DNA of 64,000 nucleotides from contig JAENRP010000021.1 in assembly GCA_024741835.1 (NCBI GenBank), positions 1-64,000 of the forward strand. The letters run 5' to 3'. The notes beneath the pieces are model-generated. The model was given only the letters and a program-made list of their open reading frames with translations. It did not search any database and was not told the DNA's origin. This DNA comes from Diplocarpon mali. Lineage: Eukaryota > Ascomycota > Leotiomycetes > Helotiales > Drepanopezizaceae. A program made the position numbers and the translations under genes. Positions 1 through 64,000 of this stretch are shown in pieces; position 1 is the stretch's first letter, and the number at the start of each line of letters is the position of its first letter.

Positions 1-205
1 CGCAATGCCAACTACCTATTCTACCCCTAACGAGTGATTTGTCCTAGTTCTGTCTTCAGAGAGCCCGCTTGTGGTGCTTCCTCCCTCTTTGTCTTTGGTC
101 TTTACGTAGGCCTGTTCTTGTGTTGTCTCCCCCCAGTTTTATAATAGAAGTATTAAATAGGGAGGAAGTCCTCTTATTAAAAAGAGTTTTTAGGCTATAA
201 CATAG

Positions 206-332
206 GGAATCATACCTCTTATAAAACATAGTAAAGCAAGGAATCATACCTCTTATAGTACTAAAGGGGTTATAAAGCAAGGAATTACACCTCTTGCAAT
301 ATAGGTTAGCTAAATAAGGAATTATACCTCCT
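206..332. repeat. Degenerate tandem repeat in the element leader
   Basis: Four copies of a motif like AAGGAATCATACCTCTT recur about every 30-41 bases (near 208, 238, 279 and 316), separated by AT-rich spacers. They lie in the untranslated leader of the minus-strand copia element. Function unknown. Confidence 0.55.
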
Positions 333-441
333 ATTCGCCGATTGCTTACCTCTTACTATAAGTCTCATTTAACTTCCTACTAATAGTTGCAGCGCAAGTG
401 CTTTCTAAAGGAAGTTAATAATCTATTATTAGTCTATCTAA

Positions 442-452
442 GGCTTATAACC
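442..452 (-). other. Primer-binding site, half initiator tRNA-Met
   Basis: The minus strand reads GGTTATAAGCC directly after the LTR. With one CA-to-TA change reversed this is GGTTATGAGCC, complementary to the anticodon arm of initiator tRNA-Met (GGCUCAUAACC). Copia-type elements are known to prime from such a tRNA half-molecule. The same site is better preserved in element A at 10,274-10,286. Confidence 0.6.
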
Positions 453-647
453 TATTAAGCTTAAGTAAGTCGGCGCAGTAGGTAATAGAAACTTCTAAAG
501 GTCGATAGTTGATATATTAATAAGAGTTAAAGAAGGAAGGTTACCCCTTTCTTACCTATAGCTATATACGTATCAATATCCTACTGACTAAGCAGTAGGG
601 TCATATGATAATACATCGGAGTGATAGCTGTATCACCCATCTTAATA
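453..647 (-). repeat. LTR of copia B family, inverted copy
   Basis: This 195-bp block is the reverse complement of 14,711-14,905. On the minus strand it begins TATTAAG (RIP form of TGTTAAG) and ends CTTAATA (RIP form of CTTAACA), so the TG...CA ends are still visible. Both copies are exactly 195 bp long. Confidence 0.8.
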
Positions 648-3050
648 TACTTAAACTTAATATCTTAAATATATTCTAACGATAACTAAGATCGAACCGG
701 ACCTTAAAAAAGTCGAACTACTGCGCAATTAGAAGTACTTAAAAACTATTACTAAAGTGAAGTCCTACTTAGGATTTTGCAGGTTCTACCGATAATTCAT
801 TTACAACTTTAGGCTAATCGCTAAACCCTTCTCTATTCTAACCCAACTGATAGTGCCTTAGAATTAGATAGAAGAGTGCTAAATCGCTTTTAAAGAGCTT
901 TGCAAGCAATTGCTATCGATTTAGCAGATTTACCATTTTAACCCTAACTTACCTATAAAGCTAGAAACTAATGCTTCTAATAGCGTTATCGCTAAAGTAC
1001 TTTCTTAGTAATACTCTAATAAGCAATAGTACCCTATCGGCTTCTATTCGCATATACTCTTAGGTTACAAACCTAATTAGGAAATATATAATAAGGAACT
1101 CTTTGCTATTATTAAATCCTATTATAAATAGAGACTAGAGCTTATATCACTTAAGGAGCGAGTTAATATTTACTTAGATCACCGCTCCCTTAAGTACTTT
1201 ATAACTACTAAGGTTCTAATTGCGAAATAGTACCGATAGATGGAATTTTTATCTAACTTCAATTTTCAAATTGTATATACTCTTAGTAAAGACAATCGGA
1301 AGGCTAATATTCTTAGCCGCTAAGAGTAGGATATGCCGGTTTATAAATAAGCGAAGCTAGATAGCCGATCCTAAGTTTTACTTTCTCCTACCCAATTAGA
1401 CACCCAAATTAATACCAAACTGGCCGACAAATTTCTCGCCGAATCTGCTAAAGGCATCTTAGCCCTAATATCAACCGATACTTCCGATTCGACCCTAAAT
1501 CGATCTAAGGATTCCTTTAATTTAATTGAAAAGCTTTATTAAGATAACTGCAAATCCTTTTAAGAGATTTGCGCCGACCTCCTTAAGAACTATTCCTTAA
1601 AAGACGGATTACTTTACTTTAAAGAGCGTCTTAGCGTATACTGCAATACTCCCTTATATACTTATTTAATTTAAGAAGCTTATAACCAACCTTCAAGCGC
1701 GCACCCTAATAGCTTAAAGACCTACTAGCTACTCGCTCTTAAGTACTATTAGGTCGGGATAGGTTCGAATTGCAAAAGATTTATTATAAACTGCAAACCT
1801 TATTAATTCTCGCATTTAAAGACAATTAAGCAACTAGGTCTCCTATAGCCCCTTCTTATTCCTAACTATCCTATGCAGCACTTATATATAGATTTTAAGG
1901 ATTTCCCTCTTAATAAGCATAGCTTTGATCGAATCCTGGTTTTTATAAACCGACTTAGTAAGAGCGCTATTACGATTCCTTATTAAAAAGATATTAACGC
2001 TTAAGGAACTGCCCAACTATTCGTTTAATAGATTTATCGATTCGGCTACACTCTAAAGATAATTACCTTAGACTAAGGCCCCTAATTCGTCTCCTTATTT
2101 TAAAGAGAGTTCTACTATATTATCGGTATTAAGATCAAACTCTCTATAGCATACTATAAGGAGACTAACGGCCAAATGGAGATTATAAATAAGTATATTA
2201 ATTTAAGGCTAAGGCCTTTTATTAATTACTATTAAGATAATTAAAGTAAGCTAATTCCATTAATAGATTATACGCAATCTACCTTCCCTTATACTTCTAT
2301 TAGTATAACCTTATATTAGCTTAAGTATAGAATTGCACCTTAGATAAGTTAGGACTAGATCTCTTTAAAACTATCCAGTCTATAAGAGAGATTGAATTAA
2401 GTAGAGGCTAGGCTAATAGTAGAGAGGATGCACTTAGCCTAAGAAGTAGCAAAAGGCAATATAAAACGCGCTTAAGAGAAAATGCGTAAGTCTACGAATC
2501 AATATTAAAGGGAGATTAATTAGAAACCTAAAAATATAGTCTACCTTTTGATAAAAAATCTTAAGAACTACTGCCTTAGCTAGAAACTGGCCAATCAATA
2601 GGATGGCCCTTTTAAGGTTCTTAAGAAGGTAGGCAATTTATATTAGATCAAGCTGCCTATAAGTTCTATAATACATAATATCTTTATACTAGAGCTACTA
2701 TTTAAAGATCTGCAAAACCCTTTACTAGGTCAGGAACAACCCTGGCCTATTATAGAAAAGATCGCAGGGTAAGAAGAGTATAAAGTGTTTAAGATACTAA
2801 GTGTACGCCTATCTTAAAGGAAACTAAAGTACTAGGTCAAATGGACTAGTTATAACCCTAATTCAATTTGGTATTGCGCCTTAAATTTTATAAGATCCTT
2901 ATATAAGATTCGCGACTTTTATTAGGCTAATCCTATAAAGCTAGGACCACCTTAGAACCTATAAGCTTAGCTAAAGGCTTAAGAAAGCGGTATAAATAAT
3001 TATAATCACTTAAAAGATAATAGGCCGGATATAAAACAGGTTGGCAAATA
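648..3050 (+). pseudogene. Ty3/gypsy pol remnant: RT end, RNase H, integrase, chromodomain
   Basis: One plus-strand frame can be followed through many TAG/TAA stops. In order it shows the RT thumb (KSYLGFCRFYR, then KPFSILTQL near 760-840), RNase H (KLETNASNSVIAKVLS near 960; YLDHRSLKYFITTK near 1,170; KDNRKANILSR near 1,300), the integrase zinc region (near 1,620-1,800) and the integrase core with D (YIDFKDFP near 1,880), D (ITLD-GPQF near 2,070) and E (NGQMEIINKYI near 2,170). A chromodomain lies near 2,770-2,950 (EEYKVFKILSVRL, KWTSYNP). Chromodomains steer such elements to particular chromatin. This copy cannot make a full protein. Confidence 0.85.
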
Positions 3051-3124
3051 AATCTAAAAATATAAATAAATAAAAAAAAGGAGAAAAATAATAAAAAACA
3101 TAAAAATAATAATACTAGGCCTAC

Positions 3125-4160
3125 TGCCTCCTCCCCTTATAATTCCTCCAACCCCTCCTCCTCTGCGCTTAAGGAGATAAGCTCCAACTCCATTCTAAAG
3201 CTAGAGCTCGCCTCCTATCTACGCCCCTGCCTAAAATAACCCTAACCTCCTCTTGCCGCCGCTGGCGCCGCCCTACTAGCCGCTGCGCCTGACGCCACCC
3301 TTATTACTGCAAGCCCCCCTCCTCTTATAAGAGACTCTACTACTATAGCAGTCCGCTCTATTAACGCAGCGATAGACCCTAAGAGGCTTAATATAGTTCG
3401 GCTGGATTGCTTTAACCTTGCTAGCTAAGACTTAATAAGGTTGCTGCGCTCCTATTAGAAAGTTAGCAATTGATTTAATACTAATTCGGGTTAAACTTAT
3501 AGCAACTATTGCTTAAACCCCCTTTAGCTAGCTTGCTATAGCCTTAGCTATAGAGTAAAGCTCTGCAAGGCTAGCACGCTCCAGTTGGAAGCGGCTAATC
3601 GAAGCCTTTGCGCTAACCATTAGTAGGAGGTTGACGAGGATCTAGGCGCGCTAGACCGCCTCTTAATAGAGCATCTCGCAGTTCCTTGCCGAAACTATAC
3701 GCGCGTTATCGTCGTCTTTATCATCGTCCTCCTCTTACTGCTAGGAAGCCTCCCCCTGCCACTCCTCAAGGGCCGCGGATAGCGCTGCGAACTCCTTACT
3801 AATATAAGAGGGAAGCTATAAACAAGTATTAGCGCAATTAAAACTTTAGACTTAATTCGAGGTACTTATAGAGATGTATTCTACCTTTTGCTCCTAGTAC
3901 TAGTAGCACTTCTTATTATACTCTAATTCAAACTCGTATTCGTACGCAATATCGCGCATAAGACGCCGCATATACTGGTAATAACAAACGCAGTAGGCTA
4001 CTGCAAGGGCGCCTGATAGTAAAGGGATCGGCACTACGCGTATTAGACGCGATTCGACCCTAGACTAAGGTAAACTTACTTATAGTAGTTAGTAGTAGTA
4101 GTAGTAATTGTTTCTACTACTATATATTAGCCCTGCGCTATAGTAGTAGGAGTAAGGGAC
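3125..4160 (-). pseudogene. Antisense reading frame in the 3' part of the Ty3 element
   Basis: Between the chromodomain and the 3' LTR the minus strand keeps one protein-like frame broken only by TAG/TAA. It is rich in Ala, Leu, Glu and Arg. Visible stretches include SKEFAALSAALEEWQGEAS, an acidic EEDDDKDDDNARIVSARN, and SRFQLERASLAELYSIAK. A Lys/Arg-rich, Cys-containing tail follows (GACSNKGGVRRSG). The block is more GC-rich than the pol region. I do not recognise the family. It could be an extra gene carried by this element lineage or a captured host fragment. Ends are approximate. Confidence 0.5.
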
Positions 4161-4362
4161 CTATGCAGTTATATATAGTTATTATACTAAGGAAGGAAGA
4201 TCCTATAGGAGGAAAAACAAATTTAAGTATATAATGCGACTTGCGCTAAATTAAATATAGAATAGTACCATTCGCATAACGATGCACTAAGCATATTACT
4301 ATATAAAAATCGTCACGACCCACCAACGCTTATAGGCAAGCGTTCTCAAAGGGGGGAGGTAG

Positions 4363-4678
4363 TATAATAGCTATACCCCCAACTGATACAATTACCCAAG
4401 AGTACGGCATTTATAGCGTTTTAAGGTTTTGCAATCTCGATTCGATATAGGGTTATTTCGAATCGACCCTAAAGGTATAAAAGGATATTCTTATATAATA
4501 TCATATAAATAGGCAAAGAGCCTTAAGCTGCTAATGTATATAAGGGAAAAGGGCTCTCCTATAGAGAGGGCTCTCTAACTTCTTTGTTTCCTTTATATTA
4601 GACCTATAGAATACGCCTTTTGCACCACTTCTTGCTCCCATACTTGATCTCGCACTTTGGCGGTTCTGTATCGTTACA
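4363..4678 (+). repeat. 3' LTR of the Ty3/gypsy element
   Basis: It starts TATAATAG after the purine tract (RIP form of TGTAATAG) and ends CGTTACA, so the ends form a short TGTAA/TTACA inverted repeat. About 316 bp. The matching 5' LTR is not in the window, so the right end rests on this terminal repeat alone. Confidence 0.6.
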
Positions 4679-4945
4679 GCTACTTCTATAACAGTGCTTA
4701 TAATATTACTAATTGTAAAGTTAAAAGGCAACTGATCGATATAGTTGCTAGCTTTAATATTAAAAAGCAATCGAAGCAGAAGTTAAGAAGCAAACTGCCT
4801 TTATCCTGCCGAAGGCCGCAACTACTAAGGAAAGGCAAAGGAAAAGGCTATTTAGCTAAAACTTTAGCAAATACCTTTAATAATAATAGTAGGTTATCTG
4901 AACTTAAATCCATTTCTAATAATTTAGATAATAATTATAATAAAG
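4657..4945 (+). pseudogene. Copia B gag/pol fragment left of the insertion
   Basis: An open frame of basic composition (SKQKLRSKLPLSCRRPQ, RKGKGKGYLAK) runs up to the target site of element A. Its first codons lie in the end of the Ty3 LTR, so the true element B part starts near 4,679. Its continuation lies at 10,530. Too short to assign to gag or protease with certainty. Confidence 0.5.
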
Positions 4946-5183
4946 TGTAGCAATGAGGTTCTCTGATAGTGAACTTGATAGTAAACTAGAAGAGGGCACG
5001 AAGAAGTATGAGGTGCAAACGACGATGTTAGGTGTCTTGTCTTAATTCATAAGAGCTCTCTAACTACGAGCTATTTAACAAGGGCTGCCACTAAGTCATA
5101 TAGCAAGTCATATGACATATCATATGTATAATGTATTATATGACAGATCATATAACAAACATATAACGGGCATTCCTGCAACA
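4946..5183 (-). repeat. 3' LTR of copia element A
   Basis: It begins TGTAGCAATGAGG and ends CCTGCAACA on the plus strand, preceded by the TAAAG duplication. It is a direct repeat of 10,287-10,524. Its internal hairpin (see 10,448-10,485) is partly erased by CA-to-TA changes. Confidence 0.92.
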
Positions 5184-5360
5184 CACCCCTCTAAGGAGAC
5201 CTTTAAAGGTACTCGCTAGCAACATATGTGATGTTATAACTTTTGTTATAATCTACAGTTTCGTATGAAAAATCAACCTGCAGATATAGGAAATAGAGTA
5301 GAGTTCGCTAGTGCGTTCTACTCTAGAGTAGGAAATCCACCCCTTAGTAAGTTAAAAACA

Positions 5361-5383
5361 ACTCGCGGGCCCGGCCTAGGAGT
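5361..5383. repeat. 23-bp GC-rich palindrome, copy A1 (non-coding)
   Basis: One of 16 copies in the window. The consensus is ACTCCCGGGCC, one central base, then GGCCCGCGAGT; the two 11-bp arms are complementary except for position 5/19. This copy lies just after the pol stop of element A. Confidence 0.75.
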
Positions 5384-5467
5384 AAAAAAATCACCCCTTA
5401 ATAGAAGTGCAAAAAAAATCACCCTATAGTAGAGGTGCAAAAAAAAATCACCCCTTAATCGAGGTGC
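5384..5467 (-). repeat. Triplicated end of the element A pol frame
   Basis: Three head-to-tail units of 27, 28 and 29 bp each carry an A-tract, TCACCC and GAGGTGC-like sequence (5,384-5,410, 5,411-5,438, 5,439-5,467). The last unit includes the pol stop codon, so the very end of the coding frame was copied twice into the 3' untranslated region. A 23-bp palindrome copy (5,361-5,383) directly adjoins the array. Confidence 0.7.
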
Positions 5468-7249
5468 AGAACCTTCATATTTAACAATTTAATGAAGGCG
5501 GCGTGGTTGGAGCTATTTAAGCTCTTGGTAAGTCCATCGGCGGCGTTGTCTTTAGTATTCGTATACTAGAGATCCAAATGTCCTTTCCGAAGCTCTTGCC
5601 GAATATAATGGAACTTAATATCGATATACTTCGTTCTCTAGTGATATTCGGGATTTTCGGTGAGATGAAGGGCTCCCTGGTTATCGCAGATCATCTCGAC
5701 TTTAGTGGCGTCGTCGCCGGCGTAGCCCATTTCCTTAAGTACTTGGCGTATCCAAGAGGCCTCTTATGCGAATTTGCACATAGCAACGTACTCTGCCTCT
5801 ATAGATAAGAGAGCGACAATAGTCTGTCGCTTAGAGGAGGCGGTAATCACGCCATTATTAAGGAAGAAGACGGCCCCAGAATAGGAGGCTCTACTTCCTC
5901 TATCACCTGCCTAGTCAGAATCGCAGTAGCCGTGCAATTTCTAAAGCTCTAAGTCAGTTGTTTTGCTTCCAAAGGTAGTACAATAGAATCGCGTTCCCTG
6001 CAAGTACTATAAAACTCGTTTTAAAGCTGCTATATATTATAGCGAAGGGTTGGTAAGGAATTTGCTAAGAATAGAGCAGTGGTATAGTATATCCCAACGC
6101 GTATAGTGCGCAAGGTACTATAGAGAACCACAGATCTCCTAGTACAGCTTCACTTCCTATAGAGTGGCTTGGCCTTCAAATTTGACCATATGAACTTCAC
6201 AGCCACTGGCAAAAGGCGTTAGTACGCTCTTGCAATTAGTCATATGAAAACGTTTAAGAACCTTATCAACGTAGGCGTCTTAACAAAGTAAGATCGTCCT
6301 ATTTTATCGATCTCTGACTATACGTACTCCCAAGAAGTAGTTAGCCGGTTCGCCACCTGTGATCTCAAAGAGGTTGCGAAGATCTCTCTTGAACTTATCA
6401 TATATATCACCCTTCTTTGCTACCACGAGGAAGTCGTCAACGTAGGTGATAATAAGAATCCAAAAGGCGCGGTTGATATATACGCAATTGTCAGTATCAA
6501 GAGGTTGAAAATCGAGCTTTTATAGCTCGGACCGTAGCTTTTCTTACCATAGTCGTAGAGATTACTTCAAGCCATATAAGGCCTTAAGAAGCTTGAGACA
6601 GTAGTCTTAAGGTGAAAGAACGACCTTGTCTTAAGTGTATCCAGGAGGTAACTTGACGTAGATATTAGAGTCAGCTTCTAAATTGAGGAAAGCTATCTCG
6701 ACGTCGAACTGATCTAGCTCGAAGTCGTACAGCGCTGCGAGCGCAATTGCGATCTTCCAAATCGCAGATTTGCAAACTCCAGCAAATGTCTAGTTGTAAT
6801 CTCGACCTTGTCGTTGCATATAGCCTTGCACGACGAATCTGACCTTCCATCGGGAGATTTCCCCATTTTAGTCTCTTTTTGTTTTGAAGACGAGTCTCGA
6901 TCCGAGTACTCTATCGTCTTTAGAGAGTTCTAAGCGTTTCACCACCACCCATGTGTTCTTATAAGCGAGGGAATTGTACTCAAAGTTGATCGCAGATCGC
7001 CATTTGTCGGCGTCGGCGCGAGAGAGGGCTTGTTCGACTGTTTTCGGGTCATTTAGGTAAGGAGAGTCGAGTAAGGCCATATGGAAGGCGCCTAAATAGG
7101 CTTCCTTATCATTAGAGTTGTCAGCGTTGAATCCAAGAGCAGTAGAGCGAGTAGCTCTCTTCTCAGAAGTCTAAGGGTGAGTCTTATTCTTAGAGCCAGG
7201 AGGTCTTCCTCTCTTTCTTAGAGTTGGAAGCTCAGCTTCTCCTGAATCG

Positions 7250-7344
7250 ACTCGCGGTCCCAGCCTAGGAGTGAAATCATCGTTATCGTAAGAGTTAGCA
7301 TTATCGTTATTTTGAGAATTGACTCGCGGTCCCGGACCGGGAGT
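7250..7344. repeat. 23-bp palindromes, copies A2 and A3 in the IN-RT linker
   Basis: Copies at 7,250-7,272 and 7,322-7,344 start 72 bases apart, a multiple of three. On the minus strand A3 reads TPGPGPRV and A2 reads TPRLGPRV inside the disordered linker between integrase and reverse transcriptase. The flank GGGGTGATTT before A3 also occurs beside copy A1. Confidence 0.75.
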
Positions 7345-8755
7345 CAAATCACCCCTCAATTGAGAAGAGGAATTTTCCTTAAGGTATAGCTCTGTAATCA
7401 GGCCATCTTCATCGAATCGAACGTGAGATGATCGAATAATCTTATCACCTATTCGCAATAGCATATAGATTTGATAGATACTTCTGCTATCAAATCCGAT
7501 AAGAGTACCTACCTCTACTCTCGGAGCGAGTTTGTTGCTCTAAGTTCGCCTTTCTTTCTCGATTAGCATATAGACGCAACAGCCTAGTACTCGAAGATGC
7601 TTGACTAAGGGAGTATAAGGTTTATCAGGCTCGATATTATCCCAAAAGACCTTATATAGAGTCTTGCCGCCGATAATATCAGAGGCGGTAAGATTGGTGA
7701 TATGTATCACCGAAAGGAGGAGGTAAGGCTAGAGAAAGGAGGGGATATTTTAGTCAATTACAGCTATTCGCAACTTTTCCATTAGTGTGCGAATTAATCG
7801 TTCCGATCTGCCGTCTTATTCTAGTATATATGGAGTAGATTCCTCCAAAATCATACTAAGGTTTTCTGCAAGTATTCGCATTTGTATAGGAGAGTATTCC
7901 TTGCCTCTATCAGTTCTCTACCGCTTGATTATGCGATTGTACTAAGTTTGTAAGAGGCTGATCATCTTCTTATTTGCCTTAAAGGCGTTAGATTTGTTTA
8001 TATAGGTCCATCCCTACTTAGCCATCGTAGCTGCGCAAGTGAAGATAGAAGCGTATTTATGACTATTAAGGCCAGTTAGCTTCAGATGAACCACGTCGAC
8101 GTATAGCTCGTCAAGTGCCTTCGTAGGTCAAGGGCGAGCTGAACGTTTATTAATGTGTCGAAGAGGTCTGCCTTTCTCGCAAGGGGCGCAAATTCGCGTC
8201 TTCCTTGATTTTGTTTCCTTAATCTGCATATCGGTGATAGCAGATTGGGTCTTTCTAACTGTTTGTAGGCCAGCATGGCCTAATCGACGGTGCCAGAGCT
8301 CAATATCAAGAGGTCTATTCTCAATTGCAGCTAGGAGAGCATGTCCACTTACGTAACCAGAGGAGTTAGTAGAAGGCTGTTCCTTATTAATATACATATT
8401 ATTATCGACAGTGCAAATTTCCTTCTCATTAGATAGGAACAGCTTGCCATTTCAATAGAAGCCTTTGATTTTATTGAGTTTGCTACTTAAGTATAGGCAG
8501 ACAAGTGATTAAGGTATATAGAGAGTATTAATTAACTTAAGAATACACACCTTTCCATTAGATTTGAGTGCATTGACTTTGCAAGTGCCAACGCCGAGAG
8601 GTTGAACAGATCCATTAACTGTACTTAAGGAGGGTAGATTGTCTCGAGCAGTATAGGAAGTGAACTTGGAGAGATCATTAGAGACGTGCTTACTAGCACC
8701 TGTGTCGTACAGCTAACGATTCCTCAATTTTGATAAGAAGTAGGTAGAAGAACTG

Positions 8756-8832
8756 ACTCCCGGGCCCGGCCCGCGAGTGGAAATTGGCCCTAGGGAGGAG
8801 TTGGAATTGACTCCTGGGCCCGGCTCGCGAGT
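8756..8832. repeat. 23-bp palindromes, copies A4 and A5 in the gag-protease linker
   Basis: Copies at 8,756-8,778 and 8,810-8,832 start 54 bases apart, in frame. On the minus strand they read TRGPGPGV and TREPGPGV, the other orientation of the same palindrome, just before the protease motif. Copy A5 is also in frame with A3 (1,488 bases apart). Confidence 0.75.
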
Positions 8833-10273
8833 GAGAATTGGCCCTGGGGTTAGTAATGGCATAGTATGCCCAAAGAGGTTATGATCTGACTCTTCGTCTT
8901 CCTTTTGAATCTTCCTAGAAGGCTTCTTGCCCTTTGGTAATGATGGCAAGGACTTGTCGTCCTTGCCTTTAAGGTGACGGAATACGTACTTCTTCCCTGA
9001 ATCCTTCTCCCAAGCCTCTCTTTTCGATTTATTAATTGCAAAGCAATCTTCTGCCTTATGGTATAGCTCTGGTTGCTTGCAATAAGGATAGGGGGAGTTG
9101 GGGGAGTTGGTAGTATTCCTAGAGGTGCTCTTCTTTAAGTCTTTAAAACCTCCCTTGTTTTCTGACTTCTTATAGTCAGAGGAATACGGCTTGCTAGCCG
9201 ATTTGTTACCGTATAAGACGGTTCCGTTCATCTTTGAACTCTATAAGGCTCAAGCTTCGTTAGTGATATCTTTAATAAGAGCTTCGAGCGTGATCTCTGA
9301 TTTTCGTCCAGCTGCTATAGCTAAGCGAAGGTTAGAGCGTTATCGATTTGCCCAAATGGGCCATCTATTGGAACAGCTAGCAATAAACATAATAGGGTGC
9401 TAGTGAAAGGGAGGGGCAGAGTCGAGAGCTTCCAATTTAGTGATTAAAAGCCTAAAAGCGACGATATAAGCTTTAAGTGAATTGAAGTCGTCATATTTAA
9501 TAGTGACGTAGGTCTATATAGCGTTATATTCAAGCACTATTCCAGATCCTTCGTACTGTTTTTAGAGAGCTTCCCATATATCCAAGGCAGATTTATCGCC
9601 TTCTATATAAGCTAGTAGGCCTGGTTTACAATTAAGTGTAATAGCAAGCTTCATTTAAGATTCCTCAGCTTCCCATCTAACCCAATTGTCCCTTTCCTCA
9701 TTTGTAATAGAACGGTCCCACAAGTCAACCTTAGGTGGAGCATATGTTCTAGCTTTTGTATAAAGATGCATAGTCAAGGCGTTTGACTTTGCAAGGTTCA
9801 AAACCTTATTCCTCTACTAGCTATAGTCCTCTGCGCCTTTAAGCTTTTAAGACTCAAGGAGGCTAAGGGCAGCTGAAGACAACGACGACATCTTATTTAT
9901 ATATTTGTATATAGAGTTGTCGAAAGGAGAAGGTAGAGAAGGAGGAGGAGGAGGAGATGAACTATTGAATTCGAGTTTAAGGTACTATATATCAGTCCCT
10001 TTAAAAATAGGTGATTCAGGCAGTGGAGTACTTTCAGCAATTAAGCTGGTAATCTCAGCTGTTAGTCCTAATGATTCAGCCATAATGACGAATCTTGCGT
10101 GAGCTTGGATTATTGCGTAGCGCTCCGAAAGGGGAGTAGCCACTGTTTTATTATTAAGATGACGCTTATTATGCGTCGTTGGTTGAGTAAAACTCAAAAT
10201 ATCGATCAGCCTTTTCGTTTGTAAGGGAGACTCTGATCGATGGAATTTTATCGAATGCTATTTATAGGCATAC

Positions 10274-10286
10274 GGGGCTCATAACC
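10274..10286 (-). other. Primer-binding site of element A, half initiator tRNA-Met
   Basis: The plus strand reads GGGGCTCATAACC right beside the 5' LTR, so the minus-strand element RNA carries GGTTATGAGCCCC. This is complementary to the anticodon stem-loop of initiator tRNA-Met (GGGCUCAUAACC), not to the 3' CCA end. That matches the half-tRNA priming known for Drosophila copia and related hemiviruses. Confidence 0.75.
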
Positions 10287-10524
10287 TATAGCAATAAGGT
10301 TCTCTAATAGTGAACTTGATAGTAAACTAGAAGAGGGCACAAAGAAGTATGAGGTGCAAACGACGATGTTAGGTGTCTTGTCTTAATTCATGAGAGCTCT
10401 CTAACTACGAGCTATTTAACAAGGGCTGCCACTAAGTCATATGGCAAGTCATATGACACATCATGTGTATGATGTGTCATATGACAGATCATGTGACAAA
10501 CATGTGACGGGCATTCCTGCAATA
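10287..10524 (-). repeat. 5' LTR of copia element A
   Basis: It begins TATAGCAATAAGG (RIP form of the other copy) and ends CCTGCAATA, followed by TAAAG at 10,525-10,529. Same length as the 3' LTR, 238 bp. It should hold the element's promoter, reading leftward. Confidence 0.92.
10448..10485. repeat. Perfect 17-bp stem-loop inside the LTR
   Basis: GTCATATGACACATCAT is followed by a GTGT loop and the exact reverse complement ATGATGTGTCATATGAC. The equivalent place in the 3' LTR has the same layout with several CA-to-TA changes. It may act in transcript ending or as a protein-binding site, but the sequence alone does not say. Confidence 0.8.
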
Positions 10525-10529
10525 TAAAG

Positions 10530-13500
10530 ATGCTTATATCTTAAAAGCCGATCTTCGTAAGATCCTTAAATCCAATTAGTATAATGATACTAGTTGTATA
10601 GCATATATAATTAATAAACCCTACCTATTTAAAGGCCTGCTTATTAAAATAAAAAGGCGCTCTATTAAGGTTAATAGTAGAAGGTTGTATATAGACTCGA
10701 TAGGTATAGTAGAGATAAATATTATTAGCATTTCTTTCCTTTTATAAAATATTCTCTTTATACTTAGCTTAGGTATTAATCTTTTATTTAACTATAAGAT
10801 CTATATAGAGTTAAATTATATAGGAGTTTTTAATAATCAATTTATATAATTTATAAATAATAATTATAAAGTGATCTTTAAGGCTAAAATCAAAGATAGA
10901 CTTTATATTATTTTAAAGGTAATATTATAGAAATTGACTCTTAGGCCGGACCTATAAGTGGATTCCTTTAAGGAAAGTGCACTCTCTACCTTAATACAAT
11001 TAAGCGAGGATAAGGAGAATAGATAAACTCCTAAGCTAAGATTATAAGTAAAATTTGCGAAAATGACTCTTGAGCCAGGACTATAGGTAGAGTATAAGGT
11101 GTCTCTTAAGCTAGGATTATAAGTGAATTTGGTAGAAATAACTCCTAAGCTAGGACTGCGAGTGGATTTTGCAAATTCGCTAATAATAACTCTTAGGCTA
11201 AGACTGCAAGTGAAATTCGCGAATTTATTAAAGACGACTCTTAAGCTAAGACCGCGAGTAGATCTTGCAGTTTTATTAAAAACGACTCCTAAGCCAGGCT
11301 TGCAATTGGAAAATGGCAAAACCTTAAACTGCTATTACTAGTCCTTTCTAGCTATTAATAATAAAGTATTAACTAATAATAGGCTATTAAAGCTATTAGA
11401 AGCTAAAAGCCTATTAAGGTATTAGCTAATATATAGAAGATTTGTATATTTAAGGCTAAAGAAATTAAGGGGCTTATATAAGGTCTCGACTTTAAAACGG
11501 AAGATCTAAGTACTAAAGGATCGCTTAGTGTGCCGAATTTGCAAGCTAATAAAACTTCGAAATCAAATGCAAACTAAGCTTAGTTTATAGAAAGATTCGA
11601 TACTAGCGCTAATATCTATTAATATTACTAGACTATTTATAACCTTAATTAAAAGAAATAATTGGTTTTCTTAAATAGTAGATAACTTTACTTAGCAAAT
11701 ATAGACTATTTATACTAGGACTAAATCTAAGCTTATAGAAAAGCTAGAAACTTAAAAAGTGATAAAGGAACGCTAGACTTAGTTAAAGCTAATAGCTATT
11801 AGGTTTGATAATATATTAGAGATTAAAGTAAAGCTTAATAAATAAGTAAAATAAGGAGTTTGTTATAAACTAATTATAATATATAAAGGTTCCTATTAGA
11901 ATAGCATCGCTAAGTAAAGCATTTAGCAAGCAAAGACTAATTGTTGCGCTTTACTATAAGATACTAACTTGCTATTAGAATTTTAAGACCTTGCGATTAA
12001 GGTAGATATATACCTACGAAATAGAATAGGTAATAGACTAATAGTTAATAGCACTTAAATATCATTATATAAGGTATATTTCAAATAGAAACTAAGCTTG
12101 GACTATATCTGCGTCTTTAAAAGCGTCTACTACTCCTATATCAGCCTAAAGTCCTAGCCCGCGGGTATAAAGAGTAAGAAGCTAATAGACTAAGGTAAAG
12201 AGTATATATTTATTAAGTATATTAAATAAATAATAAAGCAATAGATAGTATATACGCTAGACCTAAGGCAAGTAATCATATCTTTAATAGTTGAGTTCGA
12301 TAAATCTTAAAATAGGGGAGAGCTATCCTTAAAGCTTTATATACCTAGAGATTTATAAGGTATACTACTTAATAGTAATACTATTAAGCCGAACTAATAA
12401 CCTCTCTCTTTAAGCTTAAGTATATTAAGCGCACCTACTGATCGACGACCTGCTAGTCGCCTAAAGGCCGAATAGACTATTCCTATTATTTGCAAACTGC
12501 TTAAAGTATAGAATAACTTTAATATTATTATCCCTTTAGTTAAAGTACTTATAGTAAAGGATATTTTTAAAATAGGTATAAGTAATAATAAGCCTTTACT
12601 ATTAGAAAGCGGTTCTTTAAATAATAAGCCTATAGAACCTATAGCTAAACTTACGCCTTTAAAGAGGAATAGAGACTTAGAACTAGAAGATACCTTAGAT
12701 AAACGCGAGTTTAAGCGTATCTAAGCTATAATAGCGTATAGGATCTATAAGCTTGAACTCTAATAGAGCTTTGATAAAGATAATGCGTTCTTAACCACTA
12801 AGGGGATAATGAAAATCTCTCTTTTAAAGATATACGACAAAGCTATTAACAACTTAGAGAATAGAGTAATATAGAATAAGGCAATCTAAAAGGAGATAAG
12901 CTCTCTTATTATAAATAGTATATAAATAAAGGAACCGATGCTAAAGGACGTAAACCTAGTATTAATAAAGTGGGTCTTTATAATTAAGATATATATAGAT
13001 AGGACCTTAGAATATTATAAGGTAAGGCTTATAGCTAAGGGCTTCTCTTAATAGTATAGAGAAGACTACTTCGATACGTTTGCGCCGATAGTTTATATAG
13101 ATACCCTTTATATATTTATAGTAATAGTAGCTGCTAAGGACCTTAAATGCAAATAGTATAATATTAAAAATACATTTACTAAAGCGACTATAAAGGAATG
13201 GATTTTTCTCTCTTAACCTAATAGTATTCTTATATGCGTTAGCCACTCCCTTTATATACTCCGCAGTATCTATAGGCTTAAATAATCAGCTTATGATTAG
13301 AACTTCTTATATAGTTCTACTTTAGTAGAAATAGGATTTGTTTAAAGCCTAGCTAACCCTTATCTATTTACCTATATTAAGTATAGAATTAAGTTGCTAC
13401 TATATATTAACAATATTGCTATAGCTGCGAAAATAACCATTTAATTAGATTAGTTCTTTATAATAATTTAAAAACGTTTTAATACTAAAGATTTAAAGAG

Positions 13501-14403
13501 AATTTATAAGATCCTTAGTATCTATATTATAAGGAACCGCTCTACTTAAGAACTCTAATTAGATTAAGAGTAGTATATTAAGAAGATCCTAGACTAAATA
13601 GGACTTTCTACTTATACTCCTAACTTTAAGCCAAAGTGTACTCCAATCAAAGGAAAGTATGATAAGTTAAAGCCTACTAATAAAAATAAGTAAAGAGGAG
13701 ATCTAAAGAAGTACTAATAGGATATTAAAGCAATTATATATACTATAGTATATATAAGATCAGATATCGCCTTTATTATTAGGCAATTTAATCAGAACTT
13801 AAAGGATCTAACGATTTAATATAAGAATATAGTCAAGCGACTTAAAAGGTACCTTCGATTGATAATCATATAGAAGGTGAGATATAGACTAATAAAATAT
13901 ATAAGCGCAAAGCTTAAGGTATATACCGATTCCGACTAGGCAAATATAAAAGGTCGGAAAAGTATATTTAAAAGTATAGCAATACTATATAGTAGACCTA
14001 TATTATAAGGAAGTAAGAAGTAGAAATCAGTAGCTATCGCAAGCACTAAGGCTAAATATATATTAATATTATCAAATTGCAAGCAAGGATTATAAATTGC
14101 CTAAGTTCTAAAAGATATAGGTTTTGCTAAGTATATTAGATAAGATAGGAATTATATTAATCTTTAAATAGATAATATAAAGGCAATTACATTTATAAAG
14201 AATCCATACTTATATAAGCGATCGAAATATATCAATATTACCTACTACTTTATTTATAACCTTATTATAAAGAATAAGTTATCAATTACTTATATCCTAA
14301 CCGATCGAATAGTAGCAAATGGATTTATAAAGCTATTAAAGACGGTTATAAAGTTCAAAGCATTTAAAGATATGCTAAGGTTGCAGAAGATAGTAAGGGC
14401 TTA
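10530..14403 (+). pseudogene. Copia element B pol remnant, heavily RIP-mutated
   Basis: Plus-strand frames show a decayed protease region (NDTSCIAYIINKPYLFKG near 10,585), an eight-copy palindrome array, integrase C-terminal pieces (near 12,140-12,230), RT pieces (EDYFDTFAPIVYIDTLY near 13,060; LLLYINNIAIAAK near 13,395, from a YVDD-type site) and RNase H (VYTDSD near 13,920; KAKYI near 14,050; KFKAFKDMLRLQKIV near 14,355). Stops are dense, so this copy is dead. The divergence from element A shows that it is a different copia family. Confidence 0.8.
10937..11307 (+). repeat. Eight-copy array of the 23-bp palindrome in element B
   Basis: Copies start at 10,937, 11,027, 11,066, 11,102, 11,141, 11,189, 11,237 and 11,285. 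Every spacing (90, 39, 36, 39, 48, 48, 48) is a multiple of three. On the plus strand they read as TPKLGLRV-like octapeptides separated by short variable spacers, in the linker after the protease region. The in-frame spacing implies that the array grew while the frame was still under selection. The last copies are the best preserved. Confidence 0.8.
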
Positions 14404-14418
14404 GCAGGCTTAAGAACG

Positions 14419-14572
14419 ACTCCTAGGCCTGCCCTGCGAGTTAGGTTATATAGTCTTATAGAGTAAAGTTTTTTTTTTTAGATCGACTCCTAGGCCTAGA
14501 CCGCGAGTCAAGTTATATAGTCTTATAAAGGAACGCTTTTAGAAATTTGACTCCTAGTCCCGCCTTACAAGT
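14419..14572 (+). repeat. Three 23-bp palindromes after element B pol
   Basis: Copies at 14,419-14,441, 14,486-14,508 and 14,550-14,572 lie between the end of pol and the 3' LTR. Their spacing (67 and 64) is not a multiple of three, in contrast to the coding copies, which fits a non-coding location. Confidence 0.75.
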
Positions 14573-14710
14573 AGGATTAGTGATTTCAATAGAGGTTGCT
14601 ATTAATTAATTGTTTTTAATTTAAAGAGATACTTAAGAGTTAGATTAGCGCAAAAGGATAGTTATTATTTTCCTAATTATAGGTCAATTAGAGTAAGGTC
14701 TAAGTAGGAG

Positions 14711-14905
14711 TATTAAGATAGGTAATACAGCTATCACTCTAATATATTATTATATAACCCTACTGCTTAGTTAGTAGGATATTAATACGTATATAGCTAT
14801 AGGTAAGAAAGGGGTAACCTTCCTTCCTTAACTCTTACTAATATATCGACCATCGACCTTTAGAAGTTTCTATTACCTACTGCGCCGACTTACTTAAGCT
14901 CAATA
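14711..14905 (+). repeat. 3' LTR of copia element B
   Basis: It begins TATTAAGATAGG (RIP form of TGTTAAGATGGG) after the purine tract AAGTAGGAG and ends GCTCAATA (RIP form of CTCAACA). Same length, 195 bp, as its inverted copy at 453-647. Sequence character changes to GC-richer host DNA within a few bases after it. Confidence 0.85.
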
Positions 14906-14910
14906 GATAT

Positions 14911-15922
14911 TGCCAATTGCACGCAAGCGACTACGCGCCACGATTTGTATATGCATCTCGGCTCACATACGATTCTGCACATTGTGCACCGCACGCAGCG
15001 CCGATATCTCACTGACTGCAGCTCTGTCCGCCTGGTGCTGAGGACATCGCTTCATAGCATCTCCGCGCGTGGCTGCACCCACATCCTCTCGTCGTTGATC
15101 GCTGGGTGTCTCGAACGCTCGCGCTCGCGCGATACCTGGGCTCATGTCAGGCCGAGAATTTATACTGCAACTCGCAGCACTACGGTAGGTTAGTGTAGTC
15201 TTGGGCCACGGGTAGTATGATGGATACATCATTGTAGCAACCTACCGAGAGGGTAGCTGCAGTCGGGGAGGTATATTCGAGGTATATTCGGCGTATATTC
15301 GAAGAGTATTCGAAGAGTATTCGAGGAGTATTCGAGGTGTCTTCGAGGTATATTCGAGGTATATTCGAGGAGTCTTCGAGGAGTCTTCGAGGTATATTCG
15401 GGGTATATTCGAAGAGTATTCGAAGAGTATTCGAGGTATATTCGAGGTATATTCGAGGTGTCTTCGAGGGAGGATATCCAGCAAGTACATCCCAGTGAGT
15501 ACATTCCAACCAGTACGATCCAGCAACACCACTCCTATTCGTACGGTCCCATATTCGCTGATCGGCGCGTCTCTCGACAACCACACCAGGAACCCCCCAG
15601 GTCCCTCTCTGCTTGTGCTTCACACGGGAGAGAAGTCTCGACGAATTGCAGTCCGGCCTGCCCGCGACCCACGGCTCGGCGGGATATGCCTCTGATCTTG
15701 GTCTCGGTCGTGCGGTTTCCTTATCTTCAGCCTCCCGACTCCGACCCCACGTCCGGGAGGCCATATCATACCTGTGATTATATAACCCGCTCCCACTCCA
15801 GCTCCAGCTCCAGCTCCAGCTTCGTCCTGCCAGCATAATTCCTGCCCCTGCACCAGCCCTCGTTGCCATCCGCTGGCTCCAAACCGAAGCATTGCAAGCT
15901 CGCACTCGCACCGGCAGCGACA
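14911..15922. other. Intergenic region upstream of the NCS1 permease
   Basis: This is non-repetitive host DNA except for the minisatellite at 15,270-15,467 and a short CAGCTC run near 15,795. Open frames on both strands overlap the minisatellite or mirror low-complexity DNA; I see no gene. The last few hundred bases should hold the permease promoter and 5' untranslated region. Confidence 0.6.
15270..15467. repeat. 11-bp minisatellite, 18 units
   Basis: Eighteen head-to-tail 11-bp units with consensus GGTATATTCGA; variants are AGAGTATTCGA, GGAGTATTCGA, GGAGTCTTCGA and GGTGTCTTCGA. The TTCGA part is nearly invariant. Variants alternate in a higher-order pattern rather than at random. As 11 is not a multiple of three, all minus-strand frames read through it as similar 11-residue repeats (RIYLEYTSNTP-like), which produces long but meaningless open frames. 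Confidence 0.9.
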
Positions 15923-18210
15923 ATGGCTTCTCACGGGGACGACAAGATCGCCTCGCTCGACGAGAAGCACGCCTCGACCTCCCCAGCCTCCTCCACGCGG
16001 GAGCCCACCGACGTGGGCCAGGTATCCAAGCCGCGGCGGCGTCTGCTGCCGTTCACCCTCGCGGTGCGTCAGGAGGAGAGCAGTTTCGCGGCCAGCAAAT
16101 CCGCATCCAACGCCGATTTCGACCCCATCCCCCCCTCCAAGCGGACGTGGAACTGGGGAGCCTATGTGGCCTACTGGATGGCAGACGCGTGGGCGGTCAG
16201 CAACTGGGAAGTCGGTACGCTTGCACGTGATGCCCGCTCGAGCGTGACCGTGAAGGACTGACACGCGCAGCCTCGTCCATGATTGCCGTCGGCCTCAGCT
16301 GGCGGATGGCCATCGGCGCCTGTGTTCTCGGCAACTTCATCATGGGTCTCGTCATCACCGTCAACGGTCGGATGGGTGCGACGGTAAGCTGCCACGCTCC
16401 ATTCACTCCCTCATCCATCCATCCATCCATCCATCCATCCACCCCTCCGTTACATCGGCTCCAGGCGCAGAGCGAGGCTGACCGGAATAGCTTCACACGC
16501 CGTTCCCTGTGCTGGCACGCATGCCCTTCGGATACTACTTCGCCCAATTCGTGGTGCTGTCTCGTTGCGTGCTCGCCGTCGTCTGGCTTGGGTGAGCCGG
16601 TTCCTCCCCATGTGTGGTGTTGTGGTCTTTCAGAGTGCTAACCCGCCGTTTCCCAGTGTCCAGACTACCACCGGCGGCCAGTGCATGGTCGTGCTGCTCA
16701 CAGCCATCTGGCCCTCGTTCAAGAACATCCCCAACCACATCCCCGAAAGCCAGGGCATTACCACCGGAGGCATGGTGGGCTTCTTGCTGTACTTCCTGCT
16801 CCAGCTGCCCTTCCTCTGTATCCCATACACCAAGGTCCAGTACTTCTTCGCCTTCAAGTCCGTGATAGCACCCATCATCTTCCTGGCTGTGTTCGGCTCG
16901 ACTTTGCACAAGGCCGGGGGGACGGTGAGCCACAGTACGGTGATCACGCAGGGATCACTTCTCCACGGATCAACACTTACTTGGGCCTTCTTCTCGAGTA
17001 AGTCGTCGTCGTGTCCTGCCGTTGGCGAGGCTTGATCTAACCATCCGTCACAGACATGAACGGAGTCTTGGGTAACTAGTGAGTGGATAAGCTTTCAACA
17101 AGCCTCCCCGAATCCCTCGGCCCCGAGTCGCGGTTGAACCGGAGGAGCTTCATGCTAACACAGTTCAGCGCCACGTTGGGTCTGAACATCGCAGATTTCT
17201 CTCGCTACTCCAACAAAGTCAGCGCCCAAAACGTGCAAGCGATTGTCATTCCCGTCATCTTCAGTGCGTCCCCCCCCTCGGCCTCCACCCGGCAAACAGT
17301 TCTCCTTACTGACCTTGACTGATGCAACCCAGCAATCGTCGGCCTCCTCGGCATCTTCACCGCAGCTGCCTCCCAAGCCGCGTGGCCCGAGAAGGGGAAG
17401 ATCTTCTGGAACCCCATCGACATCATCGACCTCTGGATGGAATCCGGCTCCCACGGTGGCCGCGCCGCCGCAGCATTCGGCGCCATCGGCCTGATAATCG
17501 TCACGCTCGGCATCAACATCTCGGCCAACTCCATCTCGGCCGCCAACGACCTGATGTCCTTCTGCCCGAAGTACATCAACATCCGCCGCGGCCAGCTCCT
17601 CGCGGCTGTCATCGGCAGCTGGGCCTTCGTGCCGTGGAAGATCTTGGCCTCGGCCGCCAAGTTCCTGGCCTTCTTGGGCGGATACACGATCTTCCTCGGC
17701 CCGATGACTTCCATCCTCATGACCGAGTTCGTAGTCCCTGTTTCTTCCCCTTCGCACGTCCCTGTCCATACTAACCTGTGGCAAAATAGCTACTACATCG
17801 TCCGCCGCGGCAACGTCAGCGTCGCGGACATGTACAACTTCCACGGCATGTACCGCTACTCCCCCAAGTTCGCGTCCAACTGGCGCGCCGTGGTCGCCTT
17901 CTTTGTCGGCTGCGTCCCGCCTCTTCCGGGCTTCGTCGACAGCATCGTCGTCGCGGGTCTGGGCAAGACGAGCGTGTCGGTCGGCGGCCAGCACCTGTTC
18001 GGCATCGGCTACTTGTACAGCTTCGTATCGGCGGGTGTCTTTTACTGGATTTTCAACCGATTCTACCCTCATCTCGATAGTGTTATGGATCATCCTGAGA
18101 CAGGAGAGGAGATTATCAGGGCGCAGGATGAGAAGAACATTGCTGCGAGGGAGAGGGGGGTTGTGGGCAGAAAGAAGAAGGGTATTGTGGCGAAGATCTT
18201 TGAGGTCTAA
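15923..18210 (+). CDS. NCS1 family nucleobase/allantoin permease (Fur-type)
   Basis: Predicted plasma-membrane H+ symporter of the nucleobase-cation-symport-1 family; fungal Fur proteins import uracil, allantoin, uric acid or related compounds. Exons: 15,923-16,214, 16,271-16,383, 16,491-16,591, 16,657-16,997, 17,054-17,078, 17,169-17,263, 17,333-17,726 and 17,790-18,210, giving 593 residues. Family landmarks: NWGAYVAYWMADAWAVSNWE (first membrane segment), GGQCMVVLLTAIWPSF, LGNYATLGLNIADFSRYSNK, the NISANSISAANDL signature, and MTDYYIVRRGN. Intron 2 contains an ATCC microsatellite. The ATG has a good ACA-ATG context. Exon 5 is only 25 bases long. Substrate cannot be read from the sequence. 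The start lies about 1 kb from the RIP-mutated transposon nest. Confidence 0.88.
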
Positions 18211-20126
18211 CAACGGCTTTTGTCTTCTTTCTTTTCGCAGAAAGAATGCAGAGCATGAGAAAAAGCTTTCAGGATAGGTGTCGCTCCACGGCTTGGTGCC
18301 TGGCATTCACTTGTTGAACCGCGAAGCGAGTACCGCATCCCTATCCCGCTAGAAACGTAAACAAACAAATACTTTCTGCATCACCGTCGCCACATCATCC
18401 AAATCCAGGCCCCGAACTGTGCGTCGCTGTACAGACGCCTCCGGAGCGAACAAACAACCTTCTTTCAGAGAGTGCAATATGAGGACGCAGCCAGATGCAA
18501 CGGGCTAGGGCGGGAGAGAGGTGAGAAGAATGCTCGGGTCTGCATCGCGGGGGATATGCTCTGGGCTCTGGACTTTGGCTAGGAACCTTTCTATCCATTC
18601 ACACGAGTGCTACGATAGAACGGAGCAGCCATCATATCGAGCAAGTGGGTTGTCCACCGCGATGGTGGGCAAACCAACGTGCCAGCTACTCGGCCAAAAG
18701 ATCCGACCGCCCGTACTCGAGCGAGCTCAGCTCGTCCTGCTAGAATGCATGTCCCAACGTTGGTACTTCTCCAGCACAGGCGAAATCGGCAGACGCTGAC
18801 CTTCTTGCTGCCAAAGAAGGACCGGTCCTCACAACGAGCCCATGGCCCCAACACCGCTCGCAGTCCCGCTTCGGGCTCTGGCATCAGCATTTCCTATCCG
18901 AAAGTTTTTTCCCTGCCGCGGCGCCCGCAACGCTGTTGTGCTGATTCTGCTGCTCAATCGACGGCTGGATCTGATGCTGCAGAGGCCGCGGCCGATGGAC
19001 CGCTCCGAGCGCTGGATCGTTGCGCACTGCCGGCCGTGGCAGCGACGCGATATTATACGCGCTAGCGACGACAGAGCTTGCCTTCTTGTGGCGGGCTCCC
19101 ATCTCTGGGTTCGCGACGCTCAGAGCCGAAGGGCCGAGTGAGCTGGCCGAATTGACGCAGTCACTGCACCGCCGACTGGTACTAGTCAGACGGCTGTTTT
19201 ACACCAAGACATGGCCTTTTCACGTGGGAATTATACGGTATTGATACAATGCAATTGGTAATAGTTAAACTGGTGTTTGTGTCAACGATAGGGAGAATCA
19301 AGGAGAAGTGTATACTGAAACTCTTTCAGATATCAGATTGCCAACTTGTGTATATACGCTACGCAATAATAAACCTCAAGATACGGCTTTTTCCGCCAAA
19401 ACAAATCAACCCAGAATATGCGCGATTTTCAAATACTTTCAACCTCTATGGATTACATCTACATATGAAAACTCTAAAATATAATGCCTAGCGATAGAAA
19501 TACATAGGCATCAACAATCAAATAATTTCACAAAGCACTTACCCAGCAGGGGAGAGTGTAAAGATGCCATGTTCTGGTGCACAAATGGCCAAGAGCGAGT
19601 CTCGGCTGGATAGTAGTGTGAAAAACAGATTGACTACCTGGTCTTGTGCTTGCAGAGGGCCAGAGAAGGAACAGAAAATGAGCTGATGAGGGCGCCGCGT
19701 GATCTGCTCTGTGCTGACCAGAAGGCTTCTCCAGATGGACAGTACTCGTGGGGGAATTAATGGGTCAGGATCCGGCAGATGTCCTGCGTCCATCCTCCCA
19801 AGGGTGCAGCTCGGCAGTCTAGGTCGCGACCAGGCCAGGCTAGTGTAGCTGGCCCTCGCGTAAAGTCACATCAACAATGGTCACCTCTTGTGGATATTGC
19901 AGTCGCTTGTCTGAGACCCAGCCGGTTTGCGGCACTAGTTGGGACTTTTGTCTAAGCTCTCGGCAGGAAGTGGAAGTCGTGGATTGTTTACTCCCCCCCT
20001 GCCCCTGCCCCTCACCGTAGCGAGCTAAGCGAGGATCAGCACCCGCGTACCTCATTCACTAACAAGTCTCGTCTTGTGTAGAAAACCTCTCGGTGAAGCC
20101 AAACACCACTCCCAGCCCACATCAGA
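18211..20126. other. Intergenic region, no gene seen
   Basis: About 1.9 kb between the permease and the hypothetical gene, which converge. A stretch near 19,240-19,530 is AT-rich. Open frames here are short, overlap on both strands and show no domain. I see no RIP-like stop pattern and no recognised repeat. Confidence 0.5.
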
Positions 20127-20957
20127 TCACCAATCTCTCCGAAGCAGCCTCTCGAACTCCTCCACGGTCCCCGCGTTGAATGCCTCCCGCTCCCTCCTCG
20201 CCTGGTACGCCCGGCCGTGGCCAACCCCGCTCTCGAAGGCATCCACCTCCCGGAAGACCTGCGCAAAGTCCTGCCCGAGCTGATCGACATCCAACACCAT
20301 CCTGTCCATCATCTCCGCCAGCTCCTCTCCCTCCCGGAGAGCAATACTAAGCCCGAAGCCCTTTAGCAGATCCACGAGCCTCTCCTCCGCCGGCCCGCAG
20401 ATCCCCTCACACTCCTCGAGGGGCAGCGTGAGGGCCTCCACCCGGCCAGCCGCGACGCCGAGCGCATACTGCTCGAGCACCCCCTTGACGTCGTCGGCCT
20501 TTGCCGAGGAGGCGATGGTGATGCACTGGGAGCGCGCAATGGTGTTGATGTGGTTTTTGCGCATGTAAACGTCGTAGTTGCACCAGCGCGGGCTGATCAC
20601 GTAGACCGTGCTCGGTTCCGCGGAGGAGCGCACGTTCTTGGCCGACTCCCACAGCTGCAAGCCGCCGGCGACATTGGCGCTCTCTTCGGCGCAGTATGGG
20701 TGGTTACAGCCGGCGTGTTTGTAGTTGTAGAACCTGCCAATGTGAGACTGCTGGGCGGAGATAGTGGAGACGTCACAGTCGCTGTCGCTGTTGCATTCGT
20801 TTGAAGTGCTCAAGGCGCGAGATGGGGAGTAGCCGGCCGTGCTGGCTTGCGACTGTTCGGAAGACGAGCCAGGCTTGGACCAGTGCGTAGTCGGGTCCAG
20901 GAAGGAATCTATTCCCACCACCATCTCGTCCTCACGGCACAGCATGGAGTCCGCCAT
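20127..20957 (-). CDS. Hypothetical protein, 276 residues
   Basis: I do not recognise a family. The minus-strand frame is open to 21,137, but I chose the ATG at 20,957 (MADSMLCRED) because the sequence just before it (CACTACAG) looks like an intron acceptor and the residues further upstream look untranslated. Visible features: a Ser-rich N-terminal third; a Cys/His cluster HAGCNHPYCAEE around residue 105; a middle part with ISPRWCNYDVYMRKNHINTI; and an acidic, probably helical C-terminal half (LREGEELAEMMDRMVLDVDQ; ARREREAFNAGTVEEFERLL). Composition is coding-like and GC-rich. Could be a fungus-specific regulator, but that is a guess. Confidence 0.55.
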   Translation of the reverse strand: MADSMLCREDEMVVGIDSFLDPTTHWSKPGSSSEQSQASTAGYSPSRALSTSNECNSDSDCDVSTISAQQSHIGRFYNYKHAGCNHPYCAEESANVAGGLQLWESAKNVRSSAEPSTVYVISPRWCNYDVYMRKNHINTIARSQCITIASSAKADDVKGVLEQYALGVAAGRVEALTLPLEECEGICGPAEERLVDLLKGFGLSIALREGEELAEMMDRMVLDVDQLGQDFAQVFREVDAFESGVGHGRAYQARREREAFNAGTVEEFERLLRRDW

Positions 20958-23900
20958 CTTGCTCGTATGCTGGATCTGTTGGCCTGTAGTGAGTCTGTTT
21001 CGAGACAGACTTGTTGCCGGGATATTCTTGACCGTTCCAAACCGTGAGGCTACCACAGCGTTACAATGTAAAGTCGAATCTCGACTTCGGCTGATGAGTG
21101 CGGTCGAGAGCGCAGTAGTGTCGAAGTTGTAAGTCACGAAGGAAATTGAAGAGTTAGAATTCCCGCATCACGGGCAGACATATCCGTATGACTCCTCTAG
21201 GCGCTAACGGCTCCAGTGGAAGTGGAATCAACACCCATTAGCCTCTTAAAGAGAGATCACTTGATTGGGCGAGACGAGGCTGGGGTAGCCGACTTGGATC
21301 TCCGTGACCTTTTTTTTTCGGCGCTAGCGCAAGCTAAGCGAGGTCGTCCAAACAAACAGCCAGGCCGAGATCTGGATATAAAAGGGAGCTTTGCGTTGGG
21401 CTCTGCTTCATTTCTACGACAGATTCTGGATACGTAAGCGACTTGTATACATCAGCGTGAATTAAATCTGGCTAAAGCCACAACATGATCTGTTCACATC
21501 GACATCTGACGGTGTTGCGCGCTCTGTTGATCGGACTGCCAGTTAGAGTCTCAGTATATTAAGGAGACGTGCTAGACTTGACGTTCGAGTATCGTCTTGT
21601 AGCACTCTTAGCCTCAATCTATGTGTGGATCTATGTTTGACGCCTAATTAATATTGGCATACCTCGTTAAATCCAAGAGGAATCTGTTCCTAAGGAAGTC
21701 AGTACAGACCAAAGTAAAATTGGCCTTTCAGGATTGGATACGGCAAATTGTTCCCGGAGAAGTGCGATATTCCTCCTCTCAGTAAGTTACGCTGCTCAAC
21801 TGCTGGAAATTCCGCATCCGGCCCGGCGTGTTTGGGCAATATAATCAGATAATATCCTCCAGCTACCGCTCCACTGTTCACACCTTGTTGCAGGGAGGCT
21901 GTAGACCCATGATATAATTAAGTATTGGGCTCATAAGATTTATGCTGATATCTTCTGCTTCTTATGCTCGCCAGTCTCATGTTACCAACAGCCGGTACAG
22001 TGTCTCTTGTGCCTCAAAACTCAACTTCTGCGCATAAACTTCTCCGCGAACCTAGCCTGTGACCCGTGTCTTCCGCCCAGTTTCTCTCTAAAGACCTAGC
22101 TGATGTCGATCAACATAAATTTGCATATGTAGCTCAAGGACCCTCCGCAGTATCTTGGCATGTCTCGTTCCATTTATCAGCTTATCTTCACTCAAGCCCC
22201 TACGCTTCCTGGCGTTCCCCCACACCGCAAATATTGCCTCGCCCGTCTCATCCCAAGCCTGAACTTCGCAATACGATATTATATGGAGTTATGGCAGTTT
22301 ATACCCGCATAAGGAGAGGGTATATATAAATGAGCCGAGACATTGGGCTTGGTTCTCTACTTGCTATTATACGTCACTCGGTTTCCTGCGATCACCAGTA
22401 TCGCCTTCCGAATTCCCTAATTGACTCATACGTCTTTATTCAAAACGATTCTTTCATAATGAATGTGGTACGTATGAAGTCAGTCCAAATGCTCTGGGAT
22501 CTTGAACAACTCAGATCAGATACTTGCTTTTTCGAAAGCAGCTTGCTCAAATACAAACACCACCACTTCAACGACATCGAGCATCTGATGACATTAGAGT
22601 CTTACAATCAGTACATATAGCAACCCCATAATTTCCAAGAGAGAACCGGGTGTTCCGTATCTCATTGCACCACTGGAACCCGTACGATTCTGTACCTTAT
22701 CAGGAATTCTCTACGCACAAGCATTCGCTCAATTGAGAGCGCCAGCGCGTCTCTTCCGGAAACAGATGATCCATTGAGGAGTAGCAGGATGTCAACGATC
22801 CGGATACTTACTGACTGAGTAGACCGAGGTTACCGAAGCTGAACGCAGCTTCGAGGATACACTTCGTTCTAGCCAGTGTTGACGCTCCGGGCTAGCCTCT
22901 TGTAACCGAGCGCTCCCCCTTCTACCGTACTAAGTCGCGACGAGGACGCGTCTGAGTCTGACTTGGGATCAGAAGAGCGCAGACTTCATCCTGCCACAGA
23001 ACCCGTACACATTCCGATTTCAGATACGCAAAAGCTGCGCAGCAAATTCCCACAATCTCGAGGACCCACCTCGCTCTGCCAACAGACTGGCAGGGATTTC
23101 CCATCTCCAAGTCGTAGCCGATAAGCCCTACCGGAATCTGCTGGGATCGACCGTCAAGCATACCGATTTTGCCCTCTTGAAAAAACCCCCGCTCGAGATG
23201 CGCCCTGAGCGGTTCTGCGCGGGACAAAACTACAGGAGTAGCCTCACCCAGGTCGTCAGAATCATCATGATATTTCGAAGCTTTTCAACCGCGAAGGAGT
23301 TTTGCGACTGGCTCGGCGCCGAGATAGCGTGACCCTACCTATCTCACGACGACGGTACGGTAAGCCCCCGCCCCAAGGATCTGGAAACTGTCGACGGTCT
23401 ATTCGAGCCTCCACTGCGTTCACGTATCAAAAACGTATTATTCATGAGTACCGACAACTGTTGAATCGTCGTCGGCGTCGTCCACTACCTGGTTGAAATG
23501 TTAATCCGTTCAGCGTACTTCAGAAAACTCCAAGCGAAGGATTGTGGTCTGTGTACCTACAGAGAGGGCTTGGGCAGGCTTGAGGAGTTCATGGGTGATC
23601 GTGGATTGGAACCCCGTAGGACTCGTCACCGTTCATCGATGGTGTCTGAGCTGTAGCACGAACATGTTTCAGTGAGCCCAAAGTGTGGGTTTCATCTTCA
23701 ATTCTATACATCCGTTTACCGCCTAAGAGATCTTCTTGAGCAATACCTATTTCCTTGACCTGGCGATACTACAGCGGCTCGTGACATTCGTATTGATTTC
23801 CTCGGCATTTTGATGTTGCAGTCCATAGAGTCCTGCCACAAACAGAGTCAAAAAGCACCGTGGAATGTGGTGAGTGGTATCCATAAAGTAATACAAGCGG

Positions 23901-24352
23901 TTGACAAGGAAGGGCACTCATGCAGCAAAACCAGAGGTGTAAAAAGGTCTAAATGAACATGAGCTAATAATGTCAGGAAACACCTTAACAAAACACAACG
24001 GTACAGGAGCCTGGATTTCCTTCATCTGATTGATACTGGTCACTAAAGCGCGGAAACAAGCAGGCGAGCAGAAGCATAGCAGCAGATCACACGGAGCATT
24101 AAAATATAGGTCCAATCCCAGAGTCGTCGCGCGATCACCTCTGTTTTCAAAAATAAGCTATCAACTCCATCTACTGGTAGTAGCCTACTTGTACCCCCTC
24201 CATGCAACCCACTTACCGAACCTGCACCGCATCAAGTCAGCTTCTCCTTTCCACTCGCAAGCCAGGTCAGGGTGAAGAAAAGCATACGCAGCGGCAAAAG
24301 AGAAAACCAGGAGCGGAAAAACATTTAATAAAAAAGAGGAGTAGAGGACGAC
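20958..24352. other. Gene-poor intergenic region with possible decayed coding
   Basis: Contains TATA-like boxes (GATATAAAAGG near 21,375; TATATATAAA near 22,320) not followed by a convincing gene. Around 22,936-23,330 one plus frame stays open for about 130 codons without a usable ATG, and after a TGA continues to about 23,460 (TVDGLFEPPLRSRIKNVLF). It may be the remains of a gene. No RIP signature or LTR is evident. Confidence 0.4.
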
Positions 24353-24754
24353 TTACCCTGTCTTCCCCGACTTCCACTTCAACTCCCACTCCACCTGCAG
24401 CTCCAACTCCCGCTCGCTCATCCCCGACCCTCCAGCCCGCCTCTCGAGCGTGAGAGGCTTCTCGGATATGGTCTTCGCGGACAATTGTCTCGAGCGCGTC
24501 CTCTCTACTTCACCGACGCCAAGGGCGCCCTCCACCTGATGCCCGAACAGAGGGGGCGTTCTCCTGCCCCCGTTTCGGCTCCTGTAGCGACACGCCACGC
24601 ACAGATCCGGGGAGCGGGTCACGCCGCCGCCGACGATACTGTCCCAGCAGCCGGTACTGGTGTTGGAGATTTCTCCTCGGGCGCAGTGGCTGGCGACGCG
24701 GCGGGTGCCCCAGTGGGAGCACGCGGTATGGTAGGTCTCTGTCAGATAGCACAT
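24353..24754 (-). CDS. Small Cys-containing hypothetical protein, 133 residues
   Basis: The frame opens upstream, but the ATG at 24,754 (MCYLTETYHTACSHWGTRR) resembles the start of a common class of small fungal proteins with an N-terminal C-x9-C...H pattern and a later LCVAC pair. The Cys residues (about 2, 12, 24, 36, 52 and 55) could bind a metal. The C-terminal third is charged (MSERELELQVEWELKWKSGK). A TATA-like box (GTTATATAAATATTG on the minus strand, near 24,850) lies about 100 bases upstream. No domain function can be given. Confidence 0.55.
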   Translation of the reverse strand: MCYLTETYHTACSHWGTRRVASHCARGEISNTSTGCWDSIVGGGVTRSPDLCVACRYRSRNGGRRTPPLFGHQVEGALGVGEVERTRSRQLSAKTISEKPLTLERRAGGSGMSERELELQVEWELKWKSGKTG

Positions 24755-25905
24755 TTTTTTCTTCGAGTCTGAATCTGGCTCTGGTTCTCCAAGACGAGGA
24801 AGGAATTTAGTACGAGGATATGACGAAGCACAACGATCGCGGGCGACACAATATTTATATAACCCATCTCTGCCTCTTACATCCTGTTCTCTTGTGCCCT
24901 CACCTGTTGTTCTCAACAAGATACTGTCTTCATTCTTAACAAGGCCAATCTGCAGACCGCACCGCAGTCTTGGTGTCGGAATAAGTCATTGTCCAGGGTT
25001 GGTTTAATAAAGGTATTGTGCTGCTCTCCATTCTGTCTTCACCACAAAGGTTCCAGGCAGACAAAGAACTGCAGAAGTACAAGGGATATGAACCAAGGGT
25101 CTGGCGGGAGCACATTGTCTTTTTGTTATGTACCTGTTGTTTGTTTGTCCCGACACAATGAGCCAAAGTGCAGGTACAGTACAACCTACGTAAGCTCAGG
25201 ACTGCGCAGAGGAGTGCTGGTGGCAACACTATGAAAGCAATTTCGCTACAAGGTGCTGCGCGAGTTCAAAATATGTTGGCTGGCTCGTCGAGCAAGGAGG
25301 AGGGAGGGATGCAGGGCCCAAATAACCTCCCAGCTTTGCACCCGCTTAAGCGAAGGGGAAACCTTCACGTGACATCGTAGAAAATTGACAACTTGATAGA
25401 TGATCCCACCTCGAACTCGTTTGACAACATAGTACTCTAGACCAAGGACTCGCTTACCACTTCACACGGAAGGTAAAAATATCTTCGCCCCCGTTGTCTG
25501 GTCTATGGTCGGGATTCTCTGACATCATCATTGCGTCAGTGTGTTGCGGACAACAGACTCGACTTGGTCATTGCGAGATACCGCAAAATCGCACTTTCGC
25601 ATATGAGTGGTAAAGCCCCAAAGATAATCGAACATTCATGAAGACATGCATAAAAATTCTCCTTCTTGCAATGAATGAGAAGAAATGCGCAGAATGATGA
25701 AACCAGATCCAAGTGAATAGCAAGGTCAATTGCCAAAGCCGATTGATGAGCATTGAAAGTCTGTGTGAGAGCCAACCACAGCAATACATCCGATACTCCA
25801 GCCCCAAAATAAGTTTTCAGATTTCTTCGCTGAATGAAGGATTGTCCCGACTCGTCAACTGAACGAAAGCAAAAAATATTCTTTCCATTTGCATTCCCTC
25901 TATGC
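24755..25905. other. Intergenic region, no gene seen
   Basis: Holds the TATA-like box of the preceding minus-strand gene near 24,850. Remaining short open frames on both strands overlap each other and show no motif or signal peptide that I would trust. Confidence 0.45.
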
Positions 25906-26224
25906 TTACACTCCTGTCATAAAATCATCTTGACAGTGCATCTTGACAGTGGCCCATCCCTCCCAGTTGACGTTACACGTCTTGGTGCTCTCGGTGAACT
26001 TGGTGTAAGAGGGGCAGAAGGTCCCGTAGGCAGTAACGGTACGGGTGACTAGGGGGATGTTCTCGGAAATGTTTAGGGTTGAGAAGGTGACATTCATCAG
26101 AGTCGTACTCAAGGCAGTGACGGTAGGAATGCTGTTGTGAGCAGTTTCAGTGCCAGCAGCAGTCTGTTCGAAAGCAGGGGCTGGCGAGAGCCGCAGCGGC
26201 GAAGATGCTGGCAGAGTATTGTAT
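25906..26224 (-). pseudogene. Decayed small secreted-protein gene
   Basis: The downstream frame ends in a protein-like Cys-containing tail (TVTAYGTFCPSYTKFTEST, then CNVNWEGW and MHCQDDF). Upstream, a typical fungal signal peptide (QYSASIFAAAALAS) is readable, but where its ATG should be (26,222-26,224) the codon is ATA, and between the signal peptide and the body the frame shifts by one base (near 26,185). Ancestral length would be about 105 residues. A CATC-rich leader lies upstream as in real fungal genes. Alternatively an upstream exon could supply the start, but I found no ATG with splice sites. Confidence 0.5.
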
Positions 26225-26849
26225 CTATGTCGATTGTATGAGCGACTAGCCTGGGCAAGTTCGAAAGATACGAGCTGGTTGAGATAGTATGTTGGAAGGA
26301 AACGAAGAAATGATGGTGAGGATGAGATTTTGTAATTGCTCTTGTGAGCTAGATCCGCATGAGAGAAACATGAGCAATGGACATCAGAATATCGATAATG
26401 AACTGCTGGACTAGATGTGCCATAGAACTTCGTGCGGCAGAATATTGTTGGGGATGTCTAGTGCCTGAAGAAAATAACTAAGGTTAGAAGATGAATCATA
26501 ACGCTAACCGGACCTTGGTCTTTCAAACATCGCATTCTGACAAGAGTATAAAAGAAAGACTCGAAAATGAGAGAAATGCAGAGTGTACTCCGATATTAAA
26601 GATCTCCACGCAACTATGCTGGACACGAGAAAGGAGCACTTGCCGTCAGGCATCTTGATGAGGATGCTTGTAATCGAATGGCGGAGACACCCGGTTAGGA
26701 ATCCACTTTGAGTACGTCAACGTGGTTATCTTCAAAAACGCGTGCATCGATATAGCCAAGACCGACACCTTATTCGCCCTTCGGGATCTCTCGCCGACCG
26801 CTGCAGAAAGTGGACATCCCTTGTAATCATTTTGAGTGAACGGCAAGCC
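26225..26849. other. Intergenic region
   Basis: Contains the former leader of the decayed secreted-protein gene and the 3' region of the ORM gene. No other gene or repeat seen. Confidence 0.45.
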
Positions 26850-27793
26850 TCAAGATATCTTACAAACGTTATGCAACGATCCAATCCATACTACCTGTCT
26901 TCTGGCGCGCCAGAGAATAGCCCTACCCTTGTTCTGTGACTCTAAATATAGTGTTAGAGAGGGTCCGACCAGTAAAGATTGATGCCGACATACGTATGGT
27001 AATTTTGGTATCACGACCCCCAGTACAGCCAGAAAGTTGATTGTAAAATATGTCAGGTCGTAATGGGTATAGTGTGTACTCAACAGAAATAGCACAATCG
27101 GGACACTGAGTAGGAACTTCTTTGCAGGAGTATATTGAGCCCCATTGTCAATCTGCTCCCACATGTTGAGGTTGTCGTATGCGCCGGCATTGAATTCGAA
27201 AGGGACTCCCCGCACCCAGTGAAACATAAGAAACGAGCCAAACATGTATGAAATGTTCGTCAACGTCCAGGATGTCTCTTGTGATACACCAGGAATTATA
27301 TCGAAAAGAATCTTGAGACAAGCAATAAGTACCAGATGTATAGTCCAAGCACCTGTGAGGTCATGTATCAGCAAAGCTGGCCAAGATAAGGTTGGGGGCC
27401 TAGTAAGGCTCATAAGATGCTATCAAAAAAGCTTCGAAGTACTCGATAACTCTAAACCGGTATCCTGAGAAGTTACTGACCCTTTGCATTTACCCAATTA
27501 GCGTTCAGATTCGGCAGGGCCGCTTGATCGCTCATATGCTCTATCGTCTCGGGCGGTTCCTGGTACAGAAGACTGCTCGACCGCCGCCTCCTGCCGATCT
27601 TTTGCTCGCTCATCGCTCTGTACGGGCCACTCGGACGTGGAGGCTTGGAAGTCGCGTCGTAGGAGACGGTGCGAGGGAGGAGAATTGGAGACGACAGTTT
27701 GGCGGTATTTGAGGGAGGAATGGTGGAGGTCGGGGCGCTCTCCGGAGCGGAACGCTGTGCAGGGGGTTGTGATTCTTGCGCAGTAAGCACCAT
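26850..27793 (-). CDS. ORM1: ORM1/ORMDL-type sphingolipid homeostasis protein
   Basis: ORM proteins are ER membrane proteins that inhibit serine palmitoyltransferase in the SPOTS complex; in yeast, phosphorylation of an N-terminal Ser cluster relieves the block. Exons (minus): 27,793-27,481, 27,352-26,994 and 26,894-26,850, 238 residues. Conserved features: RRRRSSSLLYQEPPE, matching the Ypk1-type R-x-R-x-x-S site; LPNLNANWVNAKG; FDIIPGVSQETSWTLTN; PFEFNAGAYDNLNMWEQID; and QYTPAKKFLLSVPIVLFLLS with several membrane segments. The first intron joins G to GTGCTTGG exactly at the conserved NAKGAW. A second ATG at 27,613 (MSEQKIGRRRRSSS) agrees better with family length and may be the true start. 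The last 14 residues depend on intron 2 and are uncertain. Confidence 0.9.
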
Positions 27794-28436
27794 AGAATAG
27801 GCTGTAGAGAAGCCTCTTGTCCTAGAACTAACAGAACAGCAGCGTCAACGAGGTGTTCGCAGGGCATTTCAATATATGCGAGGAGCACGTGTGCCAAAAG
27901 TACCGTCTGGCCAGGGAGCATGCTCGTTCGGCCTGGAGTGAAGAGGGCTACTCACCTCTGGACTGAACCTGCAGCTGAGCAGAGAATACCTGTGGGTAAG
28001 AAGATGAAGAAGTAGAGAAGCGGCTGGTCGTGATCTACCAGTCGAATGTGCGGAATGTCGGGATGCGGTTGTCAGAAAGTGTTGAATTGCTGTTGGAGTT
28101 CTGGCTTCACGAGGTGCTAGTTAGCGCGACAGGGGTTACAAACGCCCGACCGGAAAAAAGAAAGCGTCGCGCCGACCCAGAAATTATCCCATCCAACACC
28201 ATCAACAAACTCTATTCCAATATCAACAACCACCAAGAATTATACGTCTCGCATAGGGCTCAACGCCTTGAAGCTTCTCATTGGCACAAAGTGAGACAGG
28301 TTCTACGCGTGCAGCTTGATCTTAAGATTTTCACTAACGAGTTTCTTAATTGTTCTCGAGCTAACCTAACAGGCTACGCTTGGCCATTTCCTCCACAGAT
28401 CGCATACGGGCTACGACAGTCAGCACTGTCAACAAT
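27794..28436. promoter_or_regulatory. Shared promoter region of ORM1 and the Air-like gene
   Basis: The two genes diverge from this 643-bp interval. Sequences CTAACCTAACAG (28,360-28,371) and CCTCCACAG (to 28,398) just before the plus-strand ATG look like intron acceptors, so the plus gene may have a 5' untranslated exon. No TATA box stands out. Confidence 0.45.
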
Positions 28437-31436
28437 ATGGCGAACGCCCACGAAGACCAAATTGGGTTAGCCATCAGCGTTACTCGAGAAAGTGCAAGTC
28501 TAGCAATGAGCGATCATGCCCAGGAACCCAGCACGTCGCCAGAGCCCAGTGAATCGAGATTGTCACCCAGAGACGAAGACTTGACGGACTCGAGAACACA
28601 TATGGTCGGCAGGAAACGGAATCTGGAGAGCTTAAGAGATACCGGTGCCTATGAAGTTCACGGTAGGGAGAGATCGTGCAAGCGTGTCAAGGACCATCGG
28701 GATCTTCCCACCGCAGTTGAGGGTTCTTCGGCTGTTCTATCTTCATCTTCTAGGGTGCTTGCACCTACGGAACCTGAATCTGCTACCAGTCAAGAACCAT
28801 CACTACCACTTGTGGAACATTTATCTACTTATCAAGTTCCTCGGGAGGAGAGACAGAGCAAAGCCACCGGTCCAGATTCCTCTAGGCTCTTCAGCCTGGT
28901 CGGTACTGATATTCAGCCCAATAGAGCTCAAGATACTGTTGCAAGATCAGCCCCTGTTACTGCTTTGCAAGGCTCCAGGCCGGCAGCAGTCACGCGTACA
29001 TGGAACGCCGGGGTTTCGAGTGGTTTACGGACTTCCTTCGGCAACAAAACTCAAGTATCGGCGTCCAATATCTCTCGTGAAAGTGTTATAGGAGGCAGAA
29101 CTGTAAATTTTGCGGATTACTACAACGCTGGTCAATTAGCTTCTACTTCAGAAAAATTTTCACAGGATCCTCGGTCATTCGAACCCTTCCAGAAACCTAG
29201 CAAAGAAGAAACCAGTTTGAGTAACGAAGAAAAGGGACACTACTTGAAAGAGCTTTCCGTTCATTACAGCGAGCCTACCCGACCAGAGGCCGCTCCCGCT
29301 GTCCGTGTTGAAGTTCAAACCTCTGATAATGAGGATGAAAGCCCCGGTAAAGGTATGGCGTTGCCAGTTAATAGCCACCCTGTACCGGTTGCAGGCTCTC
29401 GGTACTTCAAATATACCAAGCCATCGATTCTGGAGACTTTTAGCCCCATTGAGCTGGCAAAGTATGTCTCTGACCTTCGTGCATCTCTTCATGAGCAGGC
29501 AGATGAGAGGGCACAGAATAATTTGAAGATGCTGATTGCCAAGGCTGAAAGAGCTGCAGCATCTCTGCATGAGCCCAATCATCCTTCCCATGTTCCGGCG
29601 GACACGAGGATCAAGTCAGACGTTAGTTCGCCAGATACTGAATATGCTCCGTCAGATGGAGTCGGAGTCAATGATTACGATGATCAGAATCATCACCAAA
29701 GGTTTAAGTTACGGCGTCGAGCAGACGAAGGATTTCTAGATCAGAATGCAGCTGCTCCATTTGTGCGACTGGCCTCAAAAGATGTAAAGGATCTTACCCA
29801 TGATGAGCGCCAGAAGTACAGTCAGGTAATGCACGAGGATAAGAAGTTACATGGAAATCTGAAAAAATTATACGAGTTTCAGCAAGCTACTCAAGAGGCT
29901 GAGAAAGCTATCGCCAGCGGATTCCCTCTATCAAAAGATCAACAAAAAATTGAAGATGCCATGTCACAAGGACGTACTTTTTATCCTCGCCGGCCGAATC
30001 GCCCTGCTCGATACACAAAGGGCCATCGAAATTGGACTCTTCTTGAAGCATTTGATATGAATGGCAAGCCCTTCAAACTCCAAGACTTTACGTTCAATGA
30101 TTTCGCCCCCATATTCCTCAGGACCTTCCCGGATGACTGGGATTCTATGAAACCAAAAATTCTCATCGGAGCTCACGCAACTTACGTAAACGCCTTCTAC
30201 AGTCACTTAAGCTCCGTCAAAGCTTTTGGCACTGTCCTAGCAGACGCACAGGCAACAGCAACATCCCCTGATGCTATTACTGTCGTGCAAGCTAAAGAAA
30301 TTGCCAGACGCCAAATGTCGAACGTACAGAATTCTCCACAAGCATCTCTATCAGCTAACAATTCCTCGTCAAATGTGCCAAGTCGAAGCCCGACCGAAAA
30401 CAGAAAAGTAGTAGAAGTATTGGTTGCACCCGCCACTATATCTGCGCCGCTTGCTTCAAATCAACCAGCCAGGGCATTAACCGCCGTGGAAAGTTATGAC
30501 GAACCAGATATCACCATGGTTGAAATGGACGCAGCACACAACAAACCCGATTGCGTTAATATTCACTTATCTGAAGTCGAGCTTTTTCTGCAACAACGAT
30601 ACTACCCGTCCTCGGACCCAGCGACTCGTCGCTGCTTGGCATGCTCTAAGACTGGGCACGTCAGTCTCACTTGTCCAGACATGAAATGCACAGCATGTGG
30701 GTCGAAAGGCATCCACTCCCATTCAACCTGCCCTTTCAGAAAGCGATGTTCGAAGTGCCGAGAGCCAGGTCACAATAAAAATGTATGTCCCGAAAAGCTC
30801 TCCCTCCCAAGATCGGAGATGTCCTGCGATCTCTGTGGCTCAACAGATCACCTCGAAATCAGCTGTCATCTTGTCTGGCGCAGTTTTGACCCCAGGCCCG
30901 AGCAAATCCTCAAGGTCCGCGAGATCCAAATCCATTGCTACAGCTGCGGCTCGGGCGACCACCTCGGGCCAGAGTGCGGTCTACACCGCGGCCCACTCCG
31001 CTCAAGCAACCTCACATGGTCCCGAGCCAACTTGCTGAAGTACATTGACCCTTCAAGCCAAGTACGAGCTCTGTCAGCTGGTAAGGATTACTCAATCCCG
31101 CCCCGAGCACGCTCAGGTGGCACGAACAACCCTATTACTTTTGACGAAAGCGACGACGAGGCGTTCATTCGTCCGCCGGTTCAGCTGCGCAATGCCGGAG
31201 GAAACATTCAGGTGAAGCAGACACGTCTCAAGAAACCCAACAAGGCCGAGACCGAAGGTATTGCTCCAGCTTCCACTACGAAGGCCGGAAAGGGCAAGGG
31301 TAAAAAGCCAGCGAAAACTATGGCTGCTAATATGCTCCTCGAGCAAAAGAAAAAGGCAAAACGAGTGAGAAAGCAGAACGAGAAGAGTCGGCACGAAGCG
31401 CAGGCGAATGCTAGTAGTGCCGGTGGTGGACAGTAG
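28437..31436 (+). CDS. Air1/Air2-like five-zinc-knuckle RNA-binding protein
   Basis: Single exon, 999 residues from ATG 28,437 (MANAHEDQIG); the open frame begins slightly earlier but without an ATG. Near residues 730-850 five CCHC knuckles follow one another: CLACSKTGHVSLTC, CTACGSKGIHSHSTC, CSKCREPGHNKNVC, CDLCGSTDHLEISC and CYSCGSGDHLGPEC. HLVWRSFDP sits between knuckles 4 and 5. This layout is that of Air1/Air2, the RNA-binding subunits of the nuclear TRAMP complex, which marks RNAs for exosome decay. The C-terminus is very basic (KAGKGKGKKPAKT, KKKAKRVRKQNEKSR) and probably nuclear. The long N-terminal part is low-complexity except for a folded-looking segment around residues 530-610 (FNDFAPIFLRTFPDDWDSM). 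Yeast Air2 is about a third of this length. Confidence 0.75.
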   Translation: MANAHEDQIGLAISVTRESASLAMSDHAQEPSTSPEPSESRLSPRDEDLTDSRTHMVGRKRNLESLRDTGAYEVHGRERSCKRVKDHRDLPTAVEGSSAVLSSSSRVLAPTEPESATSQEPSLPLVEHLSTYQVPREERQSKATGPDSSRLFSLVGTDIQPNRAQDTVARSAPVTALQGSRPAAVTRTWNAGVSSGLRTSFGNKTQVSASNISRESVIGGRTVNFADYYNAGQLASTSEKFSQDPRSFEPFQKPSKEETSLSNEEKGHYLKELSVHYSEPTRPEAAPAVRVEVQTSDNEDESPGKGMALPVNSHPVPVAGSRYFKYTKPSILETFSPIELAKYVSDLRASLHEQADERAQNNLKMLIAKAERAAASLHEPNHPSHVPADTRIKSDVSSPDTEYAPSDGVGVNDYDDQNHHQRFKLRRRADEGFLDQNAAAPFVRLASKDVKDLTHDERQKYSQVMHEDKKLHGNLKKLYEFQQATQEAEKAIASGFPLSKDQQKIEDAMSQGRTFYPRRPNRPARYTKGHRNWTLLEAFDMNGKPFKLQDFTFNDFAPIFLRTFPDDWDSMKPKILIGAHATYVNAFYSHLSSVKAFGTVLADAQATATSPDAITVVQAKEIARRQMSNVQNSPQASLSANNSSSNVPSRSPTENRKVVEVLVAPATISAPLASNQPARALTAVESYDEPDITMVEMDAAHNKPDCVNIHLSEVELFLQQRYYPSSDPATRRCLACSKTGHVSLTCPDMKCTACGSKGIHSHSTCPFRKRCSKCREPGHNKNVCPEKLSLPRSEMSCDLCGSTDHLEISCHLVWRSFDPRPEQILKVREIQIHCYSCGSGDHLGPECGLHRGPLRSSNLTWSRANLLKYIDPSSQVRALSAGKDYSIPPRARSGGTNNPITFDESDDEAFIRPPVQLRNAGGNIQVKQTRLKKPNKAETEGIAPASTTKAGKGKGKKPAKTMAANMLLEQKKKAKRVRKQNEKSRHEAQANASSAGGGQ

Positions 31437-33009
31437 GATTTTCCTTCCTTCTATCGGCTCTGCGTTTTGCTTTCTTTCCCTTCCCTTCCCATCCATTTCT
31501 CAAGGAAAAAAATATTAGGCCTGAGCTCTCTGTCCGCCCCCTCCCTCCGCCCCCCCGCTCCCCCGCTCTCACGCTCTATTAATCTCATGTTCTGATCTGA
31601 TCAACAGAGGACGCATCAAGCTCTGCTCTTAAAGTATCTCTCGGGGCGCAGAACTGAAGGTTCTCAGCCATCTCACCGTGATTATACTTATGTGCTATAC
31701 CCGTAAATTCTGAGCACGATCTGTCAGATGCTCACGTTGCATGACAGCTTCAGCTGCTCGGCGTGGCACAGACGAAGGAGACAGCGTTTGCATACGCACC
31801 TGTCCTTGCTGCACTAGATTCCAGAGTAGATGTATGTATTTTTTTGCCGCCCAGGAAAGGGAAGAAAGGAAACAAGTTCGCTTGGTGTGCTCGTGGACTC
31901 GAGCTCGAGCTCATTCTGCATACGCGCTTCTGTGGCTTGTACTTTAGTACCGTCTCTACCTCCATCCACCTCCATCTACACGCAGAGCAGACTGCGAAGC
32001 CCAGATTCCGGGATACCGTTGGTCTGCATGATCAGCCCTCCTAACCGGCCGCGCAATACACTCGATTTCGATCAACTCGTCTGATACACAAAGGTACACA
32101 GCGCCATACACAGATGCCTTGTACACATTCCCCTTCCATCGACCCACTGAAGCACCAGCTTCCGGCCAGAAGCTAGGTCACTCCGTGCCCGACTGTGAAT
32201 TGGAGTTGGAGTTGGAGCTGGTCCTGGATCCAACCCAGGTGTTCTCTATCTCCTCTCGCTGTCATAACCTCGTCTGTCGCGACGGCGAGTAGGAGAGTTG
32301 AGGTACGTGAAAACCTACGGTCGCGGTTCCCCCCTGTCTTTTTTGCTCCCTACCGTGCCAGACCTTGTTGGGCAATACTGGCATTGCCCCGTGTCGGGCT
32401 ACGTGGAGACCATAGTCAGAAAGTAACTATTTTCCAAAGGGTACGCCGTACTACTCCGGCTCACACTCGCGCCCACGCCTTGGATGTCACCAATACCAAC
32501 CTTCATGGTCCGATAAGAACCAAGAGGCAACCCGACCTACCCAAACATCCCATGCCTTCGCAAATCACGAACTCTTCATCAAGGTCTGCCTGCCACGACA
32601 TGAGAGGTGCGATACTTGGAGCCCTAGGCAATGAAGCGGAAAACAAATTCTCACTTGGCTCCTCTCTTGCTACGTCTAGTTAGCAACTCCAACGTGAGCG
32701 AAAAGTATCACCAAATGAAAGAAGCACCCGCAGGCAGGTTTTCTATCGAGTATCTATTCGCTAATTTACACAAGTCCATTACGCTACGCAAACAAACACA
32801 GAAAGCAAGAGACTTGTCGTCAACGAAACAATGCTTATTGCATCACACAGCGATAGAATATGATGAAGAAGAAAAAAAGAAAAAAGGGAAATCAAAACGG
32901 AAAGCAATCTACCACAAGATCACCGCCTGTGTGCCATGCCATAACGCCATCTTCATACTGCCCATCTGCTCGAGGAAGCAGACTCTCCAAGTGGGCGTCC
33001 TGCTGCAGA
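31437..33009. other. Intergenic region between convergent genes
   Basis: About 1.57 kb between the Air-like gene and the lipase gene. It starts with a pyrimidine-rich run (near 31,530-31,575) and has a short TTGGAG repeat near 32,200. Open frames on both strands lack motifs. No gene called. Confidence 0.5.
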
Positions 33010-34604
33010 TCACAGGATGAACTCCTCGTCAAGCCAATGTCTGAACACAACATGGCCTTCTTGGAGACTCGGCTTGTCGGGGGCTCGCACGATGATGGCC
33101 GCATGCGAGTGCTTGCCCTTGTGAATGTAGACGGGGTATTTGCGCCAGCCGACGGAATCGAGAGCTGCGATCATGCGGAATTGGTAGGGTGCGAGGGCAA
33201 GAGTTGGGGCGTCGTGATGCATCTCCCCGGACTTTTCTTGGCTGCCGAGGGGAGTTGGGGTTTTGGAACGGGCTTGGAAGGACGGGCCTCTTGCTAGGAT
33301 AGGCGAGCCCGCTCCCCCCTGGGCTTCTTCTTCTTCGGTGCCAGCTACGAGGTACTCGTTGCTCTGGGCGCTGTTCAGATTCTCGTAGACGTCTTCAACT
33401 GCTTCTCGCATCCCCGTGATGAGGAGCGGGACGCGGTAGTTGCTGGGCTGGATGCCAGCCAACCCTCGCTCATGAAGTCTTATTCGGCGGCTGCTTCGTA
33501 GAGATTGAACGCCGGAGTTGAGCAGGAAAGCAACCACTCCGAGTGGGATGAAGAACATCATTGCCACGAGGAAGGGTAAGCGACCAATTGTGGTCTGACT
33601 GCTCCGGATCAAGGTGCTATAAAGGCTTGAATCAGTTTCATGGGAATCGAGGGGGGCGATTGGTGCTTCTGGATCGACAATCACGTCTTCGTAACCTCTC
33701 AAGTAGTTGACTTGCAGGTTATCTATGTTTGTGAAGGGGTCTGTCTTGGAAATGCCCGTGGTGTAATAGACTGCGCTCCGATCGTTGACAATATTTGTAT
33801 AGAGGGTTCGGCGTTGGAACTTTGCCAATCCTGTGATGAAGATCGACTCCGGATCTGCGAGTACCTCTAGCAAGGGCATACCCGTCTCCCTGAACTTGTC
33901 TATTGTAAATAATTGTCGGCCGGAGGCTGACAAGGTTCTCGCTCCCAGGACGTTCCAAACATGATTGTGCCAACCTCTCAATGGGGTGCGCACGCCCAGA
34001 TGAGGAGTTGCAAAGGTGGTGAAGTTCTAGCCCAAGTCAGCATACCTTCCACACCCCTGCGCTCTGGCGACCTCGGCGGGTCGGGACACTGCCCTTGATT
34101 CCCATTCGGACCTCGCTCTGTGCAGGAAAAACATACTACCGGCTTGATCTTCTCGAAAAATCCTTTACTATCAAGTAAGCCAACAGTAAAGCGGGCAACA
34201 AGCCCTCCTAGGGAATACCCAACCAGTGATATCCTTGAGATTTCTTGTCCAGCTCGAGCCAACTTCTCAATCTCCTCTTCAATTTCGAGGCAAACTCGCT
34301 CGCCACCCCGCTCGATCCCATCGTAGGTGAAGCTTCCGCTGTTGCGCTTGGCGACGAGTATATGGAGGCTCTCCTTGGGATATTTCTCTCGCAGGGAGGC
34401 TGCCATCACCGTGAGGTGGCTTGGGTTACCCCACAAGCTATGATCCTGTTAGCCACGAACAATGATAGAGCGTTGCTGACGGGAGCCAGGCGGGAAAACC
34501 CCCCCGAAAAATCAACACGTCATAAACTTCGGTGAGAACGTGGCGTACCCATGGACCAGCACGCAGAGATGCTGCGCTTCATGGCTCCCACCAGTGCAGT
34601 CCAT
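33010..34604 (-). CDS. DUF676 putative serine lipase, ROG1-like
   Basis: An alpha/beta-hydrolase of the DUF676 family; yeast Rog1 is a monoacylglycerol lipase. Exons (minus): 34,604-34,549, 34,437-34,137 and 34,026-33,010; 457 residues. The oxyanion motif LVHGLWGNPSHL spans the first splice. The nucleophile elbow GYSLGG gives Ser94; NFTTFATPHLGVRTP follows the second splice; HAAIIVRAP near residue 427 is the likely catalytic His. A hydrophobic segment (LPFLVAMMFFIPLGVVAFLL) suggests membrane attachment. Frame continuity across both introns (phases 2 and 0) supports the model. The divergent neighbour REX3 starts 2.1 kb away across repeats. Confidence 0.85.
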
Positions 34605-34886
34605 CACAGTCGTAGGCGACAAGAAAGCCCGGTCCAACGAGGAGAACGAGAAAGGGAGCAATGCGACGGTCGAGGGAGGGCGATCGGCGTCTATCTCGAG
34701 CGTTGTCGAGATAGACAGCTGACCAGGTGAGGAGTTGAGCTCGAGGCGTTGGCTGGGCGAGGCGGACGAATCAATTCAAGGGCTTTCAGGAAGGCTTTGT
34801 TTGGTTTAGACGTGCCGAGTCAAGGGGGCGGCACAATGACGAGGAGACGCAGCAGCTGGACGGCGATCTGCTGCCGGGTCTGTGAG

Positions 34887-34980
34887 ATGGGGAGAGGAGG
34901 AAGACAAGAGGGGGAGAGGAGGAGGAGAGGAAGAAGAAAAGAGGGTGTGAAGAGGAGGCGAAGAGGAGGAGGAGGAGAGA
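34887..34980 (+). repeat. Purine (GGA/GAA) tract
   Basis: Almost pure A/G run of GAGGAGGAAGA-type sequence on the plus strand, with only a few breaks. Such tracts can form triplex DNA. It lies upstream of the lipase gene. Confidence 0.7.
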
Positions 34981-35477
34981 TGTGGTGGACAAGGGCGAGA
35001 CGCCATGGCAAAACGAGAGCCCCATTCCTTCTCTCCCCGACCGGCGAGACAGAGCTGGAAATTGGCCGCAAGGAGGTCAGAGAGGAGGGAGCACGAGCTC
35101 ACCGCTCCGACGATTCGGTCCAGTCCAAGGCCAGGCGGTGCGTCCACACGTGACAAGGCGCTCGGCAGAAGTCCGAGTTCCAGCAGGACGGAGCACACAG
35201 GAGACCGGAGGGTCTGGTCGACGACGTCCGCGGTGGTTGCGCAGGATGAGGATCTTCTCGGGTTGGGAGGTCGTTGGTTGGTGACATCTGGCAGGTTTCC
35301 CGCGCAGCCGGTCGTCGGGTTGGGATGGAATCGGGACGCGCCGGTCTGTCACGGACTCGTCTGTTGGCGAGATCTCTGGTCCAATTCGAAGCATTGATGG
35401 GGGGTCGCGTGTGTATGTTCTGCTCCTCTACCGCGGAGAGAGGTGGGAGGCGGGTAGAAAGAGGTCGAGGATATACC

Positions 35478-35620
35478 AGTATATGTAGAAGTATAGGTAG
35501 AAGTATAGGTAGAAGCATGAGTGGAGCATGAGCGGAAGCATGAGTGGAAGCATGTGTGGAAGCATGTGTGGAAATATATGTACAAGTATATGTGGAAGCA
35601 TATATGTAAGCATATATGCT
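35478..35620. repeat. 12-bp minisatellite
   Basis: About twelve units of a 12-bp motif drift from AGTATAGGTAGA through AGCATGAGTGGA and AGCATGTGTGGA to AGCATATATGTA. The gradual change along the array suggests stepwise growth by local duplication. Confidence 0.8.
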
Positions 35621-35708
35621 TAAATGCTTAAATAAGCATTTATATTATGCACGTCAAGCCCGGGTTATAACCCCTCCTGTTGCTCGCTGACCTGGTTTAT
35701 GATGAATG

Positions 35709-35866
35709 GTAATATATATACATATATACACATATACAGATATACATATATACATATACATATACATATATACATATACATATATACATATACATATATA
35801 CATATACATATATACATATATACATATACATATATACATATACATATATACATATATACATATATA
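35709..35866. repeat. TATACA microsatellite next to the gap
   Basis: Dense run of ATATATACATATACATA-type sequence that ends in the gap. It is the likely cause of the assembly break. Confidence 0.9.
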
Positions 35867-36085
35867 NNNNNNNNNNNNNNNNNNNNNNNNNNNNNNNNNN
35901 NNNNNNNNNNNNNNNNNNNNNNNNNNNNNNNNNNNNNNNNNNNNNNNNNNNNNNNNNNNNNNNNNNNNNNNNNNNNNNNNNNNNNNNNNNNNNNNNNNNN
36001 NNNNNNNNNNNNNNNNNNNNNNNNNNNNNNNNNNNNNNNNNNNNNNNNNNNNNNNNNNNNNNNNNNNNNNNNNNNNNNNNNNNNN
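35867..36085. other. Assembly gap, 219 Ns
   Basis: Undetermined bases between the TA/CA microsatellite and a run of eleven C. True length is unknown. Open frames that cross it are meaningless. Confidence 0.99.
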
Positions 36086-36701
36086 CCCCCCCCCCCACAC
36101 ACGCCTGCAGCGGTAATCGGATCCGCTTTCTTATCATTCTTATCGACCTCCAGCCACGGAGGCTGAACTGCCCCGCCTCTCGCTAAACTCGTGTGTCGGG
36201 TGAGTTACTTCCAACGTCCTCGCTCGTCCGTCTCCTCCTCGGTGGGAAACTCAACCAAGGGTGATAATGCAGTCCATCTCCCCAGCCAGCGCCTCCAGTT
36301 CCAGGAACACATCGCCATAGAGTCATCCCAACTCGAACGCTCCGTCAATTTCTCCGCGCCAGAATCTCTGGCTGGTTGGTTGGCCAGAGACCCTTCCTTT
36401 CACTCTTCTCTCCCACGCCCCGAGATCTCACATCTCCAATCCAGGCACACGCCTCAGCCCATTCACCACATATAATGCCCTTACGGATTCCTGACCTCTG
36501 CTGTCAGTGGTGAGCTTCGCTTCAGACCCGTGCGGGCACGGTTGAGCAAAGACCGCTTCCTGCGCGAGTCCAGATTCGCAACTGCATCTCGTAGATGTCA
36601 GAGTTCACCATCTCAACACCCATGGCCAGTTGAGAGAAAACCATCCGTGCGGGCCTAGGCAGCTTTTGTTGATCTCTCAACCTCGACCTCTTTCAGGCGC
36701 C

Positions 36702-38765
36702 ATGTTCACAGCCAAGGGCCTATTCGCGGATGTTGCGTGTCCATTCCAAGAAACATGCATCCTCCCCAGTTGTATCTTCAAACATGTCGGGGCCAACGCA
36801 AAGGTAGTGGCAGCAGTAGCGCCCGTCGTCAGCTCGGAGTCAGATCAGCTGAGCGCGGAAAATGACCAGGAGAGGCCCCGCAAACGACAGAAGACTAACG
36901 GTGAGACGGGAAGGCCGTTGAAGGCTGTCGAGGCGGAGGATAAGAACGCGCCAACTCCAGCCTCCAGGTCCAAGGCGGGCGAAAGGTCGTCGAGCACGAG
37001 CCGCGCAGCTACTCGGGATGTCTCTCCACCGCCTGTGAAGCGGAAATCCCAGAGTACGAACTCGGCGACGACCAAGTCTCTGCTTCAGAAGCCTCCTATG
37101 CCCAAGGCTGCCGTCGAGACCCCCGTCGAGGCTCCTCTCGTCAAGGCGCCGCTGAAGCAGGAGAGTCTCAATCCACGCGTGCTCAAGTATCCTGCGCCAG
37201 CAGGCCACGATATGCGCTTCAGGCTCCTCAAAGCGCTTCACACAGAGCTTGCACGTCTGAACTCAGAGCTTGCCAAAGACGCCAAAGATGACGAGGAAGA
37301 GCTTGTTCTTTCAGACCAGGCCGTCATCACGCGAGCCCTGGATCTCGAGGAAGGCGCCGCCGCGTCGGCGGCCGTGTACTCGAATATCGTCAAGAATAAG
37401 ATCTTGACCTACAAAAGAATGAAGGTGCTCCAATGGATCGAAGAGCGAAAGAGAGAAGTGTCGCAGGAAAAATCCAAGCAAGCCGCCCGCCGACCAGTTT
37501 CTAAGCCCGCCGAGCCTCCAAAGCCCATCGCAACGGGCCTGACTGAACTAGAAGAACTTGCTCTCCTCCCCAGGCTCCACACTCCCATCTCCGGGCTCGC
37601 CCAGCACGGCTATGTAACCTCGATCCCGACCGCTCAGGAGATCTCCACCGCCAGAGCCGGAATTGAAGCCGCGCAGGGCTGGGAGAACTGTGACCGCTGC
37701 AAATCCCGCTTCCAGGTCTTCCCCGAGCGGCGGGAGTCCGACGGTGCACTCACCTCCGGCGGCCCCTGCACCTATCACTTCGGCAAGCCGTACTGGCGCG
37801 AAAGGTCCGGCGCCGACCCCAATGCCAAGCGCGAGAAGCTGTTCCGGTGCTGTGGCGAATCGGTCGGGGAGTCGACCGGCTGCACCCAGTCTGAGAACCA
37901 CGTCTTTAAGATCTCCGAGGTGAAGAGACTAGCCGCCATCTCGAACTTCGAAGAGACGCCCGAGAATCCAGCGGCGGCGTCTGATCGCCCGGTGTGCATC
38001 GATGGGGAGATGGGATATACCGTCTACGGGCTCGAACTGATCCGCCTCACTGCTACATCCTGGCCTTCTGGCGACCCGATCTTTGACGTGCTCGTTCGTC
38101 CAATCGGACCTCTCCTCGACCTCAACTCGCGCTACTCGGGCGTCTGGCCGAGAGACATGGCCAGCGCTCTCCCATGGTCTCCTGAAGCCCCCAAGCCATC
38201 CTCTCCGGCCTCTCCCGCAAGCAAACCCCCCTTGCGCATCCTCCCCTCCCCAGCTTCCGCCCGCGCCCTTCTCCTCTCCTACCTCTCCCCGAGCACCCCG
38301 CTGATTGGCCACGGCCTCGAAAACGATCTCAACGTGCTCCGCCTCATCCACCCAACCGTCATCGATACGGCGCTCCTCTTCCCGCACAAGGCCGGGCTGC
38401 CCTTCCGCAACGGCCTCAAGATGCTCATGGCCACGCACCTGAATCGCCAGATCCAGGTCGTGGTCGACGGCAAGATGGAGGGCCACGACAGCAAGGAGGA
38501 TGCGAATGCCGCGGGGGACTTGGTGAGGTTTGCCTTGGCGAATGAGTGGAGGAAGATGGTTGCGGCTGGGTGGACAGTGACGGAGGGGAAGTTTCGGTCG
38601 CCGAAGTCGGGAGAGGGAACCGAGGATGTGTTGGTGGGGACTCCGGCGGGAGTTCAGGGTATGACTTCGTGGGGGTTGGAGAAGGGGCCGGTTCGGATTT
38701 TGACGACCGGAGGAGCAGGGAGGAAGAGGGAGAGGGGCGAGATGAAGGAGGGAGACCTAGATTGA
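36702..38765 (+). CDS. REX3: RNA exonuclease 3 (REX3)
   Basis: A 3'-5' RNA exonuclease of the DEDDh/RNase T type, known in yeast to trim RNase MRP RNA and other small RNAs. Single exon, 687 residues. I chose ATG 36,702 because MFTAKGLFADVACPF matches the family start, which holds a CCCH-like finger (CPFQETCILPSCIFKH). A long disordered, Lys/Ser-rich section follows. A second Cys/His region (NCDRCKSRF ... CTYHFGKPYW ... CCGESVGESTGC) precedes the catalytic domain. Catalytic motifs: IDGEMGYTVYGLEL (D and E), IGHGLENDLNVLRL (D), and HDSKEDANAAGDL (H and D). The DGEM and MGYT residues replace the commoner DCEM and MCYT. Ends 300 bases from the convergent RFC5 gene. Confidence 0.88.
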   Translation: MFTAKGLFADVACPFQETCILPSCIFKHVGANAKVVAAVAPVVSSESDQLSAENDQERPRKRQKTNGETGRPLKAVEAEDKNAPTPASRSKAGERSSSTSRAATRDVSPPPVKRKSQSTNSATTKSLLQKPPMPKAAVETPVEAPLVKAPLKQESLNPRVLKYPAPAGHDMRFRLLKALHTELARLNSELAKDAKDDEEELVLSDQAVITRALDLEEGAAASAAVYSNIVKNKILTYKRMKVLQWIEERKREVSQEKSKQAARRPVSKPAEPPKPIATGLTELEELALLPRLHTPISGLAQHGYVTSIPTAQEISTARAGIEAAQGWENCDRCKSRFQVFPERRESDGALTSGGPCTYHFGKPYWRERSGADPNAKREKLFRCCGESVGESTGCTQSENHVFKISEVKRLAAISNFEETPENPAAASDRPVCIDGEMGYTVYGLELIRLTATSWPSGDPIFDVLVRPIGPLLDLNSRYSGVWPRDMASALPWSPEAPKPSSPASPASKPPLRILPSPASARALLLSYLSPSTPLIGHGLENDLNVLRLIHPTVIDTALLFPHKAGLPFRNGLKMLMATHLNRQIQVVVDGKMEGHDSKEDANAAGDLVRFALANEWRKMVAAGWTVTEGKFRSPKSGEGTEDVLVGTPAGVQGMTSWGLEKGPVRILTTGGAGRKRERGEMKEGDLD

Positions 38766-39064
38766 GGGTCGTTGTGGTCTGGGTTCGAACGACCAGACAT
38801 GGGATAGACGAGCCTGGTGGATCGGCGGAGAGCTCGTCCAGGGGTGGGAACGGCTTCTTAGATCAAACGCCATATCAGAGGCGTCATGTATATCAAGGAC
38901 GCTACACATAGACAGACACCATGGCTCACTGGCCCAAGTACCCATGGATACATATCCTCGCTGGAGATCTCCACGGCCAGAGCCATCTCGCCGGCCGAGC
39001 CTGCATTCCCACCCACAACTCCGCCCATGCCCCACGCCCCGTACTCCACGCAACGCCGCTCGCC

Positions 39065-40316
39065 CTAGAAATCCCCCTCCATGGCCCACTCCTCCACCAC
39101 CCGCATAAACTTCGCCACGAAGGCCTCGAGATGAAAGATGACCTTCGTGCCCGTCCGGATGCGATGCTCGTAGAAGGCGCTCCAGCGCACCACGTCCGCC
39201 TTCAGCACGTCGTCCACCAGCGGCACCAGCTTGAACGTGAGCGTCTTCAGGACCGTGGTGGCGGGGATGCAGTGCGTGAGCAGATCGTACAGCTTGGCGC
39301 GGACCTGCAGGATGCGCGCCGGCGAGTGCTCGGCCATGATCTCCGACGCGACCTGCGAGAGGAGGGCTTCCCAGTCGGGCGGCGGGATGGGGGTTGTGTC
39401 TGTCGGTTTCTCGCTGGAGGGGGGAGGATGTTGTCAGCGCTGTTTTCCATGCATGTGTGTGGTTCTTTGGTTTGGCAGGGATGGTGCTGCACAGCGGGGG
39501 TTGGTCGCGGAGAGGAGTGAACGAGGAAAGGAGACGGGAGGAGGAGAGGGATATCTCACTTCTGCGCATGCACCGCCTCGAGCATCAAAAGCGCCCTCCG
39601 CAAGTTCCTCCCGCTCTCGCCGGCAATCCTCTGATTGAGTCCCTTATTCACCGCCCATCCCTCCCTCCTCGCACTACTCTCCAGCGCCGCGCAGATCTCC
39701 CCCTCGGTCGGCGCCGCGACCCTCACCAGCAGCGTCCGACTCCTGATCGGCGCGATGATATTCGCCGTGCTGTTCGCCATGAGGATCAGCCGCAGGTTCG
39801 GGCTGTACTTCTCCATGGTCCGCCGGAGCGCCGCCTGCGCGTCGCGGGTCAAGTGGTCCGCCTCATTGATGACCACCACCTTGAACTTCTGCCGCGCCGA
39901 CGTGTCGACCTGCTGCGTCTGTGCCACCTCCTTCAGCAGATCCTGCACCACAACCCGGTCGTAGTTGCCCACGTCCGAGGGTGTGATTTCGAGGTGGTAG
40001 ACCGAGGACACGATGTTGAACTCCAGTTTGCGGTTCGAGGTTGTTTGAAACACGCGCGAGTCGATCTTTATCTTCTCCACACCGGGCCCGTAGAGCTCTT
40101 TGAGCGTGGCGACGATACGAGTTTTTTTGCCTGCACCTGACGGCCCGTAGACAAGGAGATGTGGGAAGTCGCCGCTCTGTGCCTGAGGGGGTTAGCTGAG
40201 GAAGGCTTTGCAGGAGGGAGACGACGTACGAGCGAGCGCAGACGGTCGGAGAGTTCAGGGTGGTAGGTTAGATGGTCGAGGGAGCGAGGACGGTGTTTGT
40301 CTACCAGGAGGGCCAT
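39065..40316 (-). CDS. RFC5: Replication factor C subunit 5 (human RFC3 type)
   Basis: AAA+ subunit of the clamp loader that places PCNA on DNA. Exons (minus): 40,316-40,230, 40,182-39,560 and 39,413-39,065; 352 residues, the family's usual length. MALLVDKHRPRSLDHL starts the protein; the Walker A box GPSGAGKKT lies at residues 42-50; the Walker B region reads VVVINEAD (residues 131-138), with the Asn that is typical of this subunit; IRSRTLLVRV holds the sensor/arginine-finger region. PGVEKIKIDSRVF and SVYHLEITPSDVGNYDR identify Rfc5 rather than Rfc2, 3 or 4. All three exons join in frame, and the C-terminal collar domain is complete (FVAKFMRVVEEWAMEGDF). Confidence 0.94.
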
Positions 40317-41155
40317 TGTGGTGTGTGGCGTGTCTATTGGAGAGATGAGGGCCTGGTTCTGACGAGGTATGCAAATAAAAATTAAAAAAAAGTTGGTAGT
40401 GCTGAGGTACGCGATACGCGTCTCGCGAGACCGCGTAAAGAGCTTACACGTGATAATCTTGGCAGTTTCTCTGCAATATCTCTCCACAAGTAGTCGATCT
40501 CAAGAACTATGATTATACTATGTAAGCTCGTACTATCCGCCAAACAGAATTACAGTCATATATGCAAACTAAGATGACTTCGTTAACTATGTCATTGGCT
40601 CTAGCGATCGTCTTAGCAGCCACTAATCTTAGCGATATACTGTTACGAGAATGCATCATTGACTTCAGTTAACCATGATTGAACTGCGCCACGAGATCAA
40701 CCCAGTCCTGCAATATGATCGCTCCCTTATCCGATCTGTTCTGTTGACGTTGAGCTTGATCGAGATGAGTCAGGCAAGGAATAGGAGCGGCTTATTAGCT
40801 TGTTACGATTTCCGTAGCCATGTGACAGTATTCATGGACTCTCGCATTCGTGAACGCTTTCGAACCGTTAGGTTCTCTGTTCAAATATCTATATTCGAAT
40901 GAGGACGGTTCGATTTTGGCAACATCGGCTATTGCAACTCGGGTAGGTCAACTTGCCGCCTGTGGCTTTCGAAGTAAGCAAATCTTGAGCTAATATACAC
41001 CAAAACTTGTCTATCGGGAGATTTCAATCGACAGTACGCAGCCCAGCAGCCCGAGAACGCCTCGCTCATGAGATCGACTATCTACATGCATCCATCCTAT
41101 CCAAGAAAAGGTCCAATTGTAGCCCAAGTTCCTGCTCGCATCCTTTTCCACTATC
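40317..41155. other. Intergenic region, RFC5 promoter side
   Basis: AT-rich spacer of 839 bp between the RFC5 start and the 3' end of the MFS gene, which both point left. No gene or repeat seen. Confidence 0.5.
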
Positions 41156-42982
41156 CTAAGCAGAAGGGCTAAATTTACTCATTTTCCTAATCCTTGACCC
41201 ATATAAAAAGAAAAGGATCGGCGCCGGCATCATAGCCACGCACAAGAAGCCTAACAAACTCGTCGCCCAGGCTACGCCGAGCGTGTGGTACATTGCGGTA
41301 GCGAATAATGGGAACCCGGCTCCAGCCACAGATCTCAGCAGGGTATTTGCTGCGATCGCAGAATTGGCGTGCCACATGTATACGTCAATGATGTAGTTCA
41401 ATCCTTGAAGAAAAATCATCAAAATACCCCAACCTATGGGGATCCCGGCAACGGCTTGTGGTACCCAGGTAATGTTTGGTGACGAAGTCCAGGCGAACCA
41501 GAATAGACCGATGGGCAGGAGGAAAGAGCCAAGAATCATAGGTGGGAGTCGCTCTTCGGGGATGACGCGCCCGTGTTTCTGAAGTTTATGAGCGAATCTG
41601 GTTTTGGTTACGACACTGATATGAATATTAGATTACTGTTCTTGATGAAGGGTATAAAGGAGGCTTACGTAATAGTGATAGCCCCCAGCAAGACCCCAAT
41701 CAGGATACCGATGAATGGTAACGCGCCAACGCCCTGGCTCCAATGTCGTTCCTCTTGGAAAGAAATCGGATACGCCTCGAAGAACAGGTACAGGATACCG
41801 TAGATGAGGGCCATGTACATAGTAATAAGCAGCAAAATCGGCTCTTGGAACAGCATCTGGAAGGGCCTCAAGAAGTATGTCGACACGAGCGCGGATAGCT
41901 CGGTATTCGTTGTGTCGGCTTGGGAGTGGATAGCCCAATTCTTGGTCTCGAAACGCAGACGCTTTGCACGGGATTGCAAGATCTTAGCGTGTGCTGTTTC
42001 GGGTACCAGGAAAAACCCAACAGTACCGAAGAAAGCGGCCATTATGAGGGTGATCCAGGCTGTCCACCGCCATCCAAGATAGGACTGTGTGATAAAACCG
42101 CCCATTATAGGACCGGCAATTGGGCCGATGAATGTAGCGGCGGCAAAGACGCAGACTGCTACTCCTCGGTCGACTGGGCCGAAGAAATCTGCTAATGCGC
42201 CGCCAACGATGGCCAGGGGAGCCGAAGCGAAGCATCCCCCGAAGAATCTAGTGAGCATGATTGTCTCTACGTTTTGCGCGACTGCAACGGGAATCTGGAA
42301 TATCGCGAAGCCAAAATAACCGAAGAAGAGAGGCGCCTTTCGACCGAAAATTTCGGATCCTGGGCCCCATATCTGACGACTTGTTAGTATAGATTCAATA
42401 ACTTGCGGCAACAGTGCTCACCAAAGGCCCGCAGCCGAATCCCAAGACAAATAACGATGTGCCTAGTGTAGCAGTCTCGGTGGAGATATGGTACAACTCA
42501 GCAACTGACGTTGTAGCATTGCTGAAAACAGACGAAGCGAATGTGACGCAAAAAGTCATCAAGCCCAGCGCGATAGTAATGGTCCATTTCTTTCGCGGCG
42601 CCCAGTTCATAGGATTTTCCGGATCGTCAGGCCCATCCCATTCGACCAGATTCGGGTCTTTCTCTACTTTCTTCTTAGACTGCTCGGCATTCTCATTGGC
42701 GTTACTATCGTCGCCGGCCTCTAAGTCTTTCTCGTCATCGCTATTGTTGACAGTGTCACCCTCATTACCATCCCTATCGTCCAGCCGGTCTCCATACTGC
42801 AGCCGGCTCCCATGTCGACCGAACACAGGGCCATCATGCGATACATCGAGGTCCGACATGTTGGTGCGCTTCTCCGTCAAGGTCGCTAGGTGGTGAGACG
42901 CATTCTCAGTGCCTGGGAGACGTTCGGTGCTGTTGGTCCTGGACGGAACCTGGGTGGTGTCTGTATCGGTGGAGGCGCGCAT
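41156..42982 (-). CDS. MFS drug/polyamine exporter, DHA1 (12-TM) family
   Basis: Major facilitator of the fungal DHA1 group (Tpo1/Flr1-like), proton-driven exporters of polyamines, azoles or other small toxic compounds. Exons (minus): 42,982-42,422, 42,372-41,669 and 41,615-41,156; 574 residues. The N-terminal ~130 residues are hydrophilic and acidic, ending in the group signature DPENPMNWAPRKKW (residues 120-133). FGCGPLIWGPGSEIFGRK spans the first splice and is the loop 2-3 motif; AAATFIGPIAGPIMGGFI is the antiporter motif; EAYPISFQEERHWSQG and TLLRSVAGAGFPLFATAMY are typical of the second half. Introns are 49 and 53 bp. The real substrate cannot be told from sequence. Confidence 0.88.
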
Positions 42983-44781
42983 CTTGGAGAGAGATGGAGA
43001 GGAGCAGCAGCGGGTAGAGCAGCTATACAAGGTCAAAAACAATCTTCCCCAGACTGTGCCTCAATGTCGGGTGAATGATAAAAAAAGATGTACAAAGTAA
43101 AGCTGTTACAGTCGGAGTTAAAACCACAGTCTGGTAAAGTCCGAGTGTTGAAGATCACACCAAAAGCAATGAATGATATGGATACAAGATGCGGAAGAAG
43201 GAATGTGACACTCGGGGCAGCCCAATATATAAGACAAAGAGCCACGAGTGGTAGCTCCAGGGGGAGGAGGCCGTCAACTCGTAGATCGGCAATGCAAAGA
43301 GCCGTAGGGAGTTTTCCCAATCGAGTCGGCCTCGGTGTTTTGGTTTTGCACCAAAGCTCATTGCTCTGGCCCAGCATGACGAAATCAAGCAGATCTGAAA
43401 GAGAGATTAGTGCCTCGTAAGATACTAAGAGCCGCTCCCAGCAGATCAAGCCATGACAGCGAATCAGATGCTCCGTGAAGCATGGGGCCGTGGCCGTGGC
43501 TGGCCGTGCCGCCAAAAAGCCATGACGAGGAACGTGGACGCATTGCTCGGACTCTCGACTTGAAGAGAGCGACGAGACAACGACGTAGAGATGGGGCAGC
43601 GCCTCGTCATCTCCGGCTTCCAGTCAGATCACAAGAAAGCAACAGGAGCTGTAAGAAGGGTTGACGGCGATTCATCGCAAGCTGGGAAGAATGGGGAAAA
43701 GTATGGTTGTGGCGAGAAGCTGCCAGGTGAAAGAGAGGCGAGGAAGAATCTTTCGGCCGGCACTACCCCGGCAACTCTGGCCGTGCGGTGGCACGAAGCG
43801 AGGGTCATTGACGACGACGTTTGTCAGCGGCACAGTCTCTCGGCTTTTGCAGAAGTGCGAAAAGCCCGAATCCAACGCCCGCCGAATCCTCATCTGCTTC
43901 AGGAACTCAACAGCCCGACGGTGACTCTGCTCGTACGCTCAACAGCGAAGACCTTCCTCGGCCCGAGCGTCGCACGGCGGGGATTCAGTTGGGGCACACA
44001 CATCCGCGTCTTCTGACGGCTTCAGGGAGGAATTAGAAAACCTGTGCTCCTGAACACGGGCGCGAGAATAAAGTACAGAACGAGACTGTTACTCAGGCGA
44101 AGGTTCTGCTGACTCCTGTCCTTCACGTACCCGGGTTGGGCTCGGCTGGTTACCTAGTCTCCTCTGTCTACCTCCTCGCATTGTTGACATCAAGCTAAGC
44201 GACATCTCAGCCGAATGGCGCAGACTGGCTACCGAGGGGTGGCCTTCTTGCTGCTACTCACGAGATCAGGACAGTCAGACGTTCTGACTAATCCAGGCAC
44301 TCGTATTCTGACAACGGCCTTACGGACGGCCCGTCAGTTGGAACATCGCCTCGACCCGGGACTGTGGCACAGGCCTAGATCCTTGCCTACAAAACAGAGC
44401 ATCGTTAGCTACACTTTGGATGACTGAGCCCAGGACAACAGTGTGCTGGACGACGACGCGCTTGGAATCATCGAAACAATTGAATGATAGGCTGCCCCCA
44501 TAGGTGATGCGCATGTGCTGCCACGCTGAGAGAAGAAATTCGTATATCGGCACCAACGACGACCGAAGCACCTACGCAGTCATGGGAGATACCAAGAGCG
44601 TAAGTATCACGGCGAAGATGACGAGAGTCCTCTGTACTATCCATTGAACGCAATCTACAACTTGACGGCCCCAAGTCTCGCTTCCTCCGCAAAGTCGCCA
44701 GCCATCAGACATCCTTTAGCCTGAATCTTCAGCCACAGCAAAACGCAGATGTGCCAAGTGTAGTTCGAGTTGCGGAGCTCT
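42983..44781. other. Intergenic region with the MFS promoter
   Basis: About 1.8 kb. A TATA-like sequence (TTATATATT on the minus strand, 43,224-43,232) lies about 245 bases upstream of the MFS start. A minus-strand open frame at 43,033-43,515 overlaps this promoter and is not credible. No gene found up to the QCR8 stop. Confidence 0.5.
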
Positions 44782-45754
44782 CTATTCTTCCTCAGCAAAC
44801 TCAGCGCGGCCTGCCTTGGAGTTCAGGTATTCGTTTCTGCGGGGTTGTCAATCTAACATTCATATCAAGATGATCTCTCAGATAATGACTTCAGAATAGA
44901 ACATCATGAGAACGAACCTCTCAACCGCCCACTGCATAGCAAGGTAACCAACGATGAGCGGAGGTGCGAAGTACAGGACTTGGTTACTAAATCGTCTCCA
45001 CGTGTTGAAGATGGCAGCGTTGAAAGCACCAGCGAGAGGGCGTTGAGCGTTGGCGCTGAGTGAGTAGGAGGCAATGCCCTTCTGGGTTTGAGACCCTAAA
45101 TAAACGGCATTAGTCGTTGCCCAAAACATATATCTCCAGGTTGATGCCGAAAGTCCTTCCGCCTCCATGGTTCTATAGCTGGTCGAAGGGTGCAGATCCG
45201 AGTGGTAAGATGGTCTCAGAGATTGCGATGTCTCGCGACCGAGAGGATTCCATCTGCGTGCACAACCCGTCTACCACGTACTGGGCTCGGCGCGAGAGAG
45301 CCTGAATCCTTCGTAATCGTTACATGTGTCATTGGCTCATCACACGTAGATATCACCAAACCCGCACCCAATCCAGCCCCATAATCACAATGAGATTGAG
45401 TTTCGACGGCCCCAAATATAATCTTCCACATCGTGCCCGACAGTTGATCCGATATGAAATAGTCGACCAAGATATTTGCCGCGAATCTGGCGAAAGAGGA
45501 ACCCGCAACACAAGAACTCTCAGCACTCACCCAGGTTACCCCATTCCCCCAAGTACCTATCAAACAATACTATTAGCATCCGTCAAATCCACAGGCCCCT
45601 AGTTGCAGCGACAATGCCATCGCAAAGGCTCTTCAGCCATTCATCGGAATAACCTGGAAGAGCTTTCCTGCCCTTGCCACACAGGGTGGACTCACTTTCC
45701 GTGCTTGCCAATCGGTCCACCACCTCCTCCTCGTAGGATCTGAGAGGGTCTCAT
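44782..45754 (-). CDS. QCR8: Cytochrome bc1 complex subunit 8 (QCR8)
   Basis: Small inner-membrane subunit of respiratory complex III, close to cytochrome b. Exons (minus): 45,754-45,696, 45,556-45,531, 45,095-44,918 and 44,836-44,782; 105 residues, the normal size. MRPSQILRGGGGG starts it; GKHGKYLGEWGNLG is built across exons 1 to 3; QKGIASYSLSANAQRPLAGA, FNTWRRFSNQVLYFAPPLI and YLAMQWAVERNEYLN are family hallmarks; the tail is AGRAEFAEEE. Exon 2 is only 26 bases, yet splice phases fit at every junction. It shares a 231-bp promoter with PHB1. Confidence 0.92.
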
Positions 45755-45985
45755 GTTGTCTGTTGGGTATAAAATCGAGGGGTCGTTCAATGCGGACTGG
45801 TTGTTTGAGGGATCATGTTGTCGAAATGAGGTCCGGATGCTCCCGCCAAGACCGTACCCCAGGCTCGTTAGCGCGAAAATGTCAAGACGATCATTCGAGC
45901 TTCAGTGTCGACGGCTTCAATGCTACAAGATTGAATTCCCATTCGAACTTCACTACATCAGTCCGTTATCTACACTGTTCGGTTC
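45755..45985. promoter_or_regulatory. Bidirectional promoter of QCR8 and PHB1
   Basis: Only 231 bases separate the two start codons. Both products act in the mitochondrial inner membrane, so joint control is plausible. No TATA box is obvious. Confidence 0.6.
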
Positions 45986-46875
45986 ATGATGGCTCAAGCA
46001 CTGCAGTCACTTTACAAGTACGCCATCCCGCTCGCAATCGGAGCTTCGTTCGCACAAGCCTCCATCTACGATGTGAAGGGTGGCACTCGCGCCGTCATCT
46101 TCGATCGATTGTCTGGTGTGCAAGAGAAGGTCGTGAACGAGGGTACGCATTTCCTGATCCCCTGGTTGCAAAAAAGCATCATCTACGATGTCCGAACGAA
46201 GCCAAGAAACATCTCCACGACGACCGGAAGTAAGGACTTGCAGATGGTGAGCTTGACTCTGAGAGTCCTGCACAGACCGGAGGTGCAGAACTTGCCCAAG
46301 ATCTATCAGGTATGTCTCGAGACAGCATAAGTGAGGGGGGCTTGTGCTGATGGTAATAGAATCTTGGTCAAGACTATGACGAGAGGGTGCTCCCTTCCAT
46401 CGGAAACGAAGTTCTTAAATCTATCGTCGCCCAATTTGACGCCGCAGAACTCATCACCCAGCGTGAGGCCGTCAGCAATAGAATACGAACCGACCTCCTC
46501 AAGCGCGCCCAAGAGTTCAATATCGCCCTTGAAGACGTCTCTATCACACACATGACTTTCGGCAAGGAGTTCACGCGGGCCGTCGAGCAGAAGCAGATTG
46601 CGCAACAGGATGCGGAGAGAGCGAGGTTCATCGTCGAGAAGGCGGAACAAGAGAGACAGGCTAACGTCATCCGTGCTGAGGGTGAGGCTGAGTCCGCGGA
46701 TACGATCAGCAAGGCGGTTGCTAAGGCTGGTGACGGGTTGATCATGATCAGAAGAATTGAGGCCAGTAGAGAGATTGCTCATACTCTGGCTAGCAATCCC
46801 AACGTCACATATCTGCCGGGTGGTGGAGAGGGTGGCAAGGAGGGGGGTGGAAAGTTCTTGCTAGGCTTGAGATAG
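45986..46875 (+). CDS. PHB1: Prohibitin-1
   Basis: Forms, with Phb2, the ring complex of the mitochondrial inner membrane that stabilises new respiratory subunits and controls the m-AAA protease. Exons 45,986-46,309 and 46,360-46,875, with one 50-bp intron after KIYQ; 279 residues. An N-terminal hydrophobic anchor ([19 protein letters not shown]) precedes the SPFH domain with [34 protein letters not shown] and RPEVQNLP; then [20 protein letters not shown] and the coiled coil [20 protein letters not shown]. The C-terminus LGLR is typical for Phb1. Two ATGs are in tandem (MMAQALQ); the first is used here. Confidence 0.95.
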
Positions 46876-47279
46876 GATGCTTCACACGGGTATAAAATAA
46901 CTGTAACAACAGTATAGCAAAAATGTAATCTCCCCCCTTAGCGTGAGTTGAAGTCAAACACTCGATTGAAACCCCAAGGGCCGCCAAACTTTGAATCTTA
47001 GTATTTAAAGAACAAACTCCCTATACACCTGTTGAACGCCGCTAACAAACATACATATAGACCTGTGGAAGCAGAGTACACACAAAATCTGTAATACAGT
47101 GAAAGTGCTTCGGGGTAACCTTTCAAAAACAAGTTGTCCAGTGATAAGAACTAGGCAAGCTGAGCATTGCCCAACTGCTAATTCACCCCGGCCTTGGTGT
47201 CTGAATTGGCTGCTCTTGATCCTTGACACTACCTAGGCAGCAAGCAGACCCTGGGCCTCTATCATCGCACCCTTCTAGC

Positions 47280-47540
47280 AGAGGGAGTGGACATCTTCAA
47301 ACGCGACTCAACTGCACCAACGTCTTCCAATGCCAGAAAGACTTACACATATTCGCCTACTATGACTTCCCAGGCGTAACACAGCTTTTGCAAAGCGGAA
47401 CCAGCCGCGGAGACCAAGACAGCATTCGAAGAGCTCGTGTCAGCTCCCGATGGTGGAGTCGCTGACGAGCTCCGGGTCTTCTCCGATACAGCTGTGAAAT
47501 TCATCTGTGGTATACCGGTCTTGGCTGCCGCACGTCTCAG
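47280..47540 (+). pseudogene. Possible decayed protein-coding fragment
   Basis: Two adjacent plus frames look protein-like: TNVFQCQKDLHIFAYYDFPG up to about 47,395, then, one frame over, KTAFEELVSAPDGGVADELR and VFSDTAVKFICG to about 47,540. The pattern recalls the region after a fungal BTB/POZ domain, but the match is weak. A frameshift and missing start would make it a pseudogene. Confidence 0.25.
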
Positions 47541-49937
47541 CGATAGAGTGTTTGGTTAAACATTAAACAGGTATCATTGCCATGGACTTGGAGGAAGATG
47601 CTGCGCTGCGTGGCGCTGCTGCTCTGGAATGAATATATGACGGATATCCATGTTTAACATGGCGTCGATTTGAATGTGGTCGTTGATCGAGATGGAACGT
47701 CCCATCTCTGACGCAGTACTCAGTTGCGCGAACGAAGCCGCAGAGGTGGTGTCGAGTTCTCGGTCGAGTTCTCTAACTGGCCAGCAACGCCCATCTCAGA
47801 AGGCATCGAGGCCAGTCCCAGTCCAAAAACTCGCGGCCCGAAGTCGCTATTCCTACCCAGGTCGCCAAGTGGGCGTGAGAAGACGGGGTCTGTATCATAT
47901 CGATACAATTCTATACGGTCTTTCTGCGCCTAGGGAAGGGGCATGGTTTCTCTATACTTCTGTATGCGCCCCCCAAAGCGGCTCTGAGGTCAGTATTATC
48001 ATCACCTGAAAAACCGGCAAAATCGAGATCCAGAGAGAGGTTCAGCAGCCTTCAGGGAAGCTTCGGAGCAGCTCTGAGACGTCTGATCATCATACATGCG
48101 CCGCTGTGGTTTCTACTGGTTAATTACGACATGCGATGGGCGGAGACGTTGAACGAGACAGCGTTGTCAACGATACCATAGTACTTACAGATAGACTGAA
48201 GCTCCATGGAACTTTCAAGGCCACCAACTGTGATCTTCATTCTAACGTCACGGTAGGTGGGTTGTATTCTGAGCCTGTACTGAGCGCGATACCACCGCCA
48301 GTCTGACCAATTGGCTTCTTTAGTGCTTCACCTGACACGAGAAATCGTCGCCGGACGGTGCAAAGTCAATGGAGGTCTATGCTTCTACTCGAGAAACGAT
48401 CGTGGACAGAAGCATGTCTCAGGGGTCGAAAGGCACCGATATCTCCACCACGTGCTGAGTGGAACATCGCAACGACATTGCATAGCAGCATCCGACATGC
48501 CAAAAGACGAAAGGGAGACTCTGGCATGTGTTCATGCTGGCAGGTACAGATGCCAATTCTAGCTCTAGTGCCGTGCCCGACGGGAGCAATGATGAGGTGA
48601 GGGGTCATTGGAAGGTCAAGTGAAGGTTGAGAGTTAGCCAGAGCGAAATAGAGCTATGATCTATTCGGTAATAGATCAAAGCTGCGCTTCTCACCACCGT
48701 GTGTGTTGACAGAATCTAGTTATACCATCGTGCGGTCCGTGGTGCGACTGGAAGCCTTGGATGGTTGTGACCTTGACTTGACGAGAGGCTATACGCATCT
48801 AACTAGTATGGCAAGCTTCGAATTGCATCGTGGATAAGCAGCGGTAGTCGGTGGGCTCGGGGCGCGAAACACAAGCTGTGTCCCTCGACGACGACTGGGA
48901 AAAGTTCGCTGAACGGCCGTTCCACCTTTTTCTCTTCCTGCGGCGTTCTTGCTCGACTAAACTGATCGCGATGCAAAAGATTAAATCCTAAACTCTTATA
49001 GACAGATAGTGCAAATCTTCTGGTCTGGTTCGCCAGGGGATCGTGAATTTCTGTTTACCAGGTGGTTAGATTAGTTTGTACATTGGTTTATCTTCTTCCA
49101 CTCCTCTCTTCGTCTTGCCTCTAGCCCCTTTACAATCCTCCTTTTGCTCTCCCTCCTCGTATTTCCTCTTTTGCCTTATACCTCTTTCTCTAGTTGTCTC
49201 TTCTTCTAATTTTTCATTTTCCTTCTCTTCATTTTCTCCGATTAAATCCAAGGCAAGTCGATTCAGATTGAATTAGTTTTCAATATGGGTCGATTTAAGG
49301 TAAGTCAATAAAGATAAGTCAATCTAAACCTAATTTCCAAGCCATGTCAATTTCAGGTACAATCGACGTAAATTAGTTAAGCTAACTCACTCGCAAGCAG
49401 GTTAATTGAAAGGAAGTCGATTGATATTAGTCAATCCAAGGTAGGCTGATCAAGTGCGAGTCAACATGTAGCAAGTCATTTCAAAGTTACCCCCGCTTAT
49501 GCCTTCCCCTGTAGACCCACATCCACCTGTCCCCCGTATCAGGAATAACGGTACAGCTGACTTCCTAGAGGGCCGACTGACCTGCCGTGTCGGCTAATCG
49601 CTAATTCTGTATTTACTTACTCTAGTTTCTGAATTTTACACACCTCTGACACCCCTTCCCCCGTGGAAGTTGATGCAATTGATTAGTCCTTGGGAAATGA
49701 TCTGAATAACATCGACGCAGGTAGCTCTACCTAGATAATAAAAGATACATATTTGAACACATTTACACGTTTGCGATCTTCTTATTATTGGGAGCTTACT
49801 AGAGCATACTTATGACATTAGCTTCCATATTATATTAACAAATCTCGATGGTCGCATAGTAGAGGATCTGGTCACGCGTAGACGAGGAAAACCAATAGTC
49901 CCGGCTTAACGGCCACCTGTAGTAGCAAATAACCGTG

Positions 49938-50077
49938 GCTGCTGGCAGAAATAAAAGTCGGAGCCGGGATCTAAGAAATGCCAATCTTCTTAGCTTATTT
50001 ACCTGTAGCTGCTAAAGGAGAGGAAGGCTGGAGCCGAAAGCTAAAGAATACAAAAGCTCTTGGCTTACTTACTCGCA
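49938..50077. repeat. 70-bp tandem duplication, diverged
   Basis: Two 70-bp units, 49,938-50,007 and 50,008-50,077, align without gaps from GCTGCT through GGAGCCG, CTAA, CTTNNCTTA and a final GTA/GCA. They differ at roughly a third of positions. No coding or RIP pattern. Confidence 0.6.
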
Positions 50078-51945
50078 ACTGTTTGAGCTTCTACGCATCG
50101 CAAGTTCTCCTTTGTCAATTCTTTTCATTCCTCCAGCACTACAGTTGCTTTGTAGGTAGAGCAGAGCAAGGGAAGTGCAGGTAGGAAGACACTGTATCCC
50201 CCGTCTCTACGAGCTCTAAGCCGGTACCAAATGGAGAGCGTCGTGATGGTTTCGAAATAGTCTTGCATAGTGCGCGATCGGCTTACGTCCTGACTCGCCA
50301 ACTTTGCCACGATTCATCCCAGGATCATGATGCATTTACGTGCCGATAATATCCAAGAGCTTTCTGGATTCTTGTTCTCTTGGTGCTGTCTATCTGTGGG
50401 ATATAGTGTGAAGTCAGCTGGATCTCCTTCGTCCCTCGTTCCGAACTTGGGTACAGGTCCCAGGCCCCGAGTCCGTTGCAGCTCACTGGTTAGTCGTGAG
50501 GATGCGTCAGTAGACTCGCTAGCAAATGTTTTTCAGTGGCTCCAAAGACCATGCTCGAATCAATTTCCTCGTCAGGGATATTCCGCGACAAGTTGGTCTG
50601 ATGGCGCCATCAGTCTTGCCAGGATTTGCAGACTTCGTCTTTCCAACCCGTCGAAGCCATGTATGTACAGGACGAATAGCAGCCTCGGAGATTGATTCAA
50701 GCAATTCCGAGCAGTTGGGTCTGAAGAGGTTGGTATGTCGGTAAAACCTCTCAAACTTGGGCCCCGAGACATTGGCGTGTATGATGTATCGAAGCCAGAG
50801 TGTAGTTCATCTGAACCGACTCTGGATTGACGAAGACGACAACCGCGTCGCTTCTTGACGCTGAGAGGCATTTTGTCTAAACTTGGAGAGCGAGTAGACG
50901 TACCAGTCGCTGCGTAACCTTCGAATTTCGTATCGGGATTCCAAGGAAGATGGCAATACGCTTTGGGCCAGTTCTACACCAAGCCCTCTCGAGATTCTGC
51001 TTGCAGCTGCTCACCCTGAACGTGGTCTTCTCCAAATTGGCATTTCGCTTACATTTGATTCGAGTTTTCCAACTCCATCCCACTGCGCCCCCTCTTGGAC
51101 TCCGTATAAGCGAGCTGCGCAAGTACCGATAATGCGGGGAGTCCCCAGCTTCCTCATAGCCGGGTTCAAGCCTTCCACTGCGCGTACGCCTTCGAGCCAC
51201 TACAATCCAAACAACAAGACGATTCGAAAACATTGTCGGCATACCCACGAGAGAGTTGTCCTGGATGTGAGAATCAGACCCCGGAGTTTCCATGTAGAGT
51301 ATCATTGCGCCGGACGAAACGCGGCTGTTCGTTGACCAACAGATCTAACGTTGATACTTCATTTCCGACCCGGTCGGAACCCACGAAATTGCCAGTGCAG
51401 ATGCTCCAAAACAAGCATAACAGGTCGGAGATGCTGAAATCTATCATAAACGAACCAGTTCTAAGCGACGTACTGTCGAGTCAAGAGGTTTGCCGAGTTT
51501 CTTGGTCGGTAACGGAGGAGACGGCAAGCGAGCGTGCCTAGGTGTTGATATTGCGGAGTATCAGCTGCCACTTGTTGATATACAGAGTTCTAACCTGATC
51601 TGAGAGGCCAGGGAGCAATCTGTGCGTATATACATGATGACCGCAGTCTATATGAAAGGCTTGGCCACTAGGCTTTCCAGGCGGAGAGAAGACAATCAAT
51701 TTTCGCAGCGTGTCAAAGACTATGGTGAAGGTTGGACATGGGCAAGCAGACAAGAAAGATCCGCAAATTAAAGGATACAAAGGATACATAAGATCTTGCA
51801 AGTCCCCCCAGAGTCTCTCATCTTCACCATCAGCTCGCCTTTTCCGCCTTAGTCTTTCGCTTCGTCCAGCCCCAAAAAACCCCCCATTTCCTCAGTTTAT
51901 CGTCACTCAGTGATATCTTTACCATACACGCCGAAATCAAGAGCC

Positions 51946-53008
51946 ATGTTCCGCGCCATCATCACCCTTGCAGCGCTCAGCCGCGTCCTTGCCTGCCCGG
52001 ATCACGCTCCATTGTCGGGGCTTGCTAGGCGTGACGATGAAGTCGTAGCGGGAGCATGGACTTTCGACAACCAAGAAGATTGGGCAGCACGTGAGCAAGC
52101 TCCTCACTCCCCAATGTAGGAGTCTACTGATAATCATCAGACTCGGTAATTTGTGGCAATGGCACGATGCAGTCCCCAATTGATCTGAAGGGCGGAGACT
52201 TCTCCGCAGTCTATGCTCCGAAGTTTGACTACAGTATTCCTGCTCGTAGGTACACCCCGTTCTCTCCGATACCATTGGATCCGAAGCAGCGACACGCCCT
52301 ACCCCCATGCCTTGGAAACCAGATCTCAAAACACAACCAAAATCGTCAGCTATCACAAAACACGGCTAATCTTGTCACAGACGGCACACTCAAGAATTGG
52401 GGCTACGGACCTTCATTTGATTTCAACGATACCAGCAGCACCCCAACATTTACGGTCAACAACACTGTCTATTATCTGCTGGGTTTCCGTAAGTTTGCAA
52501 TCCAACCACCAGCCCCTTCTTCCATACTTGATATTCCTCAATGAACCCGTCGGCTAGTGCTAACGCTACAACAGACACCCACACTCAATCTGAGCACACC
52601 GTAGATGGCGAGCACACCCCGGCAGAAGTCCATCTCGTTCACGGTGAGATCGACGGTACGCCTAGAGGAGTCGTTGGCTTCCGCATCGTTGTTGGCAAAG
52701 AGTCCCCGTTCTTCAAACAGTTCCTAGTCTCCAGGACGGTTAATATCCCAGCCATCAATTCTACCGAGAGGATCGCCATGGAATCGATCGACATGAGCCT
52801 GGCGTTGCAAGAGGGTGGCAACCTCGAGAGCTACTGGACCTACAGAGGGAGCTTGACCACGCCTCCTTGCACCGAGGGTAAGAGGTGGTGGGTCAGTGGG
52901 AAGAACATCCAAATGAGCCAAGAGCAGCTGGACGAGCTGCTATCAGTCAGTGCTGATAGCAGCAGAGAAACTCAGGAGATCAACGAGCACGACGTTGGCC
53001 AGTTGTAG
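51946..53008 (+). CDS. Secreted alpha-class carbonic anhydrase
   Basis: Zinc enzyme that interconverts CO2 and bicarbonate, here probably outside the cell. Exons 51,946-52,090, 52,141-52,245, 52,381-52,488 and 52,575-53,008; 263 residues. A signal peptide (MFRAIITLAALSRVLA) is followed by the mature protein. Zinc ligands are His120 and His122 (LLGFHTHTQSEH, assembled across exon 3/4) and His139 (AEVHLVHGE). NGTMQSPIDL and LTTPPCTEGKRWWV are family signatures; Cys53 and the PPC cysteine may form the usual disulfide. The exon 2 donor could instead be 17 bases upstream (YNGTLKNWG). The C-terminus ends soon after RETQEINEH, where most relatives have RPVQPLNGR-like residues. Confidence 0.88.
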
Positions 53009-53623
53009 AGATTTTCGGATCAGGAGTTGGACCAGACAGAGCACGGGTCGGTTCAGAACGGCAGTTCTCCCCATTTTCCAAGCCAAAATGCTTGCGGAAC
53101 ATTTTGTTTTGTTGATCTGGAAAGGATTCGTCCCGAGACGATGTTTAGAAAGTTGTACTCACACCTATTTTGACGCGGAATGACCCGACACTGATTTTGT
53201 GATCTCTTACTCCGAGTCACTTGACTTGTTAAACATTGTGACTGTCTTTGCAGACTTGGGTTATGAACATTCGACTGGACCTGAAAAGAAGTGGTGTTTG
53301 TTGATTCCGCCGTCGACGCCTTTTGCTTCTCGGTTAATTGACTCGGTACTCGGTACCCCTTTCCATAGCGACCAATGAGAGGCCATATCAACCCCAAATG
53401 TTATGGGCTATTGATAAACTCTTGACTTCGAGTTGCATGTCAGCAACATGAACAGACAGCGTGATCAAGCAACAGGTACTCGTATGTCTCGTGTATACGT
53501 GTGTTTCTACCATACTACCCCCAGCCACCTGTGCCTACAACCTTGAGTAAAGCGAGATCCCACCCCCCTCACCCTCCTCTTCCACCCCCCCCTTCGCCTT
53601 TCCTCAGAAGTTACAATTCAAGC
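53009..53623. other. Intergenic region between convergent genes
   Basis: Spacer of 615 bp between the carbonic anhydrase gene and the small conserved gene. No gene or repeat seen. Confidence 0.5.
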
Positions 53624-54094
53624 TCAGCCCCCAACACCACTCCCCTCGCCGTAGCCCTGCTCTCTCCTGCTCTGTCCCAATATCGCCTCCCCAGCACCCG
53701 CCTCTCCCGAATTCCCCACCGTCTCGCCTCCAAACCCATGCTCACTGATCGCCTCTCCGTACCTGGTATTCTCTGCCGTCTTCTCACCGCGCTCGCGTTT
53801 CTCTTTGGCTTGCTGGACGTCTGCCTCGGTTTTTTCGTTGGGGTCTGCTGGTGGTGGCATTAGGCGAAGTAAAAAAGAAATCGGTGGGAGATGGAGGAGC
53901 AGACGAAAGAAGGGAGGGCCTACCACCGAGTTGCCCAGTTGATTTCTTGGGAGGTTTAGTGAACGTGTTTTGGGATTCGTATCTGTCACCCCACGGATTA
54001 GAATGCAATTCCGACCTCGACTCGATGCCAAGCAGAGCAGAGCAGAGCAGAGCAGGACTTACTGTGTATTCTCCCCACCCGGCTCGGTATCCAT
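53624..54094 (-). CDS. Small conserved fungal protein of unknown function
   Basis: Three exons (minus): 54,094-54,063, 53,982-53,924 and 53,847-53,624; 104 residues. Starts MDTEPGGENTQYESQNTFTK. The core ADPNEKTEADVQQAKEKRER, TAENTRYGEAISEHGFGGET and REQGYGEGSGVGG resembles a hydrophilic, Gly-rich family that I recall from many Pezizomycotina, with no known function. Each splice joins in frame (phases 2 and 1) and uses GT/AG sites. The protein lacks hydrophobic stretches and is probably disordered, a little like stress-related hydrophilins; that is inference. AGCAG repeats lie in intron 1. Confidence 0.7.
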
Positions 54095-54574
54095 TAGTTT
54101 CGTGTTTGTTGCTTCAGACATTTCGTTCCTTTTCTCTGTCGGATTTATCTGCTATCATTGGCAAGTGAAATGGCCTTCTTTGCAGAGGAGGTTCAATGTT
54201 GATGCTGATGGGAGGTGAAGCTAAGCAGCAACTTCATGACGTATGCGGGGTTGAGCTCAACAATCAACATTTTGGTAGGAGCTGTCAAGCAAGGCATATG
54301 TACTCATAGTCACCTAGCCGATATTGATTATGCTACCTTGGTTAATGATTTACACTTGAAAAGCTGTAAAGATTTAAGTGCACCACAAAGTATATTGATT
54401 TCAGGAGGATACTCATTGGAAATAGACATCAATACCGTGATATACTTTCGACAACAGGTAGCCACAAATTAGCTCCCCTTTGCCATATCGTACAAGTTCT
54501 TTATTACCTTCATCACCCAATCCCAATGCTACCTTCCAAAGCGCTGCCTCTGTCTCCATCTACGCATTGCTCTT
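54095..54574. other. Intergenic region
   Basis: Spacer of 480 bp between the small conserved gene's start and the MSF1 stop. A plus-strand open frame (54,215-54,472) shows no family and is AT-rich; not called. Confidence 0.45.
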
Positions 54575-56075
54575 CTATCGCAACTCCACACCCAATCGCT
54601 CAACCAGCTCCTCCTGGACTTGCGCATGAACAGCATTCGCCTCCTCATTCGTCAGTGTGCGCTCCAGGCTGCGATAGTTGATCCTATAGCACATGCTCTT
54701 CCGCCCAGTCTTGGGATGGACAAACTCATCTGTCAGCTGGACGTCCTCCACCACGTCGCCTGCAATACCTCGTACAATCTCCATTACATCGTTCTCGTGG
54801 AAGCAGACTGTGGTGTTGCCTCCAGCCGTCGAGGACGAGGAGCGCAGCCAGAACGCAACGTCTTTGTAACAGACTGGGTGTTTCGAGAATGGTGCGAATC
54901 TTTTCAAGTTATCCAGATTCTCAGACAGGCCCCTGAACTGGCCGAGGAATCTCTCATCCTTGGACCAGAAAAGCCGGATATCAGGGATCTCGAAAAGCAG
55001 CATTGCTATCCTCTCTAAGCCTATGCCGAAAGCCCATCCAAGCTGATCGGGTACATCTGCATTCGCCAAGATATCCTGCTTCACAACCCCACAACCCAGA
55101 ACCTCGAGCCAATCTCCCTGCCAGAAGATCTCCAGCTCCCACGACGGACTCGTGAACGGGAAGTACGCCTCGATCCACCTGACCTTCAGCGGCTCATCCA
55201 CGAACGCCGGATCAGTAGCGAGTGCGGCTTTCTTCGCTCTCGAGAAGATCTCCACAACCATGAGTTCCAGAGATCGTTTCAGATGCGCAGCAATAGCCTC
55301 AGCTTCCCCAATCGAGTGGTCCTTCTGCAAGGGATTACGTTCAGGATGTGTAGACGGGTTCGGGTCCTCGACTCTCATCTCATGCGTAGGTAGAGCTGTT
55401 ATATCTTTCCACACCGCAGCCGCAATATCGCCATCGGGAACCTTTCTCCGATCCCACATCCGCGCTCCTTCCATCTGGTGGAAGATGGGGTAATGGCTCT
55501 TATCGATGGCATCTCGTCTATACACATCTGCTGATATCAGGTAGCCCTCGCTTTCGTTTGCCCGGAAGACATCGGCTTGATGCGCACTGGTGTGGGTTCG
55601 CAAGACGGTCTTCTCGTTCACATAGTAGGTGTCTGTTTTACTGCGACCCGGATGGTCGAGAGGAAAACCAAGGGAGTCAAAGTTTTGATGCGTAGTGACG
55701 ACTGGGGAGAAGGTGTTGTAGTACTTGTAGGCAGGGGAGGGATACTTTGATTCGATGATGGAGCGAGTGAGGGAGATGGGGTGGTCGACCTGGACGTGGA
55801 GGCGCCGAGAGAGAGAGTTCCGAATATTATCTGGTAGGTTGTACCATTGATCCTTTGGGTACACTCTGCCCAGAAGATCTATTGTGGCGGGTTTAGGAGC
55901 TTGTGATGTTAGTTGCAATGCTAAATTGAAGTGATTTTTGCCACATACCTGACGAGTTATGCCGGCAATGCGTACAACTCCCAATTCGCCGGGAAATAGC
56001 ATTGGCCAGGCCAACGAGCAAGAACACCGTCCCATTGCCACTTGAGATGCCCTTGCGCCGCACAAGAAGCCGCAT
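54575..56075 (-). CDS. MSF1: Mitochondrial phenylalanyl-tRNA synthetase
   Basis: Single-chain class II synthetase that charges mitochondrial tRNA-Phe. Exons (minus): 56,075-55,949 and 55,899-54,575; 483 residues. I chose [15 protein letters not shown] as the start: it is Arg-rich like a mitochondrial targeting sequence and splices in phase (TCA-G/CT) into [19 protein letters not shown] longer unspliced frame to 56,092 is a different reading of exon 1 and intron. Motifs: [26 protein letters not shown] (substrate loop), [11 protein letters not shown] (motif 2), [29 protein letters not shown] (motif 3). The C-terminal FDX-ACB anticodon-binding domain starts at [14 protein letters not shown]. Confidence 0.94.
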
Positions 56076-56519
56076 CTTGACGGGAATTGCAAGTTGTTAT
56101 TCCTGGACAGATTAGTTCAGAGCTCAGACGGCATGAAGTTATTCCCTCCCGATACGCCCGATGACGCACTTGTAAGTGAGGTGGAGACTTGGAACTTCCT
56201 AGGAAAGTAGCTGTAACCTTGTAAGACTTTGTATATATTACTAACCCTGCTTCCAAACCACTTTTTACACTCCGACTGGACCCATGCAACTCCCCTACAG
56301 ACTGGAAAACCACCATAGTGGCCAAATCCATGCAGACGTATGAGAACTATTTCGCATTGGAGGCGCGGCAAATAATAGCGGGTCCAACCGTTCTCACGGA
56401 CATTTTTTGTTTTCATTCATCATTGTAGACAACTGCCTCTCTCTCTTGCGCCGATTCTCGCTATTTCCTTCCAGTTTGCTTCACCTGCACGGAATGCAAA
56501 CATCGAAGCAACCGCTAGT
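56076..56519. promoter_or_regulatory. Bidirectional promoter of MSF1 and DIC1
   Basis: 444 bases between two divergent nuclear genes whose products both work in mitochondria. A second such pair in the window is QCR8/PHB1. Confidence 0.55.
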
Positions 56520-57550
56520 ATGCTGTCCGAGAAGGTGTCCAGGGAGACGCGAAAGAGGACTCCCGCGAAGAGGGACACGGTGAAGTATCCGTTCTGGTTC
56601 GGGGGGAGCGCGAGTTGTTTTGCGGCTTTTGTGACGCATCCTTTGGATCTTGGTATGCTCCTTACCCTCTTTATTCTACCCTCCAACTTATCTTCAGCTG
56701 CTAACTGTCTATAGTCAAGGTATGTAGAAAACTCGATACCAGGAACAGAGTCAACTAACAGGCCCAGGTCCGCCTCCAGACGCGCCATGGCAATGCGCCC
56801 AAAACAATGGTAGGAACCTTCGGGCACATCTGGAGAACAGACGGCATCCTCGGTCTCTACCACGGCCTCAGCGCATCCCTCCTCCGCCAGATGACTTACT
56901 CCACTACGCGCTTCGGCATCTACGAGCAGCTCAAGTCGGCGCAAAGCTCCAAGCCCACATTCCCAGCCCTGATTGCCATGGCCTCTGCCTCGGGGTTCGT
57001 CGGCGGTGTGGTAGGCAACCCAGCCGACGTGCTAAACGTCAGGATGCAGCACGACGCTGCTCTGCCCCTGAAGCAGAGGCGGAACTACAAGAATGCCGTG
57101 GAGGGACTGGTGCGCATGACGCGGGAGGAGGGGTGGAAGTCGCTCTTCCGGGGCGTGTGGCCGAACAGTATGAGGGCGATGCTGATGACGGCCAGTCAGC
57201 TGGCGTCGTACGACGGCTTCAAAAGCGTATTGATCGAGTTTACGCCCATGGAGGATAACCTCAAGACGCATCTTTCCGCGTCGTTTCTGGCGGGATTTGT
57301 AGCTACCACGGTATGTTCGCCTGTGGACGTCATCAAGACACGGGTCATGAGCAGTCATGAGAGTAAAGGGCTCGCAACGCTACTGGCGGATGTTTACAAA
57401 ATGGAGGGCGTGGGCTGGATGTTTAGGGGCTGGGTACCGTCCTTCGTACGACTGGGGCCCCATACGATTGCGACGTTCCTCTTCTTAGAACAACACAAGA
57501 AAATGTACAGAAGATTGAAGGGGATTGAGGCAAAAGAACAGCCGACCTGA
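56520..57550 (+). CDS. DIC1: Mitochondrial dicarboxylate carrier with a 5-base microexon
   Basis: Inner-membrane carrier that exchanges malate or succinate for phosphate. Exons 56,520-56,652, 56,715-56,719 and 56,768-57,550; 306 residues. The microexon TCAAG is needed to complete the first signature HPLDLVKVR; both flanking introns (62 and 48 bp) have GTATG donors, CTAAC branch points and AG acceptors. The three carrier repeats carry PLDLVKVR, PADVLNVR and PVDVIKTR. NPADVLNVRMQHD and the GIYEQLKS segment are typical of the dicarboxylate subgroup. Without the microexon the first repeat would lose its Val-Lys and the frame. Confidence 0.92.
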
Positions 57551-58003
57551 GCTGGGTTTTAATTCTTGATAGGTTCGGGGCACCGACGGTCGCTGCCTCA
57601 TTGATGATTTAATGGCTGTGGCAGGGATTTTGTACTGATATATGGGTGGAGTTGGGAGCACAGAGACTGAAAAAGCATCCTGGGGCGTTTTTCTGCATTT
57701 GAGGGTATCATTGAGCTTGCTGATCTACTTCGGGCACTTTTCCCCAGCTCGAATTCCTAAACGCCTTGTTCGTTTATGCAACGCTGGTGGTACAACGATT
57801 TGCCTTTCTGCTAGGCGTTAACAATGGCCTGGACTGTTGAAAGGAAGATGATATCTCCTGAAAACTGCAAGACGATGAGAGCTTTCATGATCGGAATATG
57901 CGTGCCGCGAAAGATGTCAAAAATGCTGGATCGTTGGGAGCGAAAAGAGCCGTTTTCACCCAGTTGCCATCCTCGAAAACGTGCACCTGCTGTCCCGGAA
58001 GCT
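57551..58003. other. Intergenic region between convergent genes
   Basis: Spacer of 453 bp between DIC1 and RPB3. Open frames near its right side are mirrors of the RPB3 coding strand. Nothing else seen. Confidence 0.5.
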
Positions 58004-59137
58004 CTAATGCCACGCGTTCCCTCCGTTATGGCCATACGGTGTTGCTCCATAAGGAGTCGCTGCCCCATTCCCGGCCCATTGACCAGAGTCTGTCCCATAG
58101 GGTGTAGAGTAGCCCGGATCTTGCCAGTTCTGCCCGCCATTCATGTTGATATCTGGGCTTCTTGGCCCGTCCTGGTAGCCACCATGCCCATTAGCACCGT
58201 TCATGTCCTCGTCACCCTCGGTAAGATCCTGGATGACAGAGGCGAATTTCTGTTGCATGACCTTGATCCCTTGCTGTATTATGGCATCCGGCTCCAAGTT
58301 ACCTGCACTCTCAACCTCGAAATAGAATTTGGTCGGTACGGCATCAAAGTCGAATGGTTCGCCCTCTTGTTGCGGTTCCTCCCAATCAGCGTACTTGCTC
58401 TTCGGCCTAGTTGGTGTCAGCATACTCCGTTCGTCAAACATATTATATCTTACCATTCAACAGCTGGATCCGCCTCGTACCACAGGTCGGTGTGTCTCAG
58501 CTTGTTGTTAGGGTCGTACTCGAAAGCGACGGCAGACGTGGGAGCCCACTTGGCGTGTTCCTTCGCAATACCCTTCTTCGCGATACATCTCATCCGCAAC
58601 TCTTGTCCTTGGCGCAGCTTGCAGATGACAGTTCCTTGTCCCTCTGGATCCGTAATAACCGGGTTTCCTACCCACTGGTTTGCTCCAGCCACCTCGACGA
58701 CCAGATCACGCGCATAGACCTTCATGATCTCCTGGCTTGTACATCGAGCTTGCAGGGATAGGACAACGCTACACTGATCGCAATATGATTCGCAAGGGCA
58801 GTCGCGTGCGTAGTTCACGTCCTCTACATTCTTCGAGATCAGCGGAACCAGACCGAGGCGATGAGCCAAAAATTCATCTGCCAGTACGGATGTGTTGGCC
58901 TCTATCTCCACCGTGTCGATTGCCATTGTTGGGACCTCAGCCATGATGACCCGGCGCAGGGAATTGGCAAAGGCGAGGTCGACATTCTCGAGTTCGAAGT
59001 CGACGTGGTTTGCGCCAGCCTGTTTCTGCGCGTAAGCTTTACTGAGACCCCTCTTCCCTAGAAACTCCTACCTCTGTGATCTTGACGGAGGGCCCTGAGG
59101 CCTCCGTATCCATCACCATCGTGTCGAAATCCATCAT
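58004..59137 (-). CDS. RPB3: RNA polymerase II subunit RPB3
   Basis: Alpha-like subunit that pairs with Rpb11 to start Pol II assembly. Exons (minus): 59,137-59,072, 59,025-58,454 and 58,406-58,004; 346 residues. Starts [40 protein letters not shown] is the alpha-motif; the zinc loop is [10 protein letters not shown] (C-x-C-x3-C-x2-C); then [18 protein letters not shown] and the splice-spanning [12 protein letters not shown]. The C-terminal tail is long and rich in Gly, Asn and Tyr ([17 protein letters not shown]), probably disordered. Introns are 46 and 47 bp, close to the fungal minimum. Confidence 0.95.
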
Positions 59138-60917
59138 GCCAGAGCGTTTGCGCGCAGTTTTTGAGGAACGTAGAGGAAGGGTTTGCGAGTCCTTGACAAA
59201 GACCTGACGTGACAAGCCTGCACAGATAAACTGGAAGCAAGAAGGGAGCTCAGCCTGAGTAGTATCCAGCGGGATGCGATACAATGGAATGAACTTGAGT
59301 TACAAGGCGTCTAGGCTGAAGATTTTGGTAGTGATTGAGGGAAAGGCTGTGAAAGTGGTAGAGGCCTACAAGGGTTTTCGCGTGACTTGCCGGGGGTAGG
59401 TATGTTAGTGGTCGATCACATCACGTGGTCGGATGGGTGGTAGATTGGACTTACTCCTTGTCCATAGAGGCAAGTCTGGTAAGAGTAATTCTACGCAAGT
59501 GCCTGGTGGTTATCATAATAATCCATTTCTCAGAGCCCATCTCTTCTACCAAGGCAAGCAAAAGTTCTATGGAGATTGCGTTCTGCAGCGGCATAATTCA
59601 CCGTAAGTCCACTCCTTCACCTACCGCCTTGCATCCCTGTATATAACTCTAGTGAATAGCAACGTGATTAGGTATATAGGATACTCAGTATTAAGAGGGA
59701 TGCAATATCATGACTTGTCACGGGGCGGTGCAGAGTGGTTTCGCTTGGAAGTCCTTATGTCTTGCCCAAACCCCCCTTACCAGAGCATAAAAGCTTAAAA
59801 ACACAGCAGTGGACCAGGATCCCTGTAGGGTCAAAGACAAACATGATTTGCAAGTGTCGAAGGTTGAACTCTACTTTCCACACCAGCAGTCCGTTGGTGA
59901 TTCATAGCCACATTCTTCGCGTCTTGGTGGCACAGTGTGTTGATATCTGACGAAGGAATCTGAAAAGCGGACGGGTGGCCACTGCGGCTGCAATAGGAAT
60001 CGCTGCAGATTGTCTGTACACCTGCACGAACAATCTTGTTTACTTACCATGGGATTGTGTTTCTTGATGAACGCTGGAATCTCTTCTGCTAGAGCCAACC
60101 GAGTGAGCCGTCAAGTCAATGGGAAAGAAGTGCAGACTGCTATGAACCGTTGCAAACGTCCCTTGTTGCTAAACAGCCACATGCCTCACAGTCGCTATTA
60201 GACGGATCCGCAATAGCTAGGGTGAAATGACTCTGCCGAGAGAGGAGCGGCACGTCCGAAGGAGCTGCTCATGGAGGTGGAGGTCTGCCACAGTAGTATG
60301 TCTGCCAGAATATACTCCTCTACTCTGCGCTTCTTCCCGATCCAGGCCAACCCGACCTCTGAAGGCAAATACAGTAGAGTAACTACCAAGCATCGTGAAG
60401 GCAAGACAGCCAGCCCCCCGACGGGCAGTGCTCGCACTCGCTCGCAAAGGCCGTCACTCAGCAGCTCCAACGAGGCTCAGCTTGATGTGACTGCTTGATT
60501 GATCGGTCAAATGCAGTGCCTGAGGGATTTTAGATTTTAGCTTTTAGCTTTTAGATTCCAGATCCCAGATTCCAGAGGGTACCGAGCGAAGGGCGGATGT
60601 TTTGGTGGCTGAGCAGTCAGGAGTTGTAAACAAGAGCATAGCCTCCTTGTCTTGCCGAAGGCAAAATGTTGTGCCAAGCCTCTCGGCCCAACATATCTCC
60701 ACCCGAGTCTGGCAGCCTCCCGCCTCACTCAGACTCCCCTAGTGTTTGTATCGAGATACATAAGCCCGGCCTCCTCCCTCCCCTCCTCCTATCGACATGA
60801 TCATCAGCAACCTCTCGCCATAGCACTCAATCACACTCTACTCCGCATCTACCACTGTACACAGCTGCCACTCTTCAGTCTACGCGATCGCAGCAGATTC
60901 CAAACTCAAAACTCACC
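59138..60917. other. Intergenic region between RPB3 and calcipressin starts
   Basis: Divergent spacer of 1.78 kb. Contains a short TTTTAGC/TTTTAGATT repeat (60,530-60,560) and a pyrimidine-rich leader before the calcipressin ATG. Open frames here carry no motif. Confidence 0.5.
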
Positions 60918-61670
60918 ATGTCCTCCACCTCACTGGCCTCACCACCAACGTCGCGACGCTCATCCAGAGCCAAGATGTCGATCGACTTGTCCGCACTCCC
61001 ACCACTGCAAATGCCCACGCCTCCTTCCAACACGCTCCTGATCACCAACCTCCAAGACCCGTCCATCTTCCGCGCCGACAACCTCCAAACCATCCGCGAT
61101 CTCATCAACACATCGGCTCCCATCCACTCCTGGGCCCCGATCAAGTTCCTGCGGCGCATCATAGTCTCCTTCTTCGATGAGGCCTCCGCTATCCGCATCC
61201 GCCAGATCCTTGACGGCGAAGCCATCATGGGCGAGCGCGTGCGCGTCTTCTTCGGTCAAATGACGCCCATCGAGCCCAAAGACGAGCACCTGAACCTGCC
61301 AGACGCCGGCAAGCTGTTTTTCATCTCGCCACCGCCGTCTCCGCCGCATGGCTGGGAGATGAAGCTCGAGGACGCGCCGAACAAGCTGGTGCATGCGGAC
61401 GATCTGGCGGAGGCGCTGGCGAAGCTGCACGCAAAGCCTCGCACGGACTTGCCGGCCAGCCCGATGAGCGAGGGTGAGGAGGGCGGCAGTATCACCCGAA
61501 CGAGGAGTGGCAGTACGACGATCTATGATCCGAGCCAGCACGGCCTCAGCCCGAACTTGCCCGCTATTTCGGTGGAGGATACCACGGGGGATAACGACAT
61601 CAGCCCGATTGAGCAAGAGAAGCCGATTCTGGCGCACACGTCAAGGCCGCCGGTTGAGTTGATGGATTAG
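60918..61670 (+). CDS. RCN1: Calcipressin (calcineurin regulator)
   Basis: Calcipressins bind and modulate the Ca2+-dependent phosphatase calcineurin. Single exon, 250 residues, ATG in ACC-ATG context. An RRM-like fold spans about residues 38-110 (NTLLITNLQDPSIF, FLRRIIVSFFDEASAIRIRQ, VRVFFGQMT). The hallmark LFFISPPPSPPHGWEMK lies near residues 134-150, with the SP repeat whose phosphorylation controls the protein. A PxIxIT-like docking site may be PAISVED, and the C-terminus holds HTSRPPVELMD, resembling the conserved TxRPP box. GC-rich, no intron. Confidence 0.92.
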   Translation: MSSTSLASPPTSRRSSRAKMSIDLSALPPLQMPTPPSNTLLITNLQDPSIFRADNLQTIRDLINTSAPIHSWAPIKFLRRIIVSFFDEASAIRIRQILDGEAIMGERVRVFFGQMTPIEPKDEHLNLPDAGKLFFISPPPSPPHGWEMKLEDAPNKLVHADDLAEALAKLHAKPRTDLPASPMSEGEEGGSITRTRSGSTTIYDPSQHGLSPNLPAISVEDTTGDNDISPIEQEKPILAHTSRPPVELMD

Positions 61671-61964
61671 TTGGCTAGACGGGGGTGTCCGGGACAAAGA
61701 CGGGGATCGCATTTCGGATTTTACACGGCGTTTTGGGGAAGCATAACAGGAAGCTCTGCAGACGCATCGAGCATCGGCGTTTGGAGCCTACCACGGAGGC
61801 GCACGAACATGTACGTTTAGGTTTCTTGTAATCGAGAGAATAGATTCTCGTCATCGCAACATCATCCGTCTATGCTTCGCCGTGATTGAACCGACAAGAG
61901 CACGAGTTGATCGGGTCTCGCTAATGAAAGTATATGTGTCTACCCGAAGTCTGCGACAAAATGT

Positions 61965-63520
61965 TTACGAACTCCACCAGCTCCTCAGCCCGGCCAGGAC
62001 CCCAAGAGTTATCCTCAGACCGATACAAGACATCAAGCCCATGGCCGCACTAGCCATAACCAGCACCTTCAGATTTCTCCTCTCAATCCCAGACTCTCCC
62101 CGCCCTGGGACGTATTCCCCCATCAACGTCTTCGTATCCAGATTCGGGATGTACTTGAACTCAAAACTGCTCTCCTCGCCCAAACCATGCACCTGATTCT
62201 CTACAACGACATGGTAGAATATCCTCCTCAGCGCCTGCCATTCATTAGCCGGTTTCGCCACCACGCAGACCTCGCGTCACCCACCTGGATCTTCCTCCTA
62301 TCCAGATACGGGATAGAGCGATACGTATAACACAGGCAAATAAAGAACACACACTGGCCCGCCACAAGCGCTTTGTAATACCACCCTGGCCGCCCCAATC
62401 CCAGCGCATCAGCCAGCTCGTCGCCATTCAGCCACCGTGCACTGGCGTTCAAGAAGTCCCGGCTTGCGTAGGCCGGAGGCTGATTCTGTAGAGCGAGGAT
62501 CACGTTGTTGGCTAAGACCCGGGACGTCTCGCTCGGCTGGATCTCAGAGATGAGTTGGGACTCCATCATGGCCCTGGCTCTCTCTGGCGTATCGAAGTAC
62601 TCATCGGGGGTTCCGATGTAATAAGCTACGAGGCGCCACAAAGCCAGGTAATCCAGCACCTCTTGTTCCCTTAGCCAGATTCCCTGTCTCGGGAAGCCGA
62701 GCCAGATCAGTGTCGCGGAGAAGGTAGAGATAGTGCCGATGCTGTCTAAATCGTTGATAGGGATCCCGTAGTCTTCGACGGAGTAGTAAGACGGTTTCTC
62801 TTTGGCGAGGGCGAGGATCCGACGGCGGACTGCGGCGTGCAAGAGGCGCACGCGGATGGAGGCGATGTGGCCTGCGCCACCCGGCTGGATGGATCGCAGG
62901 GAGGAGGTTACCTGCAGGATGTGTTGGGTCGTTTCGTAGAGGCGGCTTTTGGCGACTCTGGGAGAGAAGCCACCAGTTCGGGCGAGGACTTCTGTTACCC
63001 GTGCTGCCCCCATGCCGCCTAAGAGACTCTGGTACGCTAGCTGTGATGAATTTTAGCATGAACGTGTATTGTACAATGTGGGTGGGTGAAGATATACAGC
63101 TGTCATAGCTACGCCGCCATATCTGTAGAATACATCTTGGCCGCGGGCGATTTGGGCCCAGTCTACCCAGTCGGGCACGGTATTGACTTCTTGCCAGAGT
63201 TTACCTAGTTTCGGGTCTTCTGAAGCGTATTCTTGGAGAAGAGCGTAGAGGTCTCGCCTTGGAACTGGCTCGCTCGTCGCTTTTGGTGGGAATCTGCTTT
63301 GATTTCGAGGCAGTTCGCTGTTAACCGGTGGCGAGATCTCGTCGAGTCCTTGAGATATTAGACAAAAGAAGTTAACCAAAAGAGAGCATATAATCAAGAT
63401 TCCCGATACCAAACTTCAAGCCAGTCCTGGCCCCAGCCGTGGGAAGCTGCAAGGAGAAAACCATATGATCTACTTACGGTTCAAGCACTCTTCTCCCAGT
63501 GTATCGTAGGAAAACTTCAT
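61965..63520 (-). CDS. ER-bound oxygenase, mpaB / rubber-oxygenase family (DUF2236)
   Basis: Haem b protein of the family that includes latex-clearing protein and fungal MpaB, an ER-membrane oxygenase of mycophenolic acid synthesis that cleaves a prenyl chain. Exons (minus): 63,520-63,478, 63,348-63,098, 63,040-62,285 and 62,234-61,965; 439 residues. Starts MKFSYDTLGEECLNRLDEIS. VPDWVDWAQIARGQDVFYRY, GGVAMTALAYQSLLGGMGAA and RVRLLHAAVRRRIL (probable haem-binding His) are family landmarks; LIWLGFPRQGIWLREQE follows. The last exon ends with one membrane helix (LKVLVMASAAMGLMSCIGL). All junctions keep frame. No other biosynthetic gene is adjacent, so a stand-alone role is more likely than a cluster. 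Confidence 0.82.
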
Positions 63521-64000
63521 AGGATGCATCTCCTGTGCGGACATATGATGCGGTGTCCACTGAAATGTATATCCCCAGACGTGGCGAGTGTTTGCATCTT
63601 TGCGTCTGAACGGATTCGACCAAGACATGAATGGGAGTAGGAAAAAAACGAGGGGAGATGGGTATCAAGAGACTAATAGATATATAGCAGCAATCGACAT
63701 TAAAGCATAAGAACGAATATGTTAAAGCTTTGGGTCTCGTAACCATTCTTGAAGTCGAGACAACCAGTACATGGAGCCATCATGGACTAGCATACTTGAC
63801 TGCCCAAAACCCTATCGGGTGTGGCGACCGCCCCCTGAACGAAGCGAAAGAGATCCGGTATTAAATGGGGGCGTTGACAACGACAACAACAACTGTGCTG
63901 ATTACAACGACTGCTCTGTGGCAAATACTCCGCGTCGTTATGGGATTCTCTGGCATGATTACCGCGTATTGTGTACCTATAAGTATCGATACGCAGCTTT
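63521..64000. other. Upstream region of the mpaB-type gene
   Basis: Last 480 bp. Probable promoter of the minus-strand oxygenase gene. A minus-strand open frame here overlaps exon 1 in another frame and is not supported. Nothing else recognised. Confidence 0.45.

Follow-up and report, generated by a model that had tools for sequence, protein, structure and literature searches.

The 64,000-nucleotide window analysed here, from Diplocarpon mali contig JAENRP010000021.1, contains two mutated copia elements. Element A (4940–10522, reverse strand) is a degraded retrotransposon bounded by a pair of LTRs (4940–5181 and 10281–10522) that are 93% identical over 242 bp, and its Pfam domains (RVT_2, Retrotran_gag_2, SH3_retrovirus, and Pol_BBD) lie in one frame when stops are read as X. 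Element B, on the forward strand, retains a heavily mutated reverse transcriptase (RVT_2, 12944–13627). The first-pass annotation had counted 16 copies of a 23-bp near-palindrome between 5361 and 14572, five in A and eleven in B, and we recovered all of them. Those of A, on the reverse strand, comprise two in the integrase-reverse transcriptase (RT) linker (7250–7272 and 7322–7344), in the frame given by the Pfam domains; two in the gag-protease linker (8756–8778 and 8810–8832), in frame but in reverse orientation, coding for TRGPGPGV and TREPGPGV, respectively; and one at 5361–5383. This last copy had been assigned to the end of pol, and a copy is indeed present there, but it lies in untranslated DNA, about 70 bp past the last open pol stretch (5565–5458), and is adjoined by a 28-bp triplicated T-tract repeat (5384–5468). 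In B, eight forward-strand copies form an array upstream of the RT (10937–11307; copies at 10937, 11027, 11066, 11102, 11141, 11189, 11237, and 11285), within which a 48-bp tandem repeat occupies 11136–11294 and the copy at 11102 is very degraded (score 18.4), and three more lie at the downstream end of the element (14419–14572, forward strand; copies at 14419, 14486, and 14550).

The coding copies had been described as spaced by multiples of three and the non-coding copies as not so spaced, and both descriptions are accurate. Triplet spacing holds for the four copies in the linkers of A (72 and 54 bp apart inside its two linkers) and for the eight of the upstream array of B (successive spacings of 90, 39, 36, 39, 48, 48, and 48 bp), all of which are also in phase with the RT frame. 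The copy at 5361 does not follow it, and neither does the end group of B at 14419–14550, whose members are 67 and 64 bp apart. With up to three mismatches allowed, five matches were obtained at four sites, the copy at 8756 being matched on both strands, and 100 shuffles returned none.

Thousands of matches lie beyond these two copia elements. Across the whole genome (49.4 Mb in 676 contigs), the pattern ACTCNNGGGCCNGGCCNGNGAGT with at most three mismatches gave 2545 forward and 2578 reverse matches, as compared to 13 and 8 for the reversed control pattern; because the motif is a palindrome, many sites are counted on both strands. We also scored 20 evenly placed 10-kb pieces from nine contigs (200 kb; 8 pieces AT-rich and 12 GC-balanced) with a transition-tolerant site score, at a threshold of 24 that was picked after inspecting the data. 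Thirty sites reached this score in the 80 kb of AT-rich sample and none in the 120 kb of GC-balanced sample, where looser thresholds admitted 2 sites (score 22) and 13 sites (score 20); two simulations of AT-rich sequence produced none at 24 or above. Within the window, a single weak match falls in GC-balanced sequence (24253–24275, score 26.4). Scaled from 30 sites in 200 kb, the genome total would very roughly be of the order of 7,000 copies. Over the 309 sites in the loci that we fetched, mean GC content is 0.62 for the motif and 0.40 for its flanks. The shuffles, the reversed control, and the simulations exclude a chance origin of the motif.

The palindrome, first noticed in two copia families, is not private to them: we found it also in Ty3/gypsy elements and in unclassified repeats with unrelated flanks. 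Family E (6993–10000 of locus L015, and L024) belongs to Ty3/gypsy: RVT_1, RNase H, and Integrase_H2C2 share one frame. Its palindromes lie ahead of the RT, in 45-bp units, and in the stretch separating RNase H from integrase. Family F (about 3900–9200 of locus L010) carries the palindrome at six positions in one frame, and the L010 sample as a whole has nine sites at score 24 or just below. No recognised domain was found in family F with Pfam, NCBIfam matches were at E 0.02 or worse, one piece matched no PDB sequence, and none of 1206 candidate proteins matched at E 0.001; with no recognised reverse transcriptase, a reverse-transcription route is thus unproven for this family. The sole Pfam match in L010, to Integrase_H2C2 near bases 214–384, falls outside it. 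Family C, a 1.86-kb repeat nested in a copy of A, has no Pfam match and carries the palindrome in both copies compared, degraded in one; a further family, H, was picked up by pattern search. In three copies of copia family D (RVT_2), no site reached score 24. For reference, LTR/Copia elements are reported to make up 20.74 and 20.45%, and Ty3 elements 5.67 and 6.20%, of two D. coronariae assemblies of 51.5 and 50.7 Mb (PMC11527701).

When the 309 sites were grouped by their flanks (25 bp on each side, 66% identity), they fell into 33 clusters, 12 of which are members of the family B arrays, and none of 20,000 shuffled flank pairs reached 66% identity. Copia, Ty3/gypsy, and unclassified families together hold the 23-bp unit at about two dozen positions whose flanks are unrelated. 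Wherever domains are known, the unit sits in the linkers between them, and both orientations occur on one coding strand, the gag-protease copies of A being inverted with respect to its integrase-RT copies. That a linker peptide simply grew in tandem within one copia lineage accords with the gain and loss of units in the A integrase-RT linker and with the 48-bp tandem repeat of B, but as an explanation of a sequence found in Ty3/gypsy elements, other repeats, and untranslated DNA, and in both orientations, we consider it scarcely credible. As the whole story, one growing copia linker is excluded by family E and by the unrelated flank clusters; the first-pass annotation had associated such growth with a fixed part of one copia lineage that has no copies elsewhere, which is not the distribution we observed. 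One could also envision modular homologous exchange, in which linkers already sharing Asn, Ser, and Asp codons recombine or undergo gene conversion and carry the palindrome along, its hairpin having no role. The similarity of the spacers inside the A array and the retention of codon phase would be expected under such exchange, yet the flanks of the 33 clusters (66% identity) show no relationship within 25 bp on either side and some sites are untranslated, and we regard this explanation as distinctly improbable.

Nine positions allowed the reading frame to be checked, and in all nine the palindrome is read in one codon phase, giving a TPxPGPRV-like octapeptide. The positions with a Pfam-defined frame, each starting with ACT in codon phase, are the gag-protease and integrase-RT linkers of A, the array of B, and the pre-RT and RNase H-integrase sites of E; the same phase is shared by positions 6603, 6789, 8019, and 8841 of F, where transversion diversity peaks at third codon positions (0.063 vs 0.025 and 0.027 in one stretch, 0.051 vs 0.015 and 0.011 in another). 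If phase were free, agreement at nine of nine would be expected about once in 6,600 trials, a figure that becomes less extreme if some of the positions are homologous. Positions 4074 and 4959 of F are in the same frame as its other sites, while the L010 sites at 9266 and 1426 differ in frame from them and may be untranslated or belong to other ORFs. For the E RNase H-integrase stretch, the codon-position test gave no coding-like signal, and for the A gag-protease linker and H the signal was weak. In 287 of the 309 sites the motif begins with ACT, and the untranslated copy at 5361 carries the same sequence as the coding copies; what is shared is shared at the level of DNA.

Within a family, the palindrome is fixed across copies at the positions examined. 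Of 21 A elements aligned, all 21 have both copies in the gag-protease linker, with no gaps; in the A 3′ UTR, all 80 genome matches to the site pattern are filled, i.e., retain the end of the palindrome, and no empty site was found among these 80 with a pattern allowing only two mismatches; and in family F the 23-mers could be aligned in every copy compared (13 of 13 and 9 of 9), some of them degraded, including a subfamily about 77–81% identical. Such fixation could reflect a functional signal (a DNA site bound by protein, a packaging or dimerisation hairpin, or a linker peptide that serves, for example, as a processing site) that was recruited by unrelated elements and fixed by selection, as could the common codon phase and the location in interdomain linkers of polyproteins. 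A structure needed by the element RNA had been proposed at the outset, and the folding data point both ways. For two bare 23-mers the folding energies are −12.7 and −15.4 kcal/mol, lower than for most shuffles (z −2.3 and −2.6), and a 35-mer gives z −1.5. With its T tracts included, however, the 3′ UTR form shows no advantage over shuffles (−6.0 kcal/mol, z +0.4), and the stem pairs 4–20, 7–17, and 9–15 form in only 23, 22, and 23 of the 33 cluster representatives, respectively. Because folding in the UTR is weak and stem pairs are broken in about a third of the representatives, a conserved RNA stem is not demonstrated. Rfam gave no match at gathering score, and identity with a known RNA family was rejected. 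The number and place of the copies, moreover, vary widely by family (A has three kinds of site, L010 nine sites, and D none), and the same 23 bp occur in coding and untranslated copies, neither of which is readily expected of a functional signal; we consider recruitment by selection rather unlikely.

Variation in copy number was seen in the A integrase-RT linker. Among 39 copies of this linker (that of the window and 38 of 40 other matches, one match having been dropped as partial and two merged as one region), one palindrome is present in 1, two in 28, and three in 10, separated by spacers of 22, 25, 31, 43, or 49 bp, and most of this change looks like local gain or loss of 45–72-bp units. 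In three copies (L131, L133, and L134), an unbroken 43-bp spacer contains ATAATACTRACTC, whereas in a fourth (L096) the same spacer is interrupted by TTTTC, a palindrome, and TA, making it 30 bp longer; the 49-bp spacer of the window, from 7272 to 7322, is without the extra middle copy present in L096. These look like filled and unfilled versions of one site, although a deletion with TA microhomology explains them equally well. Comparing copies with and without the insertion, as had been suggested, thus yielded one 30-bp pair, the palindrome being fixed at the other positions examined in this one genome. As to the description of the palindrome as mobile or self-amplifying, its spread over unrelated families and its placement in linkers are supported, but movement itself is not demonstrated, the positions examined being fixed across copies and most change in number looking like gain or loss of local units.

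The borders of the palindrome were compared at 24 hand-picked sites with different flanks, all of which have a pyrimidine at −2 and a purine at +2. Left and right flanks match directly more closely within than across sites (p = 0.0264, 0.0054, 0.0036, 0.0030, 0.0162, and 0.0264 at 6, 7, 8, 9, 10, and 12 nt; with transitions tolerated, 0.065, 0.018, 0.003, 0.003, 0.023, and 0.067 over the same 6–12-nt series). Fixed-register direct-repeat tests were not significant (p = 0.10–0.73), and 42 less independent sites gave p = 0.0035, 0.05, 0.105, and 0.22 at 8, 10, 12, and 15 nt. Because many settings were tried, the border result is no more than suggestive of a short target duplication. Inverted matching of the flanks was not significant (p = 0.09 to 0.77; 0.14–0.35 at 7–9 nt), and an extended palindrome reaching into them was rejected. 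Direct-repeat flanks, the −2 pyrimidine and +2 purine, the two orientations on one coding strand, and the presence of the palindrome in untranslated DNA and in family F, where no reverse transcriptase is recognised, are all compatible with a DNA micro-transposon, a tiny MITE or nuclear counterpart of the GC clusters, that is moved in trans by an enzyme, makes short target-site duplications, and owes its phase to selection. Such an element, however, is hard to reconcile with the GC-balanced sample, whose 120 kb contain no site reaching score 24, and with the single phase of nine of nine checked coding positions, although other phases are stop-free too, and we think it unlikely.

Outside this genome, the A gag-protease ORF had one relative at E 0.001 in a search of limited sensitivity, a Diplocarpon coronariae protein with 82% identity, and a 411-residue piece of A spanning the integrase-RT linker had 194 homologues, with Podosphaera and Rhynchosporium proteins among the matches listed. 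A narrow regular expression for the octapeptide matched none of 121 proteins (120 of these 194 homologues and the D. coronariae relative), and in 11 aligned homologues the integrase-RT linker sequences are unrelated. The prokaryotic collection genome_contigs contained no exact match to the 23-mer, and a prokaryotic origin was rejected; a single exact match in viral_contigs, on a contig of 70% GC that has one other weak match (score 25.3) and no array, was taken as chance. A search of the open PMC literature turned up mitochondrial palindromes and no coding palindromes in nuclear fungal retroelements.

The facts require one short sequence to have reached many unrelated places in several element families, in both orientations and mostly in one phase, and early enough for it to have become fixed in each family. 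They are best fitted by an old passenger: the palindrome seems to have passed between elements much as a tiny passenger would. We favor, with about as much confidence as doubt, a dispersed, codon-phased, GC-rich palindromic micro-repeat that spread between retroelements long ago and was then inherited and locally duplicated. Entry would have been by insertion of a unit of about 25–30 bp between short direct repeats, in AT-rich DNA that codes for linkers or is untranslated, and the most plausible route would be strand transfer while the element is being reverse transcribed: at a GC-rich hairpin within an otherwise AT-rich template, the polymerase would stall and jump between RNAs. Short codon-phased repeats (AAT, GAT, TCT) could set the phase of insertion, and selection would retain those insertions that are translated into harmless Pro/Gly octapeptides or that fall in untranslated DNA. 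Each family would subsequently inherit its copies, and recombination between neighbouring copies would shift their local number by 45–72-bp units. A bolder formulation, which we advance tentatively and hold to be possible though not probable, is that of a mobile nuclear palindrome of about 25 bp that lives inside retrotransposons and crosses between superfamilies in codon phase while its hosts stay functional, in effect a "transposon of transposons". The thousands of copies in multi-copy fungal retroelements provide natural replicates for measuring insertion, phase, and local duplication, and they bear on the question of whether reverse transcription can carry tiny hairpins between unrelated elements.

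Several known systems share features with this palindrome. REPs, as described in PMC3733652, are likewise short palindromes (20–40 bp) in high copy, but are prokaryotic and extragenic. The yeast mitochondrial GC clusters (GC42 and others) are short, GC-rich, and palindromic, lie scattered through AT-rich DNA, and show putative short target duplications (PMC4478555), and thus resemble it in composition and surroundings; as portrayed there, however, they are mitochondrial, mostly intergenic, and variable between strains, whereas the copies studied here are carried by retroelements on large contigs, for the most part keep to the coding phase, and are fixed by family. A mitochondrial location does not apply to the window, which belongs to a 259-kb contig, longer than the 77.6 kb given for the D. 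coronariae mitochondrial sequence (PMC11527701), and COX1 had no match in the assembly. PARCELs are palindromic coding repeats arranged in tandem, which in bacteria and eukaryotic microbes are scattered both inside single genomes and from one genome to another, and which in some taxa are tied to mobile elements (PMC2996958); their 75-bp units, encoding 25-residue amphipathic repeats, differ from the eight mostly Pro/Gly residues found here in retroelement linkers. In Rickettsia (the Rickettsia palindromic elements, RPEs), Wolbachia, and Methanocaldococcus, palindromes lie in frame at varied positions of unrelated proteins, typically in non-structured segments (PMC10969869, PMC2996958). The sequence studied here, a near-palindrome, is similarly found in frame at unrelated positions of unrelated proteins (those of copia, gypsy, and family F), and the best reading, by analogy, is that it may work like the Rickettsia coding palindromes. 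RPEs as described there are about 150 bp long, prokaryotic, and located in cellular genes, in contrast to a fungal unit of 23 bp, with short constrained borders only, whose sampled copies lie in AT-rich repeat DNA; because its size does not match and insertion in cellular genes was not seen, we do not class it as a member of that type. According to these reports, short stand-alone coding palindromes inserted in frame occur in Rickettsia, Wolbachia, and a single archaeon, and the range of the longer PARCELs includes eukaryotic microbes as well; a "transposon of transposons", if confirmed, would be a eukaryotic counterpart of the Rickettsia coding palindromes.

Directly beside the copy of the 23-bp GC-rich near-palindrome (5361-5383) in the 3' UTR of element A, a degraded copia retrotransposon, a 28-bp unit containing a T tract and GGGGTGATTTT is repeated three times in tandem (5384-5468). 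Immediately outside the AT-rich, RIP-mutated block, an 11-bp unit (GAGGTATATTC) is present in about 18 tandem copies (15268-15469), which translate to repeated peptides in several frames on both strands.

Elsewhere in the same genome, a copy of element A (L011, 4519-8277) is split by a 1.86-kb repeat, family C, which was also found at locus L015. A copia family of 7.6 kb with terminal repeats of ~195 bp occurs at three other sampled loci (L020, L024 and L026), and the palindrome is absent from these three copies at score 24, a transition-tolerant threshold that was chosen after looking. Finally, family F at L010 (~3900-9200) is high-copy and strongly mutated (40 of 239 and 40 of 250 candidates scored), and it carries two similar coding stretches but no domain that is recognised; it is possibly an undescribed element.
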